Assembly: GCF_002102355.1 (NCBI RefSeq)
Contig: NZ_LQPT01000016.1
Span: 62,001 to 126,000 of the forward strand
Length of the DNA stretch: 64,000 nucleotides
Direction: 5' to 3'
Source: Mycobacterium sherrisii
GTDB taxonomy: Bacteria > Actinomycetota > Actinomycetes > Mycobacteriales > Mycobacteriaceae
A program made the translations under genes and the position numbers. Below, piece by piece: positions 1 through 64,000 of the stretch (positions are counted from its first letter, which is position 1; every line of letters begins with the position of its first letter). The notes under the pieces are model-generated. The model saw nothing but the letters and a program-made list of their open reading frames with translations, was not told the origin of the DNA and made no database searches.

Positions 1-112
1 CGCCGTCGTCGACAATGTGGGCAAATGCCGTGGCGTCCGGCGACAACGATGCGCCGTAAATCTCGCGCACCTGCCCCATCGTGTCAGCCTTCCATACTCC
101 GAGTGCGGTCAT
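1..112 (-). CDS. N-terminal fragment of a probable S9 (prolyl oligopeptidase-type) peptidase
   Basis: Reading leftward from an ATG at 112 gives an open frame of 37 codons that runs off the window edge. It begins MTALGVWKAD and contains SLSPDATAFAHIVDDG. The phrase LSPDxxxFA is typical of the first blade of the beta-propeller that gates S9 family peptidases. The catalytic domain lies outside the window, so no catalytic residues can be checked. The rhomboid-like gene upstream on the same strand ends 68 bases away, so the two could share a transcript. The family call rests on one short motif and is tentative; it could be another WD/propeller enzyme. Confidence 0.42.
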   Translation of the reverse strand, partial: MTALGVWKADTMGQVREIYGASLSPDATAFAHIVDDG

Positions 113-180
113 CGGTCAGCGCGTAGCGTGCCACATCGAGCTCCCGGACGCGCACGTTAGGGATGTCGGACGGCCGCAAC

Positions 181-897
181 TCAGCCGGGCAACTCGCCGG
201 GATACCGGAAACGCCGGAATGCCGCCCGCGCCCGCGCCGGGCTCCACTGCCTATCGCGTTCGGCCCGGGCCATCGGATAGAAGCACAGCCCGACGACGAC
301 CGAGGTGAAGTGACCTATCGCGGTGAAGTCCAGCCCGTGCCGGGTCATGGTAAGCAGCGGAAAGCCGAAGATGATCAGCAGCACACCGAGATACAGCCAG
401 CGCCATGGCCGCTCGATGCGATACGTCAGCACGGCCATGATGGCGACGAGGAAGTAGCTGACCCCGATGTCGCGGGAGTGCACCAATCGTTCCGACGCAT
501 CGTGCTCCTCGATCGCGAAGTACAGCACGCTTTCGCTGATGTAGGTCGACAGGATGTGACCGGTCAATCCGATGGTCAGCCACTTCAGGTGGCCGAGCCA
601 ATGCTCGACCGGGGCGAGAAACAGGGTGAACAGCAGCAGGTACGGTTCCAGACTCTTGCCGTCGATCCACAGCAGGCTGGAAAACAGCACGGTGAGCGGG
701 TCGGTGGCCAGTTCGTGAATGTTGGTGGACCGGTGCAGCAACACCGAGTGCAGTTCGCGGCGGGGCAGCTGGTGCTGGATGATCGTCGTGATCAGCAGGA
801 CGGCCAACCAGCCGTAGGTTAGCGGCGCACCGCTGACGTAATGCCATACCGCGAGCGCCAGGCTCCGTAGTCGCGCTCCCACCGATGCACCCGCCAC
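181..897 (-). CDS. rhomboid-like integral membrane protein
   Basis: A 238-residue protein with about six hydrophobic segments starting near residue 28 and ending with a basic, arginine-rich cytoplasmic tail. Two short motifs match the actinobacterial rhomboid-like family: DIGVSYFLVA, which places a serine in a GxS context as in the rhomboid nucleophile, and AIGHFTSVVVG, which supplies a histidine in a late membrane segment. Together they could form the Ser-His dyad of an intramembrane protease, but the canonical GxSG is GVSY here, so activity is uncertain. The start is a GTG at 897. It lies downstream of the DUF4436 gene on the same strand with a 39-base gap. Confidence 0.6.
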   Translation of the reverse strand: MAGASVGARLRSLALAVWHYVSGAPLTYGWLAVLLITTIIQHQLPRRELHSVLLHRSTNIHELATDPLTVLFSSLLWIDGKSLEPYLLLFTLFLAPVEHWLGHLKWLTIGLTGHILSTYISESVLYFAIEEHDASERLVHSRDIGVSYFLVAIMAVLTYRIERPWRWLYLGVLLIIFGFPLLTMTRHGLDFTAIGHFTSVVVGLCFYPMARAERDRQWSPARARAAFRRFRYPGELPG

Positions 898-936
898 GGC
901 GTCAACCTTCGCATGCCCGAGGGCGCCGGCAAACGG

Positions 937-1824
937 TCAGGCCACCTTTACCGGTTCGGGTCGTTCGGATTCGGGTCGCAGGTGCCGCCACCAGCAGTAG
1001 ACGTAGAGCAGCATCGACAACACCAGCGTGACGATGACCCACAAGGTGACGGTGATGTCGACCCAGGATCCGATCGGGGGCACGTCGGGCAGCGCATTGC
1101 GCAGCGGCAGCACCGCGAAGAGCATCGCGGCATACCACGTCGTCATCGGGGGCTGGAATTTGCGGCGGTTGCGGGCGGTCTGGATCGCGACGAACGCGCC
1201 GACCGCGGCGAGCGCGATCAGGACCACGACCAGGACGGCGGCGAACGCCGCAGTGCTCGGCGAGCGGGTCATCGAGACGCGGTAGGGCGAGTTCGGACGG
1301 CCGGTGCCGACGACGGACAGTTTCCAGCCGGAAACCCTGTCGACGAATTTGACCGCGACCTGTTCGGGCGCCGGCTCGGAACCGTAGATGAGGTCGACCG
1401 TGATGGGCCCCGAACGATAATGATCGAGCGGCCATTTCGACGGGTCACCACCGATGGTCAGCGGGACGGGATAGTCGCCCGGCAGCATGCCCTTGGTCCA
1501 GGTGCGTTTGCTCGGCGTCACCGCGGAATGAACCACCACGGCCAAGTCCGAGTTGAGGCCGCGACTGGCCGGGTCCAGCAGCCCGGGTCCGGGGGCGATC
1601 GTGACGTTGGCGTTCAGTGCGCCCTGCATCGCATGCAACTCGAGGAAGTCGATGGTCACCGTGGTGCCGTCGGCGGCCGTCGCGCCCGCGGTCAGCTGCA
1701 CCGGGCAGCCGCAACCGGATCGGGAATACAGCGCGACTGTGATGGCGTACGCGGCAACGAAGAGGATCACCACTCCCAGCACGGAGAATTTGAGGCGCCG
1801 CCCCGCTGCGTTGCCGTTCGACAA
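937..1824 (-). CDS. DUF4436 family membrane protein (copy 1)
   Basis: A 295-residue protein of the DUF4436 type. It has one N-terminal membrane segment (about residues 12-30), an extracytoplasmic region of roughly 165 residues, then three or four C-terminal membrane segments. The conserved stretch KFQPPMTTWYAAMLFAV, followed by PLRNALPD, is shared almost word for word with the neighbour at 1907-2794. The start is a TTG at 1822-1824 preceded by a run of G (GGGGGGG) that can serve as ribosome binding site. Function is unknown. The 82-base gap from its paralogue carries a possible -10 box, so it may have its own promoter. Confidence 0.68.
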   Translation of the reverse strand: MSNGNAAGRRLKFSVLGVVILFVAAYAITVALYSRSGCGCPVQLTAGATAADGTTVTIDFLELHAMQGALNANVTIAPGPGLLDPASRGLNSDLAVVVHSAVTPSKRTWTKGMLPGDYPVPLTIGGDPSKWPLDHYRSGPITVDLIYGSEPAPEQVAVKFVDRVSGWKLSVVGTGRPNSPYRVSMTRSPSTAAFAAVLVVVLIALAAVGAFVAIQTARNRRKFQPPMTTWYAAMLFAVLPLRNALPDVPPIGSWVDITVTLWVIVTLVLSMLLYVYCWWRHLRPESERPEPVKVA

Positions 1825-1869
1825 GGTTGCCCCCCCGCTGACTGCGTCCGAGATCCGTTCCGGCCAAAG

Positions 1870-1875
1870 ATAGTA
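1870..1875 (-). promoter_or_regulatory. candidate -10 box upstream of DUF4436 copy 1
   Basis: Read on the minus strand this is TACTAT, a match to the mycobacterial TANNNT -10 element, about 45 bases upstream of the TTG start at 1824. It is inside the gap between the two DUF4436 genes. No convincing -35 was seen, which is usual for mycobacterial SigA promoters. Confidence 0.35.
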
Positions 1876-1906
1876 AAGATGGGGTCGGCTTGTCCGCGTA
1901 TTCTCG

Positions 1907-2794
1907 CTATCCGTCGCCCGGCCGCCCGTCGGGTGCGGCAGCCGTAACGGGTTGCAGCCGCAGATGCCGCCACCAGCAAGAGATATAGATCCCCATCGCG
2001 ATCCCCAACAGGATGATCACCCACACCACGATGGTGATGTCGATCCAGCTTCCGAACGGAGGCGCATCGGGCAGCGCATTGCGTAGCGGCATCACGGCAA
2101 ACAGCATCGCCGCATACCAGGTCGTCATCGGCGGTTGGAATTTTCGCCGGTCGCGCAATGTCTCGATGGCGACGAATAGGCCCAGACCGGCGAGTCCGAT
2201 CAGGACACACACGATGGCGACACCGAACGCCACGGTGCTCGGCGATCGATACAGATCCACTCGATAAGGGCCGGTGGGCTCGGCTTCGTTGACGCGAGTG
2301 ACGTCGACCTTCCAGCCGAGCAGACGGTCGACCATGGTCACCGTCGCAGGCACCGGTGTATGCGCAGAGCCGGATGACAGTTGAGCGACGACGGGACCCG
2401 AATGGTATTCGTCGAAAGGCCAGTCCGCGACTTCGCCGGTCAGGACCAGCGACACCCGAAACACGGTGGGCAGCGTGCCCTTCGGCCACGTCTGCGCGCT
2501 GGACGTCACCGCCGAGGCGGCGACGATGCTGAGGTCGTCCTTGAGGGCGTGGGTGTGTGGGTCCAGCAGTCCGGGTCCGGGGACCACGCTGATGTTGGCA
2601 ACCAGGACGCTGTTGTCCGACTGAATCGCTTCGACGTCCGTGGTCATCTTGGTTCCGTCGCCTGCCGACGTATCTTGCACCACGACGTGCGGATGACCCA
2701 TGCCGCTGCCGATGTACAGCGCGATCGAGGCGAGATAGGCGACGACCAGCAGCACGACACCAGCGATGCCGAACCGCGTGCGCCGTCTACTCAA
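1907..2794 (-). CDS. DUF4436 family membrane protein (copy 2)
   Basis: A 295-residue paralogue of the protein at 937-1824, with the same length and layout: one N-terminal membrane segment, an external domain and C-terminal membrane segments carrying KFQPPMTTWYAAMLFAV and PLRNALPDAPPFGSW. The reading frame begins with TTG at 2792-2794, overlapping the glmS stop (2787-2789) by 8 bases, so it is probably translated by coupling to glmS. The family has no assigned function. Similarity between the copies shows a local gene duplication. The external halves have diverged more than the membrane parts. Confidence 0.68.
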   Translation of the reverse strand: MSRRRTRFGIAGVVLLVVAYLASIALYIGSGMGHPHVVVQDTSAGDGTKMTTDVEAIQSDNSVLVANISVVPGPGLLDPHTHALKDDLSIVAASAVTSSAQTWPKGTLPTVFRVSLVLTGEVADWPFDEYHSGPVVAQLSSGSAHTPVPATVTMVDRLLGWKVDVTRVNEAEPTGPYRVDLYRSPSTVAFGVAIVCVLIGLAGLGLFVAIETLRDRRKFQPPMTTWYAAMLFAVMPLRNALPDAPPFGSWIDITIVVWVIILLGIAMGIYISCWWRHLRLQPVTAAAPDGRPGDG

Positions 2795-4655
2795 CGGTGA
2801 CCGACTTGGCCAGATTCCGTGGTTTGTCGACGTCGTATCCGCGCGCCTGGGCCACCGCCGCGGCGAAGACCTGCAGCGGAATCGTCGACAGCAGCGGCTG
2901 CAGAAGTGTTGATACCGAAGGGATTTCGATCAGGTGGTCGGCGTAGGGCCGCACGGCGTCGTCGCCTTCTTCGGCGATGACGATCGTGACCGCGCCGCGG
3001 GTCTGAATCTCGCGAATGTTCGACATCAGCTTGGCGTGTAGCGTAGCCGATCCCTTGGGCGACGGCATGACGACGATGACCGGCAGGTCGTCCTCGATCA
3101 ACGCGATCGGGCCGTGCTTGAGCTCGCCCGCGGCGAAGCCCTCGGCATGCATGTAGGCTAGCTCTTTGAGCTTCAGCGCGCCTTCCAGTGCCACCGGGTA
3201 GCCGACGTGGCGCCCCAGGAACAGCACCGTCGAGGACTGCGCGAACCGGTGACCCAACGCCGAGACCGGTTCGATGGTCGCCAGCACCCGAGACACCAGC
3301 TCCGGCATCGCTTCCAGCTCGCGGTATTCGCGTTCGACCTCGTCGGGATATTTGGTGCCCCGGGCCTGCGCCAGCGCCAGCCCGACCAGGTAGTTGGCGG
3401 TGATTTGGGCCAAGAACGTCTTCGTGGAGGCCACCCCGATCTCCGGACCGGCGCGGGTGTACAACACCGCATCGCACTCACGCGGGATCTGCGATCCGTT
3501 GGTGTTGCAGATCGCCAGCACCTTGGCCTTCTGCGCCTTGGCGTGCCGGACCGCTTCCAGGGTGTCCGCCGTTTCACCGGATTGCGAGATGGCCACCACC
3601 AGCGTGCTACGGTCCAAAACCGGGTCCCGGTAACGGAATTCGCTGGCCAATTCGACCTCGACCGGCAGCCGCGTCCAGTGCTCGATCGCGTACTTGGCCA
3701 GCAGCCCCGAGTGATAGGCGGTGCCGCAGGCGACCACGAACACCTTGTCGATCTCGCGCAGTTCCTGATCGGACAGCCGTTGTTCGTCGAGCACGATGCG
3801 GCCGTCGACGAAGTGCCCCAGCAGCGTGTCGGCCACCGCGGTCGGTTGCTCGGCGATCTCCTTGAGCATGAAGTACTCGTAGCCGCCCTTTTCGGCGGCG
3901 GCCAGGTCCCAGTCGATGTGAAACTCGCGCGCATTCACGTCATCCGGGTTGCCGTCGAAATCGGTGATCCGATAGCCGTTTGCGGTCAGCACCACGCACT
4001 GGTCCTGGCCGAGCTCGACGGCGTGCCGGGTGTGCGGAATGAAGGCCGCGACGTCGGAGCCGACGAACATCTCGCCGTCCCCGACGCCGACCACCAGCGG
4101 GGTGGACCGCCGGGCGGCCACGATGGTGCCGGGGTCGTCGGCATTGGCGAACACCAGGGTGAAGTGGCCCTCGAGACGGCGCAGCACCGACAGCACCGAG
4201 GCGGCGAAGTCGCCGGCGGTCGGGCCGTGGTGGTACGCCCGCGCGACCAGATGCACGGCGACCTCGGTGTCGGTGTCGCTGGCGAACTCGACGCCGGCCG
4301 CCTCCAGTTCCTGACGCAGCGTGGCGAAGTTCTCGATGATGCCGTTGTGGACGACGGCGATCTTGCCGGCGGCGTCGCGGTGCGGGTGGGCGTTGCGATC
4401 GGTGGGGCGACCGTGGGTGGCCCAGCGGGTGTGGCCGAGACCGGTGGTGCCGCCCAACTCCGCCGGCGCCATCTCGGCCACCGCTTTGTCCAGGTTCTCC
4501 AGTCGGCCGGCCCGGCGGCGCACCGTGAGCCGGCCGGTCCCGTCGACGAGCGCGACGCCGGACGAGTCGTAGCCGCGGTACTCCATGCGGCGCAGCGCGT
4601 CCATGACGACCTGGCAAGCAGGGGCCTGCCCGACATAGCCGACGATTCCGCACAT
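2787..4655 (-). CDS. glmS: glutamine--fructose-6-phosphate aminotransferase (isomerizing)
   Basis: GlmS makes glucosamine-6-phosphate from fructose-6-phosphate and glutamine, the first step toward UDP-GlcNAc for peptidoglycan and mycothiol. The 622-residue protein starts MCGIVGYVGQ, so Cys2 is the N-terminal nucleophile of the class II glutamine amidotransferase domain (about residues 1-220). Two SIS sugar-isomerase domains follow; SQSGETADT in the first binds the sugar phosphate. The C-terminus KPRNLAKSVTVE is the conserved GlmS tail. Length matches the family (about 620). GlmM, the next enzyme of the pathway, lies 4.3 kb away. The gene heads a run continuing into the DUF4436 genes. Confidence 0.97.
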   Translation of the reverse strand: MCGIVGYVGQAPACQVVMDALRRMEYRGYDSSGVALVDGTGRLTVRRRAGRLENLDKAVAEMAPAELGGTTGLGHTRWATHGRPTDRNAHPHRDAAGKIAVVHNGIIENFATLRQELEAAGVEFASDTDTEVAVHLVARAYHHGPTAGDFAASVLSVLRRLEGHFTLVFANADDPGTIVAARRSTPLVVGVGDGEMFVGSDVAAFIPHTRHAVELGQDQCVVLTANGYRITDFDGNPDDVNAREFHIDWDLAAAEKGGYEYFMLKEIAEQPTAVADTLLGHFVDGRIVLDEQRLSDQELREIDKVFVVACGTAYHSGLLAKYAIEHWTRLPVEVELASEFRYRDPVLDRSTLVVAISQSGETADTLEAVRHAKAQKAKVLAICNTNGSQIPRECDAVLYTRAGPEIGVASTKTFLAQITANYLVGLALAQARGTKYPDEVEREYRELEAMPELVSRVLATIEPVSALGHRFAQSSTVLFLGRHVGYPVALEGALKLKELAYMHAEGFAAGELKHGPIALIEDDLPVIVVMPSPKGSATLHAKLMSNIREIQTRGAVTIVIAEEGDDAVRPYADHLIEIPSVSTLLQPLLSTIPLQVFAAAVAQARGYDVDKPRNLAKSVTVE

Positions 4656-4662
4656 TGTGACT

Positions 4663-4668
4663 AGGGTA
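4663..4668 (-). promoter_or_regulatory. candidate -10 box of a leaderless glmS transcript
   Basis: On the minus strand the sequence is TACCCT followed by seven bases and then the glmS ATG. A TANNNT box this close to the start codon leaves no room for a Shine-Dalgarno site, so the transcript would begin at or next to the ATG, as in the many leaderless mycobacterial mRNAs. Confidence 0.45.
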
Positions 4669-4804
4669 ATGCAGCCCTGCGTCCCGGCCAGCCCGCCGCG
4701 GCGGGTTTGGCGTGCTCACGCGACCCTGCGGGGCGTGCGGGCGGGCTTTGACGGCGGGTTTTGACCCGAATTGTCGACCCGAGCACATGCCTGCCGGTGC
4801 CGGT

Positions 4805-5221
4805 ATGGTGGGGCCGCCCACCTGCGAAAGGCCGCCGTTGACCGGTCCGCTACCCGACCCGTACCGCCGCTTCTCCGTGCGGCTCCACCACCACACCGGT
4901 GCGCTGGTCCTGTGGCACCAGCGCAGCTACACCTGCACCGGCACGCTCGAGCAGTGTGAGGAGGCTTACCGGCATGCGCAGATGCACTGTCTGCTGGCCG
5001 GATGGTGGGGCCTGCTGTCGTTGTTGCTGATGAATCCGATCGCGCTGATCTCCAACTACACGGGGATCCGGCGGGTTCGGGGGCTGGCCACGCAGGCCCC
5101 TCCCCCCGCGGCACCGCCACACCCGGTCGGACCGCCGCCGGGCTGGTATCCGGATCCCGGCGGGCCCGGACAGCGGTACTGGAACGGTGCCGCGTGGACT
5201 CACTGGACCCATCCCCGCTAA
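4805..5221 (+). CDS. small membrane protein with C-terminal DUF2510 domain (Rv3437-like)
   Basis: The frame is open from 4712, but ATG 4805 (MVGPPTCERPPLTG) is preferred because the upstream part is Cys- and Pro-rich and lies in the glmS promoter region; GTG/TTG alternatives exist, so the start is uncertain. The N-terminal half holds a conserved-looking YRRFSVRLHHHTGALVLWHQ stretch and one or two hydrophobic segments (LLAGWWGLLSLLLMNPIALI). The C-terminus, PPGWYPDPGGPGQRYWNGAAWT, split here for length, is a DUF2510 domain (key pattern GWYxDP...RYWDG..WT) often fused to actinobacterial membrane proteins. It diverges from glmS, as Rv3437 does in M. tuberculosis. Function unknown. Confidence 0.62.
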   Translation: MVGPPTCERPPLTGPLPDPYRRFSVRLHHHTGALVLWHQRSYTCTGTLEQCEEAYRHAQMHCLLAGWWGLLSLLLMNPIALISNYTGIRRVRGLATQAPPPAAPPHPVGPPPGWYPDPGGPGQRYWNGAAWTHWTHPR

Positions 5222-5230
5222 CGTCGACGG

Positions 5231-6070
5231 GTGGCCCGCATCCGCAAGCTCGTCGCCGCCCTCAGCCGCCGAGGCCCGCACCAGGTTTTGCGGGGTGATC
5301 TGGCGTTTGCCGGGTTGCCGGGCGTGGTGTACACGCCGGAATCCGGCCTGAATTTGCCGGGCATTGCCTTCGGGCACGACTGGCTCAGCGGCACGGTCCG
5401 CTATGCGGGTCTGCTGGAGCATCTCGCCTCGTGGGGCATCGTGGCCGGGGCCCCCGACACCGAGCGGGGCCTGGCGCCGTCGGTGCTCAACCTGGCGTCG
5501 GACCTGGGCACCACCCTGGACATCGTCGCGGGGGTGCGGCTGGGGCCGGGCAACATCAGCGTGCACCCCGCCAAGCTCGGCGTGATCGGCCACGGGTTCG
5601 GCGCGTCGGCGGCGATATTCGCCGCGGCCGGCATGCCGACCGCGCTGGCCGCGGCGGTGGCGGTGTTCCCGACCGTCACGGCTCCCCCGGCCGAGGGGCC
5701 GGCCGGGTCGCTGAAGCTGCCCGGTTTGATCCTGAGCACGCCGGGTGACGCAAAGGCATTGAACGCCAATGCCTTAACGCTCTCCCGCGCCTGGGGCACC
5801 GCCACGCTGCGGATCGTGGCCAAGGCGCAGGCCGGCGGGCTGGGCGAGGGCCGACGGTTGGCGTCGGTGCTGGGGCTGCCCGGCCCACACCGTCGCACCC
5901 AACGAACGGTGCGGGCGCTGCTGACCGGCTATCTGCTCGCCACGCTCGCCGGCGACAAGACCTACCGTGACTTCGCGGATCCGGATGTGGTGCTGCCCAA
6001 GACGTCTGAGGTCGATGCGGCGCAGCCGGCGGTTGCCGTCGAGGAAAAGATCGTCGCACTGTTGAAGTGA
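5231..6070 (+). CDS. alpha/beta-hydrolase-like protein lacking the nucleophile serine (Rv3438-like)
   Basis: A 279-residue protein starting with GTG, nine bases after the DUF2510 gene. The order of elements fits a dienelactone-hydrolase-like alpha/beta fold: an oxyanion-region segment GIAFGHDWLSGTVRY, a beta strand plus turn LGVIGHGFGASAAIFAA where the nucleophile elbow is expected, and a late segment YRDFADPDVVLP. The elbow reads GHGFGAS instead of GHSxG, so glycine occupies the nucleophile position. Unless another residue serves, it is probably not a classical hydrolase and may be a binding or structural protein. It is the positional counterpart of Rv3438. Confidence 0.6.
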   Translation: MARIRKLVAALSRRGPHQVLRGDLAFAGLPGVVYTPESGLNLPGIAFGHDWLSGTVRYAGLLEHLASWGIVAGAPDTERGLAPSVLNLASDLGTTLDIVAGVRLGPGNISVHPAKLGVIGHGFGASAAIFAAAGMPTALAAAVAVFPTVTAPPAEGPAGSLKLPGLILSTPGDAKALNANALTLSRAWGTATLRIVAKAQAGGLGEGRRLASVLGLPGPHRRTQRTVRALLTGYLLATLAGDKTYRDFADPDVVLPKTSEVDAAQPAVAVEEKIVALLK

Positions 6071-6156
6071 TGGGGCCCTGCACCGGCGATGGATCACGAT
6101 CCGGCGGTCGCTGCCCCGGCATCCGGCGGCGATCCCGGCGTGATTAAGTGACGTGC

Positions 6157-7200
6157 ATGCGCATCGGAATCGCTTTGGACTATTCGGGCGGCTTCCACGA
6201 GGCCGTCGACCGCATCGTCGAGCTGGAAAAGGCCGGAATCGACATCGCCGTGGTCGCCGAGGCGTATTCGTTCGACGCCGTGAGCCAACTCGGCTACCTG
6301 GCCGCCAAGACGACCACCGTGGAACTGGCGTCCGGGGTGTTTCCCATCTATATCCGCACACCCTCGCTACTGGCGATGACGGCCGCGGGCCTGGACTTCG
6401 TATCCGACGGCCGGTTCCGGCTGGGCATCGGTACGTCCGGGCCGCAGGTGATGGAGGGTTTTCACGGCGTCGAGTTCGACGCGCCGATCGGCCGTACCCG
6501 CGAGATCGTGGAGATCTGCCGGAAGGTGTGGCGCCGTGAGCGAGTGCAATACGACGGCAAGTACTACCAGCTGCCGCTGCCTGCGGAGCGCGGTACGGGT
6601 TTGGGTAAGCCGCTGCAGCTCATCAATCACCCTGTGCGCGAACGGATTCCGGTCACCATCGCCGCCCTGGGCCCGAAGAACGTCGAATTGACCGCCGAGA
6701 TTGCCGAGGGCTGGCAGCCGGTGTTCTATCTGCCCGAGAAGGCCGACGCGGTGTGGGGCGAGGCGCTGGCCGCCGGCACCTCCAAACGGGACCCGGCACT
6801 GGGGCGCCTGGACGTCATGGTGCACGCATCGCTGGCCATCGGCGACAACGTCGAGGAGCGGCTGGCCTGGGTGAAGCCGCAACTGGCGCTCTATATCGGC
6901 GGCATGGGCGCCAAGGGCCGCAACTTCTATCACAACCTGGCGACCCGCTACGGGTTCGGCGAGGTCGCGGACAAGATCCAGGAGCTGTACCTGTCCGGCC
7001 GCAAGAGCGAGGCGATCGACCTGGTGCCCGACGAGCTGGTGCGCGGGATGTCGCTGATCGGCCCGCGGGGTTTCGTGCAGGAGCGCATCGCGGCCTTCGC
7101 AGCATCCGGCGTGACGACGCTGCTGGTCAGCCCGGCGGCCAGCGACACCGACGAGGCCAGGCGCTTCGTCGAGGACGTGCTGCAGCTGCGCGACGCCTGA
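6157..7200 (+). CDS. LLM-class F420-dependent oxidoreductase
   Basis: A 347-residue TIM-barrel protein of the luciferase-like monooxygenase superfamily, of the type that in mycobacteria uses the deazaflavin F420. Typical segments are MRIGIALDYSGG at the start, ELASGVFPIYIRTP, GRFRLGIGTSGPQV and the C-terminal DELVRGMSLIGP. The ATG at 6157 is chosen because MRIG begins the first beta strand; a GTG three codons upstream (6148) is possible. Substrate is unknown. A GCN-like amino acid composition gives no sign of foreign origin. It resembles Rv3520c more than the shorter LLM proteins at 33.6-35.4 kb. Confidence 0.85.
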   Translation: MRIGIALDYSGGFHEAVDRIVELEKAGIDIAVVAEAYSFDAVSQLGYLAAKTTTVELASGVFPIYIRTPSLLAMTAAGLDFVSDGRFRLGIGTSGPQVMEGFHGVEFDAPIGRTREIVEICRKVWRRERVQYDGKYYQLPLPAERGTGLGKPLQLINHPVRERIPVTIAALGPKNVELTAEIAEGWQPVFYLPEKADAVWGEALAAGTSKRDPALGRLDVMVHASLAIGDNVEERLAWVKPQLALYIGGMGAKGRNFYHNLATRYGFGEVADKIQELYLSGRKSEAIDLVPDELVRGMSLIGPRGFVQERIAAFAASGVTTLLVSPAASDTDEARRFVEDVLQLRDA

Positions 7201-7203
7201 GGC

Positions 7204-8553
7204 TCACTGGCCGGCCTGCGGTACCTGGTCCGCGGCGATCTCGCAGGGAGTGGATCCGCCGGTCGCCGGCGCGGGCGTGACCGGCGCCGCGGCGGCCGGT
7301 GCCGCCGGGCCTGCAGCAGGCTGCGGCGCGGGCGGCGGCGCATCGGCGGGCATGTCGGCCGGCACGTCAACGGGTGCGGGATCGGGCGCCGGTGGCTGCT
7401 CCGCGACGACCTGCGCCTCCTCGGGCTGGTCGGGCTTGTCGTGCTCGTCTTCGTCTTCGGGCTGGAAGGGGTCCTCATCGGGGTCGCCGAACGGATCGTC
7501 GGCTGTCGCATCGTCGAGGCCCGCCGGATCATCCACGTCGTCGGCGCCCGGACCGAGCAGACTACCCAGCGCGTCGACGATGCGGCTCGCCAAGCCGCCC
7601 AAGCCGCCCAAGCTGCCCAGGCCGCCCGCGTCGCTCGTGCCGCTCAGGCCGTCGGATCCCAGGCCCGAGGACCCCAATGCCGATGCCGGATCCGGCAGGG
7701 GCGGCGCCGCCGGCGCGGGTGCCGACGGCGCGGGGTCCGCGGGTGCAGCCCCAGCGGGCAGCACCGCGGCGGGCAGCGTCGCCGCCGGGGCACTCGCCAG
7801 CACGGGCGCGACCGGGATGGCCGGCGGTGGCGGCGAGTGCTCCGGCGGCGATACGGTGGGCCCCAGATCGCCGGGAAACTCGAAAAGCGGCGCCGACGCG
7901 GCGGCCAGGCGGTCGTTCACCATGTCGTACGCCGCCCCGAACGCGGTCAGCGACGACCGCATCGCCGCCAACCAGTCACCGCGAATGTCGTTGTCCACGT
8001 AGGGCATTACCTGCGCCCGGACAGTCTCTTCGGCCGTTGAGCGCTCGGCCGTCCCGGACGTCACCACCGCCGCGGCGGCCAACCACGACGCCCGCTGCGG
8101 CTGCGATCGATCGTCGATGGCGATGACGGTGGCCACCTTCGAATCGAGCAGGTGCCACAGGTTGTCGCGCAGCGATTCGCACCGCTGCGCGGCAGCCCGC
8201 ACCTCGTTGGCGACAACCGACGCGGCATCGCAGTGGCGCTGCAGGAACGCCGCCGCGGCCTCGCTGCCCGGGCCCGTCCACGCCGCGGTCAACTCGCCGA
8301 GCTGGCCCTGCGCAATCCGCAGCCCTTCCCCCACGGCCTGGCCCGCCGCCCGCAGCTGCCCGCAATCACGGTCCAGCACAAGTAGATTCAAGCCGTCCTC
8401 GCCGTCTAACCAGTCACGCAACTGCCAGCGGTGCGCCGTCAGGTCGGGGTGTTGGTAGCCCAGCGCGTGACAGGCGTGCACGTAGGCCTGGGTGTGCTCG
8501 ATGGCGACTCGTCCCTCGGCCAGGCGACCGGCGACGTCGAATCGGTCGGCCAC
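7204..8553 (-). CDS. Ala/Pro-rich protein with WXG-like N-terminal domain (Rv3439c-like)
   Basis: A 449-residue protein. The first 230 residues are alpha-helical in character and contain LTAAWTGPGSEAAAAF, a Trp-x-Gly turn between two predicted helices as in WXG100-type substrates of type VII secretion. The remainder is low-complexity: Pro/Ala tracts, a Gly-Leu-Gly-rich stretch (GLGSLGGLGGLASRIVDALG) and an acidic linker rich in DDPxxxPD. It lacks a signal peptide. It starts with GTG 3 bases after the stop of the small gene at 8557-8874, so the two are surely co-transcribed, as are Rv3440c and Rv3439c. Position beside ESX-4 suggests, but does not prove, an ESX-secreted or ESX-associated protein. 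Confidence 0.7.
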   Translation of the reverse strand: MADRFDVAGRLAEGRVAIEHTQAYVHACHALGYQHPDLTAHRWQLRDWLDGEDGLNLLVLDRDCGQLRAAGQAVGEGLRIAQGQLGELTAAWTGPGSEAAAAFLQRHCDAASVVANEVRAAAQRCESLRDNLWHLLDSKVATVIAIDDRSQPQRASWLAAAAVVTSGTAERSTAEETVRAQVMPYVDNDIRGDWLAAMRSSLTAFGAAYDMVNDRLAAASAPLFEFPGDLGPTVSPPEHSPPPPAIPVAPVLASAPAATLPAAVLPAGAAPADPAPSAPAPAAPPLPDPASALGSSGLGSDGLSGTSDAGGLGSLGGLGGLASRIVDALGSLLGPGADDVDDPAGLDDATADDPFGDPDEDPFQPEDEDEHDKPDQPEEAQVVAEQPPAPDPAPVDVPADMPADAPPPAPQPAAGPAAPAAAAPVTPAPATGGSTPCEIAADQVPQAGQ

Positions 8554-8556
8554 GCG

Positions 8557-8874
8557 TCAGGCGATCCGCGCCGCGGCATACCGTTCGGCGTCGACGTAGC
8601 GTTCAGCGCCCGAGCGCAGCGCGACGGCGATTGCGACCGAGGCCCGCGACCATTGCGACAACTGCGCCGCCAGCCGCTCCAGTTCGGCACGCAACGCATC
8701 GCCGCGGGCGGTGTACGCCCGTCCTGCCGTCGCCCCGCTAAAAGTCAAGGCCGCCAAGTGATCACACACGGCACGGTCGACCAACTCAGCGGCGGCCCGC
8801 ATCTGATCCGCGACCCGGTGCACCGCGGCGACGTCGATTTCGGTGCGGTCAAAGGCCGCGTTTCCTATCCCCAT
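8557..8874 (-). CDS. small helical WXG100/EspC-like protein (Rv3440c-like)
   Basis: A 105-residue protein, close to the usual length of WXG100 or EspC-type proteins. Two helical halves flank the turn LTFSGATAGRAYTARGD, where FSG stands at the place of the WXG tryptophan turn. No signal peptide or membrane segment is present. It is 3 bases upstream of the longer WXG-like protein and 48 bases downstream of glmM on the same strand. The WXG-like reading is inferred from length, helix-turn-helix layout and neighbourhood; function is not known. Confidence 0.68.
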   Translation of the reverse strand: MGIGNAAFDRTEIDVAAVHRVADQMRAAAELVDRAVCDHLAALTFSGATAGRAYTARGDALRAELERLAAQLSQWSRASVAIAVALRSGAERYVDAERYAAARIA

Positions 8875-8922
8875 GCCTTATCCGACGCCGCGGTGCGCGT
8901 CGGGGTTCCGGCGGAAAAAGAC

Positions 8923-10260
8923 TTAGCCCTGCGCGCTGACGGCCGCGGCCACGCGGCTGGCCAACCGTTGCGCGGTGTCTTCTTCGGGCGCCTCCACCAT
9001 GACCCGGATCATCGGTTCGGTTCCGGAGGGACGCAACAGGATTCGTCCGGTATCGCCGAGTTCGGCCTCGGCCTCGTCGACCGCGCTGCGCACCGCGGGT
9101 GCAGTCGCCGCGGCGGCCTTGTCGGCCACCTCGACGTTGATCAACACCTGCGGGAACGACTTCATCTTTGAGGCGAGGTCGGCCAGCGGCAGGCCCGTCT
9201 GCACCATCCGCGTCATCAGCCGCAGCCCGGTGACGATGCCGTCGCCGGTGCAACCCAGGGCGGGCATCACGATGTGACCGGATTGCTCGCCGCCCAGGCT
9301 GTAGTCGCCGGAGCGCAGCTCCTCTAGGACGTAGCGGTCACCCACGCCGGTGGTGCGGACGGTGACGCCCGCCGAGCGCATGGCCTGATGCAGCCCGAGG
9401 TTGCTCATCACGGTGGTGACCAGGGTGTTGGACGTCAGTTCGCCGGACTCCTGCATCGCCAGCGCGAGCACCACCATGATGGCGTCGCCGTCGACCAGCT
9501 CGCCCTTGGCGTCCAGCGCCAAGCAGCGGTCGGCGTCCCCGTCGTGCGCCAGGCCCAAGTCGGCGCCGTGCGCCAGCACCGCGGCGCGCAGCGAATCCAG
9601 GTGGGTGGAGCCGCAGCGGTCGTTGATGTTGAGCCCGTTGGGCTCGGCGTTGATCGCGATGACCCGGGCGCCGGCGGCGCGGTACGCGCGGGGTGCGGCC
9701 GAGAAAGCCGCGCCGTGCGCGCAGTCGACGACGACGGTCAGGCCGTCGAGGGGCCGCGTGCTGGCCTTGCCGACGTGGCGCAGGTAGCGGTCCGCGGCGT
9801 CTTCGGCGTCCAGCACCCGGCCCAGTCCGGCGCCGACCGGGCGCAGCCCCGGACCGGCGGCGACCAGCTGCTCGATCTGGTCTTCGGTGTCGTCGTCGAG
9901 CTTGCGGCCGCCCGGGCCGAAGACCTTGATGCCGTTGTCGGGCATCGGATTGTGCGAGGCGGAGATCATCACGCCGAAGTCGGCGTCATAGGCGCCGGTC
10001 AGGTAGGCCACCGCCGGAGTGGGCAGGATCCCCACCCGCAACGCGTCGACCCCCTGGCTCAGCACGCCGGCGATCACCGCGGCCTCCAGCATCTCGCCAC
10101 TGGCCCGTGGATCGCGGCCGATGACGGCGACATGGCGCCCGGGCTTTCCCGGCGCGGCCAGGCGCCGCGCGGCGGCGACGCCCAGCGAAAGTGCCAGTTC
10201 AGCGGTCAGTTCGCGATTGGCGACTCCGCGTACACCGTCGGTGCCGAATAGTCGACCCAT
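8923..10260 (-). CDS. glmM: phosphoglucosamine mutase
   Basis: GlmM converts glucosamine-6-phosphate to glucosamine-1-phosphate, the step after GlmS on the way to UDP-GlcNAc. The 445-residue length is standard. It starts [15 protein letters not shown]; the phosphoserine loop is [17 protein letters not shown] (serine near residue 103), the metal site is [12 protein letters not shown], the sugar loop GGEQSGHIV and the phosphate-binding loop [14 protein letters not shown]. All four functional loops are intact. The start ATG at 10258-10260 is 148 bases downstream of the rpsI stop. The two WXG-like genes follow on the same strand. Confidence 0.97.
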
Positions 10261-10408
10261 CGAACAAACCTCTCACAGTGACGTCATGCGCACAAAGCGC
10301 ATCTACTGTTGTGACCGCAACCGCGCACGTTGGCGCGACGACACGCCGAGAACGGCGCACAAATGACGCACAACGAGACGCGGTCGCGGCCAGAAAGTGA
10401 TCGCCGGA

Positions 10409-10908
<500 letters not shown>

Positions 10909-10912
<4 letters not shown>

Positions 10913-11352
10913 TGGGCCACCTGCTTGATCTCGTACGGGACCGGCTGCTGCGCCGCGTGCGGGTGCTGCGGGCCGGCGTAGACGTGCAGTTTGCGCTGGA
11001 TCTGACGGCTCAGCTTGTTGTGCGGGAGCATGCCGACGATCGCGTTCTCGACCACGCGGGTGGGGTGCTTGTCCAACAGCTCACCGATCGTGCGCTTGCG
11101 CAGACCGCCGGGGTACCCCGAGTGGCTGTAGGCAAGCTTGCTCTGCAGTTTGTCGCCGGACAGGGCGACCTTGTCGGCGTTGATGACGATGACGTAGTCG
11201 CCGCCATCGACGTTGGGGGCGAACGTGGGCTTGTGCTTACCGCGCAGCAGGGTGGCTGCCGCGACGGCAAGACGGCCAAGCACTACGTCCGTGGCGTCGA
11301 TGACGTACCACGACCGCGTGGTGTCACCCGCCTTGGGCGCGTAGGTGGGCAC
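10909..11352 (-). CDS. rplM: 50S ribosomal protein L13
   Basis: L13 with the conserved segments [44 protein letters not shown] and [14 protein letters not shown]. The frame is open to a GTG at 11364, but the GTG at 11350-11352 is chosen since it gives the 147-residue VPTYAPKAG start usual in mycobacteria. It is the first gene of the rplM-rpsI operon. The 5' region holds two small hairpins. Confidence 0.96.
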
Positions 11353-11374
11353 AGCGCTTACCACTTTCTCTTTG

Positions 11375-11416
11375 CGAGCCGTTCAGCTCGGGGTCGGATC
11401 CCGGTTCGAGCCCGGG
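11375..11416 (-). promoter_or_regulatory. two hairpins in the rplM leader
   Basis: Upstream of rplM are two short perfect stems: CGAGC/GCTCG with a six-base loop (11375-11390) and CCCGG/CCGGG with a seven-base loop (11400-11416). The second one, read on the plus strand, mimics a tRNA T-arm with loop TTCGAGC. No acceptor, D or anticodon arms surround it, so it is not a tRNA. A role in ribosomal-protein feedback control is a guess. Confidence 0.3.
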
Positions 11417-11534
11417 TGCCGGTCAGGCATACACGGTTGGGGTTTGGTCTCGGCGACCGACGTTGACCCGAGTCCCCGGCGCACCGCACGCCAACGGAGC
11501 AGCTTACCGACCCAGATCCCCGCAGGTCAAAATC

Positions 11535-11579
11535 ACTGTGTGGTCCCGACGGCTCTCCTTTCCGCCGGGACCACACAGT
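11535..11579 (-). terminator. strong inverted repeat, probable terminator of the esxU-esxT operon
   Basis: A perfect 14-base inverted repeat, ACTGTGTGGTCCCG and its complement CGGGACCACACAGT, flanks a 17-base loop region. It lies 14 bases after the esxT stop on the minus strand and is followed there by a short T run (GATTTTG). This is the strongest hairpin noticed in the window and fits an intrinsic terminator isolating the ESX-4 genes from rplM. Confidence 0.7.
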
Positions 11580-11593
11580 TGCTCATGGTCGGG

Positions 11594-11905
11594 CTATCTC
11601 GCCCAGAGGCCCGCCGCCCTGCGGTCGGCGTCGGCCACCTCTTGCGCACCGTCGCGCACGGCGTTGCCCAGGTCCGCCAGTATCTCGTTCAACGCGGTGG
11701 CCGCCTGGTGCCATTGCAGCTGTTCGGCCTGGTAGGCGGCCGCCGCTTCGCGGGTCCAGAGCTGCTGAAGTGGGGCGATCTGTGATCTCAGTTCGTCCAG
11801 CGCGGCGTTGAACCGCGCGGACGTGGTGTGAATCTCCTGGCGCACCGAGTGCTCGATTTCGCCGAAGTTGTACGAAAGCATGGGATCCACCGCAGCGCTC
11901 CTCAC
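11594..11905 (-). CDS. esxT: ESAT-6-like WXG100 protein EsxT
   Basis: A 103-residue WXG100 protein close to M. tuberculosis EsxT (Rv3444c). [16 protein letters not shown] opens the first helix, and the turn [14 protein letters not shown] holds the Trp, although the motif is WTR, not WxG. The C-terminal YxxxD/E-like export signal of WXG100 pairs is not obvious in this member; EsxU may carry the pairing function. Its GTG start overlaps the esxU stop by 4 bases; a GTG five codons later (11890) is an alternative. With EsxU it should form the heterodimer exported by ESX-4. Confidence 0.92.
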
Positions 11906-12228
11906 AGATTCCCGCCGGCGGCGGCGATGTGCTGGGCATGGTTGTGACCCGCCTCCTGTAGCACGGCCTCGTTGTGCCGAATCGTCTCGGCGATCGTGTG
12001 CAGCACCCGGTACAACCGAAGCGACTCCGCGTTCCAGCGATCCACCACGTCCCGGAACCGCGCGGCGGCGAGGCCACCCCAGACCGACGGCGGCACACTG
12101 TTCATCCGGCCGATGAAGGCCTGCAACATCGCCCGGATCTCCTCGTTACGAGCGTCCGTCGTACTCGCGACCGAGCGCATCAAGTCGAAGTCGGCGCTCA
12201 GCGCGTTGGTGCCCGGCGGTGTAGCCAC
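11902..12228 (-). CDS. esxU: ESAT-6-like WXG100 protein EsxU
   Basis: A 108-residue WXG100 protein matching EsxU (Rv3445c): [19 protein letters not shown], then the true WXG turn [17 protein letters not shown] and a second helix ending [12 protein letters not shown]. The GTG at 12228 is chosen over the longer open frame (to 12306) because GGGGAAAGG lies just upstream and the extra residues are not family-like. It is translationally coupled to esxT and is the partner subunit of the secreted pair. Confidence 0.92.
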
Positions 12229-12302
12229 CCTTTCCCCTTTCTGCTGACACCCAGTACGACCTCGCCCGGCGCCGATCGGTTCCCACCATTTTTCGATCCA
12301 CC

Positions 12303-13490
12303 TCATTCGACGGCGTGGGCGGTGCGCACCGCCTGCTCACATGCCGCGCCGACGGCCCGCTCGCCGCCGGGCCTGCTCTGGCAGCCGATGCTGATTCGCA
12401 GCGGGCCATCGACCAACACCGTCCACCGCACGTGGTGGCTGGGGCGCACCTCTCGGTACCGCACCGCCGGCCGCCCGGCGCTAACCCCGTCGGGGTCGAA
12501 GTCCACGAACACCCCGCGGGGCTCCGCGTCGATCGCGCGCCGCAGCTGCTCGGCGACCGCCGATTGGGTGTCGTCGGCGATCGCCGATTGGGTGATGTGC
12601 AGCGCCGCCTCGGGATCCGACGGGGACGTGACCTGCACTCGCGCCGAGCCCGGACCCGCGACCACGCGCCGCACCAGCCAATCGCCGGGCACGCTGACCG
12701 CCACCCGGCCCTCCACCAGGACGGCCGGCGCCGGCGCAACCCCGGTGGTCACACCGCCGTCCGCCAGGGTGGCCAGCGCCGGCCCGGTCGCGGCCAGCAC
12801 CACCCCCGCCGCGGCCAGCCGGCCCGGGCGCCGATGGCGCGGCCGGGTGTCGTCGGTCTTCTCGACGGCGAAGGGCGGGGAGGGCGACAAGGCCGCGGTC
12901 GAGCGGCTCGCCGACGACGCCAGGCGGGCCAACCGGGCGTCGTCGATTTCGATCGTCGTGCCGCCGCATCGACGCACCCGGTCACCGATCATTGCCGCAA
13001 GCGCCGGCGCACCGCACACAGCACTGGGCACGTCGATCACGATTGTTGCTGTGCGGCAGCCTATTTCGTCGATTCGTTCGATGACCTCGTCCGCGACCGC
13101 ACAGGGCGCACCAATTCTCGGTACGGCGCCGCCGGCGATCGCGACCAACCGTTCGGCGATCTCCACCACCGCCGTGTGCCCCGCACTGGCTGCCCGCTCG
13201 AGCAACCACGATCGGGGACGCAGCTCGACGTCGTCCAGGACCGTCGCGGCCGCCGCCACCATATCGATGCGCGGCGACGGCCACCACGACGGGTACAGCA
13301 GCAGCGCCCCGGTGTCCCCGCAGCGCAGTGACTGCAGCACGGAACGCCACAGGGCATCGGCGGGCACCACACGCCCGTGCACCGAGGCCCACCGGTCGTC
13401 GAGCGCAGCCATCGCAATATCGCCACGATCCAGGGTTGTGGTTGGGCCACAACATAATCGGCGAACGGTCCCGGGGCCGGTCGCGATCAT
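12303..13490 (-). CDS. type VII secretion-associated protein, Rv3446c family
   Basis: A 395-residue protein whose ATG at 13488-13490 is 14 bases after the eccC4 stop; the frame stays open a further 204 codons, but that part is antiphase to eccC4 coding sequence and is discarded. The N-terminal half (about 1-220) is globular with repeated [18 protein letters not shown]-type helices. A single membrane segment ([18 protein letters not shown], about residues 248-265) separates it from a C-terminal beta-rich domain with [12 protein letters not shown] and [14 protein letters not shown]. This layout is that of the Rv3446c family seen in ESX-4 loci. Its role in secretion is unknown. Confidence 0.85.
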
Positions 13491-13504
13491 GGTGCGGTGC
13501 CCGC

Positions 13505-16500
13505 TCACGGCGCCGGGGTCCAGCCCACCTGCAATGCCTGTTGGTCGCCGCCGCGACCAACCAGCACGGCACGTCCGGCGGGCAGGCGCACCGGTCTCCT
13601 CGAACCCAACAGCGTCCCGTCGTCGGGACCCGCGCTCATCATCAATCCCACGCAACCGAATTCGAGCAGACCCGCCAACAACGGCTCGAACAGTCCGCGT
13701 GCCGCACCCTCGCTGCGCCGTGCCACGATCACGTGCAGCCCGAGATCCCGTGCGTGCGGCAGGTATTCGAGCAGGGGTAGCAGCGGATTCCCCGTCGCCG
13801 CGGCGACCAGGTCGTAGTCGTCGACCACGAGGTAAACATCCGGACCGGACCACCAGGACCGCGCGCGCAGCTGCGCCGGGCTGACCTCTTCCGGCGGCAT
13901 CCGCCGCTGCAATGTGTCGAGCAAGCCGGGCAGCAGCGCCCGCAGCGCGGCCGGTGACATCGCGTAGCCGTCGAGATGTTGCGACTCGACCACGCCGAGC
14001 AGGCTGCGCCGATAGTCGACGATGCACAGCCGCGCCTGTTGCGGCGTCGTGGTGCGAACGATCTCGCGGCACACGGTCCGCAGCGTCGCGGTCTTTCCGC
14101 ATTCGTTCTGTCCGAGAATCACCAGGTGCGAGTTCCGCTCGAAATCGATTGCGATGGGCCGCAGTCGGCGCTCTTCCACACCGAGCAGGATGTGGGCCTT
14201 GTCGGGCGGCCGGGTAGCCGCGTCCGCGCGCCGTATGACGGCGTCGTGCTCGAGGTGGGTGGGCAGCAGCGGTATGGGCGGTGCCGCCAGACCGTCGGCG
14301 CGGGGCGCGAACGCGCTCACCTCGATCGGCGGGCAGACGACCATGTGCAGCCCGTCGCGGGAGAGGCCCCGGCCCGGTCGGTCGCGGGGCACCTCGTGTG
14401 CCCGCCTGCGGTCGATCTCCGAATCGGCGGGATCGCCGAGCCGCAATTCGATGCGGGTGCCAAGCCGATCTTTCAGCGACGGCCTGATCTCGGCCCAGCG
14501 CAGGGCCGAGAGCACCACGTGCACACCGAACGAAAGACCTTGACCGGCAAGGGCAGTGATGGGTTCTTCGAGGTCCGGAAACTCATGGCGCAGCCCTGCC
14601 CAGCCGTCAATCACGAGAAAGACGTGGCCGGCCCGAGTTCGGCCGCCGGCACCGGACGCGAGATGTGACGCCTCGCGGCCGCGCACGAGGGATGCGAGTT
14701 CGGCGATCATGCGCACGGCGAGCTGGGGTTCGGCCCGGCCGGCGACGGCCCCGACGTGCGGCAGGCCGCGCAGCGCCGTCAGCATGCCGCCGCCGAAGTC
14801 CAGGCAATAGAACTGCACCTGATCCGGCTCGTGGGTGGCGGCCAGCGCGGTGATCAGGGTCCGCACCGCGGTCGATTTGCCGGATCGCGGCGCGCCGACG
14901 ACCGCGGCATTGCCGCCGGCGCCGGACAGGTCCACCGTCAGCGGTGCTCGGGATTGGTCGAACGGTCGGTCGATGATGCCGATGGGCACTCGCAGCGCAC
15001 CAGCGTCGCCCAGCAGGGGTTGCAGCGGCGGCGCCGAACCCAGCGGCGGGAGCCAAACTTGGTGGGCGCGTGGCCCGTGCCCGGCCAGCCGATCCAGCAC
15101 CCCGCGCAGCACGCTGGGTCCCGGCGCGTCCTCTTCGCCGGCACGCGTCACCGGGCCGAGCGCCTCCGTGGTGAACAGCCGCACCGATGCCGGCGCATCC
15201 CCGGAAGAGGCGACCGGCGCAGGCGGGTCCGGTTGCGCGGGTCCAGACACGAACGCGGTGTGGAAGCCGATCAACTCACCGCTACCCACCCGCAACAGTC
15301 CGACGCCCGGCGTGTTCGGCAACTGGTACGCATCGGTGGTGCCCAGCACGATTCGGGATTCGCCGGCCGACAGGGTTTTCAAGCACACCCGATACGACAG
15401 GTGGGCTTCCAGTCCCCGCAACCGGCCCTCGTCGAGGCGCTGGCTGGCCAGCAACAAATGCATGCCCAACGACCGGCCGAGTCGACCGATCGCGACGAAC
15501 GTGTCGGCGAAATCCGGGTGCTGGCTCAATAATTCGGAGAACTCGTCGACGACGATGAACAGCGCCGGCAAGGGGGGCCGTGCCGGGTGGGTGCGGCGGG
15601 TCAGGTCGTATGCCGCCTTGCTGGCACACCCCGCCGTGCGCAGCAGCTGTTGTCGACGGTTGATCTCCCCGGCGAGTGCGTCGCGCATCCGGGCGACCAG
15701 CGGTGCGTCTTCCGAGAGATTGGTGATCACCGCGGCGACGTGAGGGGCCGCCGCGAGATCGAGAAACGTTGCGCCGCCCTTGAAGTCGACCAGCAGCAGA
15801 TTGAGCACCGATGGCGAATTGCGAGCCATCATGCCCAGTGCGACCGTGCGCAGCAGCTCAGACTTGCCCGACCCGGTGGCGCCGACGCAGAGACCATGGG
15901 GCCCCATGCCGTTCTCGGCGGCCTCCTTGATGTCCAGGTCGAGGGGCGCGCCGTCGACCGTGTATCCCAGCGGTGCACGCAGCGCGCCGCATCGATCGTG
16001 CCGGTCCCACCGGGAATGGGGGTCGAACCGAGCGATGTCGTCGATGCCGGTCAGCTCCAACCAGCCAGCCCGTCCGGCACGGAGGGCTCCGGCGTCCACC
16101 CCGCAGGCGGCCAGCCGCCGGGCGCATACCAGCGTGTCCAGCGGTTCCATCGCGTCGGGCACGGTGGCCGGCAAGCCGGGGGGCTCGATCGTCACCGGCG
16201 ACCGGTCGCGGCCCGGCCGCAGTCGGAGGATGGTCGTGTTCGAGAGTGCCTCGGCCGCACCATGATCGACGCTGTCCTCGGCGTCGTGGATCATCACTGT
16301 GCGTGCCGGCGGCGCGACGTCGGCCAGCTCGCGGTGCGCCTCGGTGGCATTCGGGTAGACCATGCGGAGTGCCCCGACCGCATCGCGCGCGACCGGGTGA
16401 GCATTGTGCGGCAACCACTTCAACCAATCCCAATACTGGCGGCGCCCCGGCTCGACCACACCGACGATCCACAGTTGGTCCGGGCGGTGCAGCACCGCCA

Positions 16501-17200
16501 GCTGGCACAGCATCGCGCGCAGCAATCCGCGTGCTTGTGCCGGGTCCCCAACGATCGTCAGGTACTCGTTCGCGGTCAGGTCGATGGTGATGGGCGCCTG
16601 CTCGACCGTCGCGTAACTGTCCACGAAGCGGCGCGCGGCGGCGACGGTCACCGGATCTGCCCGCTGTCCCGGCTGAATCTCCGGTCCGATCAGCCGAGTC
16701 GAGAGCGGACAGGGGCCCACGCCGACGCGAACCACCGCGAAATCGGGGTCGCCCGCGTGCCTTTCCCACATCCGCGGGCCGCCGATCAGCGTCCATAGCC
16801 GGGCCGGATCCGGATGGTCCCGCCGCAGTGATTCACGTTGCGCCGCCGCGGTGTCAGTCACCCTCGCACGAAGTTCGCTCAGGTATTCCAGATACTCGTG
16901 GCGTTGCCCATCCAGCCGGCCACGTTGCCGGTGTCCAGGCTGACTGATCGCGGTCAGCACCATCGACACAAGCATCATCAGCGGGAAGACCAGGAACGCG
17001 GGGGTGCGGGCGGCGGTGGAGCCGGAAACGACGCTCACCGCCACGACCGCGAGCGCCACGACGGACATGCCGACCGGCAGCAGCCGTACGATCAGCCTGC
17101 GTCCGGGCAGGTTGGACAGGTCCGGCGGCGCGGCGATGACGACGTCGTCGGTCGGAGCCGCCGGCGGCTGCCGCATTGTCGGCGCGAAACCCTGAGTCAT
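13505..17200 (-). CDS. eccC4: ESX-4 type VII secretion ATPase EccC4 (FtsK/SpoIIIE type)
   Basis: The motor of the ESX-4 system, 1231 residues. Two membrane segments near residues 45-90 ([19 protein letters not shown] and the following one) anchor it. Three ATPase modules follow, with Walker A motifs [26 protein letters not shown] and [13 protein letters not shown], and Walker B strands [24 protein letters not shown] and [13 protein letters not shown]. The third P-loop (NECGKT) is degenerate in its glycines, as usual for the substrate-binding modules. The start ATG 17200 is preceded by a perfect AGGAGG; the frame upstream to 17281 is ignored. It diverges from eccD4 across 129 bases. Confidence 0.97.
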
Positions 17201-17329
17201 CGCTGGCCTCCTACTGCGCGACGACGGTAGACAGCACCCGAATCGACCGCAATTCACCTGTGCACAACCGAAAACGGGCAACCCGGATTCGCGCTAGTTT
17301 CACCGGCATCCGCATCTGGAAGGGTTGAG

Positions 17330-18688
17330 ATGTCCGTATCCGATCCGGGACTGCGCCGTGTCTGCGTGCAGGCCGGAACCGCCGTCGTCGACGTCGCCCT
17401 GCCTTCGGCGATGCCGATTGCCGCCCTGGTCCCGCCGATCGTCGACATCCTGACGGCGCGGGGTGTCCACGACCTTTCCGCTCGGTGCGATCGGCTGACC
17501 CTGCCCGGTGGCGCGGCACTGGAATCATCGACAACGTTGGCGCAGAACGGGATTCGGGACGGCGACGTCTTGGTCCTGACCGCATCCGACCCGCCGCAGC
17601 CCACGGTGCGTTACCACGATATCGCCGACGCGGTCGCGGAGCTGCTGCACGACGGGGTATCGGCGCCGTCCTTGGCGATGCGGCGCACTGTGGCACTGTC
17701 CGGCGGTGGCATCGCCGGTGCCGGGATCCTGGCACTTGTGCAAAACCGATACAGCGACAGCAGTTTCGGCTCCCACGACTGGACCGCGGTGGCTGCGGTG
17801 TTGGTCGCCGTTATCGCCGTCGCCGCCGCGGTGCTGGCGTGGCGCGCATACCGGGACGCGCTGGCCGGTCTCACGTTGAGCCTGATCGGGATCGCGTTCG
17901 CCGCGACGGCCGGGTTTCTCGGCGTGCCCGGCGCCCCGGGCGCCCCCAACGTGTTATTGGCGGCGACGGCGGGCATGGTCGCGGCGATTCTGACGACCCG
18001 CGTCGTCGCGGGCGGAGTTGCCACGTTGACCGCGGTGTCATGCTTTTCGGCAGTCGTTGCCGCCGCTGCGTTCGGCGGTGTCGTCACCGGCGCCCCGGTG
18101 TTTGCGATGGGCGCCGCCGCCACGACGACGTCGCTGGGCCTGCTTGCCGCCGCGGGCCGCGCGGCGATCGTTCTGAGCGGTTTGTCACCACACCGTGCCG
18201 CTGGTGCGGACGCCGCATTGAGAGCCGCGGTGCGGCGGGCCGACACGTGGTCGGTCGGCCTGCGGGCCGCGTTCTCGGCGGCGACGGCGCTCGGCGCCGT
18301 GGTCACCGTGCTGGCCGGCGCGCCACGGCCCAGCTGTCTCGCGCTGGCCGCCGCGGCCGGGGTGCTACTGCTGCTGCGCGCCGGCTTCGCCAGCGGCCGA
18401 GGCGCGGTGGTCTGCGCGGTCGGTGCGGCGGTCACAATTGCAACGACATTCGTGTGCACCATGATTCGTCTATCCCGGCACGGCCCGTGGGTTGTTGCGG
18501 CGACGGCGGTGTTGGTGGCCGCGGCGTGCTGCGTCGGGTTCGTCGCGCCGCACCGCCCGATCCCTGCCCTGGCGCGTAAGGCGGTCGAGCTGGTCGAGTG
18601 CGTGCTGCTAATCGCGATGGTGCCCCTGGCCTGTTGGATCTGCGGGTGCTACGACACCGCGCGGGGCCTGCAGCTGCAATGGGGTTGA
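17330..18688 (+). CDS. eccD4: ESX-4 membrane channel component EccD4
   Basis: A 452-residue protein beginning MSVSDPGLRRVCVQAG, with an N-terminal ubiquitin-like cytosolic domain of about 90 residues (VDVALPSAMPIAALVPPIVD, DGDVLVLTA) and about eleven membrane segments from residue 125 onward. EccD forms the inner-membrane pore lining of type VII machines. A weak ribosome site GAAGGGTTGAG precedes the ATG. Its stop overlaps the mycP4 start by 10 bases. The divergent eccC4 shares the upstream region. Confidence 0.95.
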   Translation: MSVSDPGLRRVCVQAGTAVVDVALPSAMPIAALVPPIVDILTARGVHDLSARCDRLTLPGGAALESSTTLAQNGIRDGDVLVLTASDPPQPTVRYHDIADAVAELLHDGVSAPSLAMRRTVALSGGGIAGAGILALVQNRYSDSSFGSHDWTAVAAVLVAVIAVAAAVLAWRAYRDALAGLTLSLIGIAFAATAGFLGVPGAPGAPNVLLAATAGMVAAILTTRVVAGGVATLTAVSCFSAVVAAAAFGGVVTGAPVFAMGAAATTTSLGLLAAAGRAAIVLSGLSPHRAAGADAALRAAVRRADTWSVGLRAAFSAATALGAVVTVLAGAPRPSCLALAAAAGVLLLLRAGFASGRGAVVCAVGAAVTIATTFVCTMIRLSRHGPWVVAATAVLVAAACCVGFVAPHRPIPALARKAVELVECVLLIAMVPLACWICGCYDTARGLQLQWG

Positions 18689-20007
18689 CCGCCTCGGTCG
18701 TCGTCCGGTTGGTGTCGGCATTGGCGCTCGCTGTCTGGTCGCCCCTGGGAATGCCTTCGGCCCAAGCGGTTTCGCCCCCGGAGATCGATGACCGGATGTT
18801 GCCCAAACCGGCCCGGCCCGCGCCGCCGCGGCCGACGGTGCAGCGCAAGGTGTGCGCGATGCTGATCGGCCCGCCGAGCCCGGGCCCCAAGCAGTTCGCG
18901 AATCTCGACCTGCCCCGCGTCTGGCAGCTGACCCGCGGGGCGGGCCAACGCGTCGCGGTCATCGACACCGGCGTTTCGAAACATCCCCGGCTGCCCGACG
19001 TGGTGCCCGGTGGCGACTACGTGTTCACCGGCGACGGCACCCAGGATTGTGATGCCCACGGAACTCTGGTCGCCGGAATCATCGCCGCGACAACCGGTTC
19101 CGAGGCAGGAGATGCCGCCGGTATAGCGCCCGACGTCACATTGATCAGCATCCGGCAGTCCAGCGCGAAATTCGCTCCGGCAGGCGATGCCTCCCACGCC
19201 GGGATTGGCGACGTGAACACCATGGCGAGCGCGGTCCGCACCGCCGCCGACCTCGGCGCATCGGTGATCAACATCTCGTCGGTGGCGTGTGTGCCGGCGA
19301 CGTCCGCGCTGGACGACCGTGCCCTGGGCGCGGCGCTGGCGTACGCGGTCGACATCAAGAACGCGGTTATCGTTGCGGCAGCGGGAAATACCGGCAGCAC
19401 CGGGCAATGTCCGCCGCAGCGCCCCGACGCGAACTGGCAGACCAGCTCGGTCGCGGTCAGTCCGGCCTGGTACGACGACTACGTGCTGACCGTCGGCTCG
19501 GTGCGCGCCGACGGAACACCGTCGGCCTTCAGCCTGGCGGGCCCGTGGGTCGACGTCGCCGCAATCGGCGAGGCGGTCACTTCGCTGACGTCCACGCCGC
19601 TGTCGGGGACCAGTTACGCCGCACCGGTCGTCAGCGGGCTGGCCGCGCTGATCCGCGCCCGGTTTCCCGCCTTGACGGCACGGCAGGTGATGCAGCGCAT
19701 CGAGGCGACCGCACATCATCCGCCCGCGGGATGGAATCCGTTGGTGGGCAACGGCGCCGTCGACGTCCTCGCCGCCGTGAGCTCCGATTCGGGTTCGCCC
19801 GGCAACATCGCGAAACCACCCCCGGTCCGGGCACCGGCCGCCGCGCCGCCCCAGACCGGATCGAGGCCGGCCGACCTGCGGTCCCGGGACACCGCGCTGC
19901 GCGGCACGGCACTGTGTGTGGTCGCCGCGCTGTGCGTGGTGATCTTCGGGGCGGCCAGACGCCGGCTGGGCTCACCGCAAGCCCGCGAGCACGTCGCGGC
20001 CGACTGA
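18679..20007 (+). CDS. mycP4: ESX-4 mycosin protease MycP4
   Basis: A 442-residue membrane-anchored subtilisin-like protease. The ATG at 18679 gives a signal peptide (LTASVVVRLVSALALAVW...AQA). The catalytic triad is visible: Asp in VAVIDTGVSKHP, His in DAHGTLVAGIIAA and Ser in LSGTSYAAPVVSGLA. A Pro-rich linker and a C-terminal membrane helix (ALCVVAALCVVIFGAA) anchor it on the periplasmic side. Mycosins stabilise and process the type VII complex. The gene overlaps eccD4 by 10 bases and converges on eccB4 with a 36-base overlap at its 3' end. Confidence 0.95.
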   Translation: MGLTASVVVRLVSALALAVWSPLGMPSAQAVSPPEIDDRMLPKPARPAPPRPTVQRKVCAMLIGPPSPGPKQFANLDLPRVWQLTRGAGQRVAVIDTGVSKHPRLPDVVPGGDYVFTGDGTQDCDAHGTLVAGIIAATTGSEAGDAAGIAPDVTLISIRQSSAKFAPAGDASHAGIGDVNTMASAVRTAADLGASVINISSVACVPATSALDDRALGAALAYAVDIKNAVIVAAAGNTGSTGQCPPQRPDANWQTSSVAVSPAWYDDYVLTVGSVRADGTPSAFSLAGPWVDVAAIGEAVTSLTSTPLSGTSYAAPVVSGLAALIRARFPALTARQVMQRIEATAHHPPAGWNPLVGNGAVDVLAAVSSDSGSPGNIAKPPPVRAPAAAPPQTGSRPADLRSRDTALRGTALCVVAALCVVIFGAARRRLGSPQAREHVAAD

Positions 20008-21339
20008 GGCGTTCGCTCGGCTCAGTTCCGGGCCTCCGGGCAACACGGCCAGCATCGGCCAGGGCACCACGGCGGCCTGCGCCGGCAGGCCGAGATCGCG
20101 CGCCGCGTCGTCGTCGGGCACCGCGAACCGGGCACCGGTGTCGGTGACCAGGTATCGGGTCGCGACGGCCCCGCTGCCGCGGACGTAGGCGGTCCGGCCG
20201 GGCGGCAGAAAGACAGCGTCGAGGGCCGGTCCCGTGCCGTCGGCCTGCGCCAGTGTCACCGGCGCCTGGCCGGGCGGCAGCGGCAGGCCGGTGCCGACGA
20301 CGAACACGCGGGTCCCGACGCACACGGTGAAACCGGCGCCGCCCAGGCCGGCGTCGACGACCTGGGGCGCCCGGTCCGGGAACGTCGCCACCGGCAGCGT
20401 GTTCACGATCTGCGCGCCGCGGATCGCATCCGGTGGCACCCGCGCGATCTCCGCGCTGCCCCGCGAGTCGCCGAAGCGCAGCAGATCCGCGGCGACCCGG
20501 CCGACCCGCTGCACCCCGATGCCCAGCACGGCGTAATACTCGTCGCCGTCACCGCGCCCGACGCGCAACACACTGCCGACCGGGAACCCGGGCAGACTCG
20601 CCGCCCGACTGCCCGCGTTCCGAATGCGGGGCGTGGTGATCGGCGCAGCCTCCGGCACCGCGTTCAGCAGGGCCTGCGCGACGGTGATCGGCACTCGCCC
20701 CTCGAGCCGCAAGGCGCGCACCACCGCGGTATCCGCGAGATCCACCACGGCCCGCTGTCCCTGGTAGAGGAGGTAGGCGGGCGGGCCCGCGACCGCCCTG
20801 ACCAGCAGGGCCTCATCCCGGGCCAGCGGCCGGCCCGCCGCTTTCCCGGCCGGCCCGACCACGACCGTCGTGACACCGCCGCTGTCGCAGATCGCCCAGT
20901 CGGCATCGTCGCCCGACAGCGGCGCCCCAAGCAGCGCGGGCGCACCCGGAATTCCCAGCATCGGACCGCGTTTGGTATGTCGGATTGCGGACTCGGGCAC
21001 CGGCAGCGGGTCGGCGTCGGTCTGGGCGATCAACCTTGCCGACGCCAGGTTCAGCACCGGGTGCCAGGTGTCACCGACTCGCACGTACAGCGCTCCGGTG
21101 TGATGGCCCATCACGATCGGGGCCCCATCGAGCCGCGGTTCGGGCTGCACTATGCCGAGCAATGTGCAACCCGCCGCCGCGATGAGCGCGAGGATGCCGC
21201 CGAGCGTCAGCGGAGCCGCACGTGCCCGCAGCGGGTCGCCGGACGCACCCGTCCGCCCGTCGTGCAGCGCGCGTTCGAGCCGTCGTAGCAGAAAGCGATA
21301 TCCGCTGACGTGCGCCCAGGTCGTCGGCTGGTGGGTCAC
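19972..21339 (-). CDS. eccB4: ESX-4 core component EccB4
   Basis: A 455-residue protein with a short cytosolic N-terminus (MTHQPTTWAHVSGYRFLLRR, then RLERAL), one membrane helix (LGGILALIAAAGCTLLGIV, about residues 45-63) and a long periplasmic domain with the repeated beta elements of EccB, for example YVRVGDTWHPVLNLASARLI and GPAYLVxxG-like strands. The conserved periplasmic cysteine pair can be seen as CDSGG and FTVCVGTR. EccB binds nucleotide weakly and forms the periplasmic part of the channel. It is on the opposite strand from mycP4 and overlaps its end. No eccE gene is present, as expected for ESX-4. Confidence 0.94.
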   Translation of the reverse strand: MTHQPTTWAHVSGYRFLLRRLERALHDGRTGASGDPLRARAAPLTLGGILALIAAAGCTLLGIVQPEPRLDGAPIVMGHHTGALYVRVGDTWHPVLNLASARLIAQTDADPLPVPESAIRHTKRGPMLGIPGAPALLGAPLSGDDADWAICDSGGVTTVVVGPAGKAAGRPLARDEALLVRAVAGPPAYLLYQGQRAVVDLADTAVVRALRLEGRVPITVAQALLNAVPEAAPITTPRIRNAGSRAASLPGFPVGSVLRVGRGDGDEYYAVLGIGVQRVGRVAADLLRFGDSRGSAEIARVPPDAIRGAQIVNTLPVATFPDRAPQVVDAGLGGAGFTVCVGTRVFVVGTGLPLPPGQAPVTLAQADGTGPALDAVFLPPGRTAYVRGSGAVATRYLVTDTGARFAVPDDDAARDLGLPAQAAVVPWPMLAVLPGGPELSRANASVGRDVLAGLR

Positions 21340-21433
21340 TGACCTCCCTCCGATTCGCCACGCTAAAGCGCACGGCGACGGGCGCGTCGCCGGTTATCCA
21401 CAGCGCGCAGGTTTGGCCAGGTCACAATTTGGG

Positions 21434-21439
21434 TAGCAT
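21434..21439 (+). promoter_or_regulatory. -10 box of leaderless cutinase 1
   Basis: TAGCAT, a TANNNT match, ends exactly six bases before the GTG start at 21446. The same spacing is seen for the next two cutinase genes. Transcription from this box would begin at the start codon, so a leaderless mRNA is expected. Confidence 0.6.
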
Positions 21440-21445
21440 TGGCGG

Positions 21446-22300
21446 GTGATTTGTCCCCGCACCCTGGCTGGCGGCGCCGCCGCCCTGGTCATGGCCGCGG
21501 GCCTGCTCGCCACGCCGAGTGCGTCCCCGGTCGCGCACGCCTTCGACTGCCCCGACGTCGAGGTCATCTTTGCCCGTGGCACCAACGAGCCACCCGGTCT
21601 GGGCCGGGTCGGTGACGCGTTCGTCGACTCGCTGCGCCAGCAGACCGGGCTGAACATCCTGCCTTACGGCGTGAACTATGCCGCCAGCAAGCTGCAGCTG
21701 CATGGCGGAGACGGCGCCAACGACACCATCGACCGCGTCAAGAAGAGCGTCGAAACGTGCCCCAACACCAAGATCGTGCTGGGCGGCTACTCGCAGGGCG
21801 CCTCGGTGATGGACATCGTGGCCGGTGTCCCGATCGGCGGCATCACCTGGGGCAACAGTTTGCCCGCGCAGTATGCCAACAACATCGCCGCGGTCGCCAC
21901 CTTCGGTGACGTGGCCGACCGCGCGGGCGGCACCCTGCCCAGCCAGAGCGCGCTGCTGGGCTCCAAGGCCATCGACCTGTGCAACCCCAACGACCCGATC
22001 TGCCACGCCGGTCCCGGCAACGAGTGGAGCGGGCACACCGAGGGCTACGTCCCCGTCTACACCACCCAGGCCGCCGCGTTCGTCGCCGCCCGACTGCTCG
22101 GCACCGGACAGTCGGTGCCCGGGAGCGGACCGCAGGCTCCCGGCTACGGCTCGCCGAGCCCCGGCCAAGCGCCCGGCCCCGTGTTGCAGAATCCGCAGTC
22201 ACCCGGTCCGCTGACGCCGAGCTACGTCCCCCCCACACCCGCGCCGTCGGTCCCCGGTCCGAGCGGACCGCAGACCGACGTGGTTGCCGCCGTTCACTAG
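21446..22300 (+). CDS. secreted cutinase/esterase with Pro-rich tail (Cut3-like)
   Basis: A 284-residue secreted serine esterase of the cutinase family, the positional equivalent of M. tuberculosis cut3 (Rv3451). A signal peptide with Ala-rich core ends near AHAFDCPD. The nucleophile elbow is [11 protein letters not shown]; Asp is in CNPNDPICH and His in [10 protein letters not shown], so the triad is complete, with the usual conserved cysteines. From about residue 215 the protein is a Pro/Gly/Ser-rich tail ([10 protein letters not shown] and similar), absent from the two neighbours and perhaps a cell-wall spacer. Substrates are likely lipid esters; the exact one is unknown. Confidence 0.88.
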
Positions 22301-22318
22301 TCCACCATCGATAACCCG

Positions 22319-22324
22319 TACCAT
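22319..22324 (+). promoter_or_regulatory. -10 box of leaderless cutinase 2
   Basis: TACCAT ends six bases before the ATG at 22331. A possible -35-region string, CCGTTCACTA, lies about 20 bases further upstream over the end of the previous gene, and the same string occurs before cutinase 3. Confidence 0.6.
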
Positions 22325-22330
22325 CGCGGC

Positions 22331-22993
22331 ATGAGCCATGCCGTGAAAAGATCACGGGCGCATAACTTTTCCCTTTTGGCGGCTGCCGCAGTGCTCGCGG
22401 CGGCCGCGATGCTGTTCGGCGCCCCGGCCATCCCGCGCGCCGTGGCGGCTTGCCCGGGCGTCGAGGTGGTGTTTGCCCGCGGCACCAATGAACCGCCCGG
22501 GGTGGGGAAGGTCGGTGGGGCCTTCATCGACGCCCTGCGCCGCCAGACGCGCCGCAGCGTGGGGGCCTACGGGGTCAACTACCCCGCCGACGACGACTTC
22601 CTGGCCGCCGCGGACGGGGCGAACGACGCCAGCGCTCATGTCCAGCACATGGCCGGCGACTGCCCCGGCACCAAGCTGGTGCTCGGTGGCTACTCCCAGG
22701 GCGCCGCCGTCGTCGACATCGTCACCGCCGCACCGATTTCCGCCCTGGGCTTCCGTCAGCCGCTGCCGGCCTCGGCCGCCGATCACGTCGCCGCGGTCGC
22801 CCTGTTCGGGAACCCGTCGGGACGGGCCGGCGGTCTGATGAGTGCGATCAGCCCCGGTTTCGGCGGCAAGATCATTGACCTGTGCAACCGCGGCGACCCG
22901 ATCTGCTCGGCCGGCAACTCCTGGCAGGCCCACCTGAGCTACGTTCCCGGATTGACCAATCAGGCAGCACATTTCGTCGCCGGCAAGATTTAG
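22331..22993 (+). CDS. secreted cutinase (Cut4-like)
   Basis: A 220-residue cutinase following cutinase 1 by 30 bases; it corresponds in position to Rv3452 (cut4). The signal peptide runs to about residue 36 (AIPRAVAA|CPG). The triad is Ser in GGYSQGAAVVD, Asp in CNRGDPICS and His in WQAHLSYVPG. Family blocks [14 protein letters not shown] and YGVNYPA are present. There is no Pro-rich tail. Expressed probably from its own leaderless promoter. Confidence 0.88.
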   Translation: MSHAVKRSRAHNFSLLAAAAVLAAAAMLFGAPAIPRAVAACPGVEVVFARGTNEPPGVGKVGGAFIDALRRQTRRSVGAYGVNYPADDDFLAAADGANDASAHVQHMAGDCPGTKLVLGGYSQGAAVVDIVTAAPISALGFRQPLPASAADHVAAVALFGNPSGRAGGLMSAISPGFGGKIIDLCNRGDPICSAGNSWQAHLSYVPGLTNQAAHFVAGKI

Positions 22994-23065
22994 CCGCGCA
23001 ACCGTTCGGTCACACTGGCGTCGCGGAGTGGTCACAGCCGTTCACTAATGTTCCGGGAAGATGCG

Positions 23066-23071
23066 TACCAT
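23066..23071 (+). promoter_or_regulatory. -10 box of leaderless cutinase 3
   Basis: TACCAT ends six bases before the ATG at 23078. The surrounding bases (CGTACCATCG) are the same as at cutinase 2, and CCGTTCACTA lies 19-20 bases upstream as well. Confidence 0.6.
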
Positions 23072-23077
23072 CGGCTC

Positions 23078-23719
23078 ATGGGGGTTAGTCCGTACGGTAA
23101 GGCCTTGCTCGCCGCGTTGATCATCGGTTCCGCGGTCGTCTCGATTCCGGTGGCATCGGCGAAACCGGCGTGTCCGGGCGCCGAGGTGGTGTTCGCTCGC
23201 GGCCGCGAAGAACCGCCCGGCGCCGGCCTGGTCGGGGACGCCTTCGCGAACTCACTGCGCAGCAAGACGCAGCTGCCGCTGGGCGTGTACGGGGTCAACT
23301 ACCCCGCCGATGTCGATCCGGCCAAGGGCGCCAACGACATGAGCGCCCACGTGCAATACATGGCGAAGCATTGCCCGGACACCCGTGAGGTGCTGGGCGG
23401 CTATTCGCTGGGAGCCGTGGCCGCCGACCTGGTAGTCGCGGTCACCCAGCCGTCCTTCGGGTTCAAGAATCCGCTGCCGCCTGGGGTGGACCAACACGTC
23501 GCGGCGGTCGCGCTGTTCGGCAACGGCACCCAGCGCGTGCTGGGCCCGGTTCCCAGCTTCAGTCCCGCCTTCGCCGGAAAGACGATCGAGGAGTGCGCGC
23601 CGGGCGACCCGATCTGTTCGGGCACCGGCAAGGCGGTGTGGGCCTCGCATCTGCAGCCGTCCTACATCGACTCCGGGTTGGTGGATCAGGCCGCCGCCTT
23701 CGCGGCCAGCAAACTCTAG
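23078..23719 (+). CDS. secreted cutinase family esterase, third tandem copy
   Basis: A 213-residue cutinase. The ATG at 23078 is preferred over 23048 because it sits six bases after a -10 box and gives a clean signal peptide (MGVSPYGKALLAALIIG...SAKPACPG). The elbow is GGYSLGAVAAD, with Leu where the neighbours have Gln; Asp is in CAPGDPICS and His in WASHLQPSYI, so the triad is intact. A second difference is GREEPPG where the others have GTNEPPG. M. tuberculosis has only two cutinases at this place, so this is an extra or retained copy. Substrate unknown. Confidence 0.86.
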   Translation: MGVSPYGKALLAALIIGSAVVSIPVASAKPACPGAEVVFARGREEPPGAGLVGDAFANSLRSKTQLPLGVYGVNYPADVDPAKGANDMSAHVQYMAKHCPDTREVLGGYSLGAVAADLVVAVTQPSFGFKNPLPPGVDQHVAAVALFGNGTQRVLGPVPSFSPAFAGKTIEECAPGDPICSGTGKAVWASHLQPSYIDSGLVDQAAAFAASKL

Positions 23720-23797
23720 GCCGGAATCCACTCGCGCACAGGCAATTCCCAGGTTCCCCGAGTGGCGGGGTTCCCGGCGCCACCGGACACTTTATAG

Positions 23798-25432
23798 GTG
23801 ACGACTACCGTCGGGACCGACGTCGACAAATCGCCGGCCGCCCGGGAAACGCTCGAAGATTACACCCTGCGCTTTGCTCCCCGTAGTTACCGGCGATGGT
23901 CCACCGCGGTGGTGGGGATCTCCGCACTCGGCGGCATCGCATATTTGGCCGACTTCGCGATCGGCGCCAACCTCGGCATCAGCTACGGAACCGCCAACGC
24001 GCTGTGCGGCATTGGAATCTTCGCCGCGGTCATCGTCACGACCGGGCTGCCGGTGGCCTACTACGCCGCGCGCTACAACATCGACCTGGACCTGATCACC
24101 CGGGGCAGCGGTTTCGGCTACTACGGCTCGGTGGTGACCAACGTGATCTTTGCGACGTTCACGTTCATCTTCTTCGCGCTCGAGGGTTCAATCATGGCGC
24201 AGGGTCTGCGGCTGGGCCTGCACATCCCGTTGTGGCTCGGTTACGCCTGCTCCACGCTCATCATTTTTCCGCTGGTGATCTACGGCATGAAAGTGCTGTC
24301 CCAGCTTCAGCTTTGGACCACCCCGCTGTGGCTGCTGCTGATGGTCGCGCCGTTCATCTATCTGGTGACCAGCCATCCCGAATCGGTCGGCGAGTTCTTC
24401 TCCTACACCGGCAAACAGGGCCACGGCGGCGTGCAGGTCGGCCCGGCACTGATGGCCGCGGGGGTGTGCCTGTCGCTGATCGCCCAGATCGCCGAGCAGA
24501 TCGACTATTTGCGGTTCATGCCGCCCCGCACGCCGCAGAACGCGCGCAGCTGGTGGACCTGGCTGCTGCTGGCCGGCCCCGGCTGGGTGATCTTCGGCGC
24601 GATCAAACAGATCGTCGGGCTGTTTTTGGCCGTGTACTTGATCTTTCACCTGGCCGGTTCGCTGTCGATCGTCAATCAGCCGGTGCATCAATTCAAGGAG
24701 ATCTACGCCAACTTCATGCCGGGTTGGCTCGCGCTGACGCTCGCCGTGGTCCTGGTGGTGCTCAGCCAGGTGAAAATCAATGTGACCAACGCCTATTCCG
24801 GTTCACTGGCCTGGACGAATTCGTTCACCCGTGTCACCAAGACCTACCCGGGACGCGTTGTCTTCCTCGCCGTCAACCTGACGATTGCGTTGATCCTGAT
24901 GGAAGCCAACATGTTTGACTTCCTCAACACCATCCTGGGTTTCTACGCCAACTGCGGCATGGCGTGGGTAGTGTCGGTGGCCTCCGACATCGTGTTCAAC
25001 AAGTACCTGCTGGGGTTGTCACCCAAGGCGCCGGAATTCCGGCGCGGCATGTTGTACGCGATCAACCCGGTAGGCTTCGGCTCGATGCTGTTGGCCGCCG
25101 GCCTGTCGATCCTGGCGTTTTTCGGCGCCCTGGGCGAGCCGTTGCGGCCCTACTCGCCGCTGGTGGCCATCGTCGTCGCGCTGGTGATGCCGCCCGTCCT
25201 CGCGATCGCGACCCAGGGTAAGTACTATCTGCGGCGCACCCACGACGGCATCGAACTACCCATGTACGACGAGCACGGCAACCCCTCCGCCGACGAATTA
25301 CTTTGCCACGTCTGCAATCACACGTTCGAGCGCCCTGACATGCTGACCTGTCCCACCCACGGCGCCCACGTCTGTTCGCTGTGCGTGTCCACCGACAAGC
25401 GCGCCGAACACCTGCTGGATGCCCAGCCTTAA
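23798..25432 (+). CDS. NCS1-like permease with C-terminal cysteine-rich tail
   Basis: A 544-residue membrane protein starting with GTG. About twelve membrane segments span residues 35-475, and the spacing and motifs (ARYNIDLDLITRGSGFGYYG, SIVNQPVHQFKEIY) resemble the nucleobase-cation-symport-1 purine/cytosine permease family. The last 65 residues are hydrophilic and carry CHVCNHTFERPDMLTCPTHG followed by AHVCSLCVSTDKRAEH: two CxxC pairs plus Cys and His residues that could hold one or two zinc ions, as in a treble-clef or RING-like finger. Such a tail is unusual for a simple transporter and suggests sensing or partner binding on the cytosolic side. Substrate unknown. Confidence 0.72.
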   Translation: MTTTVGTDVDKSPAARETLEDYTLRFAPRSYRRWSTAVVGISALGGIAYLADFAIGANLGISYGTANALCGIGIFAAVIVTTGLPVAYYAARYNIDLDLITRGSGFGYYGSVVTNVIFATFTFIFFALEGSIMAQGLRLGLHIPLWLGYACSTLIIFPLVIYGMKVLSQLQLWTTPLWLLLMVAPFIYLVTSHPESVGEFFSYTGKQGHGGVQVGPALMAAGVCLSLIAQIAEQIDYLRFMPPRTPQNARSWWTWLLLAGPGWVIFGAIKQIVGLFLAVYLIFHLAGSLSIVNQPVHQFKEIYANFMPGWLALTLAVVLVVLSQVKINVTNAYSGSLAWTNSFTRVTKTYPGRVVFLAVNLTIALILMEANMFDFLNTILGFYANCGMAWVVSVASDIVFNKYLLGLSPKAPEFRRGMLYAINPVGFGSMLLAAGLSILAFFGALGEPLRPYSPLVAIVVALVMPPVLAIATQGKYYLRRTHDGIELPMYDEHGNPSADELLCHVCNHTFERPDMLTCPTHGAHVCSLCVSTDKRAEHLLDAQP

Positions 25433-25488
25433 CGCGAGACTTAAGCCATTGCGATGCCCCACGGCGTGTCGTGTGCGAGGTTTAAGTG

Positions 25489-25515
25489 TCGCGGCAGTGC
25501 GGATCGCGGCAGTGC
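25489..25515. repeat. short tandem repeat, period 15
   Basis: TCGCGGCAGTGC occurs at 25489-25500 and again at 25504-25515, directly after the truA stop (minus strand) and in the gap between the convergent permease and truA genes. Probably a chance or slippage repeat. Confidence 0.4.
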
Positions 25516-25521
25516 CGGTCG

Positions 25522-26382
25522 CTAGCGGGTGCGCAGGTCGCGGGTGACCAAAGTGCGCGACGCCAGCTCGTCGTCGGGCGGATAGTCGACGCCCACCAAC
25601 GTCAAGCCCTGCGCCGGGGCGGCCGCAAAGTCACTGGATCGTGCTGGCGCGTCGAGCAATTCACGACACCACTGCCGGGTGCGGCGATGTTCGCCGACGG
25701 CGAGCAGCGCCCCGACCAGAGAGCGCACCATCTGCCAGCAGAACGCGTCGGCGGTGACGTGCGCGGTGATCAGATGCCCCTCTCGGGACCACTGGAGCCG
25801 CTGCAAATCGCGAATCGTGGTACCCCCGGGCCGATGCCGGCAGAAGGCCGCGAAGTCGTGCAGTCCGACGAGGTCCTGTGCGGCGGCGTCCATCGCGTCG
25901 ACGTCGAGGTCTCGCGGCCACGCGGTGATGTAGCGTGCCCGGTGCGGCTCCACACCGTAGGGCGCCGTCGACAACCGGTACTCGTAGTGGCGCCGCAGCG
26001 CCGAGAACCGGGCATCGAAACCCGCTGGGGCGCGGCAGATTTCCAACACCCGGACATCCGTGGGCAAAAAGCGGCCCAGCCGGCGCAGCAGCGGCAGGAA
26101 TTCTGGATCACCGGGCCGCGGCGAGCGCGGGCAGGCGTTCGGCAAGGCGGTGCCCGGCACATCGACATGGGCCACCTGACCGGTGGCATGCACTCCGGTG
26201 TCGGTGCGCCCGGCGGCCCACACCTTGACCGGCGTGCGAAAGACCGTCGTCAGCGCGTCGTCGATAACACCGGCGACGGTGCGCTGGCCGGCCTGCGTTG
26301 CCCAGCCCGCGAAATCGGTTCCGTCGTAGGCGATATCGAGCCTGAGACGGACGTCTTCGCTACTTGTCGTCTGACTCGTCAC
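25522..26382 (-). CDS. truA: tRNA pseudouridine(38-40) synthase
   Basis: TruA makes pseudouridine in the anticodon arm. The 286-residue protein has [18 protein letters not shown] at the start and the catalytic aspartate in [19 protein letters not shown], followed by YRLSTAPY and [14 protein letters not shown]. It overlaps the end of rplQ by 23 bases and is the last gene of the alpha ribosomal operon. Confidence 0.95.
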
Positions 26383-26944
26383 CCTCGTCGGCGACCTGCG
26401 CCTCCGGCTCCGTGGCCCCGGTCTCGGTCTCCTCGGCGTCGGCGGGCACGGCTTCGTCGGCCGTCGGGCCCTCGGCCGCCTCCGGCTCGACCGCGGCCTG
26501 CGGAGCGGCCGCGGCGGCGACCGGCGCGTCGGCGGTCTTCTTGGACGCCTTGACCCGCCGCGCCCGATCGGCCTCCGATGTCACGGTCTTCTCCTGCACC
26601 AGCTCGATCACGGCCATCGGGGCGTTGTCGCCCTTACGCGGCTCGACCTTGATGATGCGGGTGTAGCCGCCCGCGCGATCGGCGAAGAACGGCCCGATCT
26701 CAGCGAACAGGGTATGCACCACATCCTTGTCGCGGATCTTCTTCATGACCTCGCGACGGTTGTGCAGCGTGCCCTTCTTGGCGTGGGTGATCAGCTTCTC
26801 CGCGTACGGCCGCAATGCCCTCGCCTTGGGTTCGGTCGTCTTGATTCGGCCGTGCTCGAACAACGAGGTGGCCAGGTTCGCCAGTAGCGCCTTCTGGTGT
26901 GACGACGACCCGCCGAGGCGAGGGCCCTTGGTGGGCTTGGGCAT
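26360..26944 (-). CDS. rplQ: 50S ribosomal protein L17
   Basis: The first 115 residues are a standard L17 ([58 protein letters not shown]). A low-complexity tail of about 75 residues follows, Ala-rich and then strongly acidic, ending EGDESDDK. Such tails are common in actinobacterial L17; this one makes the protein 194 residues. It lies 68 bases after rpoA. Confidence 0.96.
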
Positions 26945-27012
26945 TGCGACTGTCTCCTATTTAGCGGCCGACCCCCGTATCAGGTAGGGCCGGGACGGAT
27001 TGCGTTGTTGTG

Positions 27013-28086
<1,074 letters not shown>

Positions 28087-28138
28087 CTATTTGATGCCGT
28101 TAGGTTTCCGCGCCGGCGGCTGCCGGTCCGGAAGTCTG

Positions 28139-28744
28139 TTACTTCGAGTAGTACTCGACGATCAGCTGCTCGGTGAGCGGGACGTCGATCTGCGCGCGTT
28201 CGGGCAGCTGGTGGATCAGGATGCGCTGCCGCTCCCCCACCACCTGCAGCCAGCTCGGAACCGGGCGGTCGCCTGCGGTCTCCCGCGCGATCTGGAACGG
28301 CACCGTGTTCAGCGAGTTGTCGCGCACATCGATGATGTCGTACTGCGAGACCCGGTAGCTGGGCACGTCGACGCGCACGCCGTTGACGGTGAAGTGCCCG
28401 TGCGTGACCAGCTGGCGAGCCATCCGGCGGGTGCGCGCCAGTCCGGCGCGGTACACGACGTTGTCCAGCCGGCTTTCCAGGATGCGCAGCAGCTCCTCAC
28501 CGGTTTTGCCGGGTTGGCGCACCGCCTCCTCGTAGTAGCGGCGGAACTGCTTTTCCATCACGCCGTAGGTGAAGCGTGCCTTCTGCTTCTCCTGCAGCTG
28601 CAGGAGATATTCGCTTTCCTTGATCCGGGCGCGGCCGTGCTGCCCGGGCGGGTACGGGCGCTTCTCGAACGCCTGGTCGCCGCCGACGAGGTCGGTGCGC
28701 AGCCGGCGCGACTTGCGCGTGATGGGTCCGGTGTAACGAGCCAT
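28139..28744 (-). CDS. rpsD: 30S ribosomal protein S4
   Basis: A 201-residue S4: MARYTGPITRKSRRL, KQKARFTYGVMEKQFRRYY, then the S4 RNA-binding domain ESRLDNVVYRAGLARTRRMA. No zinc-binding cysteines near the N-terminus (C-minus form). S4 nucleates 30S assembly and usually represses its own operon in other bacteria. It is 10 bases after rpsK. Confidence 0.98.
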   Translation of the reverse strand: MARYTGPITRKSRRLRTDLVGGDQAFEKRPYPPGQHGRARIKESEYLLQLQEKQKARFTYGVMEKQFRRYYEEAVRQPGKTGEELLRILESRLDNVVYRAGLARTRRMARQLVTHGHFTVNGVRVDVPSYRVSQYDIIDVRDNSLNTVPFQIARETAGDRPVPSWLQVVGERQRILIHQLPERAQIDVPLTEQLIVEYYSK

Positions 28745-28754
28745 GTCTTCCTAC

Positions 28755-29174
<420 letters not shown>

Positions 29175-29180
29175 GGGCGG

Positions 29181-29555
29181 TTACCTGGCCTTCTTCTTGC
29201 CGGCGATGGTGCGCTTGGGGCCCTTGCGGGTGCGCGCGTTGGTCTTGGTGCGCTGGCCGCGCACCGGCAGGCCGCGGCGGTGCCGCATGCCCTGGTAGCA
29301 GCCGATCTCGATCTTGCGGCGGATGTCGGCCTGGACCTCGCGGCGCAGGTCGCCCTCGACCTTGAGGTTGGCTTCGATGTAGTCGCGCAGATGGGTCAGC
29401 TGGTCGTCGGTCAGATCCCTGGTGCGCAGGTCCTTGTCGATCCCGGTCGCTGCGAGAATCTCGTTCGAACGGGTCCGGCCGACGCCGAAGATGTAGGTCA
29501 GCGCGATCTCCATCCGCTTGTCACGCGGCAGATCGACGCCTACTAGTCGAGCCAT
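29181..29555 (-). CDS. rpsM: 30S ribosomal protein S13
   Basis: A 124-residue S13 starting [18 protein letters not shown] with the helix-two-turn-helix region [15 protein letters not shown] and the C-terminal [18 protein letters not shown]. It contacts tRNA and the S19 protein in the 30S head. A 164-base gap separates it from rpmJ. Confidence 0.98.
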
Positions 29556-29719
29556 AGGTGGCGTTTCCTCTTTTTTCTAAGCGGAGGTCTGATCCCAGCC
29601 CGCTCCCGATCTGATCGGGGCCCGGCCTCCGTCCGGGCGTGGGTAGGCGGCGTATCGCCTAGTGGTGCTGGGAGGTCATCATTCAGTTGTGCCGGCGCCG
29701 GGTCCGATAAGCCGAAGGG

Positions 29720-29833
29720 CTAACCCTGGCGCTGCTTGTGGCGCGGATCCGAGCAGATCACCATGACCCGCCCATGCCGACGGATCACCCTGCACTTGTC
29801 GCAAATCGGCTTCACGCTGGGGTTGACCTTCAC
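29720..29833 (-). CDS. rpmJ: 50S ribosomal protein L36
   Basis: A 37-residue L36 too short for usual gene finders. It starts GTG at 29833 and reads [20 protein letters not shown], then [17 protein letters not shown]. The ligand set Cys-x2-Cys...Cys...His is complete, so this is the zinc-binding (C-plus) form of the protein. It lies 33 bases downstream of infA. Confidence 0.95.
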
Positions 29834-29866
29834 GGCTTTTCGATCCTGTTCTCGTCTGTGAATTGG

Positions 29867-30088
29867 TTATTTGTACCGGTACACGATGCGGCCCCGGGAC
29901 AGGTCATAGGGCGAAAGCTCCACGACCACCCGGTCCTCGGGCAGGATGCGGATGTAGTGCTGCCGCATCTTGCCGCTGATGTGGGCAAGCACCTTGTGAC
30001 CGTTCTCCAGCTCAATGCGGAACATCGCATTGGGCAGGGGCTCGACCACCCGGCCCTCGACCTCGATGGCGCCGTCCTTCTTGGCCAT
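29867..30088 (-). CDS. infA: translation initiation factor IF-1
   Basis: A 73-residue S1-fold protein: [40 protein letters not shown] and the C-terminal [13 protein letters not shown]. It occupies the A site of the 30S subunit during initiation. First gene of the infA-rpmJ-rpsM-rpsK-rpsD-rpoA-rplQ-truA series. The 259-base gap upstream, shared with the divergent signalling gene, must hold its promoter; TACCAT on the minus strand near 30244-30249 is a candidate. Confidence 0.98.
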
Positions 30089-30347
30089 AACTACTCGTCA
30101 AATCCTCGTCATTGTGGTTCGTTCTCGCCTGCGCCAACAACGGCGCAGCATTCACACCGACTTTCCGAACGTGAGCCGGTGACAGGAAATTCCTCGGGAA
30201 CGGTCACACAAAAAAGCCGGCGCGGATGGCGCACCGTCGGTTAATGGTACCCGCTTGGACAGCATCACCAAAATCCGCGATCACCGCCCTGAACAGCGGC
30301 CATCTCGACTCTCCACACTACGCCCGGCAAGCGCATACTGAGACGCG

Positions 30348-32024
30348 ATGACAAGTCCCCTCGATGGCGCCGCGCTGTCGCGCAAACCCGTGATCTTGAC
30401 CGTCGACGACGACCCGGCGGTCTCTCGCGCGGTCGCCCGCGATTTGCGCCGCAAATACGGCGAGGATCACCGGATCGTCCGCGCGGAATCGGGTCAGGAG
30501 GCGCTCGACGTCCTCAAGCAGCTCAAGCTGCGCGGCGAGACGGTCGCCACGCTGATCGCCGACTACCGGATGCCGCAGATGACCGGCATCGAGTTTCTCG
30601 AGCAGGCCATGGACCTCTACCCGCTAGCGCGGCGGATCCTGCTGACCGCCTACGCCGACACCCACGCCGCAATCGACGCGATCAACGTGGTCGACCTCGA
30701 TCACTACCTGCTCAAACCCTGGGATCCGCCGGAGGAAAAGCTCTACCCCGTCGTCGATGCGCTGCTGGAGGCGTGGCGGGCGGCACCGGAGCATCCGGTC
30801 CCGCACACCAAGGTGATCGGCCACCGCTGGTCGGCGCGGTCCTGGGAGGTTCGCGACTTCCTGGCCCGCAACGGGCTGCATTACTCCTGGTACATGGCCG
30901 ACGAACCCGACGGCGAACGACTGCTCAACGCCGCGGGCACGGACAGCCGCCGGCTGCCCGTCGTCGTCACCGAACGCGGCGACCCGCTGGTGGAACCGAC
31001 CGACGCCGAACTCGCCGACAAGCTGGGCCTGACCACCACGCCCTCGCAGGAGTTCTACGACCTGATCGTGATCGGTGGGGGGCCAGCGGGTCTGGCCGCC
31101 GCGGTGTATGGCGCCTCCGAGGGGCTGCGCACGGTGCTCATCGAACGCACTGCGACGGGTGGGCAGGCGGGGCAGAGCTCACGGATCGAGAACTATCTGG
31201 GCTTTCCGGACGGGGTGTCGGGCGGGCAGCTGGCCGAGCGCGCGCGGCGGCAGGCCGAAAAGTTCGGCGCCGAACTGATAACCGCACGCACGGCGGTCGC
31301 ACTCGAGGTGAACGGAGCCAAACGCACCGTGCGGTTCGCCGACGGCGGGTCGATCGACGCGCACGCGGTCATCCTTGCCACCGGGGTGTCCTACCGCCAG
31401 CTGGCCGCCGAGGGGTGCACCGAGCTGACCGGCTGTGGCGTCTATTACGGCGCCGCGGTCTCCGTCGCCCCGGACTGCGAAGACGAAGAGGTCTACGTGA
31501 TCGGCGGCGCCAACTCCGCCGGCCAGGCCGCGATGTACTTGTCGCGGACGGCCAAGTCGGTCAACATCGTCGTCCGCGCTCCGTCGCTGGAGGCGTCGAT
31601 GTCCTACTACCTGATTCAGCAGATCGAGGCCAATCCGAAGATCAACGTGCTGACCTGCACGGAAGTCAAGCGCGCCAGCGGAGACGGGCATTTGGAAAAG
31701 CTGACGCTGGTCAACAACCGCACCGAGGTGACCGAGGAGGTCACCTGCGGACGGATGTTCATCTTCATCGGGGCCGCGCCGCGCACCGAGTGGCTGGACG
31801 GGGTGCTGGCCCGCGACGACCACGGTTTCATCCTGACCGGCCCGGATCTGCGCAACGTCTGCGGCTGGACGCTGGACCGCCCACCGCATCACCTGGAGAC
31901 CAGCGTGCCGGGTGTGTTCGCCACCGGCGACGTCCGCGCCGCATCCGCCAAACGGGTGGCGGCCGCCGTGGGTGAGGGATCGATGGCGGTGATGCTGGTC
32001 CACCGCTACCTGGCTGAGTCATAG
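30348..32024 (+). CDS. response regulator receiver fused to thioredoxin-reductase-like flavoprotein
   Basis: A 558-residue fusion. Residues 14-135 form a receiver domain: acidic pocket D20-D22, phosphoacceptor D72 (LIADYRMPQMTG), T100 and K123 (LLKPWD). Residues 150-235 look like a thioredoxin/glutaredoxin-type module. From residue 240 a pyridine-nucleotide-disulfide flavoprotein begins (LIVIGGGPAGLAAAVYGASE), with RIENYLGFPDGVSG, a second nucleotide site VYVIGGANSAGQAAM and C-terminal GVFATGDVRAASAKRVAAAV. At the place of the thioredoxin reductase CxxC the protein reads YYGAAVSVAPD, so the redox-active disulfide is missing. No DNA-binding domain exists. It is 14 bases upstream of its probable kinase partner. 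Confidence 0.85.
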   Translation: MTSPLDGAALSRKPVILTVDDDPAVSRAVARDLRRKYGEDHRIVRAESGQEALDVLKQLKLRGETVATLIADYRMPQMTGIEFLEQAMDLYPLARRILLTAYADTHAAIDAINVVDLDHYLLKPWDPPEEKLYPVVDALLEAWRAAPEHPVPHTKVIGHRWSARSWEVRDFLARNGLHYSWYMADEPDGERLLNAAGTDSRRLPVVVTERGDPLVEPTDAELADKLGLTTTPSQEFYDLIVIGGGPAGLAAAVYGASEGLRTVLIERTATGGQAGQSSRIENYLGFPDGVSGGQLAERARRQAEKFGAELITARTAVALEVNGAKRTVRFADGGSIDAHAVILATGVSYRQLAAEGCTELTGCGVYYGAAVSVAPDCEDEEVYVIGGANSAGQAAMYLSRTAKSVNIVVRAPSLEASMSYYLIQQIEANPKINVLTCTEVKRASGDGHLEKLTLVNNRTEVTEEVTCGRMFIFIGAAPRTEWLDGVLARDDHGFILTGPDLRNVCGWTLDRPPHHLETSVPGVFATGDVRAASAKRVAAAVGEGSMAVMLVHRYLAES

Positions 32025-32038
32025 AAGGGCCGCACCGC

Positions 32039-33562
32039 ATGACGACCACCACCACCCCGTGTGAGCCCGACGAACTGCGCAGCCTGTTTCTCTTCGAGGC
32101 CCTCACCGATGACCAGCTCGCGGTGCTGTGCGCCAACGGACACATCCAGGACTATCAGCCCGGCCCGATCTGTGTCGAAGGGGAACCGGCGACCTGTTTC
32201 TACGTGTTGCTGGAGGGTGAGCTGACCATGTCCAAGCTCTCCGGCGGCCAGGACATCGAAACCAACCGCACCTCGCAGCGCGGGGTGTATTGCGGCGCCT
32301 GGCGGGCGTTCACCGGCGGCAACCAGAAGACCTACGACGCGTCGGTCCACGTGACCAAGCCGTCGCGGTTCTTCGTCATGGACGCGCCGGTGTTCGCGCA
32401 GTTCATGAAGGACCAATTCCCGATGGCGGTGCATCTGCTCGACGGCATCGCGGTCGGCACGGACCGCACCCGTCGCATCATCGACAACCGGGAGAAGCTG
32501 CTGGCGCTCGGCCGGCTATCGGCCGGGCTGACGCACCAGCTCAACAACCCCGCCGCGGCGATCTCGCGGGCCGCGTCGGATCTGCGCGAACGCGTGGCCA
32601 ACATGCGGCACAAGTTGGCGATGCTGGCCGACGGAACGGTGAGCCCCGAGGCGCTCAGCGCCCTGGTCCGGTTGCAGGAGCGGGTGGCCGAGCAGGTCGC
32701 GAAGTCGGCGGGACAGCATTTGAGCGCCCTGGAAACCTCGGACCGTGAGGACGCCGTCGCCGACTGGCTCGAGGACCATGGCATCGAGGGTGGGTGGGAC
32801 ATCGCGCCGACCTTCGTCGAGGGCGGCATCGACACCGATGCCCTGGAACGGATTTCGGCGGTCACCGAGCAGCTCGCGTCGACCTCACTGGATCAGGCCA
32901 TTCGATGGATCAACTACACCATCGAAAGCGAACTGCTGATGAACCAGATCCTGGAAGCCAGCAAACGGATTTCGGCGCTGGTCGCCGACGCCAAGCAGTA
33001 TTCGCAAATGGATCGGGCCCCGTTCCAGGTGGCCAATGTGCACGACCTGCTCTACAGCACGCTGGTGATGTTCGCCGACCGGCTGTCCAAGGACGGCAGC
33101 GGCGGTGACAAGGCGATCACCCTGGTCAAGGACTTCGACAAATCGCTCCCTGAAATCCCTTGCTACCCAGCCGATCTCAATCAGGTGTGGACGAACATCA
33201 TCGACAATGCACTGGCCGCGATGCGCGACACCGGCGGCACGCTGACCGTGCGCACCTGCCGCTTCAACGAGAACATGGCGCGGATCGAGATCTGCGACAC
33301 CGGCCCCGGAATCCCCCCCGAGATCCGCGAACAGATCTTCGAGCCGTTCTTCACCACCAAACCGTTCGGTGAGGGTACCGGACTGGGGCTGGACCTCGCG
33401 TTCAACATCGTCGTGAAGAAACACCGCGGGGACCTCAGAGTGGAATCCGTGCCGGGGGACACGCGATTCATCGTGATGCTGCCCCTCGAGGCACCGCCCG
33501 CCGCCGACGTCGCCCCGGACGACGAGCTGGACGACGGCTTGGACGGGCCGGATCCCGAATAA
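32039..33562 (+). CDS. histidine kinase with N-terminal cyclic-nucleotide-binding-like domain
   Basis: A 507-residue soluble sensor. Residues 10-135 are a cNMP-binding beta barrel (LFLFEALTDDQLAVLCANG, FYVLLEGELTMSKLSGGQD). The kinase core has the H box LGRLSAGLTHQLNNPAAAI with His166, an N box LNQVWTNIIDNALAAM, G1 DTGPGIPPEI, F box EPFFTTKPF and G2 GTGLGLDLAF. No membrane segments. A long helical region between H box and ATPase domain is larger than usual. It follows the receiver/flavoprotein gene by 14 bases, so phosphotransfer to D72 of that protein is expected. The acidic C-terminal tail ends DGLDGPDPE. Confidence 0.85.
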   Translation: MTTTTTPCEPDELRSLFLFEALTDDQLAVLCANGHIQDYQPGPICVEGEPATCFYVLLEGELTMSKLSGGQDIETNRTSQRGVYCGAWRAFTGGNQKTYDASVHVTKPSRFFVMDAPVFAQFMKDQFPMAVHLLDGIAVGTDRTRRIIDNREKLLALGRLSAGLTHQLNNPAAAISRAASDLRERVANMRHKLAMLADGTVSPEALSALVRLQERVAEQVAKSAGQHLSALETSDREDAVADWLEDHGIEGGWDIAPTFVEGGIDTDALERISAVTEQLASTSLDQAIRWINYTIESELLMNQILEASKRISALVADAKQYSQMDRAPFQVANVHDLLYSTLVMFADRLSKDGSGGDKAITLVKDFDKSLPEIPCYPADLNQVWTNIIDNALAAMRDTGGTLTVRTCRFNENMARIEICDTGPGIPPEIREQIFEPFFTTKPFGEGTGLGLDLAFNIVVKKHRGDLRVESVPGDTRFIVMLPLEAPPAADVAPDDELDDGLDGPDPE

Positions 33563-33613
33563 CCCAAATAAAACGGTGGAATAGCCTGGCCACCCGCCGG
33601 GGTTGGAGACGTC

Positions 33614-34477
33614 ATGACCGACACTCACGCCAGCGCGCCCACAGCCAAACCCGACCTCGGCCCGTTCGGAGTATTCGGACGCGGCGTCACGCCCCAACAA
33701 GCCAAAGAAATCGAGGCGCTCGGCTACGGCGCCGTCTGAGTGGGCGGATCGCCGCCCGCCGAACTGGCGTGGGTGGAGCCCATCCTGGCGGCGACGAGCA
33801 CCCTGCAGCTGGCCACCGGCATCGTGAACATCTGGACCGCCGACGCCGGTGCCGTCGCGGAGTCGTTCCACCGCATCGACAAGGCCTACCCGGGCCGCTT
33901 CCTGCTCGGCATCGGCGTCGGTCACCGCGAGATGATCAGCGAGTACCGCAAGCCCTTCGACGCGCTGGTCGAGTATCTGGACCAGCTCGACGAGTACGGT
34001 GTCCCGGCCCATCGCCGGGTGGTGGCAGCTTTGGGACCGCGGGTGCTGCAGCTTTCGGCGCAACGCAGTGCCGGGGCCCATCCCTACCTGACCACCCCCG
34101 AGCACACCGCCGAGGCGCGCAAGCTGCTCGGCGATGCGGCGTTTTTGGCGCCCGAGCACAAGGTGGTGCTGACCACCGATCCCGACGAGGCCCGCGCCAC
34201 CGGCCGCGCGGCCCTGGACATGTACTTCAACCTGGTCAACTACCGCAACAGCTGGAAGCGGTCCGGTTTCGGCGAGGACGAAGTGGTCCGGCCGGGCAGT
34301 GACCGACTGGTCGACGCCGTGGTGGCCTACGGGACACCCGACGCCATCGCGGCGAGGTTGAAAGAGCACCGCGCCGCGGGTGCCGACCATGTTCCCGTGC
34401 AGGTCCTCACCAAAGATGAAAACCTGGTCTCGGCCCTGGCCGAACTGGCGGGCCCGCTTGGATTGAACGGATCGTGA
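33614..34477 (+). pseudogene. LLM-class F420-type oxidoreductase with in-frame UGA
   Basis: From ATG 33614 the frame encodes 41 residues (ending LGYGAV) closely similar to the start of the intact gene at 34499. A TGA at 33737-33739 then stands where the paralogue has Trp in GYGAAWVGGSPDAEL. The frame continues without shift to 34477 through LAWVEPILAATSTLQLATG, GRFLLGIGVGHRE and the family C-terminus. A GTG directly abuts the stop (TGAGTG), so a 245-residue product could be made by reinitiation, lacking the first strand of the barrel. The rest is well preserved, suggesting a recent mutation, a reinitiating gene or a base-call error. A selenocysteine role is unlikely, as LLM enzymes have a Trp here. 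Confidence 0.75.
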
Positions 34478-34498
34478 CCAACGGCTAAGGGGACCTTG

Positions 34499-35365
34499 AT
34501 GAACGACGCGGCGACACACAAGCCCGACCTCGGACGATACGGAGTCTGGCTGCCGACCCGTTCTTTGAAGCCCGAACTGGCCGCCGGGATCGAAGCACTG
34601 GGATACGGCGCCGCCTGGGTCGGCGGGTCACCGGACGCGGAGCTAGCGTGGGTCGAACCGGCCCTGGCGCGGTCGAACACGCTGCAACTGGCCACCGGGA
34701 TCGTCAACATCTGGACCGCCCCGGCGGGGGCCGTCGCCCAATCCTTTCACCGCATCGAAAGTGCGCACCCGGGCAGGTTTTTGCTCGGCATCGGAGTCGG
34801 CCACCCCGAGCACACGCAGGAGTACCTCAAGCCGTACGCCGCGCTGACCGGTTACCTGGATGCCCTCGACGAGGCGCTGGTACCGACCAGTCGGCGGGTG
34901 CTGGCCGCACTCGGACCCAAGGTGTTGGCGCTCTCGGCCGAGCGCAGTGCCGGGGCGCATCCGTACCTGACGACGCCGGAGCACACGGCCAAGGCCCGCG
35001 AGCAGTTGGGCAACTCGGTGTTTTTGGCGCCGGAACACAAGGTGGTGCTGACCACCGACCGCGACGAGGCGCGCGCCGCCGGACGCCAGGTCGTCGAGTT
35101 CTATCTGGGCCTGAGCAACTACGTCAACAACTGGCTGCGGCTGGGCTTCACCGAGAACGACGTGCGCAAGCCGGGCAGCGACAAGCTGATCGACGCGGTG
35201 GTCGCCTACGGCACCCCCGAGCAGATCGTCGAACGCCTCGAGGAACACCTGCAGGCCGGCGCCGATCACGTGGCGATCCAGGTGCTGGGTGGCCGCGACG
35301 AGGAGACGTTGTTGCCGGTGCTGCGCGAACTAGCCGGGCCGCTGGGGCTGACCCCCGCCGGCTGA
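34499..35365 (+). CDS. LLM-class F420-dependent oxidoreductase (Rv3463-like)
   Basis: A 288-residue, short LLM-class protein, the intact tandem paralogue of 33614-34477 and the positional counterpart of Rv3463. Motifs: GRYGVWLPTRSLKPEL, GYGAAWVGGSPDAELAWVEP, LQLATGIVNIWTAPAG, GRFLLGIGVGHPEH and AAGADHVAIQVLGG. AAGGGGA precedes the ATG at 34499 by five bases. Substrate unknown. It ends 14 bases before the rmlB -10 box. Confidence 0.87.
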   Translation: MNDAATHKPDLGRYGVWLPTRSLKPELAAGIEALGYGAAWVGGSPDAELAWVEPALARSNTLQLATGIVNIWTAPAGAVAQSFHRIESAHPGRFLLGIGVGHPEHTQEYLKPYAALTGYLDALDEALVPTSRRVLAALGPKVLALSAERSAGAHPYLTTPEHTAKAREQLGNSVFLAPEHKVVLTTDRDEARAAGRQVVEFYLGLSNYVNNWLRLGFTENDVRKPGSDKLIDAVVAYGTPEQIVERLEEHLQAGADHVAIQVLGGRDEETLLPVLRELAGPLGLTPAG

Positions 35366-35379
35366 CCGAGACCCTCGGT

Positions 35380-36387
<1,008 letters not shown>

Positions 36388-36388
36388 C

Positions 36389-37000
36389 ATGGATGTCCGC
36401 GAACTGAAAGTTCCTGGCGCCTGGGAGATCACGCCGAAGCTGCACGGCGACACGCGGGGAATGTTCTTCGAATGGCTTACCGACCACGGTTTCCGCGACT
36501 TCGCGGGTCATGCGCTCAATGTGCAGCAGGCCAATTGCTCGGTGTCGGCGGCCGGAGTGCTGCGGGGCCTGCACTTCGCGCAGCTGCCGCCCAGCCAAGC
36601 CAAGTACGTGACGTGTGTTCATGGCGCGGTGTTCGACGTGGTCGTCGATATCCGGGTCGGGTCGCCGACGTTCGGGCAGTGGGACTCTGTCCTGCTCGAC
36701 GACCAGGACCGCCGCACGATTTACCTCTCGGAGGGCCTCGGCCACGGTTTTCTTGCGCTGCAGGACAACTCGACGGTCATGTACCTGTGCTCGGCCGAAT
36801 ACAATCCGCAGCGCGAGCACACCATCTGCGCAACCGATCCGGCGCTGGGCATCGACTGGCCGCTGGTCGACGGCGCCGCCCCGAGCCTGTCCGAGCGCGA
36901 CGCCGCCGCGCCCAACCTCGACGAGGTCCACGCGGCCGGGTTGCTCCCGACGTGGGAAGAGACTCAGAAGTTCGTCGCGCAGCTCCGCAACCGCGGCTGA
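36389..37000 (+). CDS. rmlC: dTDP-4-dehydrorhamnose 3,5-epimerase
   Basis: RmlC epimerises dTDP-4-keto-6-deoxyglucose, the third rhamnose step. The 203-residue cupin has FFEWLTDHGFRDFAGHAL, the catalytic His in GVLRGLHFAQLPP, HGAVFDVVVDIRVGSPTFG and the catalytic Tyr in VMYLCSAEYNP. It begins one base after rmlB. In M. tuberculosis it is Rv3465. From here on the local gene order departs from that genome. Confidence 0.96.
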   Translation: MDVRELKVPGAWEITPKLHGDTRGMFFEWLTDHGFRDFAGHALNVQQANCSVSAAGVLRGLHFAQLPPSQAKYVTCVHGAVFDVVVDIRVGSPTFGQWDSVLLDDQDRRTIYLSEGLGHGFLALQDNSTVMYLCSAEYNPQREHTICATDPALGIDWPLVDGAAPSLSERDAAAPNLDEVHAAGLLPTWEETQKFVAQLRNRG

Positions 37001-37110
37001 CATCACGATCGCTCCGGCCGATTTGCCGAATCCGCTTTTGGCGGCGTTTGCTGACGTTACGATGGCCGACAGCGCGGGGGCCGACGGGGGCCGACGACGG
37101 GTTTGGGTCA

Positions 37111-38220
37111 ATGAAACTCGGGCAGACGCTCGCGCGGGTATTCGATCCCCGAAACAATGCGCTGAATGCCTGGCGACTGATTCTGGCGACGGGCGTGATC
37201 TTGGAACACGCCTGGCCCCTCACCGGCCGTAACTTGCTTCCCCCATTCGACCAGCTCATCTCCCAGGTCTGGGTGGACGGGTTCTTCGTCATTTCTGGAT
37301 TCCCGATCACCGCGAGTTGGGTGCACAACCCCCGACTGCGGGAATACGCCACCGCGCGAGCGTTGCGCATCTTTCCGGCGTTGTGGGTTTGCCTGCTGGT
37401 CGTGGCTTACGTGATCGCCCCGATCGGCGTGGCGATCCAGGGCGGGCCGGTCGCAAAGATCTGGCTGTCCCTTGCGCCGCTCGAATACGTGCTGAACAAC
37501 GCCGTGCTCAACTTCTTTCACGTCGGGATCGCGGGAACACCGACGGGCGTCCCGCGGCCGGGTGTGTGGGATGGCCCGTTGTGGACCCTTGCCTTCGAAC
37601 TGGTCTGTTATGTCGCCGTCGCGGTTGCCGGTCTTGCCGGGCTGCTCAAACGCCGCTGGCCCGCGCCGGTGGTGTTCGCCGTGGCGGTCGCGGCGTCGGC
37701 GCTGCTCTCCTACCCGGTGCTGCGGGCCGAGACCATCCCCCAGATGGTGGCCCGCTTCGCCGTCGTGTTCGCCGCCGGTGCGGTGCTGCATCAGTACCAG
37801 GACCTGATCCCGGCGCGCTGGTCGCTGGTCGCGCTGTGTGCCGCAATCGTGGTCGCGGCCGGCGTGCTGGTGCCCAATTACCGTGTGGTCGCCGCCATTC
37901 CGCTGGCATACGCGGTGGTTGTCTCGGGCGCTCTGATGCACAATCCGCGCTTGCGATTGCGAACCGACCTCTCCTACGGCGTCTACATCTACGCATGGCC
38001 CATCCAGCAATTGCTCGTCATATGCGGACTCGGTTTCCTGCCCCCGGTTCCGTTCACCGTCCTCGCGGCGCTGTCCACCTTGCCGCTGGCCGCCCTGAGC
38101 TGGTTCCAAATCGAGAAGCGCGCGTTGTCACTCAAATCACGCCTCCAGCACAACTCGCCCCTTGCGGCGGATGGCAAGCTGGGATCCGACGTTGTGGATC
38201 CCGAGACGGCCCGGGGGTAG
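37111..38220 (+). CDS. acyltransferase-3 family membrane protein, tandem copy 1
   Basis: A 369-residue integral membrane O-acyltransferase of the OafA/acyltransferase-3 type, starting MKLGQTLARVFDPRNNALNA. The motifs are the conserved His in ILEHAWPLTG, VDGFFVISGFPITASW and ARALRIFPALWVC with the active-site Arg. About ten membrane segments follow; the family signature GVYIYAWPIQQLL is near residue 290. No SGNH extension is attached. The longer frame upstream of 37111 lies within rmlC and is not coding. A TACGAT -10-like box sits at 37058-37063. Closely related to the three following genes; position after rmlBC suggests acylation of a rhamnose-containing glycan, which is inference. Confidence 0.86.
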   Translation: MKLGQTLARVFDPRNNALNAWRLILATGVILEHAWPLTGRNLLPPFDQLISQVWVDGFFVISGFPITASWVHNPRLREYATARALRIFPALWVCLLVVAYVIAPIGVAIQGGPVAKIWLSLAPLEYVLNNAVLNFFHVGIAGTPTGVPRPGVWDGPLWTLAFELVCYVAVAVAGLAGLLKRRWPAPVVFAVAVAASALLSYPVLRAETIPQMVARFAVVFAAGAVLHQYQDLIPARWSLVALCAAIVVAAGVLVPNYRVVAAIPLAYAVVVSGALMHNPRLRLRTDLSYGVYIYAWPIQQLLVICGLGFLPPVPFTVLAALSTLPLAALSWFQIEKRALSLKSRLQHNSPLAADGKLGSDVVDPETARG

Positions 38221-38243
38221 GCGACAAACACAGATAAGGGCTC

Positions 38244-39323
38244 ATGAAGTTAGCGCAAGCGTTCGACCCCCGGAATAATGCACTGAATCTGTTTCGGCTG
38301 GGGTTGGCTGCCGAGGTGATGGTTTTCCATTCCTGGCCGGTCACCGGCCGCACGCCGCCGCATCTGCTGCTGCAGCTGCTCTTTTCGGTGGGCGTCGACG
38401 GATTCTTCGCGATTTCGGGATTTTTGATCACCGCCAGCTGGGTCAACGATCCGAGACTGCGCGATTTCTTGACCGCCCGGGCGCTGCGCATCCTGCCGGG
38501 TTTCTACGTTTGCCTGATCGTCACCGCGTTCGTGTTCGCCCCCCTCAATCTGGCGCTCAACGGGGGGTCGGCCGCGGAGCTGCTGAGGTCGTCCGAGCCG
38601 ATCGAGTACGTCCTGAAAAACGGTGCGGTGGCCTATCTGCACCACTACGTCGGAGACACGCCGGTCGGGGTCCCGTTCGCCGACGGCGGCTGGAACGCGT
38701 CGCTGTGGTCTTTGATCTGGGAGTTGCTGTGCTACCTCGCGGTCGCGGGCATCGGGCTGGCCGGCTTGGCCAATCGGCGCTGGGTGTCACCGATGATCTT
38801 GGCGGCGGCCGTGATTGGGGCACTGTTCGTGCCGCCGCTGACCTTCCCGGGCGTGTGGACCATCCCGCAGCTCGCGGTGCGGTCGGCCATCATGTTCGCG
38901 GCCGGCGCGGTGATGTATCAATGGCGGGACGCCATTCCGGCTCGCTGGTCACTCGTGGCGGTCTGTGTGGTCGTCGTCGTGATCGCGGCCGCGTTGCTGC
39001 CGGACTACCGGGTCGTCGCGGCGCTGCCGCTGGCCTACGTCGTCATCGTGTCCGCGGTCATGATTCACAACCAGCGCTTGCGGCTGCGCACCGATTTGTC
39101 GTACGGCGTTTACATTTACGCGTTCCCCATGCAGCAGTTGCTGGCAGGTTGTGGGCTCGCGACGTTGCCGTTGTTCGCGTTCGCGGGTCTGTCGACGGCG
39201 GCCGTGCTGCCGTTGGCCGCGCTCAGCTGGTTCCTGATAGAGAAACCCTCTCAGTCGCTCAAGGCCCGGCTCAAACTTAGGTGGCACGCCACTGAGCTGG
39301 CTGAAGCCAGCCGCGGGGGGTGA
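38244..39323 (+). CDS. acyltransferase-3 family membrane protein, tandem copy 2
   Basis: A 359-residue paralogue of the gene 23 bases upstream. It keeps FDPRNNALNLFRLGLAAEV, His in VFHSWPVTG, VDGFFAISGFLITASW, ARALRILPGFYVC and GVYIYAFPMQQLL, ending with WFLIEKPSQSLKARL. Ten or so membrane segments. It differs from copies 1, 3 and 4 in the central loop (HYVGDTPVGVPFADGGWN), the likely acceptor-facing region. Probably co-transcribed with copy 1. Confidence 0.86.
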   Translation: MKLAQAFDPRNNALNLFRLGLAAEVMVFHSWPVTGRTPPHLLLQLLFSVGVDGFFAISGFLITASWVNDPRLRDFLTARALRILPGFYVCLIVTAFVFAPLNLALNGGSAAELLRSSEPIEYVLKNGAVAYLHHYVGDTPVGVPFADGGWNASLWSLIWELLCYLAVAGIGLAGLANRRWVSPMILAAAVIGALFVPPLTFPGVWTIPQLAVRSAIMFAAGAVMYQWRDAIPARWSLVAVCVVVVVIAAALLPDYRVVAALPLAYVVIVSAVMIHNQRLRLRTDLSYGVYIYAFPMQQLLAGCGLATLPLFAFAGLSTAAVLPLAALSWFLIEKPSQSLKARLKLRWHATELAEASRGG

Positions 39324-39373
39324 TCGTCGGCGTTGCTGTAGCGGCGTCACCCGGCGCGACGGTCGAAAGTGGA

Positions 39374-39379
39374 TATGAT
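39374..39379 (+). promoter_or_regulatory. -10 box upstream of acyltransferase copy 3
   Basis: TATGAT, close to the ideal -10 hexamer, ends eight bases before the ATG at 39388. It suggests that copy 3 has its own promoter, with the start of transcription at or near the start codon. Confidence 0.5.
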
Positions 39380-39387
39380 TGCGCCAC

Positions 39388-40506
39388 ATGGGGTTGGGAA
39401 CTACGCGTGCGACGCGGATGACACTCGGGCGGGCATTCGATCCGCAAAGCAATGCGCTGAACGCTTGGCGGTTGCTGTTGGCCGCCGAGGTGATCCTGTG
39501 GCACTCCTTCCCGGTCACGGGCCACACCGTGACGGCCAAACCCGTTCTTCAGCTGCTTTTTTCAACCGGAGTCGACGGGTTCTTCGCGCTCTCGGGGTTT
39601 CTGATCACCTCCAGTTGGCTGCGCGATCCCCGGCTGCGTGACTACCTGTGTGCCCGGGCGCTGCGCATCCTGCCCGGACTGTGGGCGTGCTTGGTGGTAA
39701 CGGCGTTCGTGATCGCCCCGCTCGGTGTGGCGATCCAGGGCGGTCATGCTGGCAGGCTGTTATTTTCCAGCGCGCCAATCGAATACGTGGTGAAAAACAG
39801 CACACTGCTGTCGGCGCTGGCACTGGACATCGCCGGAACCCCCGCCGGCGTTCCGGAGCACGGGATGTGGAACGGCTCCGTGTGGACCCTGGTGTGGGAG
39901 GTGCTGTGCTACCTCGTGGTCGCCGGGCTCGGCCTGATCGGACTGGCGAACCGCCGCTGGCTTCCGGTCGGGGTGTTGGCGCTCGGAATCCTCGCGGCAA
40001 TTCTGTTGCCGCCGCTGAGCTACCCCGGGCCATGGACCAACACGCAACTCGCGGTCCGCTTCGCGATCATGTTTTCGGCCGGCGCGGTGATGTACCTGTG
40101 GCGAGACATCATTCCGGCCCGGTGGTCACTGGTGGCGGTGAGCGTACTCATCGTCGCGGCCGCCAGCCTGTTGCCCGACTACCGGGTGGTCGGCGCGCTG
40201 CCGCTGGCCTACGCGATCATCGTGTCGGGTTCGCTGCTGCGGCACGAAAGATTGCGGTTGCGCACCGACTTGTCTTACGGCGCCTACATTTACGCCTTCC
40301 CGGTTCAGCAATTGCTGGTCATCTGCGGTCTGTCCGCGCTACACCCGGTGTTGTTCTTCATAGTCGCCACCGCCGCGACCCTGCCGCTGGCCGCGCTGAG
40401 CTGGGTCCTGATCGAAAAGCCTGCGCGATCACTGAAATTCCGACTCAGGCGAAAGGTCGACCGCGAGCCCGTCGACGCCGAACTCGCCTACGCCAGCCGC
40501 ACCTGA
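39388..40506 (+). CDS. acyltransferase-3 family membrane protein, tandem copy 3
   Basis: A 372-residue paralogue with LGRAFDPQSNALNAWRLLLA, His in ILWHSFPVTG, VDGFFALSGFLITSSW, ARALRILPGLWAC and GAYIYAFPVQQLL. The ATG at 39388 is chosen because of the promoter; MTLGRAFDP at 39418 would align better with the starts of the other copies, and TTG 39379 overlaps the -10 box. The gap to copy 2 is 64 bases. Confidence 0.86.
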   Translation: MGLGTTRATRMTLGRAFDPQSNALNAWRLLLAAEVILWHSFPVTGHTVTAKPVLQLLFSTGVDGFFALSGFLITSSWLRDPRLRDYLCARALRILPGLWACLVVTAFVIAPLGVAIQGGHAGRLLFSSAPIEYVVKNSTLLSALALDIAGTPAGVPEHGMWNGSVWTLVWEVLCYLVVAGLGLIGLANRRWLPVGVLALGILAAILLPPLSYPGPWTNTQLAVRFAIMFSAGAVMYLWRDIIPARWSLVAVSVLIVAAASLLPDYRVVGALPLAYAIIVSGSLLRHERLRLRTDLSYGAYIYAFPVQQLLVICGLSALHPVLFFIVATAATLPLAALSWVLIEKPARSLKFRLRRKVDREPVDAELAYASRT

Positions 40507-40582
40507 CGCCGGCGGTGCGCGTCGTCGCCATATCAGACGCGCGTGCAAAAAGGCCGTGACTACGCTTTACTACTGGAACGGC

Positions 40583-41677
40583 ATGACGCCAGGAGTCCGG
40601 ACGACGATGAAGCTCGGGCAGGTTTTCGACCCGCGTCACAACGCGCTCAACGCGTTGCGACTCGCGATGGCCACCGAGGTGATCCTGTGGCACTCGTTCG
40701 CCCTCACGGGTGTGCTGCCGCCGTCGGGTCCGGTGCGGCAATTGCTGTTCGGGATCGGTGTCGACGGGTTCTTCGCGATCTCGGGATTCCTCATCACCGC
40801 AAGTTGGCTCAACAACCCGCGGGTGCGCGACTACGTCGTCTCGCGAGCTTTGCGCATCCTGCCGGGGCTATATGTCTGTCTGATGGTGACCGCGTTTGTC
40901 TTCGCCCCGATCGGGCTGACGATCCAGGGCGGATCGGGCGCGAGGCTGCTGCTGTCCGGCGCACCCCTCGAGTACGTGCTGGACAACAGTGCCGTGGCGC
41001 TACTCAAGTTCGATGTCGGTGGTACGCCGACCGGGATTCCTTATCCGGGGGTCTGGAACGGTTCGCTGTGGACGCTCATCTACGAGGTGCTGTGCTATGC
41101 CGCTGTTGTCGTGCTCGGTCTGTTGGGACTGGGCCGACGCCGGTGGACGTCGGTGGTGATGTTGGCACTGGCGCTGGGCCTTGCAGCATCCTTGCCGCCC
41201 ATGACTTTTCCCGGGACATGGAGCAACGCGCAGTGCATCGCACGCTTCGCCGTCATGTTCGCCGCCGGCGCCGTCGTGTATCAGTGGAAGGACGCGATTC
41301 CCGCTCGACGCTGGCTCGTCGCGCTGAGTGTTGTGATCGTCGCCGCGTCGAGCCTGCTGCCCGATTACCGTCTCATCGGCGCCCTGCCGTTGGCGTATGC
41401 CCTCATCGTTTCCGGCGCACTCATTCACAACGAATACCTGCGGTTGCCGACCGATCTGTCCTATGGCACCTACATTTACGCGTTTCCGATCCAGCAGTTG
41501 CTGATCATCGGCGGTCTCGGCCAGCTGAACCCGCTCGTGTTCGCCGTCGTCGCGACGCTGGCCACGCTGCCGCTGGCCGCGCTGAGCTGGTTTCTGGTCG
41601 AGCGGCCGGCGCAGGCGTTCAAATCTCGGCTCAAACGGCGCTGGGGCGGTCCCGAACTCGCGGCCAGCCCCGCATGA
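40583..41677 (+). CDS. acyltransferase-3 family membrane protein, tandem copy 4
   Basis: A 364-residue paralogue: KLGQVFDPRHNALNALRLAM, His in ILWHSFALTG, VDGFFAISGFLITASW, ARALRIxPGLYVC-type SRALRILPGLYVCL and GTYIYAFPIQQLL. Start choice is open: ATG 40583 (MTPGVRTTMKLG) or ATG 40607 (MKLGQVF, aligned with copies 1 and 2); the GTG at 40556 overlaps a TACGCT box at 40561-40566 and is less likely. It closes the array and faces the convergent oxidoreductase gene. Confidence 0.85.
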   Translation: MTPGVRTTMKLGQVFDPRHNALNALRLAMATEVILWHSFALTGVLPPSGPVRQLLFGIGVDGFFAISGFLITASWLNNPRVRDYVVSRALRILPGLYVCLMVTAFVFAPIGLTIQGGSGARLLLSGAPLEYVLDNSAVALLKFDVGGTPTGIPYPGVWNGSLWTLIYEVLCYAAVVVLGLLGLGRRRWTSVVMLALALGLAASLPPMTFPGTWSNAQCIARFAVMFAAGAVVYQWKDAIPARRWLVALSVVIVAASSLLPDYRLIGALPLAYALIVSGALIHNEYLRLPTDLSYGTYIYAFPIQQLLIIGGLGQLNPLVFAVVATLATLPLAALSWFLVERPAQAFKSRLKRRWGGPELAASPA

Positions 41678-41779
41678 CGCCGGCGGCAGCGTGATCGGCT
41701 TGGGCGCGTCCGTCCCCCGGTGGCTGGATGCCCGCCCGGCACGGTGAACACATGCAGCCGGCTTATCAGCTGCCGACGG

Positions 41780-43198
41780 TCAGGTTTTGCCGACAGCGTT
41801 TTCAACCAGCTGGTCAAGCTTCGCGGCGGTGGCCGTCAGCACCGACGTCGCCACGCCCAGAATCCGCTCCCTTACCCGGGGTTTTGCCGAGGCGGGCGGG
41901 AGCAACTGCCCCACCAGATGACCGAACAGGTCCAACCGGCATTCGGACAGCCACGCGGTCAGTTCCGGGTCGTCAAACCAGCGCAGTTGGTTGGCGTAGT
42001 CGGCCCGCGCCAGGCGCAACCAGTCCAGGTCGGTGTCGGGATGCGGCAGCGCCTCACCCAACCGGTTTTTGCGGTCGTCATCGGCATAAGCCGCCTCCAC
42101 GTGGGCGGTCAGCGCCGCACTGAATACCTGCTGGCAGCCGCGTACGCTTTGCAGCGTGATCCGACCGGATTCGAAAATGGGTGTGGCGGGCCGCTTTTCG
42201 GCACCGTCGGCGCTGCAGTCGAGGTAAAGGGTGCGGTCGTCAACCCGCCGTACGCCGCCTTCGAGGACCATCTGGTGGGCTTGCACCCGCAGCAGGTGGC
42301 CGCACCGCACGATGTCGTTGATGCGCCGGAGTTGGTCCAGTTCGGCGTGCGTGACGGTGGCGCAGCGGTACATGGTCGGCCGGATGTCCGGATCGAGCCG
42401 CAGCAGGGTGCCGGCGTCTTCGAGACGGATGAGCAAATCGTGCGGGGACGTGGCGTCCCTGATGGCCCGCAGCTGCGCGATGAACGCGGCCTTGATGCGC
42501 ACGGCGAACATGGGCCCGGGCTGCATGGTCGCTCGATCCAACAGCCAGGAGTCGCGCGGCATGATCCAGGTCAGCCGCTCCGGGTCGATGCCTTGCGCCA
42601 GCAGCCACAGGCAGGTGTCGATGCCGGTCTTGCCGGCACCGACGATGACGTAGCGCTCGTAGCCGAGGTTGCCGGGCAGGTCGTTGGGTGGAATGCAGGC
42701 GACTTCGGGCGCGACCGGATAGGGCGGCGGCCGCATCGCGGGCACGGTGACGCCCAGGTAGGTGGCATCGACGACGCGGTGTGCGACGCGGACGCGGTAC
42801 TGCTCGCCGCCCGCGGTGACGAATCGGCCGGCCCCCAGGTATTCGCTGTTCGGGAAGTACTCGACCCGCCCGGTCGGCAACAGCCGGCGGCGCATGACGT
42901 GGTCGTAGTAGCCGAGGACCTCTTCGGCGCTCGCCAGCTCGTAGAGCCCCTCGTTCCAGCCGGTGCGCTCGATGGTGTCGCGGCCGAGCCGCAGCGAATT
43001 GACGCCGTAGAACGCCGATGGCTGATGCAGCCGGACGAACGGATAAGCGGCGTTCCAGTGCCCGCCGGGAGCAGCGTTGCGATCCACCATCACGACGCGC
43101 GCCGAAGTCTCAGAAGTCTCTGTGAGCAGCGTGTCCACGAACGCCATGCCCATGGCACCCGCGCCGATGACGAGGTAATCCGCCTCGATATTCTGCAT
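41780..43198 (-). CDS. FAD/NAD(P)-dependent oxidoreductase of the flavin-monooxygenase-like type
   Basis: A 472-residue protein with two dinucleotide-binding sites: YLVIGAGAMGMAFVDTLL at residue 8 for FAD and YVIVGAGKTGIDTCLWLL near residue 185 for NAD(P)H. Between them are APGGHWNAAYPFVRLHQPSA, like the FAD-binding arm of flavin monooxygenases. The FxGxxxHxxxW signature of true FMOs is not evident, so the reaction is unknown. It diverges from mmsA over a 122-base region that carries a palindrome. The ATG at 43198 is the only good start. Confidence 0.72.
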   Translation of the reverse strand: MQNIEADYLVIGAGAMGMAFVDTLLTETSETSARVVMVDRNAAPGGHWNAAYPFVRLHQPSAFYGVNSLRLGRDTIERTGWNEGLYELASAEEVLGYYDHVMRRRLLPTGRVEYFPNSEYLGAGRFVTAGGEQYRVRVAHRVVDATYLGVTVPAMRPPPYPVAPEVACIPPNDLPGNLGYERYVIVGAGKTGIDTCLWLLAQGIDPERLTWIMPRDSWLLDRATMQPGPMFAVRIKAAFIAQLRAIRDATSPHDLLIRLEDAGTLLRLDPDIRPTMYRCATVTHAELDQLRRINDIVRCGHLLRVQAHQMVLEGGVRRVDDRTLYLDCSADGAEKRPATPIFESGRITLQSVRGCQQVFSAALTAHVEAAYADDDRKNRLGEALPHPDTDLDWLRLARADYANQLRWFDDPELTAWLSECRLDLFGHLVGQLLPPASAKPRVRERILGVATSVLTATAAKLDQLVENAVGKT

Positions 43199-43252
43199 AC
43201 GGGCTCAACGCTAGCCCGCGCCGCCGCGACAAGTCAGCTCACCTTGCAACCC

Positions 43253-43267
43253 AGTAAACCGGTTACT
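43253..43267. promoter_or_regulatory. palindromic operator candidate between the oxidoreductase and mmsA
   Basis: AGTAA-ACCGG-TTACT: five-base arms around a core that includes the perfect palindrome AACCGGTT (43257-43264). It lies 53 bases before mmsA and 55 bases before the divergent gene, a good place for a TetR- or MarR-type repressor. A TATCC direct repeat follows at about 43272-43283. Confidence 0.45.
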
Positions 43268-43320
43268 AGGATATCCAAGTATCCGCTCGCTTACGCGAAC
43301 TCACACCCCGAGGGCACCCC

Positions 43321-44841
43321 ATGACCACTCAGATCCCGCACTTCATCGATGGCAAGCGCGTCGCCGGCCAATCCGGGCGCACCGCCGACGTGTTCAACCC
43401 CAGCACCGGCGAGGTGCAGGCATTAGTCCCGATGGCCTCGTCGGCTGACGTCGATGCGGCGGTCGCCTCCGCGGTCGAAGCCCAAAAAGGTTGGGCCGCA
43501 ACCAATCCGCAGCGGCGCGCACGCGTGATGATGAGGTTCATCGACCTGGTCAACAAGAACGTCGACGAGCTGGCCGAGCTGTTGTCCCTCGAGCACGGCA
43601 AGACGGTTGCCGATTCGCGCGGCGACATCCAGCGCGGCATCGAGGTCATCGAGTTCGCCGTCGGGATCCCGCATCTACTCAAGGGTGAATACAGCGAGGG
43701 CGCCGGCCCCGGGATCGACGTCTACTCGCTGCGCCAGCCCCTGGGCGTGGTGGCGGGTATCACCCCGTTCAACTTCCCTGCCATGATCCCGCTGTGGAAG
43801 GCCGGCCCCGCGCTGGCCTGCGGAAACGCCTTTGTGCTCAAGCCCAGCGAGCGCGACCCGTCGGTCCCGGTGCGGCTGGCCGAGCTTTTTCTCGAGGCCG
43901 GCCTGCCGCCGGGTGTGTTCCAGGTCGTGCACGGCGACAAGGAAGCCGTCGACGCAATCCTGCACCACCCCGACATTCAGGCGGTCGGCTTCGTCGGCAG
44001 TTCCGACATCGCCCACTACATCTACGCGACCGCCGCGGCCAACGACAAGCGGTCGCAGTGTTTCGGCGGAGCCAAGAACCACATGATCGTGATGCCCGAC
44101 GCCGACCTGGATCAGGCTGTCGACGCGCTGATCGGCGCCGGCTACGGCAGTGCGGGCGAGCGCTGCATGGCGATCAGCGTTGCGGTGCCCGTCGGCGAGC
44201 AAACCGCGGATCGCTTGCGCGCCAGGCTCGTTGAACGGATCAACAACCTGCGCGTGGGCCACAGCCTGGACCCCAAGGCCGACTACGGCCCGCTGGTCAC
44301 CGAGGCCGCGGTGGCCCGGGTGCGCAATTACATCGACCAGGGTGTGGCCGCCGGTGCCGAGATCGTGATCGACGGGCGCGAGCGGCGCAGCGACGACCTG
44401 ACATTCGGTGACGCCAACCTCGAGGGTGGCTTCTTCATCGGGCCCACCCTGTTCGACCACGTCACCCCCGACATGTCCATCTACACCGACGAAATCTTCG
44501 GGCCCGTGTTGTGCATCGTGCGGGCGCACGACTACGAGGAGGCGCTGCGACTGCCGTCCGAACACGAATACGGCAACGGTGTCGCCATCTTCACCCGCGA
44601 CGGTGACGCCGCCCGCGACTTCGTGTCCCGGGTGCAGGTCGGCATGGTCGGCGTCAACGTGCCGATCCCGGTCCCGGTCGCCTACCACACCTTCGGCGGT
44701 TGGAAACGCTCCGGATTCGGCGACCTCAACCAGCACGGCCCCGCCTCGATCCAGTTCTACACCAAGGTCAAGACGGTGACCTCGCGGTGGCCGTCCGGCA
44801 TCAAGGACGGCGCCGAGTTCGTCATTCCGACAATGGATTAG
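43321..44841 (+). CDS. mmsA: methylmalonate-semialdehyde dehydrogenase (CoA-acylating)
   Basis: MmsA oxidises methylmalonate semialdehyde to propionyl-CoA at the end of valine degradation. The 506-residue aldehyde dehydrogenase has IDGKRVAGQSGRTADVFNP at the start, GVVAGITPFNFPAMIPLWK, VGFVGSSDIAHYIY, GGAKNHMIVMPDADL and the catalytic Cys in GSAGERCMAISVAV. The Glu general base of ordinary aldehyde dehydrogenases is replaced as in the CoA-acylating branch (GGAKNH). Rv0753c is the M. tuberculosis equivalent. It heads the mmsA-fadE9-mmsB operon. Confidence 0.95.
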   Translation: MTTQIPHFIDGKRVAGQSGRTADVFNPSTGEVQALVPMASSADVDAAVASAVEAQKGWAATNPQRRARVMMRFIDLVNKNVDELAELLSLEHGKTVADSRGDIQRGIEVIEFAVGIPHLLKGEYSEGAGPGIDVYSLRQPLGVVAGITPFNFPAMIPLWKAGPALACGNAFVLKPSERDPSVPVRLAELFLEAGLPPGVFQVVHGDKEAVDAILHHPDIQAVGFVGSSDIAHYIYATAAANDKRSQCFGGAKNHMIVMPDADLDQAVDALIGAGYGSAGERCMAISVAVPVGEQTADRLRARLVERINNLRVGHSLDPKADYGPLVTEAAVARVRNYIDQGVAAGAEIVIDGRERRSDDLTFGDANLEGGFFIGPTLFDHVTPDMSIYTDEIFGPVLCIVRAHDYEEALRLPSEHEYGNGVAIFTRDGDAARDFVSRVQVGMVGVNVPIPVPVAYHTFGGWKRSGFGDLNQHGPASIQFYTKVKTVTSRWPSGIKDGAEFVIPTMD

Positions 44842-44844
44842 GCC

Positions 44845-46005
44845 ATGTTCACCCTCAACGACGAGGAACGGGTCATCTCCGAAACGGCGGCCGCGTTCGC
44901 CACCAAGCGCCTTGCCCCGTACGCCCTGGAATGGGACACCGACGCGCATTTCCCGACCGACGTCTTACGCGAGGCCGCCGAGCTCGGCATGGCGGCGATT
45001 TACTGTCGCGAAGACGTCGGCGGGAGCGGCCTGCGCCGGCTCGACGGGGTTCGGATCTTCGAGCAGCTGGCGATCGCCGATCCCACCACCGCGGCGTTCC
45101 TGTCCATCCACAACATGTGTGCCTGGATGATCGACACCTTCGGTACCGCCGAGCAACGCAAGGAATGGATTCCGCGGCTGGCGCCGATGGATGTCATCGC
45201 CAGCTACTGCCTGACCGAACCCGGCGCCGGGTCCGACGCCGCCGCACTGAGCACCCGTGCGGTCAAGCAGGGCCCCGACTTCGTACTCGACGGTGTCAAG
45301 CAGTTCATCTCCGGCGCGGACGCCTCCGATATGTACGTGGTGATGGCCAGGACGGGAAGCGATGGCCCGCGCGGCATTTCGGCGTTCATCGTCGAAAAAG
45401 GCACTCCGGGGCTGAGTTTCGGCGCACCCGAGCAGAAGATGGGCTGGCACGCCCAACCGACCGCGCAGGTGATCCTGGACGGTGTGCGGGTGCCCGCCGA
45501 TGCGATGCTCGGCGGCGCCGACGGCGAGGGGGCCGGGTTCGGCATCGCGATGAACGGTCTCAACGGTGGCCGGCTCAACATCGCGGCGTGTTCGCTGGGC
45601 GGTGCCCAGGCCGCCTTCGACAAGGCCGGCGCCTATGTGCGCGACCGTCAGGCCTTCGGCTCGGCACTGCTCGACGAACCCACCATCCGCTTCGCCCTGG
45701 CCGACATGGCGACCGGCCTGGAAACTTCGCGAATGATGTTGTGGCGCGCGGCCAACGCACTGGATACCGACGATCCCGACAAGGTCGAGCTGTGCGCCAT
45801 GGCCAAGCGCTATGTCACCGACACCTGCTTCGACGTCGCGGACAGGGCCCTGCAATTGCACGGCGGCTATGGCTACCTGCGTGAGTACGGTCTGGAAAAG
45901 ATCGTTCGCGATCTTCGGGTGCACCGCATCCTGGAAGGGACCAACGAAATCATGCGGGTGGTCATCGGCCGGGCCGAGTCCGCCCGGTTTCGCGCCAATG
46001 GGTAG
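44845..46005 (+). CDS. fadE9: acyl-CoA dehydrogenase, probable isobutyryl-CoA dehydrogenase
   Basis: A 386-residue flavoprotein beginning 3 bases after mmsA. It has SYCLTEPGAGSDAAAL, the FAD-binding segments MGWHAQPTAQVILDGVRVP, RQAFGSALLDEPTIRF and LQLHGGYGYLREYGLEKIVR. The catalytic Glu is in RILEGTNEIMRVV. Position with mmsA and mmsB points to the isobutyryl-CoA step of valine catabolism; the name follows Rv0752c. Confidence 0.92.
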   Translation: MFTLNDEERVISETAAAFATKRLAPYALEWDTDAHFPTDVLREAAELGMAAIYCREDVGGSGLRRLDGVRIFEQLAIADPTTAAFLSIHNMCAWMIDTFGTAEQRKEWIPRLAPMDVIASYCLTEPGAGSDAAALSTRAVKQGPDFVLDGVKQFISGADASDMYVVMARTGSDGPRGISAFIVEKGTPGLSFGAPEQKMGWHAQPTAQVILDGVRVPADAMLGGADGEGAGFGIAMNGLNGGRLNIAACSLGGAQAAFDKAGAYVRDRQAFGSALLDEPTIRFALADMATGLETSRMMLWRAANALDTDDPDKVELCAMAKRYVTDTCFDVADRALQLHGGYGYLREYGLEKIVRDLRVHRILEGTNEIMRVVIGRAESARFRANG

Positions 46006-46015
46006 AAGGGCCGAG

Positions 46016-46903
46016 ATGACTGAGCATTTGACGGTGGCGTTCCTGGGCCTGGGCAACATGGGCGCGCCGATGGCGGCCAATCTCGTCGCCGCCAAGCATG
46101 CGGTGCGCGGCTTCGATCCGGTGCCCGCGGCGCTGGCCGCCGCCGTCGCCGACGGCGTCACCGGGTTCGACAGCGCCGGCGACGCGGTGGCCGACGCGGA
46201 CGTGGTCATCACCATGTTGCCCAACGGTGAGCTGGTCAAGCGCTGCTACGCCGAGGTGCTGCCGTCCGCCCGCCCGGGCGCGTTGTTCATCGACAGCTCG
46301 ACCATCTCGGTCAACGACGCCCGCGAGGTACACGCGCAGGCCGAGTCGCAGGGCGTGGTGCAGCTGGACGCCCCGGTCTCCGGCGGGGTGAAGGGCGCCG
46401 TCGCGGGAACGCTGGCGTTCATGGTGGGCGGCGACGACGACGTGGTGCAACGCGCCCGGCCCGTGCTGGAACCGATGGCGGGCAAGATCATTCATTGCGG
46501 CGGTGCCGGGGCCGGGCAGGCCGCCAAGGTCTGCAACAACATGGTGCTGGCGGTTCAACAGATCGCGATCGGCGAGGCGTTCGTGCTCGCCGACAAGCTC
46601 GGGCTCTCCGCGCAGTCACTGTTCGACGTGATCACGGGGGCCACCGGAAACTGCTGGGCCGTACACACGAATTGCCCGGTGCCGGGCCCGGTTCCGACCT
46701 CGCCGGCCAACCATAACTTCAAGCCGGGCTTCGCGGCCGCGCTGATGAACAAGGACCTCGGCCTGGCCATGGATGCGGTGTCCTCGACGGGTTCGGCGGC
46801 CCCGTTGGGCAAGCACGCCGCGGCGATCTACGCCGAGTTCGTCGCCTCCGATGCCGCCCACGCGGCCTTGGACTTCAGCGCGATCATCGAGGCGCTGCGC
46901 TAG
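46016..46903 (+). CDS. mmsB: 3-hydroxyisobutyrate dehydrogenase
   Basis: MmsB oxidises 3-hydroxyisobutyrate to methylmalonate semialdehyde. The 295-residue protein starts at ATG 46016, with AGAAGGG ten bases upstream; the frame open from 45812 overlaps fadE9 and is not used. Motifs: VAFLGLGNMGAPMAANLVA (NAD site), DAPVSGGVKGAVAGTLAFMV (substrate loop) and the catalytic Lys in GAGQAAKVCNNMVLA. It completes the valine operon and corresponds to Rv0751c. Confidence 0.95.
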   Translation: MTEHLTVAFLGLGNMGAPMAANLVAAKHAVRGFDPVPAALAAAVADGVTGFDSAGDAVADADVVITMLPNGELVKRCYAEVLPSARPGALFIDSSTISVNDAREVHAQAESQGVVQLDAPVSGGVKGAVAGTLAFMVGGDDDVVQRARPVLEPMAGKIIHCGGAGAGQAAKVCNNMVLAVQQIAIGEAFVLADKLGLSAQSLFDVITGATGNCWAVHTNCPVPGPVPTSPANHNFKPGFAAALMNKDLGLAMDAVSSTGSAAPLGKHAAAIYAEFVASDAAHAALDFSAIIEALR

Positions 46904-46916
46904 TGAGAGCCGAGAC

Positions 46917-47417
46917 TTAAAAGTCGCCGGCGTTGCGGCGCAACGTTTCGATCGACTCGACCAGGGCCTGCGACTCGGCGAGGTCCATGCCGATGTCGGC
47001 GAACACCTGCTCGTTGAGCGTGACCGTGGCGTCCTCGACGGTGGACCGGCCAAGTTCGGTAATCTGCACCAGCGTCGTGCGGCCGTCGGTGGGGTGTGGG
47101 ACGCGCTGCACCAGCCCGTCGGCCTCGAGACGGCGGATCGCGTGGGTCACGCTGGTCACGTGAACCTGCAGCCGGTCGGAGGCCTTGGTGATCGGCAGCG
47201 CCCCGGTCCGGCTGAACGCCAGTAGCCGCAACAGCTCGTAACGCGAAAAGCTCAAGTCGTAGGGGCGTAGCGCCGCCTCGACCCGGGCCAGCAGGATCTG
47301 GTGCGCACGCATCACCGAGGTCACCGCGACCATGCCCTGCGAGACGTCCCCCCAGCCCGCACGCTCCCAGTTGGTCCGCGCGGCGGCTATCGGGTCACGC
47401 TTCTTCTCGACCGCCAC
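46917..47417 (-). CDS. MarR-family transcriptional regulator (Rv0737-like)
   Basis: A 166-residue winged-helix regulator starting with GTG. Recognition elements are FSRYELLRLLAFSRTGALPI, TKASDRLQVHVTSVTHAIRR (recognition helix) and the wing HPTDGRTTLVQITELG. The end SIETLRRNAGDF and the start DPIAAARTNWERAGW match Rv0737. In M. tuberculosis it directly follows rslA; here four genes lie between. It is 61 bases downstream of the aminotransferase, so it could be the local regulator of that block or of the valine operon with which it converges. Confidence 0.9.
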   Translation of the reverse strand: MAVEKKRDPIAAARTNWERAGWGDVSQGMVAVTSVMRAHQILLARVEAALRPYDLSFSRYELLRLLAFSRTGALPITKASDRLQVHVTSVTHAIRRLEADGLVQRVPHPTDGRTTLVQITELGRSTVEDATVTLNEQVFADIGMDLAESQALVESIETLRRNAGDF

Positions 47418-47478
47418 ACGCCTTTTCTTACCGCACTTGCGGCCGCGGCGGGGGCGACCGGCGCGATTGTGCCGGTGA

Positions 47479-48507
47479 CTATTTGCTCACCGCGGCCAGC
47501 ACCGCCAGCGTGGATTCGCGGCTGCCGACGGTGATGCGAGCACCGCCGTCCGGGTAGCAGCGCACCCGCAGACCGGTGCCGGCGAAGGTCTCGCTCCAGC
47601 GCTGCCCCGTCGCCGGCAGGTACATGAAGTTCGCGTGCGCGTCGGTGGTGTAGATGCCCAGCCCGGACAGCCGCATCCGCAGGTAGCGCCGCTCGGCGGT
47701 GATGAGCCGGATCCGTTGCTGCAGTTCGTCTTCGGCCTCGTACGAGGCGATCACGGCGGGCAGGCTGGTCAACGCGATGCCGAACGGCAGCTGCTGGGAC
47801 CACAGCGTCTCGGCCAGCTGTGGTGCCGCCACGCCGTAGCCGATCCGCAGCCCGGCCAACCCGTATGCCTTGGAGAACGTCCGGACCACCACCACGTTCG
47901 GGAAGCGCGGTATCAGCGCCGCGATATCGATCCAGTGGTCGGGCGCGGCGAACTCGATATACGCCTCGTCAAGCAGCACGACGGTGTCTCGCGGTACCCG
48001 GCGCAAAAAGCGCAGCAAGTGCGCCACCGGCTCCAGCGTCCCGGTGGGGTTGTGCGGTCGGCACACCACCACCACCCGCGCCGTGGCGGCCGCGGCCGCC
48101 AGCCGGTCGAAGTCGTTGTGGCCGCCCTTGTCGAGCGGCACGCTGACCGCCTTCAGCCGCGCCATCCGCGCGATGATCGGGTAGCCGTCGAAGGTCGGTG
48201 TCGACATGACCATCGTGTCACCGGCAACGGTAAGCGCCTGCAGGGCTTGCAGCACCACTCCCGTCGCGCCCGCGCCGAGCACCACCTGGTCCGCGGGCAC
48301 CCCGATGCGGCCCGCGATCACGCCGCGTAACCGGTCGGGCAGGAACTCCGGGTAGCGGTTGGCGGCATCGATCGATCGAACCAGCACCGACCGTACCGCG
48401 GGCAGTGGGGGGAACGGATTCTCGTTCAGCGACAGCGCAAGTGGATCGGTCGCGTGGGGAAACACGCAAGCATCCTCGGCGGCAACCGGACTCAGGATGG
48501 GCCGCAT
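47479..48507 (-). CDS. PLP-dependent class I/II aminotransferase, HisC-like
   Basis: A 342-residue fold-type I enzyme of the histidinol-phosphate/aromatic aminotransferase group. LSLNENPFPPLPAVRSVL opens the chain, GAGATGVVLQAL binds the cofactor phosphate, CRPHNPTGTLEP holds the Asn, LLDEAYIEFA the Asp and Tyr, and RTFSKAYGLAGLRIGYGVA the Schiff-base Lys. The ATG at 48505-48507 overlaps the stop of the KAS III-like gene (TGATG), so it is translationally coupled; a GTG at 48525 is an alternative. The window lacks other histidine genes, so it more likely serves the neighbouring cassette, aminating a keto product. Confidence 0.86.
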   Translation of the reverse strand: MRPILSPVAAEDACVFPHATDPLALSLNENPFPPLPAVRSVLVRSIDAANRYPEFLPDRLRGVIAGRIGVPADQVVLGAGATGVVLQALQALTVAGDTMVMSTPTFDGYPIIARMARLKAVSVPLDKGGHNDFDRLAAAAATARVVVVCRPHNPTGTLEPVAHLLRFLRRVPRDTVVLLDEAYIEFAAPDHWIDIAALIPRFPNVVVVRTFSKAYGLAGLRIGYGVAAPQLAETLWSQQLPFGIALTSLPAVIASYEAEDELQQRIRLITAERRYLRMRLSGLGIYTTDAHANFMYLPATGQRWSETFAGTGLRVRCYPDGGARITVGSRESTLAVLAAVSK

Positions 48508-49526
48508 CACTCTCGGCCGCCCCACCGCACCGCCGCCGCACCGGCGAAGTCACCGGCGTGGGCAAAACCGGCCATCAGCACCACATCACCGGCTTTGAGC
48601 TGGCCGTCGGAGATCGCGCGATCGAGGTTGATCGGGATGCCGGCACCGAACAGGTTGCCGCACTGGTCGAACGTGTCGCGGTGCCGCTCGGCGGGCAACT
48701 CGAGCGCTTCCCGCCAGTTCCGCAGAAAAGCCCGGTTCGGCTGGTTGGTGACCAACAGGTCGATGTCCTTGGCGGGCACGCCTATTCGGTCACAGACCGC
48801 GTATGCCACCTCCGGCACCTGCCGGTTGCCGCGGGCCAGCACCTTGGTGATCTTGCTTTCGGTGAAGCCGATGCTGCCCTCCCCCGGGCCGGCCTGCCAC
48901 CACTTGCGGGGCGGGTCGAAGGACAGCGCCATCTCCCCGGCGTGTTCGCCGTAGGTGCGGCACTCGACGTCCAGGATCGGCGATTGGTCGCCGAGGGTGA
49001 CCAGCCCGACGGCGGCGCCGTCGCCAGGCACCGCCGATTGCGCCTTGCGACGGATGGTGGGCTGATCGAAGAATTGGCCCGCGGCGTTCTGCGCGACGGC
49101 GATCAGTGCCGTGCGTCCCTCGCCCGACGCCAGCAGCTTACGAGCGACGTTGAGCGCCAACACAAATGCGGCGCACCCGCCGTTGTTCAGGTCCAGCACC
49201 CACGACGGACGTAGCCCGAGCCGGTGCGCGATACCCCCGCCCTGCCCGTAGAACGCCATGTCGGGGACTTGCGTGTGGGTGATCAGCACGTCGGCGCCTT
49301 CGACGACGTCGTGCCCGTGCCGCTCGATCAGGCCCGCGACCGCACGCTCGATCATGTCGATGGAGCTTTCCTGCGGTCCGACGTGATGACGGAACTTCGG
49401 CGCCCGGAACATGACATTGTCCCGCAGGTCGTCGGTTTCGGCGAACTGAGCGTAGTAGTCCGCCGGGATCGGCGGGCCGGGCAGATAGGTGGAGACGTCG
49501 ATCAGGCTGACACTCGGGGTACCCAT
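48507..49526 (-). CDS. 3-oxoacyl-ACP synthase III-like enzyme with His-to-Asn change
   Basis: A 339-residue thiolase-fold protein. The nucleophile Cys is in LDLNNGGCAAFVLALNVA, and the C-terminal layout is that of FabH: GVPAKDIDLLVTNQPN, then FDQCGNLFGAGIPINLD and VVLMAGFAHAG. FabH has IPHQAN at the first of these sites; here it reads VTNQPN, so Asn replaces the catalytic His, while the second Asn (CGN) is kept. The usual decarboxylating triad Cys-His-Asn is therefore Cys-Asn-Asn, which favours acyl transfer or non-decarboxylating chemistry (inference). It follows the SRPBCC gene by 7 bases. Confidence 0.87.
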   Translation of the reverse strand: MGTPSVSLIDVSTYLPGPPIPADYYAQFAETDDLRDNVMFRAPKFRHHVGPQESSIDMIERAVAGLIERHGHDVVEGADVLITHTQVPDMAFYGQGGGIAHRLGLRPSWVLDLNNGGCAAFVLALNVARKLLASGEGRTALIAVAQNAAGQFFDQPTIRRKAQSAVPGDGAAVGLVTLGDQSPILDVECRTYGEHAGEMALSFDPPRKWWQAGPGEGSIGFTESKITKVLARGNRQVPEVAYAVCDRIGVPAKDIDLLVTNQPNRAFLRNWREALELPAERHRDTFDQCGNLFGAGIPINLDRAISDGQLKAGDVVLMAGFAHAGDFAGAAAVRWGGRE

Positions 49527-49533
49527 GGCGTGC

Positions 49534-50181
49534 TCATTTCATCCAGTCGGGGGTGACCGAGAGGCCATTGCGGTGGCGATACTCGGCGATTGCCTTGAGG
49601 TTCTTCAGCTCCAGCAGATGCCCGGCGCCGAACATGTCCCAGAAGTCGCCGACCCACACCGGCCGTTGCGGCGGGGCGGTCTGCGGGTACGGGTTCTCGT
49701 CGTAGAACGGGTGGTGGCAATTCGTCCACAGCACCACCGAACCCGGCTTGTTCAGCACCAGTTGCGCGTCGACTACCCGCATCAAATAGATCATCCACAG
49801 GTGCTGGCCCTGATCCCAGGCGCAGTGATAGTCGACGGTGCGGGCCACCGGATTGGCGACCGTGCGGGTGTAGATCTCGGTCTCCGAGCCGAGCCGGTCG
49901 TACGCCAGCCACAACCCCGGTTCGTCGGTCGGGGTGAAGCCGCGCAGGCTGTAGGTCCACTCCTCGAGGCTGCGGGTGTCGGACAGGTACGCGTAGAGCT
50001 CGTCCGGGGGGCAGTCGATGTAATCGTTGACGGTGCAGTATTCCCCGAACACCTGGTCGTGCGGGTACACCGAACGCATCATGTCCATGATCACCGGTGT
50101 GGCTTTTTCCCGCGGCGAGGTTTCGATGCGGGTGACCCCGTCGAGGACGTCGGGAATATCTTCAAGCGCTGGCAGCGACAT
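49534..50181 (-). CDS. SRPBCC (START-like) domain protein
   Basis: A 215-residue protein of the helix-grip fold. The ATG at 50179-50181 (MSLPALEDIPDVLDG) has a strong AAGGAGG upstream and overlaps the end of the ThDP gene by 20 bases. CPPDELYAYLSDTRSLEEWT is the N-terminal strand-helix signature of polyketide cyclase/START proteins and a long cavity-forming sheet follows (ARTVDYHCAWDQGQHLWMIY). The pocket has several His, Trp and Tyr residues. It may bind, cyclise or dehydrate the product of the adjacent enzymes; no reaction can be assigned. Confidence 0.72.
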   Translation of the reverse strand: MSLPALEDIPDVLDGVTRIETSPREKATPVIMDMMRSVYPHDQVFGEYCTVNDYIDCPPDELYAYLSDTRSLEEWTYSLRGFTPTDEPGLWLAYDRLGSETEIYTRTVANPVARTVDYHCAWDQGQHLWMIYLMRVVDAQLVLNKPGSVVLWTNCHHPFYDENPYPQTAPPQRPVWVGDFWDMFGAGHLLELKNLKAIAEYRHRNGLSVTPDWMK

Positions 50182-51904
50182 CGGGGTAGCCCTCCTTAAC
50201 GGTCGAAATATGGCTCCCGGCACCGGATTCGGACGTCGCGGTAAGGAAGGGAGCGAACGGGGCGATCTCGTCGGCGGCGCACTCGACGCCGATCACCGCC
50301 GGCCCGTCGATCTCGAGGGCCGCGCGCATGGCGTCGGCGAGTCCGCCGCGGTCGCTAACATCCATCGACATCAGGCCGGGGAACATGGCGGCCAGCCCGG
50401 CGCCGAGCTGGCTGGGCCGGAAGCGGTTGTAGCTGTACACGTTGTCGTAGTACAGCTGCTCGCGGGTCACACACATGGCGTGCGCGTTGTTGTTGAACAA
50501 CACGAAGGTGACCGGCAGCCGGTACTGCACCGCGGTGTGCACCTCCATGCCGTGCATGAAAAATGCGCCGTCACCGGCGATCACGACGGTGCGCCCGGCC
50601 GGCCGGCCGGTGTTGGCTCGCCCGAAGGCCATCCCGATCCCGGCACCGAAGCTGTAGCCCATGCCGCCCATGCCCAACGCGACGGCGAACCTGCCGTCGC
50701 GCCGCGCCGGCAAGTAATGCACGGCGGAAGCACCGGTGTTGCCCGCGTCGACCACGATGTCTGCGCCGTCGGGTAACACTTCGTCGAGCACCGCCATGGC
50801 GTCGCGGTAGCGCACACCGGTACCGACGCAGGACGGTGGCGTCAGCTCCGAGCGTCCCACGGCGTCGGGAACTCTTACCCCCGTTGGCCGTCCGCTGCCG
50901 GCCAACGCCCGAGTCAGCGTCCGCAACGCGGTGCGCAGATCCCCGGTGTGCACGTGCGCGCAGGGGATGTACGGGCGCGCGGAGCCGATAGAGACGGTGC
51001 GCACGGCGGCCAGGGCTGCATCGAGACCGGCTCGGGCGGTGACCGGCAATCGGGTGCCGACCACCAGGCACACGGCGCTGGCGGCGATCGCTTCCGCGAC
51101 GCCGGGGTGGCCCATCACACCGGTCACCCCTAAGGCCGAAGATCGGCCGAATCCCGGTGTGCCCGAAGCATCTTTGGCGTCGGGCACGGTTGCAACCCGG
51201 GCACGCAGGACCGCGCGCAAGGCCTCGAGCTCGCCGCGGGCGTCGTCGCGGGCCACCTGCTCGCCCGCGATGATCGTGATCGGTCCGCCGGCGTCGCGCA
51301 GCAGGCCCACGATTCGATGCGTATCTCCGATCGGGCGCGGGTCGACGGCCGGGGCTTGCGGCACGGCCCCCGCGCAAACCCGAGCCTGCTGAATATCTTT
51401 GGGCAGCAACACCACTGCCGGTCCTCCGGTGCGTGCCGCGGCGATGGCCCGGGACAGTGCCGCGCCGACCTCGGCCGGCCGCAACACCCGCTCGGTGTAC
51501 ACCGAGACCGCGGAGAACACCGCCTCGACGTCAAGGGAGCCGTTAGCGCCACTGGTGTCTTGAAACGAGCCCCTGCCGTCCAGGGTGGTCGGCGTCTGAC
51601 CGACCAGCGCCAGCACCGGGACCCGGCTGGTGAGCGACTCCCCAAGACCCGCTACAAGATTCAGCGCACCCCCACCGGAAGTCGCCGCGACCACACCCAG
51701 ACCGGCGCCGCTGCGGCTGTAGCCATCGGCCATGGCGGCCGCCGAGAATTCGTGCTTGGCCAGTACCGCAGTGACGCCGGTGTGGAAATGTGCTGCGTCG
51801 TAAAGATCTTCGATGTTGGCGCCGTCCACTCCGAAGATATGGTTCGCGCCGGTCGACGCGAGGCATTCGACGATGTGGTCAACAGCCCGGTAACTCCGAG
51901 GCAT
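50162..51904 (-). CDS. thiamine-diphosphate-dependent enzyme of the acetolactate-synthase/decarboxylase superfamily
   Basis: A 580-residue three-domain ThDP enzyme. The N-terminal pyrimidine-binding domain has HIFGVDGANIEDLYDAAHF and the activating Glu in LAKHEFSAAAMADGYSRSG. The central Rossmann domain follows, and the C-terminal ThDP domain has GMGGMGYSFGAGIGMAFG, then VVIAGDGAFFMHGMEVHTAV and LFNNNAHAMC, the GDG...NN metal-diphosphate motif. Residues of true acetolactate synthase for FAD binding are not evident, so a decarboxylase or carboligase making an acyloin is more likely. First gene of the block, with AGGTGA before its ATG and a SigL-type promoter 35 bases upstream. Confidence 0.86.
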   Translation of the reverse strand: MPRSYRAVDHIVECLASTGANHIFGVDGANIEDLYDAAHFHTGVTAVLAKHEFSAAAMADGYSRSGAGLGVVAATSGGGALNLVAGLGESLTSRVPVLALVGQTPTTLDGRGSFQDTSGANGSLDVEAVFSAVSVYTERVLRPAEVGAALSRAIAAARTGGPAVVLLPKDIQQARVCAGAVPQAPAVDPRPIGDTHRIVGLLRDAGGPITIIAGEQVARDDARGELEALRAVLRARVATVPDAKDASGTPGFGRSSALGVTGVMGHPGVAEAIAASAVCLVVGTRLPVTARAGLDAALAAVRTVSIGSARPYIPCAHVHTGDLRTALRTLTRALAGSGRPTGVRVPDAVGRSELTPPSCVGTGVRYRDAMAVLDEVLPDGADIVVDAGNTGASAVHYLPARRDGRFAVALGMGGMGYSFGAGIGMAFGRANTGRPAGRTVVIAGDGAFFMHGMEVHTAVQYRLPVTFVLFNNNAHAMCVTREQLYYDNVYSYNRFRPSQLGAGLAAMFPGLMSMDVSDRGGLADAMRAALEIDGPAVIGVECAADEIAPFAPFLTATSESGAGSHISTVKEGYPDVAASA

Positions 51905-51938
51905 CTGCTCACCTAAGTTCTATTGAGACGATGCCTTT

Positions 51939-51966
51939 GACACGAGTCAGGTGATCGCGGGGTTCA
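51939..51966 (-). promoter_or_regulatory. SigL-type promoter of the ThDP-SRPBCC-KAS-aminotransferase block
   Basis: Read on the minus strand: TGAACC (51966-51961), 16 bases, CGTGTC (51944-51939). This equals the published SigL consensus TGAACC-N16-CGTGTC at every conserved position. The start of transcription would be near 51932 and the leader about 28 bases. The promoter begins 10 bases after the rslA stop, so the block can be expressed apart from sigL-rslA. Confidence 0.8.
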
Positions 51967-51975
51967 CCTGCCGGG

Positions 51976-52770
51976 TTACAGCGAGCGTTCCAGCAGAACC
52001 TCGCCGCTGTCGGCCGCCACCACCTGCACGGCAGCGATCTGCTCGAGTGGTGTCGAAATGCTCGCGGCCGGCGTCGCGGTGTGGCCCGGTTCGGCCACCC
52101 AGGTCGCCAGCCGGGTCTTGCTGCCGTCGCGACCCACCACCACCATGGCCAGCGTGTCGTGGTGCGCGTACGGCGGAGCCAGGCAGACGCACTTCAGGTT
52201 GATCGCGGTGCCCCAATGCTGGCTGGACAACTGGACCGTCGATGCCAGCATCGTGGTACCCACCTGCGCCATCTCCGACGACTGGGCCACGGTCTGCGTG
52301 GACGCCGGGGACGAGGACCGGTCCTGGAAACCCTGGAAACCCTGGACGCCCAAGAACACGCCGACCGCCAGCACCGCGGCCGCGGCCGACGACGCCACCC
52401 AGGTGATGATCCTGGCGCGGCGACGCCGCCAGGCCACCTTCGCCAGCAATGACGGCAACAACTCGGGCGACGGCTCCGGCGGCGCCGCCGCGGCGTCCCC
52501 GGACTGGCCCATGGCGGCCACCTCTTCACGATCGAGCTGCGACAGCAGGGCCGGCACCCCGCTGAGCTCGGCGACGGCCTCCCGGCAGGCCGGGCACTGG
52601 GCCAGGTGCGCCTCGAACTCGCGGCGGTCGGCCGAGGACAATGACCCCAGCACGTATGCGGCATCCCACATCGCGTACCGGTGGTTGTCACCCATGATCA
52701 GACCAAAGACCTCGTTGTCGCCAGGCGGACCCAAGCCGCGCAGCGGCGTCTTCATTTCATCCATCTCCAT
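51976..52770 (-). CDS. rslA: anti-sigma-L factor RslA
   Basis: A 264-residue membrane-bound anti-sigma factor. The N-terminal zinc-associated domain has HRYAMWDAAYVLGSLSSADR and the HxxxCxxC motif in EAHLAQCPACREAV, which binds zinc and releases SigL under oxidation in M. tuberculosis. One membrane helix (WVASSAAAAVLAVGVFLGV, about residues 138-156) precedes an extracytoplasmic domain. Start ATG 52770 or 52755 (MKTPLRGLGPP); both have purine-rich sites. It follows sigL by 52 bases. Confidence 0.95.
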   Translation of the reverse strand: MEMDEMKTPLRGLGPPGDNEVFGLIMGDNHRYAMWDAAYVLGSLSSADRREFEAHLAQCPACREAVAELSGVPALLSQLDREEVAAMGQSGDAAAAPPEPSPELLPSLLAKVAWRRRRARIITWVASSAAAAVLAVGVFLGVQGFQGFQDRSSSPASTQTVAQSSEMAQVGTTMLASTVQLSSQHWGTAINLKCVCLAPPYAHHDTLAMVVVGRDGSKTRLATWVAEPGHTATPAASISTPLEQIAAVQVVAADSGEVLLERSL

Positions 52771-52822
52771 TCACCCTTCAAGCATTCGGAGCCGATGACC
52801 ACACAGATGGGTGGGGGGACTG

Positions 52823-53368
52823 TCATCGGGTAACTCCGAGTTCCTGCAGAGTGAGCCGCAAAGCCCGCACGGCATAGTGTAGTCGGGACTTCACAGTTCC
52901 CTCGGCTATCTCGAGGTCTGCAGCAATCTGTGCGGTGGTCCATCCGCGGTAGTAGGACCGCTCGATGACGGCCCGGTGTTCCGCGGACAATTGCGTCATC
53001 GCTTCGGCGATCAGCAACCGGTCCAGCGCCGCGTTGACCTCGTCGGGCGTCGCCTGTTCCGGGGCTCCCTCTTCGTCGAGGGAGCCGACCACGTTGCGAT
53101 AGCGCGCACTGCGCCGGTCGTCGATGATCATGTTCCTGGCCACGGTAAACAACCAGGCACGCGCCGACCGTTCCGTGTCGCCGATGACCTCCGGGTGCTG
53201 CCATGCGCGCAGCAACGTTTCCTGGACCACGTCCTCGGCGTGGCTGCGGTCACCGGTCAACCGCAGCGCGTAGCGCCACAACACCGCGGCATGCTCGTCG
53301 TAGAGCGCCTTCATCAATGCGGCCTCGCCGGCACCCGACGCCGGGTGAGTATCAGCACCCCGTGCCAC
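52823..53368 (-). CDS. sigL: ECF sigma factor SigL
   Basis: A 181-residue extracytoplasmic-function sigma factor. GTG 53368 is chosen since AGGAGG is placed eight bases upstream; the longer open frame to 53488 overlaps mapA. Region 2: LRLTGDRSHAEDVVQETLLR and ARAWLFTVARNMIIDDRRSA. Region 4 (recognising the -35): YYRGWTTAQIAADLEIAEGT, VKSRLHYAVRAL. It matches M. tuberculosis SigL to the C-terminal LTLQELGVTR. Confidence 0.96.
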   Translation of the reverse strand: MARGADTHPASGAGEAALMKALYDEHAAVLWRYALRLTGDRSHAEDVVQETLLRAWQHPEVIGDTERSARAWLFTVARNMIIDDRRSARYRNVVGSLDEEGAPEQATPDEVNAALDRLLIAEAMTQLSAEHRAVIERSYYRGWTTAQIAADLEIAEGTVKSRLHYAVRALRLTLQELGVTR

Positions 53369-53388
53369 TCGACCACCTCCTGCCCATA

Positions 53389-53416
53389 GACACGAGTTGA
53401 GTAGCGGTTTAGTTCG
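53389..53416 (-). promoter_or_regulatory. candidate SigL autoregulatory promoter of sigL-rslA
   Basis: On the minus strand CGAACT (53416-53411), 16 bases, CGTGTC (53394-53389). The -10 is a full match to the SigL consensus and the -35 matches TGAACC in four of six bases, with identical spacing. It sits in the mapA-sigL gap. SigL is known to control its own operon in M. tuberculosis. Confidence 0.6.
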
Positions 53417-53420
53417 AGGT

Positions 53421-54221
53421 CTATCGCAGCGTGAGGATGCGGGGCCCGTCCTCGGTGACCGCCACGGTGTGCTCCCAATGCGCCGCACGGGATCCGTCGG
53501 TGGTGGTGACCGTCCAGTCGTCGTCGAGAACGGTAGTTTTGCCGGTTCCCAGGGTCAGCATCGGCTCGATGGCCAGCACCGACCCGACGGCCAGCAACGG
53601 CCCACGGCCCGGCGAGCCTTCGTTGGGCAGGAAGGGGTCCATGTGCATCTGCCGGCCGATGCCGTGGCCGCCGTACCCTTCGACGATCCCGAAGCTGCGA
53701 CCGTGCCGCGCGGCGGCCGCCCGGGTTCCCATTTCGATGGCGTGCGAGACATCCGTCAGCCGGTTACCAGGGATCATCGCCGCGATTCCGGCCTCGAGGG
53801 ATTCCCTGGTCGCCGCGGACAACGCCGCATCGGCGGGGTCGAGGGCACCCACGCCGAAGGTGATGGCCGCGTCGCCGTGCCAGCCGTCCAGGATCGCGCC
53901 GCAGTCGATGGACACCAGGTCACCGGGGACGAGGATTTCGGCGGCGGACGGGATGCCGTGTACCACCCGGTCGTTGACGGACGCGCAGATCGATGCCGGA
54001 TACCCGTGGTAGCCCAGAAACGACGGCGTGGCGCCCGCCTCCCTGATCACCGTCTCGGCGATGTGGTCCAGCCCCAGGGTGGAGCTGCCGGACACCGCGG
54101 CGGCCCGCACGGCCTGCAGCGCGGCGGCGACCACGGCGCCCGCCGCGGCCATCGCGTCGAGTTCGCCGGCGCTACGCTGCGGCACCACCTTGCGGCTCCG
54201 CAACCGCGCCAGCGGATTCAT
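53421..54221 (-). CDS. mapA: methionine aminopeptidase, type I
   Basis: Removes the initiator Met. The 266-residue protein equals the length of M. tuberculosis MapA. The five metal ligands are visible: two Asp in [20 protein letters not shown], His in [13 protein letters not shown], Glu in [10 protein letters not shown] and Glu in [10 protein letters not shown]. It starts 2 bases after adk. Confidence 0.96.
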
Positions 54222-54223
54222 CG

Positions 54224-54769
54224 CTACTTGCCCAGCGCCCGCAGCGCGCGGGCGAATACCTCGTCCACCGCACCGACGGCGTCGACGGTCTTCAGCTGGT
54301 CGCGGTAGTACTCGAGCAGCGGCGCGGTCTCGTCACGGTAGATCTTCATCCGGTTGAGGATGACCTCGTCGGTGTCGTCGGCGCGGCCGCGGCCCTTGAG
54401 CCGGTGCAGCAACTCGTCTTCGGACACCCGGAACTCGAGCACCGCGTCGATGTCGGTGCCGCGGCGGCCCAGCATCTCGTGCAACGCTTTGGCCTGCTCG
54501 ATCGAGCGCGGATACCCGTCCAGGATGAAGCCGTTGGCCACGTCCGGCTCGTTCAGCCGGTCGTCGACGAGTTGGTTGGTCAGCTCGGAGGGCACCAGGT
54601 CGCCGGCGTCGAGGTAGCGCTTGGCCTCCAGGCCCAGCTTGGTGCCCTGGCCGATGTTGCTACGGAAAAGGTCCCCGGTGGAGATCTGCGGGATCCCGAG
54701 CTTCTCGCTGAGCTTCTCCGACTGCGTGCCCTTGCCTGCCCCCGGCGGGCCCAGCAAAACGACTCTCAC
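54224..54769 (-). CDS. adk: adenylate kinase
   Basis: A 181-residue short adenylate kinase (AMP + ATP to 2 ADP). The GTG start at 54769 gives [20 protein letters not shown] with the P-loop; the frame upstream belongs to the secY region. [24 protein letters not shown] and the compact lid [14 protein letters not shown] (no zinc cysteines) follow. The start overlaps the secY stop by 4 bases. Confidence 0.97.
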
Positions 54770-56091
54770 TTGAGGAACCCTTCGTAGTTGCGCTGCATGA
54801 GCTGACTCTCGATCTGTTTGACCGTATCCAACCCGACACCGATCATGATCAGGACTGCGGTGCCGCCGAAGGGCAGGTTTTGCACCGCCCCGGCGTTGCC
54901 GATCTGCAGGAACAGGTTCGGCAGTACCGCGATCGCCCCGAGGTAGATCGAGCCCGGGAGCGTGATCCTGCTCAGCACATAGCGCAGATAGTCGGCGGTG
55001 GGCTTGCCGGGCCGGATGCCCGGGATGAAGCCGCCGAACTTCTTCATCTCGTCGGCACGCTCGTCGGGGTTGAAGGTGATCGACACGTAGAAGTACGTGA
55101 AGAAGATGATCAGGCCGAAGTAAATGGCGATGTAGACCGGGTCGCTGGGGTCGGACAGGTAGGTTCCGACGAACTTGTCCCACCAGCTGTTGCCCACGCC
55201 GCCGCTGCCACTGCGGATCAGCTGGGTGATCAGGTGCGGAATGTAGATCAGTGACGAGGCGAAGATGACGGGGATGACGCCGGCCTGGTTGACCTTGAGC
55301 GGCAGATACGTCGAGGTGCCCCCGTACATGCGCCGGCCCACCATGCGCTTGGCGTACTGCACCGGGATCCGGCGCTGGCCCTGCTCGACGAACACCACGC
55401 CGACGATGATGATCAACGCGGCGGCGCAGACGGCGGCGAAGATCATGCCGCCGCGGCTGTCCAGGATGGTCTTGCCTTCCGCCGGGATGCGCGCGGCGAT
55501 ACCGACGAAGATCAGCAGGGACATGCCGTTGCCGATGCCGCGCTCGGTAATCAGCTCACCCATCCACATCACCAGCGCCGCCCCGCTGGTCATCACCAAC
55601 ACGATGACGACCAGGGTGAAGATGCTCTGATCGGCGATGATGTCCAGCGAGCAGCCCTGCAACAGGCCGCCGTTGGCCGCCAGCGCCACGATGCTGGTGG
55701 CCTGCAGGATGGCCAGCGCGATCGCCAGGTAGCGGGTGTACTGGGTCATCTTGGCCTGGCCGGATTGGCCTTCCTTGCGCAATTCCTCGAAGCGTGGAAT
55801 GACCACGGTCAGCAACTGCACGATGATGCTGGCGGTGATGTAGGGCATGACGCCCACCGCGAACACCGTGAGCTTGAGCAGCGCGCCCCCGGAAAACAGA
55901 TTGATCAGCGAATAGATCTGCCCGGCCTCACCGCCGCTGGCTTCCTTGATGCACTGCTGGACGTTGGGAAAGTTCACCCCGGGCGACGGGAGTGCGGCGC
56001 CCAAGCGATACAGCACGACGATGCCGAGCGTGAAAAGGATCTTCCGTCTCAAGTCGACTGTTCGCAGCGACGAGATGAAAGCCGAAAGCAC
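54766..56091 (-). CDS. secY: protein translocase subunit SecY
   Basis: The pore of the general secretion machine, 441 residues with ten membrane helices. [19 protein letters not shown] starts it; plug and gate segments and the ribosome-contact loops [19 protein letters not shown] and [18 protein letters not shown] are present. It leads secY-adk-mapA, the second half of the spc operon. Confidence 0.98.
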
Positions 56092-56377
56092 TCTATCCTC
56101 CTGCGCGGCCGGGGGTCATCCTGCAGTACGCGCGCTCAACACCCGCAGGCCAGGACGTACGGCGTCACGCGTCAAATCGTGTACGAGACTAACAGCTGGT
56201 GGGACCAGATCCTTAAATGGGCGGCCTCGGGCAGTACCGAAAGGGTCGGAAAAAATTCAGAAAGCCGACAGCCACGAGGCGTAGAGTTTTGATCGCTCGT
56301 TGCATTTGCTAAGTATCAATGCTGGGCGCCCGAGAGTGCCGACGTGCGGTGGCCAGCGGAGTCGAAAGAGGTGCACC

Positions 56378-57283
56378 ATGACACGGACTGATCAAGACAG
56401 CTGGGATTTGGCCTCCAGCGTCGGCGCGACGGCCACCATGGTCGCGGCGGCGCGCGCGGTGGCCAGCAACGACCCCAATCCGATCATCAACGACCCGTTC
56501 GCCGCCCCGCTGGTCCGCGCCGTCGGGCTCGACTTCTTCCGCCGCGTGGTAGACGGCGAGATCAACGCCGCCGACGCGCCCGAGGACGGCGACGGGGACC
56601 TCCAGCTCGAGACGGACTCGATCGCGGTGCGCACCCGCTTTTTCGACGACTTCTTCCTCAACGCCGCCCGCGACGGGATCCGCCAGGCGGTGATCCTGGC
56701 GGCCGGTCTCGACGCGCGCGCCTACCGGTTGTCCTGGCCGGACGGCAGCGTGGTGTACGAGGTCGACCAGCCCCAAGTCATCGAGTTCAAGACCGCCACG
56801 ATGGCGAGCCTGGGTGCCGCGCCGGCCGCCGAGCGGCGCACCGTCAGCGTCGACCTACGGGACGACTGGCCCGCGGCGCTGCGCGGCAGCGGATTCGACG
56901 TGAGCCAACCGACGTCCTGGAGCGCCGAGGGCCTGCTCATGTACCTGCCGCCCGAGGCGCAGGACCGGCTGTTCGACAACATCACCGCACTGTCCGCCCC
57001 GGGCAGCAAGCTGGCCACCGAGTACCACCCCGACAACGACACGACGATGTCCGAACGGGCGCAGGAGTTCAACGAGCGCTGGGCGAAGCTGGGCTGCGAC
57101 ATCGATTTGTCCGGGTTGTTCTTCGACGGGGAGCGCAGCAACGTGGTGGAGTACCTCACCGAGCACGGCTGGCAGGTGAGCTCGCGGCCGCGGCGCGAGC
57201 TGTTCACCGATTACGGCCGCGAATTCTCCGACGACGAGACGCAGCTGCGCAACATCGTTTCCGTCACCGCGACGCTGCGCTAG
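56378..57283 (+). CDS. class I SAM-dependent methyltransferase, mycobacterial TIGR00027 type, copy 1
   Basis: A 301-residue member of the family that in M. tuberculosis includes Rv0731c. ATG 56378 ([20 protein letters not shown]) has AAGAGGTG upstream; the frame to 56300 is not family-like. Motifs: [32 protein letters not shown] (SAM loop), [12 protein letters not shown] (acidic residue for ribose) and [16 protein letters not shown]. Methyl acceptor unknown. The 286-base gap from the divergent secY holds both promoters. Confidence 0.92.
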
Positions 57284-57292
57284 GGACGTCGA

Positions 57293-58219
57293 ATGACCAC
57301 CGAGAGCAAGCGATTTGACGGCGACACTTGGGATTTGGCGTCCAGCGTGGGAGCCACGGCCACCGCGGTGGCCGCCCGCCGGGCCATGGCGTCCAGGGGC
57401 CCCAATCCGCTGATCGACGATCCGTTCGCCGAGCCGCTGGTCAACGCCGTCGGCGTGCAGGCGTTCATCCGCATGATGAACGGGGAGCTCGAAACGCCCG
57501 ACGACGATCCCGCGTTCACCACGCAGCGGCTCAGCGAAGGCATGGCGGTGCGCACCCGATACTTCGACACCTTCTTCCTCGAGGCAGTCGAAGCCGGTCT
57601 GCGCCAAGCGGTCATTTTGGCGTCCGGGCTCGACACCCGTGCCTACCGCTTGCCGTGGCCGGACGGGACCGTACTCTATGAAATCGACCAGCCGCGCGTG
57701 ATCGATTTCAAGACCCGGACGTTGGCCGATCTTGGCGCCGCGCCGGTGACGGATCGCCGGGCGGTGGCAGTAGACCTGCGCGATGACTGGCCAAGTGCCT
57801 TGCGCGCCAACGGGTTCGATTCGTCCCGACCGACGGCATGGATAGCCGAGGGACTGCTGGGCTATCTGCCGCCGGACGCCCAGGATCGGCTGTTCGACAA
57901 CATCACCGCGCTGTCGTGTGCCGGCAGCCGGATCGGCACCGGCTACGTTCCGGATATTCGCGACCGGGTGCGCAAGCGCGGCCGTGAGCTCAGCGAGCGT
58001 TGGCGCCGCATGGGGCTGGACCTGAACTGGTCGGAACTCGTCTACGACGGCGAACGCAATGACGTGGTCGCTTACCTCAACGAGCGGGGCTGGGAAACCA
58101 CGGTGCGCACCACGCCGGAGATGTACGCGCACAACGGTTTCGAGTTCCCTACCGACCCCTCCGCCGCGGTCTTCGGCGATATCAGATATGTGACGGCGAC
58201 GCTAGGAAACCGAACATGA
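57293..58219 (+). CDS. class I SAM-dependent methyltransferase, TIGR00027 type, copy 2
   Basis: A 308-residue paralogue 9 bases after copy 1: [66 protein letters not shown] and EGLLGYLPPDAQDRLF. It overlaps copy 3 by 4 bases (ATGA). Diverges from the others in the region RIGTGYVPDIRDRVRKRGRE, likely part of the acceptor site. Confidence 0.92.
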   Translation: MTTESKRFDGDTWDLASSVGATATAVAARRAMASRGPNPLIDDPFAEPLVNAVGVQAFIRMMNGELETPDDDPAFTTQRLSEGMAVRTRYFDTFFLEAVEAGLRQAVILASGLDTRAYRLPWPDGTVLYEIDQPRVIDFKTRTLADLGAAPVTDRRAVAVDLRDDWPSALRANGFDSSRPTAWIAEGLLGYLPPDAQDRLFDNITALSCAGSRIGTGYVPDIRDRVRKRGRELSERWRRMGLDLNWSELVYDGERNDVVAYLNERGWETTVRTTPEMYAHNGFEFPTDPSAAVFGDIRYVTATLGNRT

Positions 58220-59148
58220 CGCGCACCGAGCAAGACACCTGGGACCTGGCCTCGAGCGTGGGCGCGACCGCGACGTGGGTTGCCGCCGCCCGGGCTTTGG
58301 CCAGCAAGCAGACCGATGCACTGATCGACGATCCGTTCGCCGACCCACTGGTCCGCGCGGTAGGCAAGGATTTCTTCATCGGTGTGCTGGACGGCGAGAT
58401 CACCGACGACAGTGGCGATATCGACCCGGAGGACGACCCGGAAGCGGAGTACAACCTGCGGCGGATGATCAACATGATGGCCGTGCGTACCCGCTATTTC
58501 GACGACTTCTTTCTCGACGCCGCCGCCGCGGGTGTGCGCCAGGCCGTCATTTTGGCCGCGGGCCTGGACTCGCGGGCCTACCGGTTGACCTGGCCCGCGG
58601 GCACCGTCGTGTACGAAGTCGATCAGCCCGCGGTCATCGAGTTCAAGACCATGACACTGGCGGACTTAGGCGCCGAGCCCATCGCGCAGCGCCGGACGGT
58701 CGCCGTCGACCTTCGAGATGACTGGGTAAATGCGTTGCACCGCAACGGTTTCGACGCGAACCAGCCCACCGCGTGGAGCGCCGAAGGACTACTGATGTAT
58801 CTGCCGCCGGACGCCCAAGACCGACTGTTCGACGCGATCACCGCGACCAGTGCGCCCGGCAGCCGGCTGGCGACCGAATATCACCGCGACGGCGGCATGC
58901 CGTTGTTGGAACGGCGCGCGAAAGCGATGACCAACCGCTGGGGCCGCTTCGGGTTCGATGTCGACGTGTCGACCCTCGTCTACTACGGCGAGCGCACTCC
59001 GGCCGCGGACTACCTCAGCGCGCGGGGCTGGGCGACTTCCACCCGTACCCGCGCCGACATGTTCGCCGCGGCGGGCCTGTCCCTGTCTCCCGGGGAGAGC
59101 ATCGAAGCGCTGCAGAACAGCATCGCCGTCACCGCCGTGCTGCAATAG
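58216..59148 (+). CDS. class I SAM-dependent methyltransferase, TIGR00027 type, copy 3
   Basis: A 310-residue paralogue with [36 protein letters not shown], an acidic insert (DDSGDIDPEDDPEAEYN), [30 protein letters not shown] and [16 protein letters not shown]. It is translationally coupled to copy 2 and faces the convergent GNAT gene. Three tandem copies exceed the single Rv0731c at this place in M. tuberculosis. Confidence 0.92.
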   Translation: MTRTEQDTWDLASSVGATATWVAAARALASKQTDALIDDPFADPLVRAVGKDFFIGVLDGEITDDSGDIDPEDDPEAEYNLRRMINMMAVRTRYFDDFFLDAAAAGVRQAVILAAGLDSRAYRLTWPAGTVVYEVDQPAVIEFKTMTLADLGAEPIAQRRTVAVDLRDDWVNALHRNGFDANQPTAWSAEGLLMYLPPDAQDRLFDAITATSAPGSRLATEYHRDGGMPLLERRAKAMTNRWGRFGFDVDVSTLVYYGERTPAADYLSARGWATSTRTRADMFAAAGLSLSPGESIEALQNSIAVTAVLQ

Positions 59149-59156
59149 CCGCTCGA

Positions 59157-59822
59157 TCAGGCCGGTTTGGCCGCGGGCGCCCGGACCACCAGCGGCACCG
59201 CGGGAAAGCACCACGCCAGCTCCGAGCGGGACTTGCGCAGCGCCGCGGTGCCGTAGCCCTTCTTCCGGTGGTCGGGGTGAATCCAGATGCGGACGTCGAC
59301 CTCGCCCCGGACCAGCTCACCGAACACCATTCCGACCTTCTCACCGGAATCGACGGCGACGAACCAGGCGGCTTCCTCGTCGTCGACGCGGCGCAGCGCC
59401 GCCCGGATCTCGTCGTCGAGATTGCCCGCGGGCCCGCCGGATCCGTCGCCGGCGAAGCCGATGTCCTGGGTGCGGACCGCAAACAGGTCGCGGTCCTCGG
59501 CGGCGGAGAACGGTCGCAGCTCGAGGTTGTCCCCCGAGCTCGCCGGCCGCTCGCCGAGGGTGAAACTCAGCTGCTTGTTCAGGTCTTCGAGTTCGGCGAG
59601 AATCTTTCGCCTCGAGTCGATGGTGAGCTGCTCGAAGGACATCCCCATCACCGCTTCGGCGGCGAGATGAGAGGTGTCCAGGAGTTTGACGATCCCGTCG
59701 ACCGCGGCTTGTTTGGTCTCCGACTCCACCACCAGATCGGCGATTTCGTGCCTGCGTTCAAGCGCTTTCAACAACGCGTCGGCGATCTCTCGACGGGCGG
59801 CTTTGCGATCCTGGTCAGTCAT
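59157..59822 (-). CDS. GNAT-family acetyltransferase-like protein with helical N-terminal domain (Rv0730-like)
   Basis: A 221-residue protein. The N-terminal 90 residues are helical (ALLKALERRHEIADLVVESE, LTIDSRRKILAELEDLNKQL) and resemble the tower helices of gyrase A. The C-terminal 110 residues are GNAT-like: WFVAVDSGEKVGMVFGELV, DVRIWIHPDHRKKGYGTAAL, which contains the acetyl-CoA loop HPDHRKKGYG. It corresponds to Rv0730. Acceptor unknown. Confidence 0.8.
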   Translation of the reverse strand: MTDQDRKAARREIADALLKALERRHEIADLVVESETKQAAVDGIVKLLDTSHLAAEAVMGMSFEQLTIDSRRKILAELEDLNKQLSFTLGERPASSGDNLELRPFSAAEDRDLFAVRTQDIGFAGDGSGGPAGNLDDEIRAALRRVDDEEAAWFVAVDSGEKVGMVFGELVRGEVDVRIWIHPDHRKKGYGTAALRKSRSELAWCFPAVPLVVRAPAAKPA

Positions 59823-59863
59823 TGCACCAGCCTAGAACGCCGGGGACGTTAGCGCGCCAGATC

Positions 59864-61216
59864 TCAGTCCGGCGGCCGGGACGGTCGCTCACCCAGTGCC
59901 AGGAAGCGCCGGTACCGGTCCTCGACCGGGCCCACCCAGGCGGGGTCGGGGTCGACGACACGGTCGGTGCACACCCAGCGGCCGGCGTCGATGATCGACG
60001 TCTCCAGGCCGGCCGCCATCCGGCCCAGAAAGGCCGCCCCCAGCGCCGCGCCCTCGGGCACCCCGGACACCGCCACCGGCCGGCCGGTGGCGTCGGCGAT
60101 GGCCTGCATCCATGGCGCCAAGCGGGTGCCGCCGCCCGTGGCCACGATGCGTACGACCGGCGCTCCGCTGAGTTCGATGAGCTGGCGGACCACGAAGCCG
60201 GACGCCTCGTAGGCGGCCCTGCGCAGCGCGGCGCTGTCGTGGGTGAGGTCGATCGCGTCGAGTGCCCCCCGCCGGTGCGGGTCGTGGAACGGGGTGCGTT
60301 CCCCGCGGATATAGGGCGACCAGACCGGAACCCGACGCGGATCCACCGCGCCGGGCGGGCCCGGCGCGATGACGCGATCGACCCAGCCGAGGAACAGTCC
60401 CCCGGCGTTGCTGGCGCCGCCGATCAGGCTCTTGCCCGCCGTGGTGTGCGGAATGGTCCACAGCCCCGGCACCTGACGCGCCTCGGGGACGGTCACCCAC
60501 ACGATGAGCGTGGTACCGCACATGACCAGCACGTCGCCGTCTCGATCGGCGCCCGCCACCATCTGCTCGCACAGGGCGTCGACGGCGCCCAGTCCCAGCA
60601 CCGCGCCGGTGCCGCGGACCTCCCCGGCCGCGGCCCCGATCGTCTCCACGCGAGGCAGCTGTGCGACCACGGCGCCGCGCTCGGCGCAGGCCGCCGGGTC
60701 CCAACCGGTCCCGTCGAACAGCGGGAAAGAGGTCGCCGCGGTGGCGAAGTCGAGCACCGCCTCGCCGGTCAGGGCATGGTTGGCCACCGCCGGCGCCGGC
60801 CAGTATCCGGCCGCACCGGGAACTTCGGCGGCCATCCAGCGCAGGAACTCGGCGGCCTCCCCCAACGCCGGGACCGGCTGATCCCCCGCCACCCGGCCGC
60901 GCTCGTCGCCGTAGAGCAGCCCGGGCGCCAGCGGGCGGCCCGCGGCATCGACGGCCGTCAGCGACGGCACCATGGCCGAGACCGCGACGGCGCGGACCTG
61001 CGGGCCGGGCACCAGGCGGCGGACCCGGTCCAGGGCCGCTAATGGCCCGCGCCGCCACGCTTCGTCGGCGTCGTGCTCGAGCCGGTCGGGCGTCGGCACC
61101 CGCACCCGGTGCGGGATGCGGGCCCGCGCCGCCACCCGGCCGTCGCCGTCGGCGGCAACCGCCTTGACCGCGGTGGTGCCGATGTCGATGCCGATCGTGA
61201 CGCCAGTACGTGACAC
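59864..61216 (-). CDS. xylB: FGGY-family carbohydrate kinase (XylB-like)
   Basis: A 450-residue sugar kinase equivalent to Rv0729. The ATPase phosphate loop GIDIGTTAVKAVAADGDG, SLTAVDAAGRPLAPGLLYGD, TTLIVWVTVPE and IVATGGGTRLAPWMQAIAD are family marks. GTG 61216 is preferred because TACGGT lies seven bases upstream and the length then matches; GTG 61225 is an alternative and the frame further upstream is antisense to serA2. The sugar is uncertain; with a class II aldolase and a hydroxyacid dehydrogenase nearby, a deoxy-sugar or sugar-acid pathway is likely. Confidence 0.9.
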   Translation of the reverse strand: MSRTGVTIGIDIGTTAVKAVAADGDGRVAARARIPHRVRVPTPDRLEHDADEAWRRGPLAALDRVRRLVPGPQVRAVAVSAMVPSLTAVDAAGRPLAPGLLYGDERGRVAGDQPVPALGEAAEFLRWMAAEVPGAAGYWPAPAVANHALTGEAVLDFATAATSFPLFDGTGWDPAACAERGAVVAQLPRVETIGAAAGEVRGTGAVLGLGAVDALCEQMVAGADRDGDVLVMCGTTLIVWVTVPEARQVPGLWTIPHTTAGKSLIGGASNAGGLFLGWVDRVIAPGPPGAVDPRRVPVWSPYIRGERTPFHDPHRRGALDAIDLTHDSAALRRAAYEASGFVVRQLIELSGAPVVRIVATGGGTRLAPWMQAIADATGRPVAVSGVPEGAALGAAFLGRMAAGLETSIIDAGRWVCTDRVVDPDPAWVGPVEDRYRRFLALGERPSRPPD

Positions 61217-61223
61217 TGGCGTC

Positions 61224-61229
61224 ACCGTA
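61224..61229 (-). promoter_or_regulatory. -10 box of a leaderless xylB transcript
   Basis: TACGGT on the minus strand, seven bases before GTG 61216. It lies in the narrow gap between xylB and the divergent serA2. Confidence 0.4.
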
Positions 61230-61246
61230 CGCCAGCATTGGCATTC

Positions 61247-62233
61247 GTGACACCACCACGTGCCCTGGTGACGGCACCACTGCGCGGCCCGGGATTCGCC
61301 AAACTGCGGCAGCTGGCCGAGGTGGTCTATGACCCTTGGATAAGTGAGCGGGACCAGGGCCCGCTGCGGATTTACAGTCCCGAGCAGTTGGCTGAGCGAA
61401 TCGACAGCGAGGGCGCCGACATCGTTGTGGTGGAGAGCGACTCGGTACGCGGCCCGGTGCTGCAACGGCGGTTGCGAGCGATCGCCGCCACCCGCGGCGA
61501 CCCCACCAACGTCGACATCGCCGCGGCCACCGCGGCAGGCATCCCGGTGCTGAACACCCCGGCGCGCAACGCCGACGCGGTGGCCGAGCTGACGGTGGCC
61601 CTGCTCTTGGCCCTCACGCGTCAGCTGTTGACCGCCGACGCAGATGTTCGCAGCGGCAACATGTTTCGCGATGGCAGCATCCCGTACCAGAGGTTCCGCG
61701 GGTGGGAAATCGCCGGGCGCACGGCCGGATTGGTGGGCCTGGGCGCCGTCGGCCGGGCACTGCGGTGGCGGCTGACCGGGCTGGATCTGCGGGTCATCGC
61801 CCACGATCCGTACCACGACGAGGCCCACCACGACCTAGCCGAGCTGCTCGCCGAGGCCGACATCGTCTCGCTGCACGCGCCGGTCACCGAGGACACCGCG
61901 GGCATGATCGGCGCGGCGCAATTCGCGGCGATGCGGGACGGCGCGGTCTTCCTCAACACCGCACGCGCCCAGCTACACGACACCGACGCCCTCGTCGATG
62001 CGCTGCGCAGCGGCAAGGTTGCCGCGGCCGGGCTGGACCACTTTGCCGGCGAGTGGCTGCCCACCGATCACCCGCTAACCCGCATGCCCAACGTCGTGCT
62101 GACCCCGCACATCGGCGGGGCCACGTGGAACACTGAGGCCCGGCAGGCCCAGATGGTCGCCGACGATCTGGAAGCGTTGCTGGCCGGCAACGTGCCCGCC
62201 CATCTCGTCAACCCGGAGGTGCTCGGACCATGA
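61247..62233 (+). CDS. serA2: D-2-hydroxyacid dehydrogenase (SerA2-like)
   Basis: A 328-residue NAD-dependent enzyme of the phosphoglycerate-dehydrogenase family without the C-terminal regulatory ACT domain. GTG 61247 (MTPPRALVTAPLRGPGF) is preferred over TTG 61238. The dinucleotide fold is GLVGLGAVGRALRWRL; the catalytic Arg is in NTARAQLHDTDALVDALR, Glu in AGEWLPTDHPL and His in VVLTPHIGGATWN. It overlaps fucA by 4 bases. Equivalent to Rv0728c; true substrate probably a sugar-derived acid. Confidence 0.9.
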   Translation: MTPPRALVTAPLRGPGFAKLRQLAEVVYDPWISERDQGPLRIYSPEQLAERIDSEGADIVVVESDSVRGPVLQRRLRAIAATRGDPTNVDIAAATAAGIPVLNTPARNADAVAELTVALLLALTRQLLTADADVRSGNMFRDGSIPYQRFRGWEIAGRTAGLVGLGAVGRALRWRLTGLDLRVIAHDPYHDEAHHDLAELLAEADIVSLHAPVTEDTAGMIGAAQFAAMRDGAVFLNTARAQLHDTDALVDALRSGKVAAAGLDHFAGEWLPTDHPLTRMPNVVLTPHIGGATWNTEARQAQMVADDLEALLAGNVPAHLVNPEVLGP

Positions 62234-62895
62234 CGTCTGTGACATCCGTCGACAACGCAGCGGCCGCGGTGCTGGCGGCGGCCAAGGACATGCTGCGCCG
62301 GGGACTGGTCGAGGGAACCGCCGGCAACATTTCGGCGCGCCGCCCGGACGGCAACATCGTCATCACGCCGTCCTCGGTCGACTACCGCGACATGGTGCTC
62401 GAGGATCTGGTCGTCGTCGACCCCGACGGCGCGGTACAGCACGCCGCGCAGGTGCGGGCGCCGTCTTCGGAGATGAAGTTGCACCTGGCCTGTTATCAGG
62501 CATTCGCCGACATCGGCAGCGTCATTCACAGTCATCCGGTGTGGGCGACGATGTTCGCCGTCGCCCACCAGCCGATCCCGGCCTGCCTCGACGAATTCGC
62601 GGTGTATTGCGGCGGCGACGTCCGCTGCACCGACTACGCCGCGTCGGGCACCCCCGAGGTCGGCAGCAACGCGGTCAAGGCGCTGGAAGGCCGCGGCGCC
62701 GCCTTGATCGCCAATCACGGCCTGGTGGCGGTGGGGCCCCGCCCCGACAAGGTGCTGCATATCACCGCGCTTGTGGAGCGCACCGCTCAAATCGTTTGGG
62801 GTGCAAGGATTCTCGGAGGTCCGGTGCCGATTCCGGACGAGGTGAATCGCAACTTCGCCGGCGTCTACGGCTACCTGCGGGCCAATCCCCTATGA
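62230..62895 (+). CDS. fucA: class II aldolase (L-fuculose-phosphate aldolase type)
   Basis: A 221-residue zinc aldolase equivalent to Rv0727c. GTAGNISARRPDGNIVITPS binds phosphate, the catalytic Glu is in RAPSSEMKLHLA, and the zinc His residues are in VIHSHPVWATMFA and LIANHGLVAVG. It is coupled to serA2 (ATGA overlap) and overlaps the next gene by 4 bases too, so serA2, fucA and the metallo-hydrolase form one operon. Confidence 0.92.
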   Translation: MTSVTSVDNAAAAVLAAAKDMLRRGLVEGTAGNISARRPDGNIVITPSSVDYRDMVLEDLVVVDPDGAVQHAAQVRAPSSEMKLHLACYQAFADIGSVIHSHPVWATMFAVAHQPIPACLDEFAVYCGGDVRCTDYAASGTPEVGSNAVKALEGRGAALIANHGLVAVGPRPDKVLHITALVERTAQIVWGARILGGPVPIPDEVNRNFAGVYGYLRANPL

Positions 62896-63808
62896 GCAAG
62901 GTCCAGCTGGGCCGCGCGACCGTGACACGCATCGTGGAGTTTCAGTTCCAGCTGGGCACACAGTCGTTCCGCAACACCCTGCCGACGGGCTGGCAAGAGC
63001 ACGCCGACCTGTTGGTGCCCGACTTCTTCGACCCGGACACCGACACGTGGCGCATCGCGGTGCAAAGCTGGGTGATCGAGGTTGACGGGCTGACCGTGGT
63101 GGTGGACACCGGCGTCGGCAACGACCGCGAGCGCCCGCACCTGCCGGCCCTCGATCATTTGGCCACGGGATTCCTGGCGGCCTGGAAGTCGCCGGCATCG
63201 ACCGCGGCGCGGTGGACGTCGTGATCAACACCCACGTGCATTCCGACCATGTCGGCTGGAACACGCTGTTGGACAACGGCGTTTGGGTACCGACGTTTCC
63301 CAACGCGCGATATCTGGCGCCCGCGGCCGACTACCGGTACTTCTCCCCGGACGGCCCGGCGGCGCGCCGATCGCCGCGCACGGAGGCCGAAGCCGCCCAG
63401 CAGCATGGTGATCGGCTGGTGTTCGCCGACAGCGTGGCGCCCGTCGAGGCGGCCGGTCAGCTTGTCCAATGGTCGGACAATTATCAGATCAGCCCGTCGT
63501 TGCGGCTGCGATCGGCTGCCGGGCACACGCCCGGCTCCTCGGTGCTGTGGCTGGATGCGGGCGCCCCCGCGGTGTTCGTCGGCGATCTCACCCACAGCCC
63601 GCTGCAGGTTCGCCGTCCCGCCGACCCGTGCGCCTTCGACGTGGATGCTCACGCGGCCGCGGCCACTCGGCGCCGGGTTTTCGCCGAGGCCGCCGCGGCC
63701 CACGCAGCCGTGATACCCGCGCACTACCCCGGCCGCGGCGGTGCCACGATCCGCGCGGTGGCCGACCGATTCGACGTGGACGAGTGGCTGGACATCGAGC
63801 GGCTGTAA
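62892..63808 (+). pseudogene. metallo-beta-lactamase-fold hydrolase with a -1 frameshift
   Basis: From ATG 62892 the frame reads MSKVQLGRATVTRIVEFQFQ and continues through [20 protein letters not shown], then breaks after TGFLAA near 63180 and stops at 63222-63224. A second frame, offset by one base, carries VAGIDRGAVDVVINTHVHSD and on to 63808, with the metal motif HVHSDHVGW, GHTPGSSVLW, FVGDLTHSPL and the late His in VIPAHYPG. Adding one base near 63171-63185 would restore a 305-residue enzyme. Metal ligands are intact, so the lesion is recent or a sequencing error. Operon partner of fucA. Confidence 0.8.
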
Positions 63809-63821
63809 GGGCCGCGGACGG

Positions 63822-64000
63822 TTAGCTGATGGGCCGCAACGCGCGATACAGCGATTGGAAACGCGCGAACTTTTCGTCGTAGTAGTCACGATGGCAGATC
63901 TGCGGCTCGAAGGTGCGGTCGAACTTCACGAACTGTCGCACCGCGTCGGTCATGCATCCCACCACCTCGGTCCCCACGCCGGCCAGCAGCGCCGCGCCGA
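63822..64000 (-). CDS. C-terminal fragment of a second FGGY-type sugar kinase
   Basis: The frame ends at TAA 63822-63824 and runs off the window. It reads GAALLAGVGTEVVGCMTDAV, then FDRTFEPQICHRDYYDEKFA and RFQSLYRALRPIS. The GAALLAGVG helix and the Y..KFxxFxxLY end are typical of the xylulokinase-like family. It would be a second kinase beside the xylB-serA2-fucA genes. Based on about 59 residues only. Confidence 0.65.
   Translation of the reverse strand, partial: GAALLAGVGTEVVGCMTDAVRQFVKFDRTFEPQICHRDYYDEKFARFQSLYRALRPIS

What the first reader, a model, noticed from the sequence alone, without database searches (positions are those of the whole stretch)
47479..51966. SigL-driven four-gene biosynthetic cassette inserted after rslA
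Seen: ThDP enzyme, SRPBCC protein, KAS III-like enzyme and PLP aminotransferase run on one strand with overlaps of 20 and 1 base and a gap of 7, so they form a tight operon. Immediately upstream is TGAACC-16 nt-CGTGTC, which matches the published SigL consensus at all positions. Known: in M. tuberculosis rslA (Rv0736) is followed directly by Rv0737, whose orthologue is here on the far side of the block. Inference: the block is an accessory metabolite pathway under redox-sensitive SigL/RslA control; a carboligation, acyl transfer, binding/cyclisation and amination could give an aminoketone, pyrrole or similar small molecule. I know of no described product.
Basis: partly seen in the sequence, partly recalled or inferred. 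Interest (0 to 1): 0.88.

Follow-up and report, generated by a model that had tools for sequence, protein, structure and literature searches.

The report
Stress-controlled carbazole-type operon of mycobacteria
Many mycobacteria carry, next to a redox-sensing gene switch, four genes that resemble the known bacterial machinery for carbazoles (tryptophan-derived antioxidants); the switch very probably turns them on, and the product is still to be shown.

Summary
In detail: four co-directional genes with overlaps of 20 and 1 nt and a 7-nt gap, preceded by TGAACC-N16-CGTGTC. The reading needs changing.

(1) Chemistry. The SRPBCC protein's only significant PDB match is CqsB2, the carbazole synthase of carquinostatin (E 1e-46). 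Four of five proposed CqsB2 catalytic residues are invariant in 63 of 63 homologues. With a ThDP carboligase, a KASIII-like enzyme and an aminotransferase the set matches CqsB3/B1/B7. It is a distinct subfamily, with KAS triad Cys-Asn-Asn instead of Cys-His-Asn.

(2) Control. The SigL-type site lies upstream of 85 of 86 distinct SigL/RslA-linked cassettes (shuffles 22 of 8600); 32 of 48 cassettes not linked in the fetched stretch lack it. SigL dependence was not measured.

(3) History. The block is not an insertion: the cyclase is in 203 of 297 genus genomes, and 6 of 20 picked loci without it keep gene fragments between rslA and marR. Repeated loss fits best.

Best reading: a redox-triggered operon for a lipophilic carbazole antioxidant, perhaps like the lipocarbazoles of Tsukamurella. 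The product is unproven. New variant of a known kind.

The parts
52823..53368 (-). sigL, ECF sigma factor (the ORF opens at 53488; the likely start, GTG with GGAGG before it, is my reading of the sequence)
   Evidence: Pfam Sigma70_r2/r4; NF007227 278.7 bits, cut-off 202
53389..53416 (-). SigL-type site upstream of sigL itself (CGAACT-N16-CGTGTC)
   Evidence: sequence; a site of this kind (looser pattern, no shuffle control) upstream of sigL in 42 of 42 loci
51976..52770 (-). rslA, zinc anti-sigma factor with HxxxCxxC (HLAQCPAC)
   Evidence: Pfam zf-HC2; match to 3HUG, E 4.7e-40, which PMC2877774 names as M. tuberculosis RslA; motif in 40 of 40
51939..51966 (-). SigL-type promoter of the operon, TGAACC-N16-CGTGTC
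   Evidence: site upstream of 85 of 86 SigL/RslA-linked cassettes
50162..51904 (-). ThDP-dependent carboligase, CqsB3/NzsH-like role
   Evidence: three TPP_enzyme domains; best PDB matches BbmA/CsmA, then acetolactate synthases; KHE and GDG...NN motifs visible in the sequence
49534..50181 (-). SRPBCC cyclase, CqsB2-like
   Evidence: only significant PDB match is CqsB2 6ipv, E 1e-46; 79 of 173 aligned residues identical; Y144, Y172, H206, E209 kept, E105 is Asp
48507..49526 (-). KASIII-like acyl-condensing enzyme, CqsB1-like role, with Cys118-Asn261-Asn291
   Evidence: Pfam ACP_syn_III; triad
47479..48507 (-). PLP aminotransferase, HisC/aromatic type, CqsB7-like role
   Evidence: Pfam Aminotran_1_2; best PDB match 'putative phenylalanine aminotransferase' 4r2n, E 1.1e-50
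46917..47417 (-). MarR-family regulator, Rv0737-type (61 nt after the operon; co-transcription inferred, not shown)
   Evidence: Pfam MarR; found next to the cassette in 36 of 41 RslA-linked picked loci and kept in 19 of 20 picked loci without the cyclase

Best explanation
The four genes are a SigL/RslA-controlled operon that builds a carbazole-type compound. Proposed steps: (1) the aminotransferase turns tryptophan into indole-3-pyruvate; [quoted passage not shown] (3) the KASIII-like enzyme, carrying an acyl group on Cys118, condenses it with that acid; (4) the SRPBCC protein closes and aromatises the new ring on the indole. Oxidation of RslA's zinc-CXXC centre frees SigL, which transcribes sigL-rslA and this operon; the adjacent MarR protein probably feeds back on the circuit. 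The product is inferred to be a lipophilic, radical-scavenging 1-alkyl-2-methylcarbazole, like the lipocarbazoles of Tsukamurella. Shown here: homology, active-site conservation, conservation of the site, gene linkage, in-place remnants. Inferred: SigL dependence in vivo, substrates, each reaction, product, physiological role.
For: Cyclase: CqsB2 is the only significant PDB sequence match; Y144, Y172, H206 and E209, residues of the proposed CqsB2 mechanism (PMC7466098), are invariant in 63 of 63 homologues and 45 positions are invariant together with CqsB2. The review assigns Trp aminotransferase, ThDP enzyme, KASIII-like enzyme and cyclase as the core steps; all four kinds are here. Promoter: 85 of 86 distinct SigL/RslA-linked upstreams carry TGAAC[CT]-N16-CGT, against 22 of 8600 dinucleotide shuffles; most spacer columns are variable; 0 of the 13 mycobacterial cassettes of the unlinked group without aminotransferase carry it. 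The site stays with the operon across a 5.7-kb insertion (L038, L040, L092), when the cyclase comes first (L082, L083) and in Nocardia farcinica (L095). sigL has such a site in 42 of 42 and RslA the HxxxCxxC motif in 40 of 40. RslA redox switch: PMC2877774 (abstract and passages). Lipocarbazole link: isolated from Tsukamurella pseudospumae with antioxidative activity (reference title only); the cyclase is in 15 of 16 genomes of a genus inferred to be Tsukamurella and on a T. tyrosinosolvens plasmid.
Against: No expression, enzyme or metabolite data. The KAS lacks the catalytic His of KASIII and of the CQS-like enzymes L253 and L099, and the cyclase has Asp for Glu105, so the reaction may differ. 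The aminotransferase resembles Phe/HisC enzymes, not a proven Trp enzyme. No dedicated ACP or priming KASIII (CqsB6/B5) is in the operon. Cassettes outside the SigL context exist, 32 of 48 of them without the site, so the chemistry does not need SigL; the Tsukamurella sets L096 and L259 are among those without it. Motif counts are not independent (related species). Several species live without the block.
Confidence: 0.6

Rival explanations
1. The operon is SigL-controlled but makes another aromatic acyloin-derived product (for example from phenylpyruvate or hydroxyphenylpyruvate, or an acylated acyloin that is not closed to a carbazole).
For: Aminotransferase closest to a putative Phe aminotransferase, 4r2n; KAS triad Cys-Asn-Asn and cyclase Asp at position 105 differ from the carquinostatin-type enzymes; the cyclase has a weak match to ScyC of scytonemin synthesis, 18.8 bits against a cut-off of 400.
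Against: Cyclase residues Y144, Y172, H206, E209 and 45 positions are shared with CqsB2; the ring closure needs a nucleophilic aromatic ring such as indole (inference).
Confidence: 0.27
2. The motif is ancient sequence left near sigL-rslA and the operon is read from rslA or from another promoter; SigL control is incidental.
For: In 37 of the 41 RslA-linked picked loci the first cassette gene lies within 210 nt of rslA, so read-through is possible; most unlinked cassettes lack the site (32 of 48).
Against: The site stays at the operon after a 5.7-kb insertion and after gene-order changes; the hexamers are kept while most of the spacer varies.
Confidence: 0.1
3. One reading: a recently inserted accessory cassette.
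For: Some relatives have rslA followed by marR with no cassette gene detected (15 of 80 named loci; 13 of 20 picked loci).
Against: Cyclase in 203 of 297 genus genomes; RslA upstream on the same strand in 41 of 60 picked loci; in-place remnants in 6 of 20 picked loci without the cyclase.
Confidence: 0.03

Closest known systems
Carquinostatin (cqs) and neocarazostatin (nzs) carbazole core of Streptomyces
   Same: Trp aminotransferase (cqs), ThDP carboligase, KASIII-like enzyme, CqsB2-type cyclase; four of five proposed cyclase catalytic residues
Lipocarbazoles of Tsukamurella pseudospumae (genes not described in the papers I could search)
   Same: Same bacterial order; a C-N-N-type ThDP-cyclase-KAS set on a Tsukamurella plasmid, and the cyclase in 15 of 16 genomes of the inferred genus
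   Different: No gene-to-product proof; no SigL site at the sets examined (L096, L259)
SigL/RslA regulon of M. tuberculosis (pks10-pks7, Rv1138c-Rv1139c and others, as listed in PMC13002591)
   Same: Same sigma/anti-sigma pair; the -35/-10 type is recalled
   Different: An operon of this kind is not named among its targets in the passages I read
Scytonemin ScyA/ScyC
   Same: ThDP carboligation of aryl pyruvates followed by a cyclase (recalled)
   Different: Sequence match to ScyC only 18.8 bits against a cut-off of 400

Membership tests
CqsB2/NzsI carbazole synthase | sequence homology to CqsB2 over the SRPBCC domain | tested here: met
   E 1e-46, only significant PDB match; 79 of 173 positions identical
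CqsB2/NzsI carbazole synthase | Tyr144, Tyr172, His206, Glu209 | tested here: met
   63 of 63 homologues, window included
CqsB2/NzsI carbazole synthase | Glu105 | tested here: not met
   Asp in 62 of 63, window included; conservative change
CqsB2/NzsI carbazole synthase | forms a carbazole | not testable with these tools
   needs enzymes or metabolites
CqsB1/NzsJ KASIII-like enzyme | Cys-His-Asn triad as in KASIII and in the CQS-like locus L253 | tested here: not met
   Cys-Asn-Asn; Asn in 71 of 71 with a residue there (one gap); L253, L099, two distant FabH-type proteins and FabH, all with His, were set apart. CqsB1 itself was not compared
ThDP carboligase (CqsB3/NzsH role) | three TPP enzyme domains with catalytic Glu | tested here: met
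   KHE in the sequence
ThDP carboligase (CqsB3/NzsH role) | uses indole-3-pyruvate and pyruvate | not testable with these tools
   needs enzyme assays
SigL regulon | TGAAC[CT]-N16-CGT promoter upstream | tested here: met
SigL regulon | SigL-dependent transcription | not testable with these tools
   needs expression data
Zinc anti-sigma (RslA) | HxxxCxxC | tested here: met
   40 of 40, window HLAQCPAC

The most novel reading that the evidence does not exclude
SigL, RslA and the Rv0737-type MarR protein form an ancient redox circuit whose local target was a membrane-soluble carbazole antioxidant made by a C-N-N KAS subfamily. Species that lost the four genes but kept sigL-rslA-marR, which by consecutive gene numbering (recalled) includes M. 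tuberculosis, run a regulatory relic whose original output is gone.
Probability: 0.33. Interest if true: 0.87.

Novelty: new variant of a known kind. Interest (0 to 1): 0.72.

Why it matters
It would give mycobacteria a conserved indole-derived specialised metabolite, explain why a redox sigma factor sits where it does, and supply a direct, local output for SigL/RslA. It also points to a KASIII subfamily with an unusual Cys-Asn-Asn triad and to candidate genes for the lipocarbazoles, and it recasts the SigL/Rv0737-type arrangement of species without the block as what remains after a loss.

Tried and rejected
Insertion of the block: rejected on distribution and in-place remnants. Genome-wide SigL regulon from the strict pattern: the six other sites were checked for ORFs on the motif's strand. 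Three (L002, L139, L140) lie inside or overlap an ORF; L138 had none listed; L141 has an ORF starting 76 nt downstream and L142 ORFs starting more than 230 nt downstream, neither identified. No further target is claimed, and L141 and L142 are not excluded. Literature on BbmA/CsmA, the closest ThDP structures: nothing relevant in the listings. M. tuberculosis locus: not among the 396 genus genomes (best match to 3HUG RslA 77%), so statements about it rest on recalled gene numbering and PMC13002591 passages. Monophyly of the SigL-linked mycobacterial KAS group is not supported (0.17), whereas the group of 13 cassettes without adjacent aminotransferase is (1.0). PMC10449499 was searched for the SigL consensus and targets without a hit; PMC6917791 passages and PMC10100901 passages (its one mycobacterial mention is an inhibition test) gave nothing used.

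Selections: the 60 mycobacterial loci were picked by me from the capped listing, favouring good assemblies and double copies; the 20 cyclase-less loci were picked from the capped listing; the 80 named loci are the best 80 of 353 matches to one MarR protein, so they lean to slow growers and overlap the unnamed set. In one search, 141 cassettes were cut to 134 with distinct upstreams. In one search L253, L099, two distant FabH-type KAS proteins and FabH were left out of the C-N-N count.

Full report
Observation. The genes, strands, overlaps and promoter-like site are as described. The order on the - strand is sigL, rslA, [site], ThDP enzyme, SRPBCC protein, KASIII-like enzyme, aminotransferase, marR. 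TGAACC-N14..18-CGTGTC occurs three times in the genome, the reversed control pattern once; TGAACY-N16-CGTRTY occurs seven times in 5.56 Mb, its reversed control not at all.

What the proteins are. Pfam and NCBIfam give generic names; the SRPBCC protein has no Pfam family. Against solved structures the SRPBCC protein has one significant match, CqsB2 (6ipv, E 1e-46), the carbazole synthase of carquinostatin. The ThDP enzyme is closest to BbmA/CsmA, then acetolactate synthases; the KAS to FabH-type enzymes; the aminotransferase to a putative Phe aminotransferase and HisC proteins. In the review PMC7466098 (parts 1 and 2 of 5 and found passages read) the carbazole core is made by a Trp aminotransferase (CqsB7), a ThDP enzyme joining indole-3-pyruvate and pyruvate (CqsB3), a KASIII-like enzyme condensing the resulting beta-keto acid with an acyl thioester (CqsB1) and the cyclase CqsB2. 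All four kinds are here and only these four.

Active sites. Of the five CqsB2 residues in the proposed mechanism, Tyr144, Tyr172, His206 and Glu209 are identical in 63 of 63 homologues and Glu105 is Asp in 62 of 63. The KAS keeps Cys118 and Asn291 but has Asn261 where KASIII has His: Asn in 71 of 71 sequences with a residue there (one gap), after setting apart L253 and L099, which keep His, two distant FabH-type proteins and FabH itself. A His at 323 is present in the same 71; L099 has it too, L253 does not, so it is not a mark of the Cys-Asn-Asn group alone. His84 is present in 71 of 72 and in neither L253 nor L099. In a KAS tree L253 and L099 form their own clade (support 1.0). So the window's enzymes belong to a sister subfamily. 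The review says that carbazoquinocin and carbazomycin pathways likely use acyl donors without the beta-hydroxy group; the changed KAS may reflect such a donor (inference).

Promoter. Among 134 distinct cassette upstreams, 86 have SigL and RslA on the same strand in the fetched stretch; 85 of these carry TGAAC[CT]-N16-CGT within 250 nt. The exception, L067, has CGAACC-N16-CGTGTC. Dinucleotide shuffles gave 22 of 8600. Of 48 without linked SigL/RslA, 16 carry it; several of those are the lineage with a 5.7-kb insert, where rslA lies beyond the fetched stretch (compare the coordinates). Others of the 16, such as L087 and L260, have no SigL in view. The hexamers are conserved while most spacer positions are not (62 sites with enough flank). 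The site follows the operon through a 5.7-kb insertion (L038, L040, L092), changed gene order (L082, L083), separated cyclase copies (L054, L057) and into Nocardia farcinica (L095). sigL has such a site in 42 of 42 loci (looser pattern, no shuffle control) and RslA keeps HxxxCxxC in 40 of 40. PMC2877774 (abstract and passages) shows that oxidation of the CXXC releases zinc and lowers RslA's affinity for SigL 8-fold. These results make SigL control likely; they do not measure it, and the loci are related by descent.

Distribution and history. The cyclase is found in 203 of 297 genus genomes (194 of 275 of high quality), a count that includes some decayed copies. RslA is found in 260 of 297. Of 60 mycobacterial cyclase loci that I picked, 41 have RslA upstream on the same strand; 39 of the 41 show the order rslA, ThDP, cyclase, KAS, AT, and 36 show marR after it. 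Of 20 picked loci with RslA but no cyclase, 6 keep fragments of cassette genes between rslA and marR (L100, L101, L102, L107, L109, L116; two of them with a nearly whole aminotransferase), 13 have rslA then marR with no fragment detected, and L119 fits neither. Of 80 named loci found through marR, 56 are intact, 15 have none and 9 are partial; 4 of the 9 are cut by the end of the stretch or contig, leaving 5, among them M. interjectum, M. ahvazicum and M. innocens. Absences include M. asiaticum DSM 44297, M. gordonae, M. scrofulaceum and M. arosiense. Three genomes of 3.2-3.3 Mb have interrupted copies (M. leprae-like by size only, unnamed); in two of them fragments of mapA, sigL or rslA lie just upstream. 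Repeated loss of an old block explains this better than insertion. M. tuberculosis was not among the 396 genus genomes; that rslA and Rv0737 adjoin there rests on recalled gene numbering and on PMC13002591, which calls rv0737 adjacent to the operon (passages and section 18 read).

Second kind of cassette. A well-supported group of 13 mycobacterial KAS sequences belongs to sets without an adjacent aminotransferase or SigL; 0 of 13 carry the site. In L052 an AMP-binding acyl ligase and an MMPL transporter follow, which suggests a lipid-linked product (inference). The cyclase occurs in 64 of 201 family genomes, 15 of 31 genera, the window's genus included, in 28 of 394 class genomes, 6 of 137 genera, with the CqsB2 segment as query, and on 6 plasmids of Rhodococcus, Nocardia, Tsukamurella and Embleya.

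Product. Lipocarbazoles, 'with antioxidative activity', come from Tsukamurella pseudospumae (title of reference 7; the paper itself was not read). PMC11350554 (abstract and passages) gives the shared 1-alkyl-2-methylcarbazole frame of lipocarbazoles, carbazoquinocins and carazostatin, and inhibition of lipid peroxidation by carbazoquinocins. A T. tyrosinosolvens plasmid carries ThDP-cyclase-KAS of the Cys-Asn-Asn kind. In one unnamed genus, taken as Tsukamurella because G811's cyclase is 100% identical to the plasmid's, 15 of 16 genomes have the cyclase. This makes a lipocarbazole-like product the best specific guess; it is not shown.

Regulation by MarR. PMC13002591 reports that Rv0737 and its M. 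smegmatis homologue bind the sigL-rslA promoter and raise its expression (passages). With marR 61 nt after the operon, a loop SigL, operon plus marR, sigL-rslA is possible, with the product as a candidate MarR ligand (inference).

Novelty. Carbazole core enzymes are known in Streptomyces and were noted in S. cattleya, Sorangium and Scytonema. In the listings I saw no paper that places them in mycobacteria or under SigL; I opened only some of the papers listed, and the library lacks most subscription journals. Hence: new variant of a known kind.

Noticed in passing
46917-47417: The window's MarR protein has no cysteine, nor have 34 of 37 related sequences examined (window included), although PMC13002591 speaks of conserved redox-sensing cysteines in Rv0737; the M. 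tuberculosis protein itself was not examined.
   Followed up: partly
L052 11627-15456: A paralogous cassette without SigL site is followed by an AMP-binding acyl ligase and an MMPL transporter, suggesting a lipid-linked product.
   Followed up: partly
L038 4537-10123: In one lineage 5.7 kb lie between rslA and the operon: a FAD-dependent monooxygenase next to rslA and a divergent FtsX-type ABC transporter; possible tailoring and export genes.
   Followed up: partly
L081 14586-18341: A second RslA-cyclase-KAS-aminotransferase set, with no ThDP gene detected, lies about 7 kb downstream of the first.
   Followed up: no
L094 4601-5311; L098 6181-6813: A hemerythrin-domain protein lies beside the cassette on a Rhodococcus and a Nocardia plasmid.
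   Followed up: no
L043/L044, L045/L046, L047/L048, L084/L085, L088/L089, L090/L091: Six of the sampled genomes carry both a SigL-linked cassette and a second, unlinked one.
   Followed up: partly
window 48507-49526 (residues 84 and 323): The Cys-Asn-Asn KAS group has His84 (71 of 72) and His323 (71 of 71, but also in L099 of the other kind), candidates to stand in for the missing catalytic His.
   Followed up: partly
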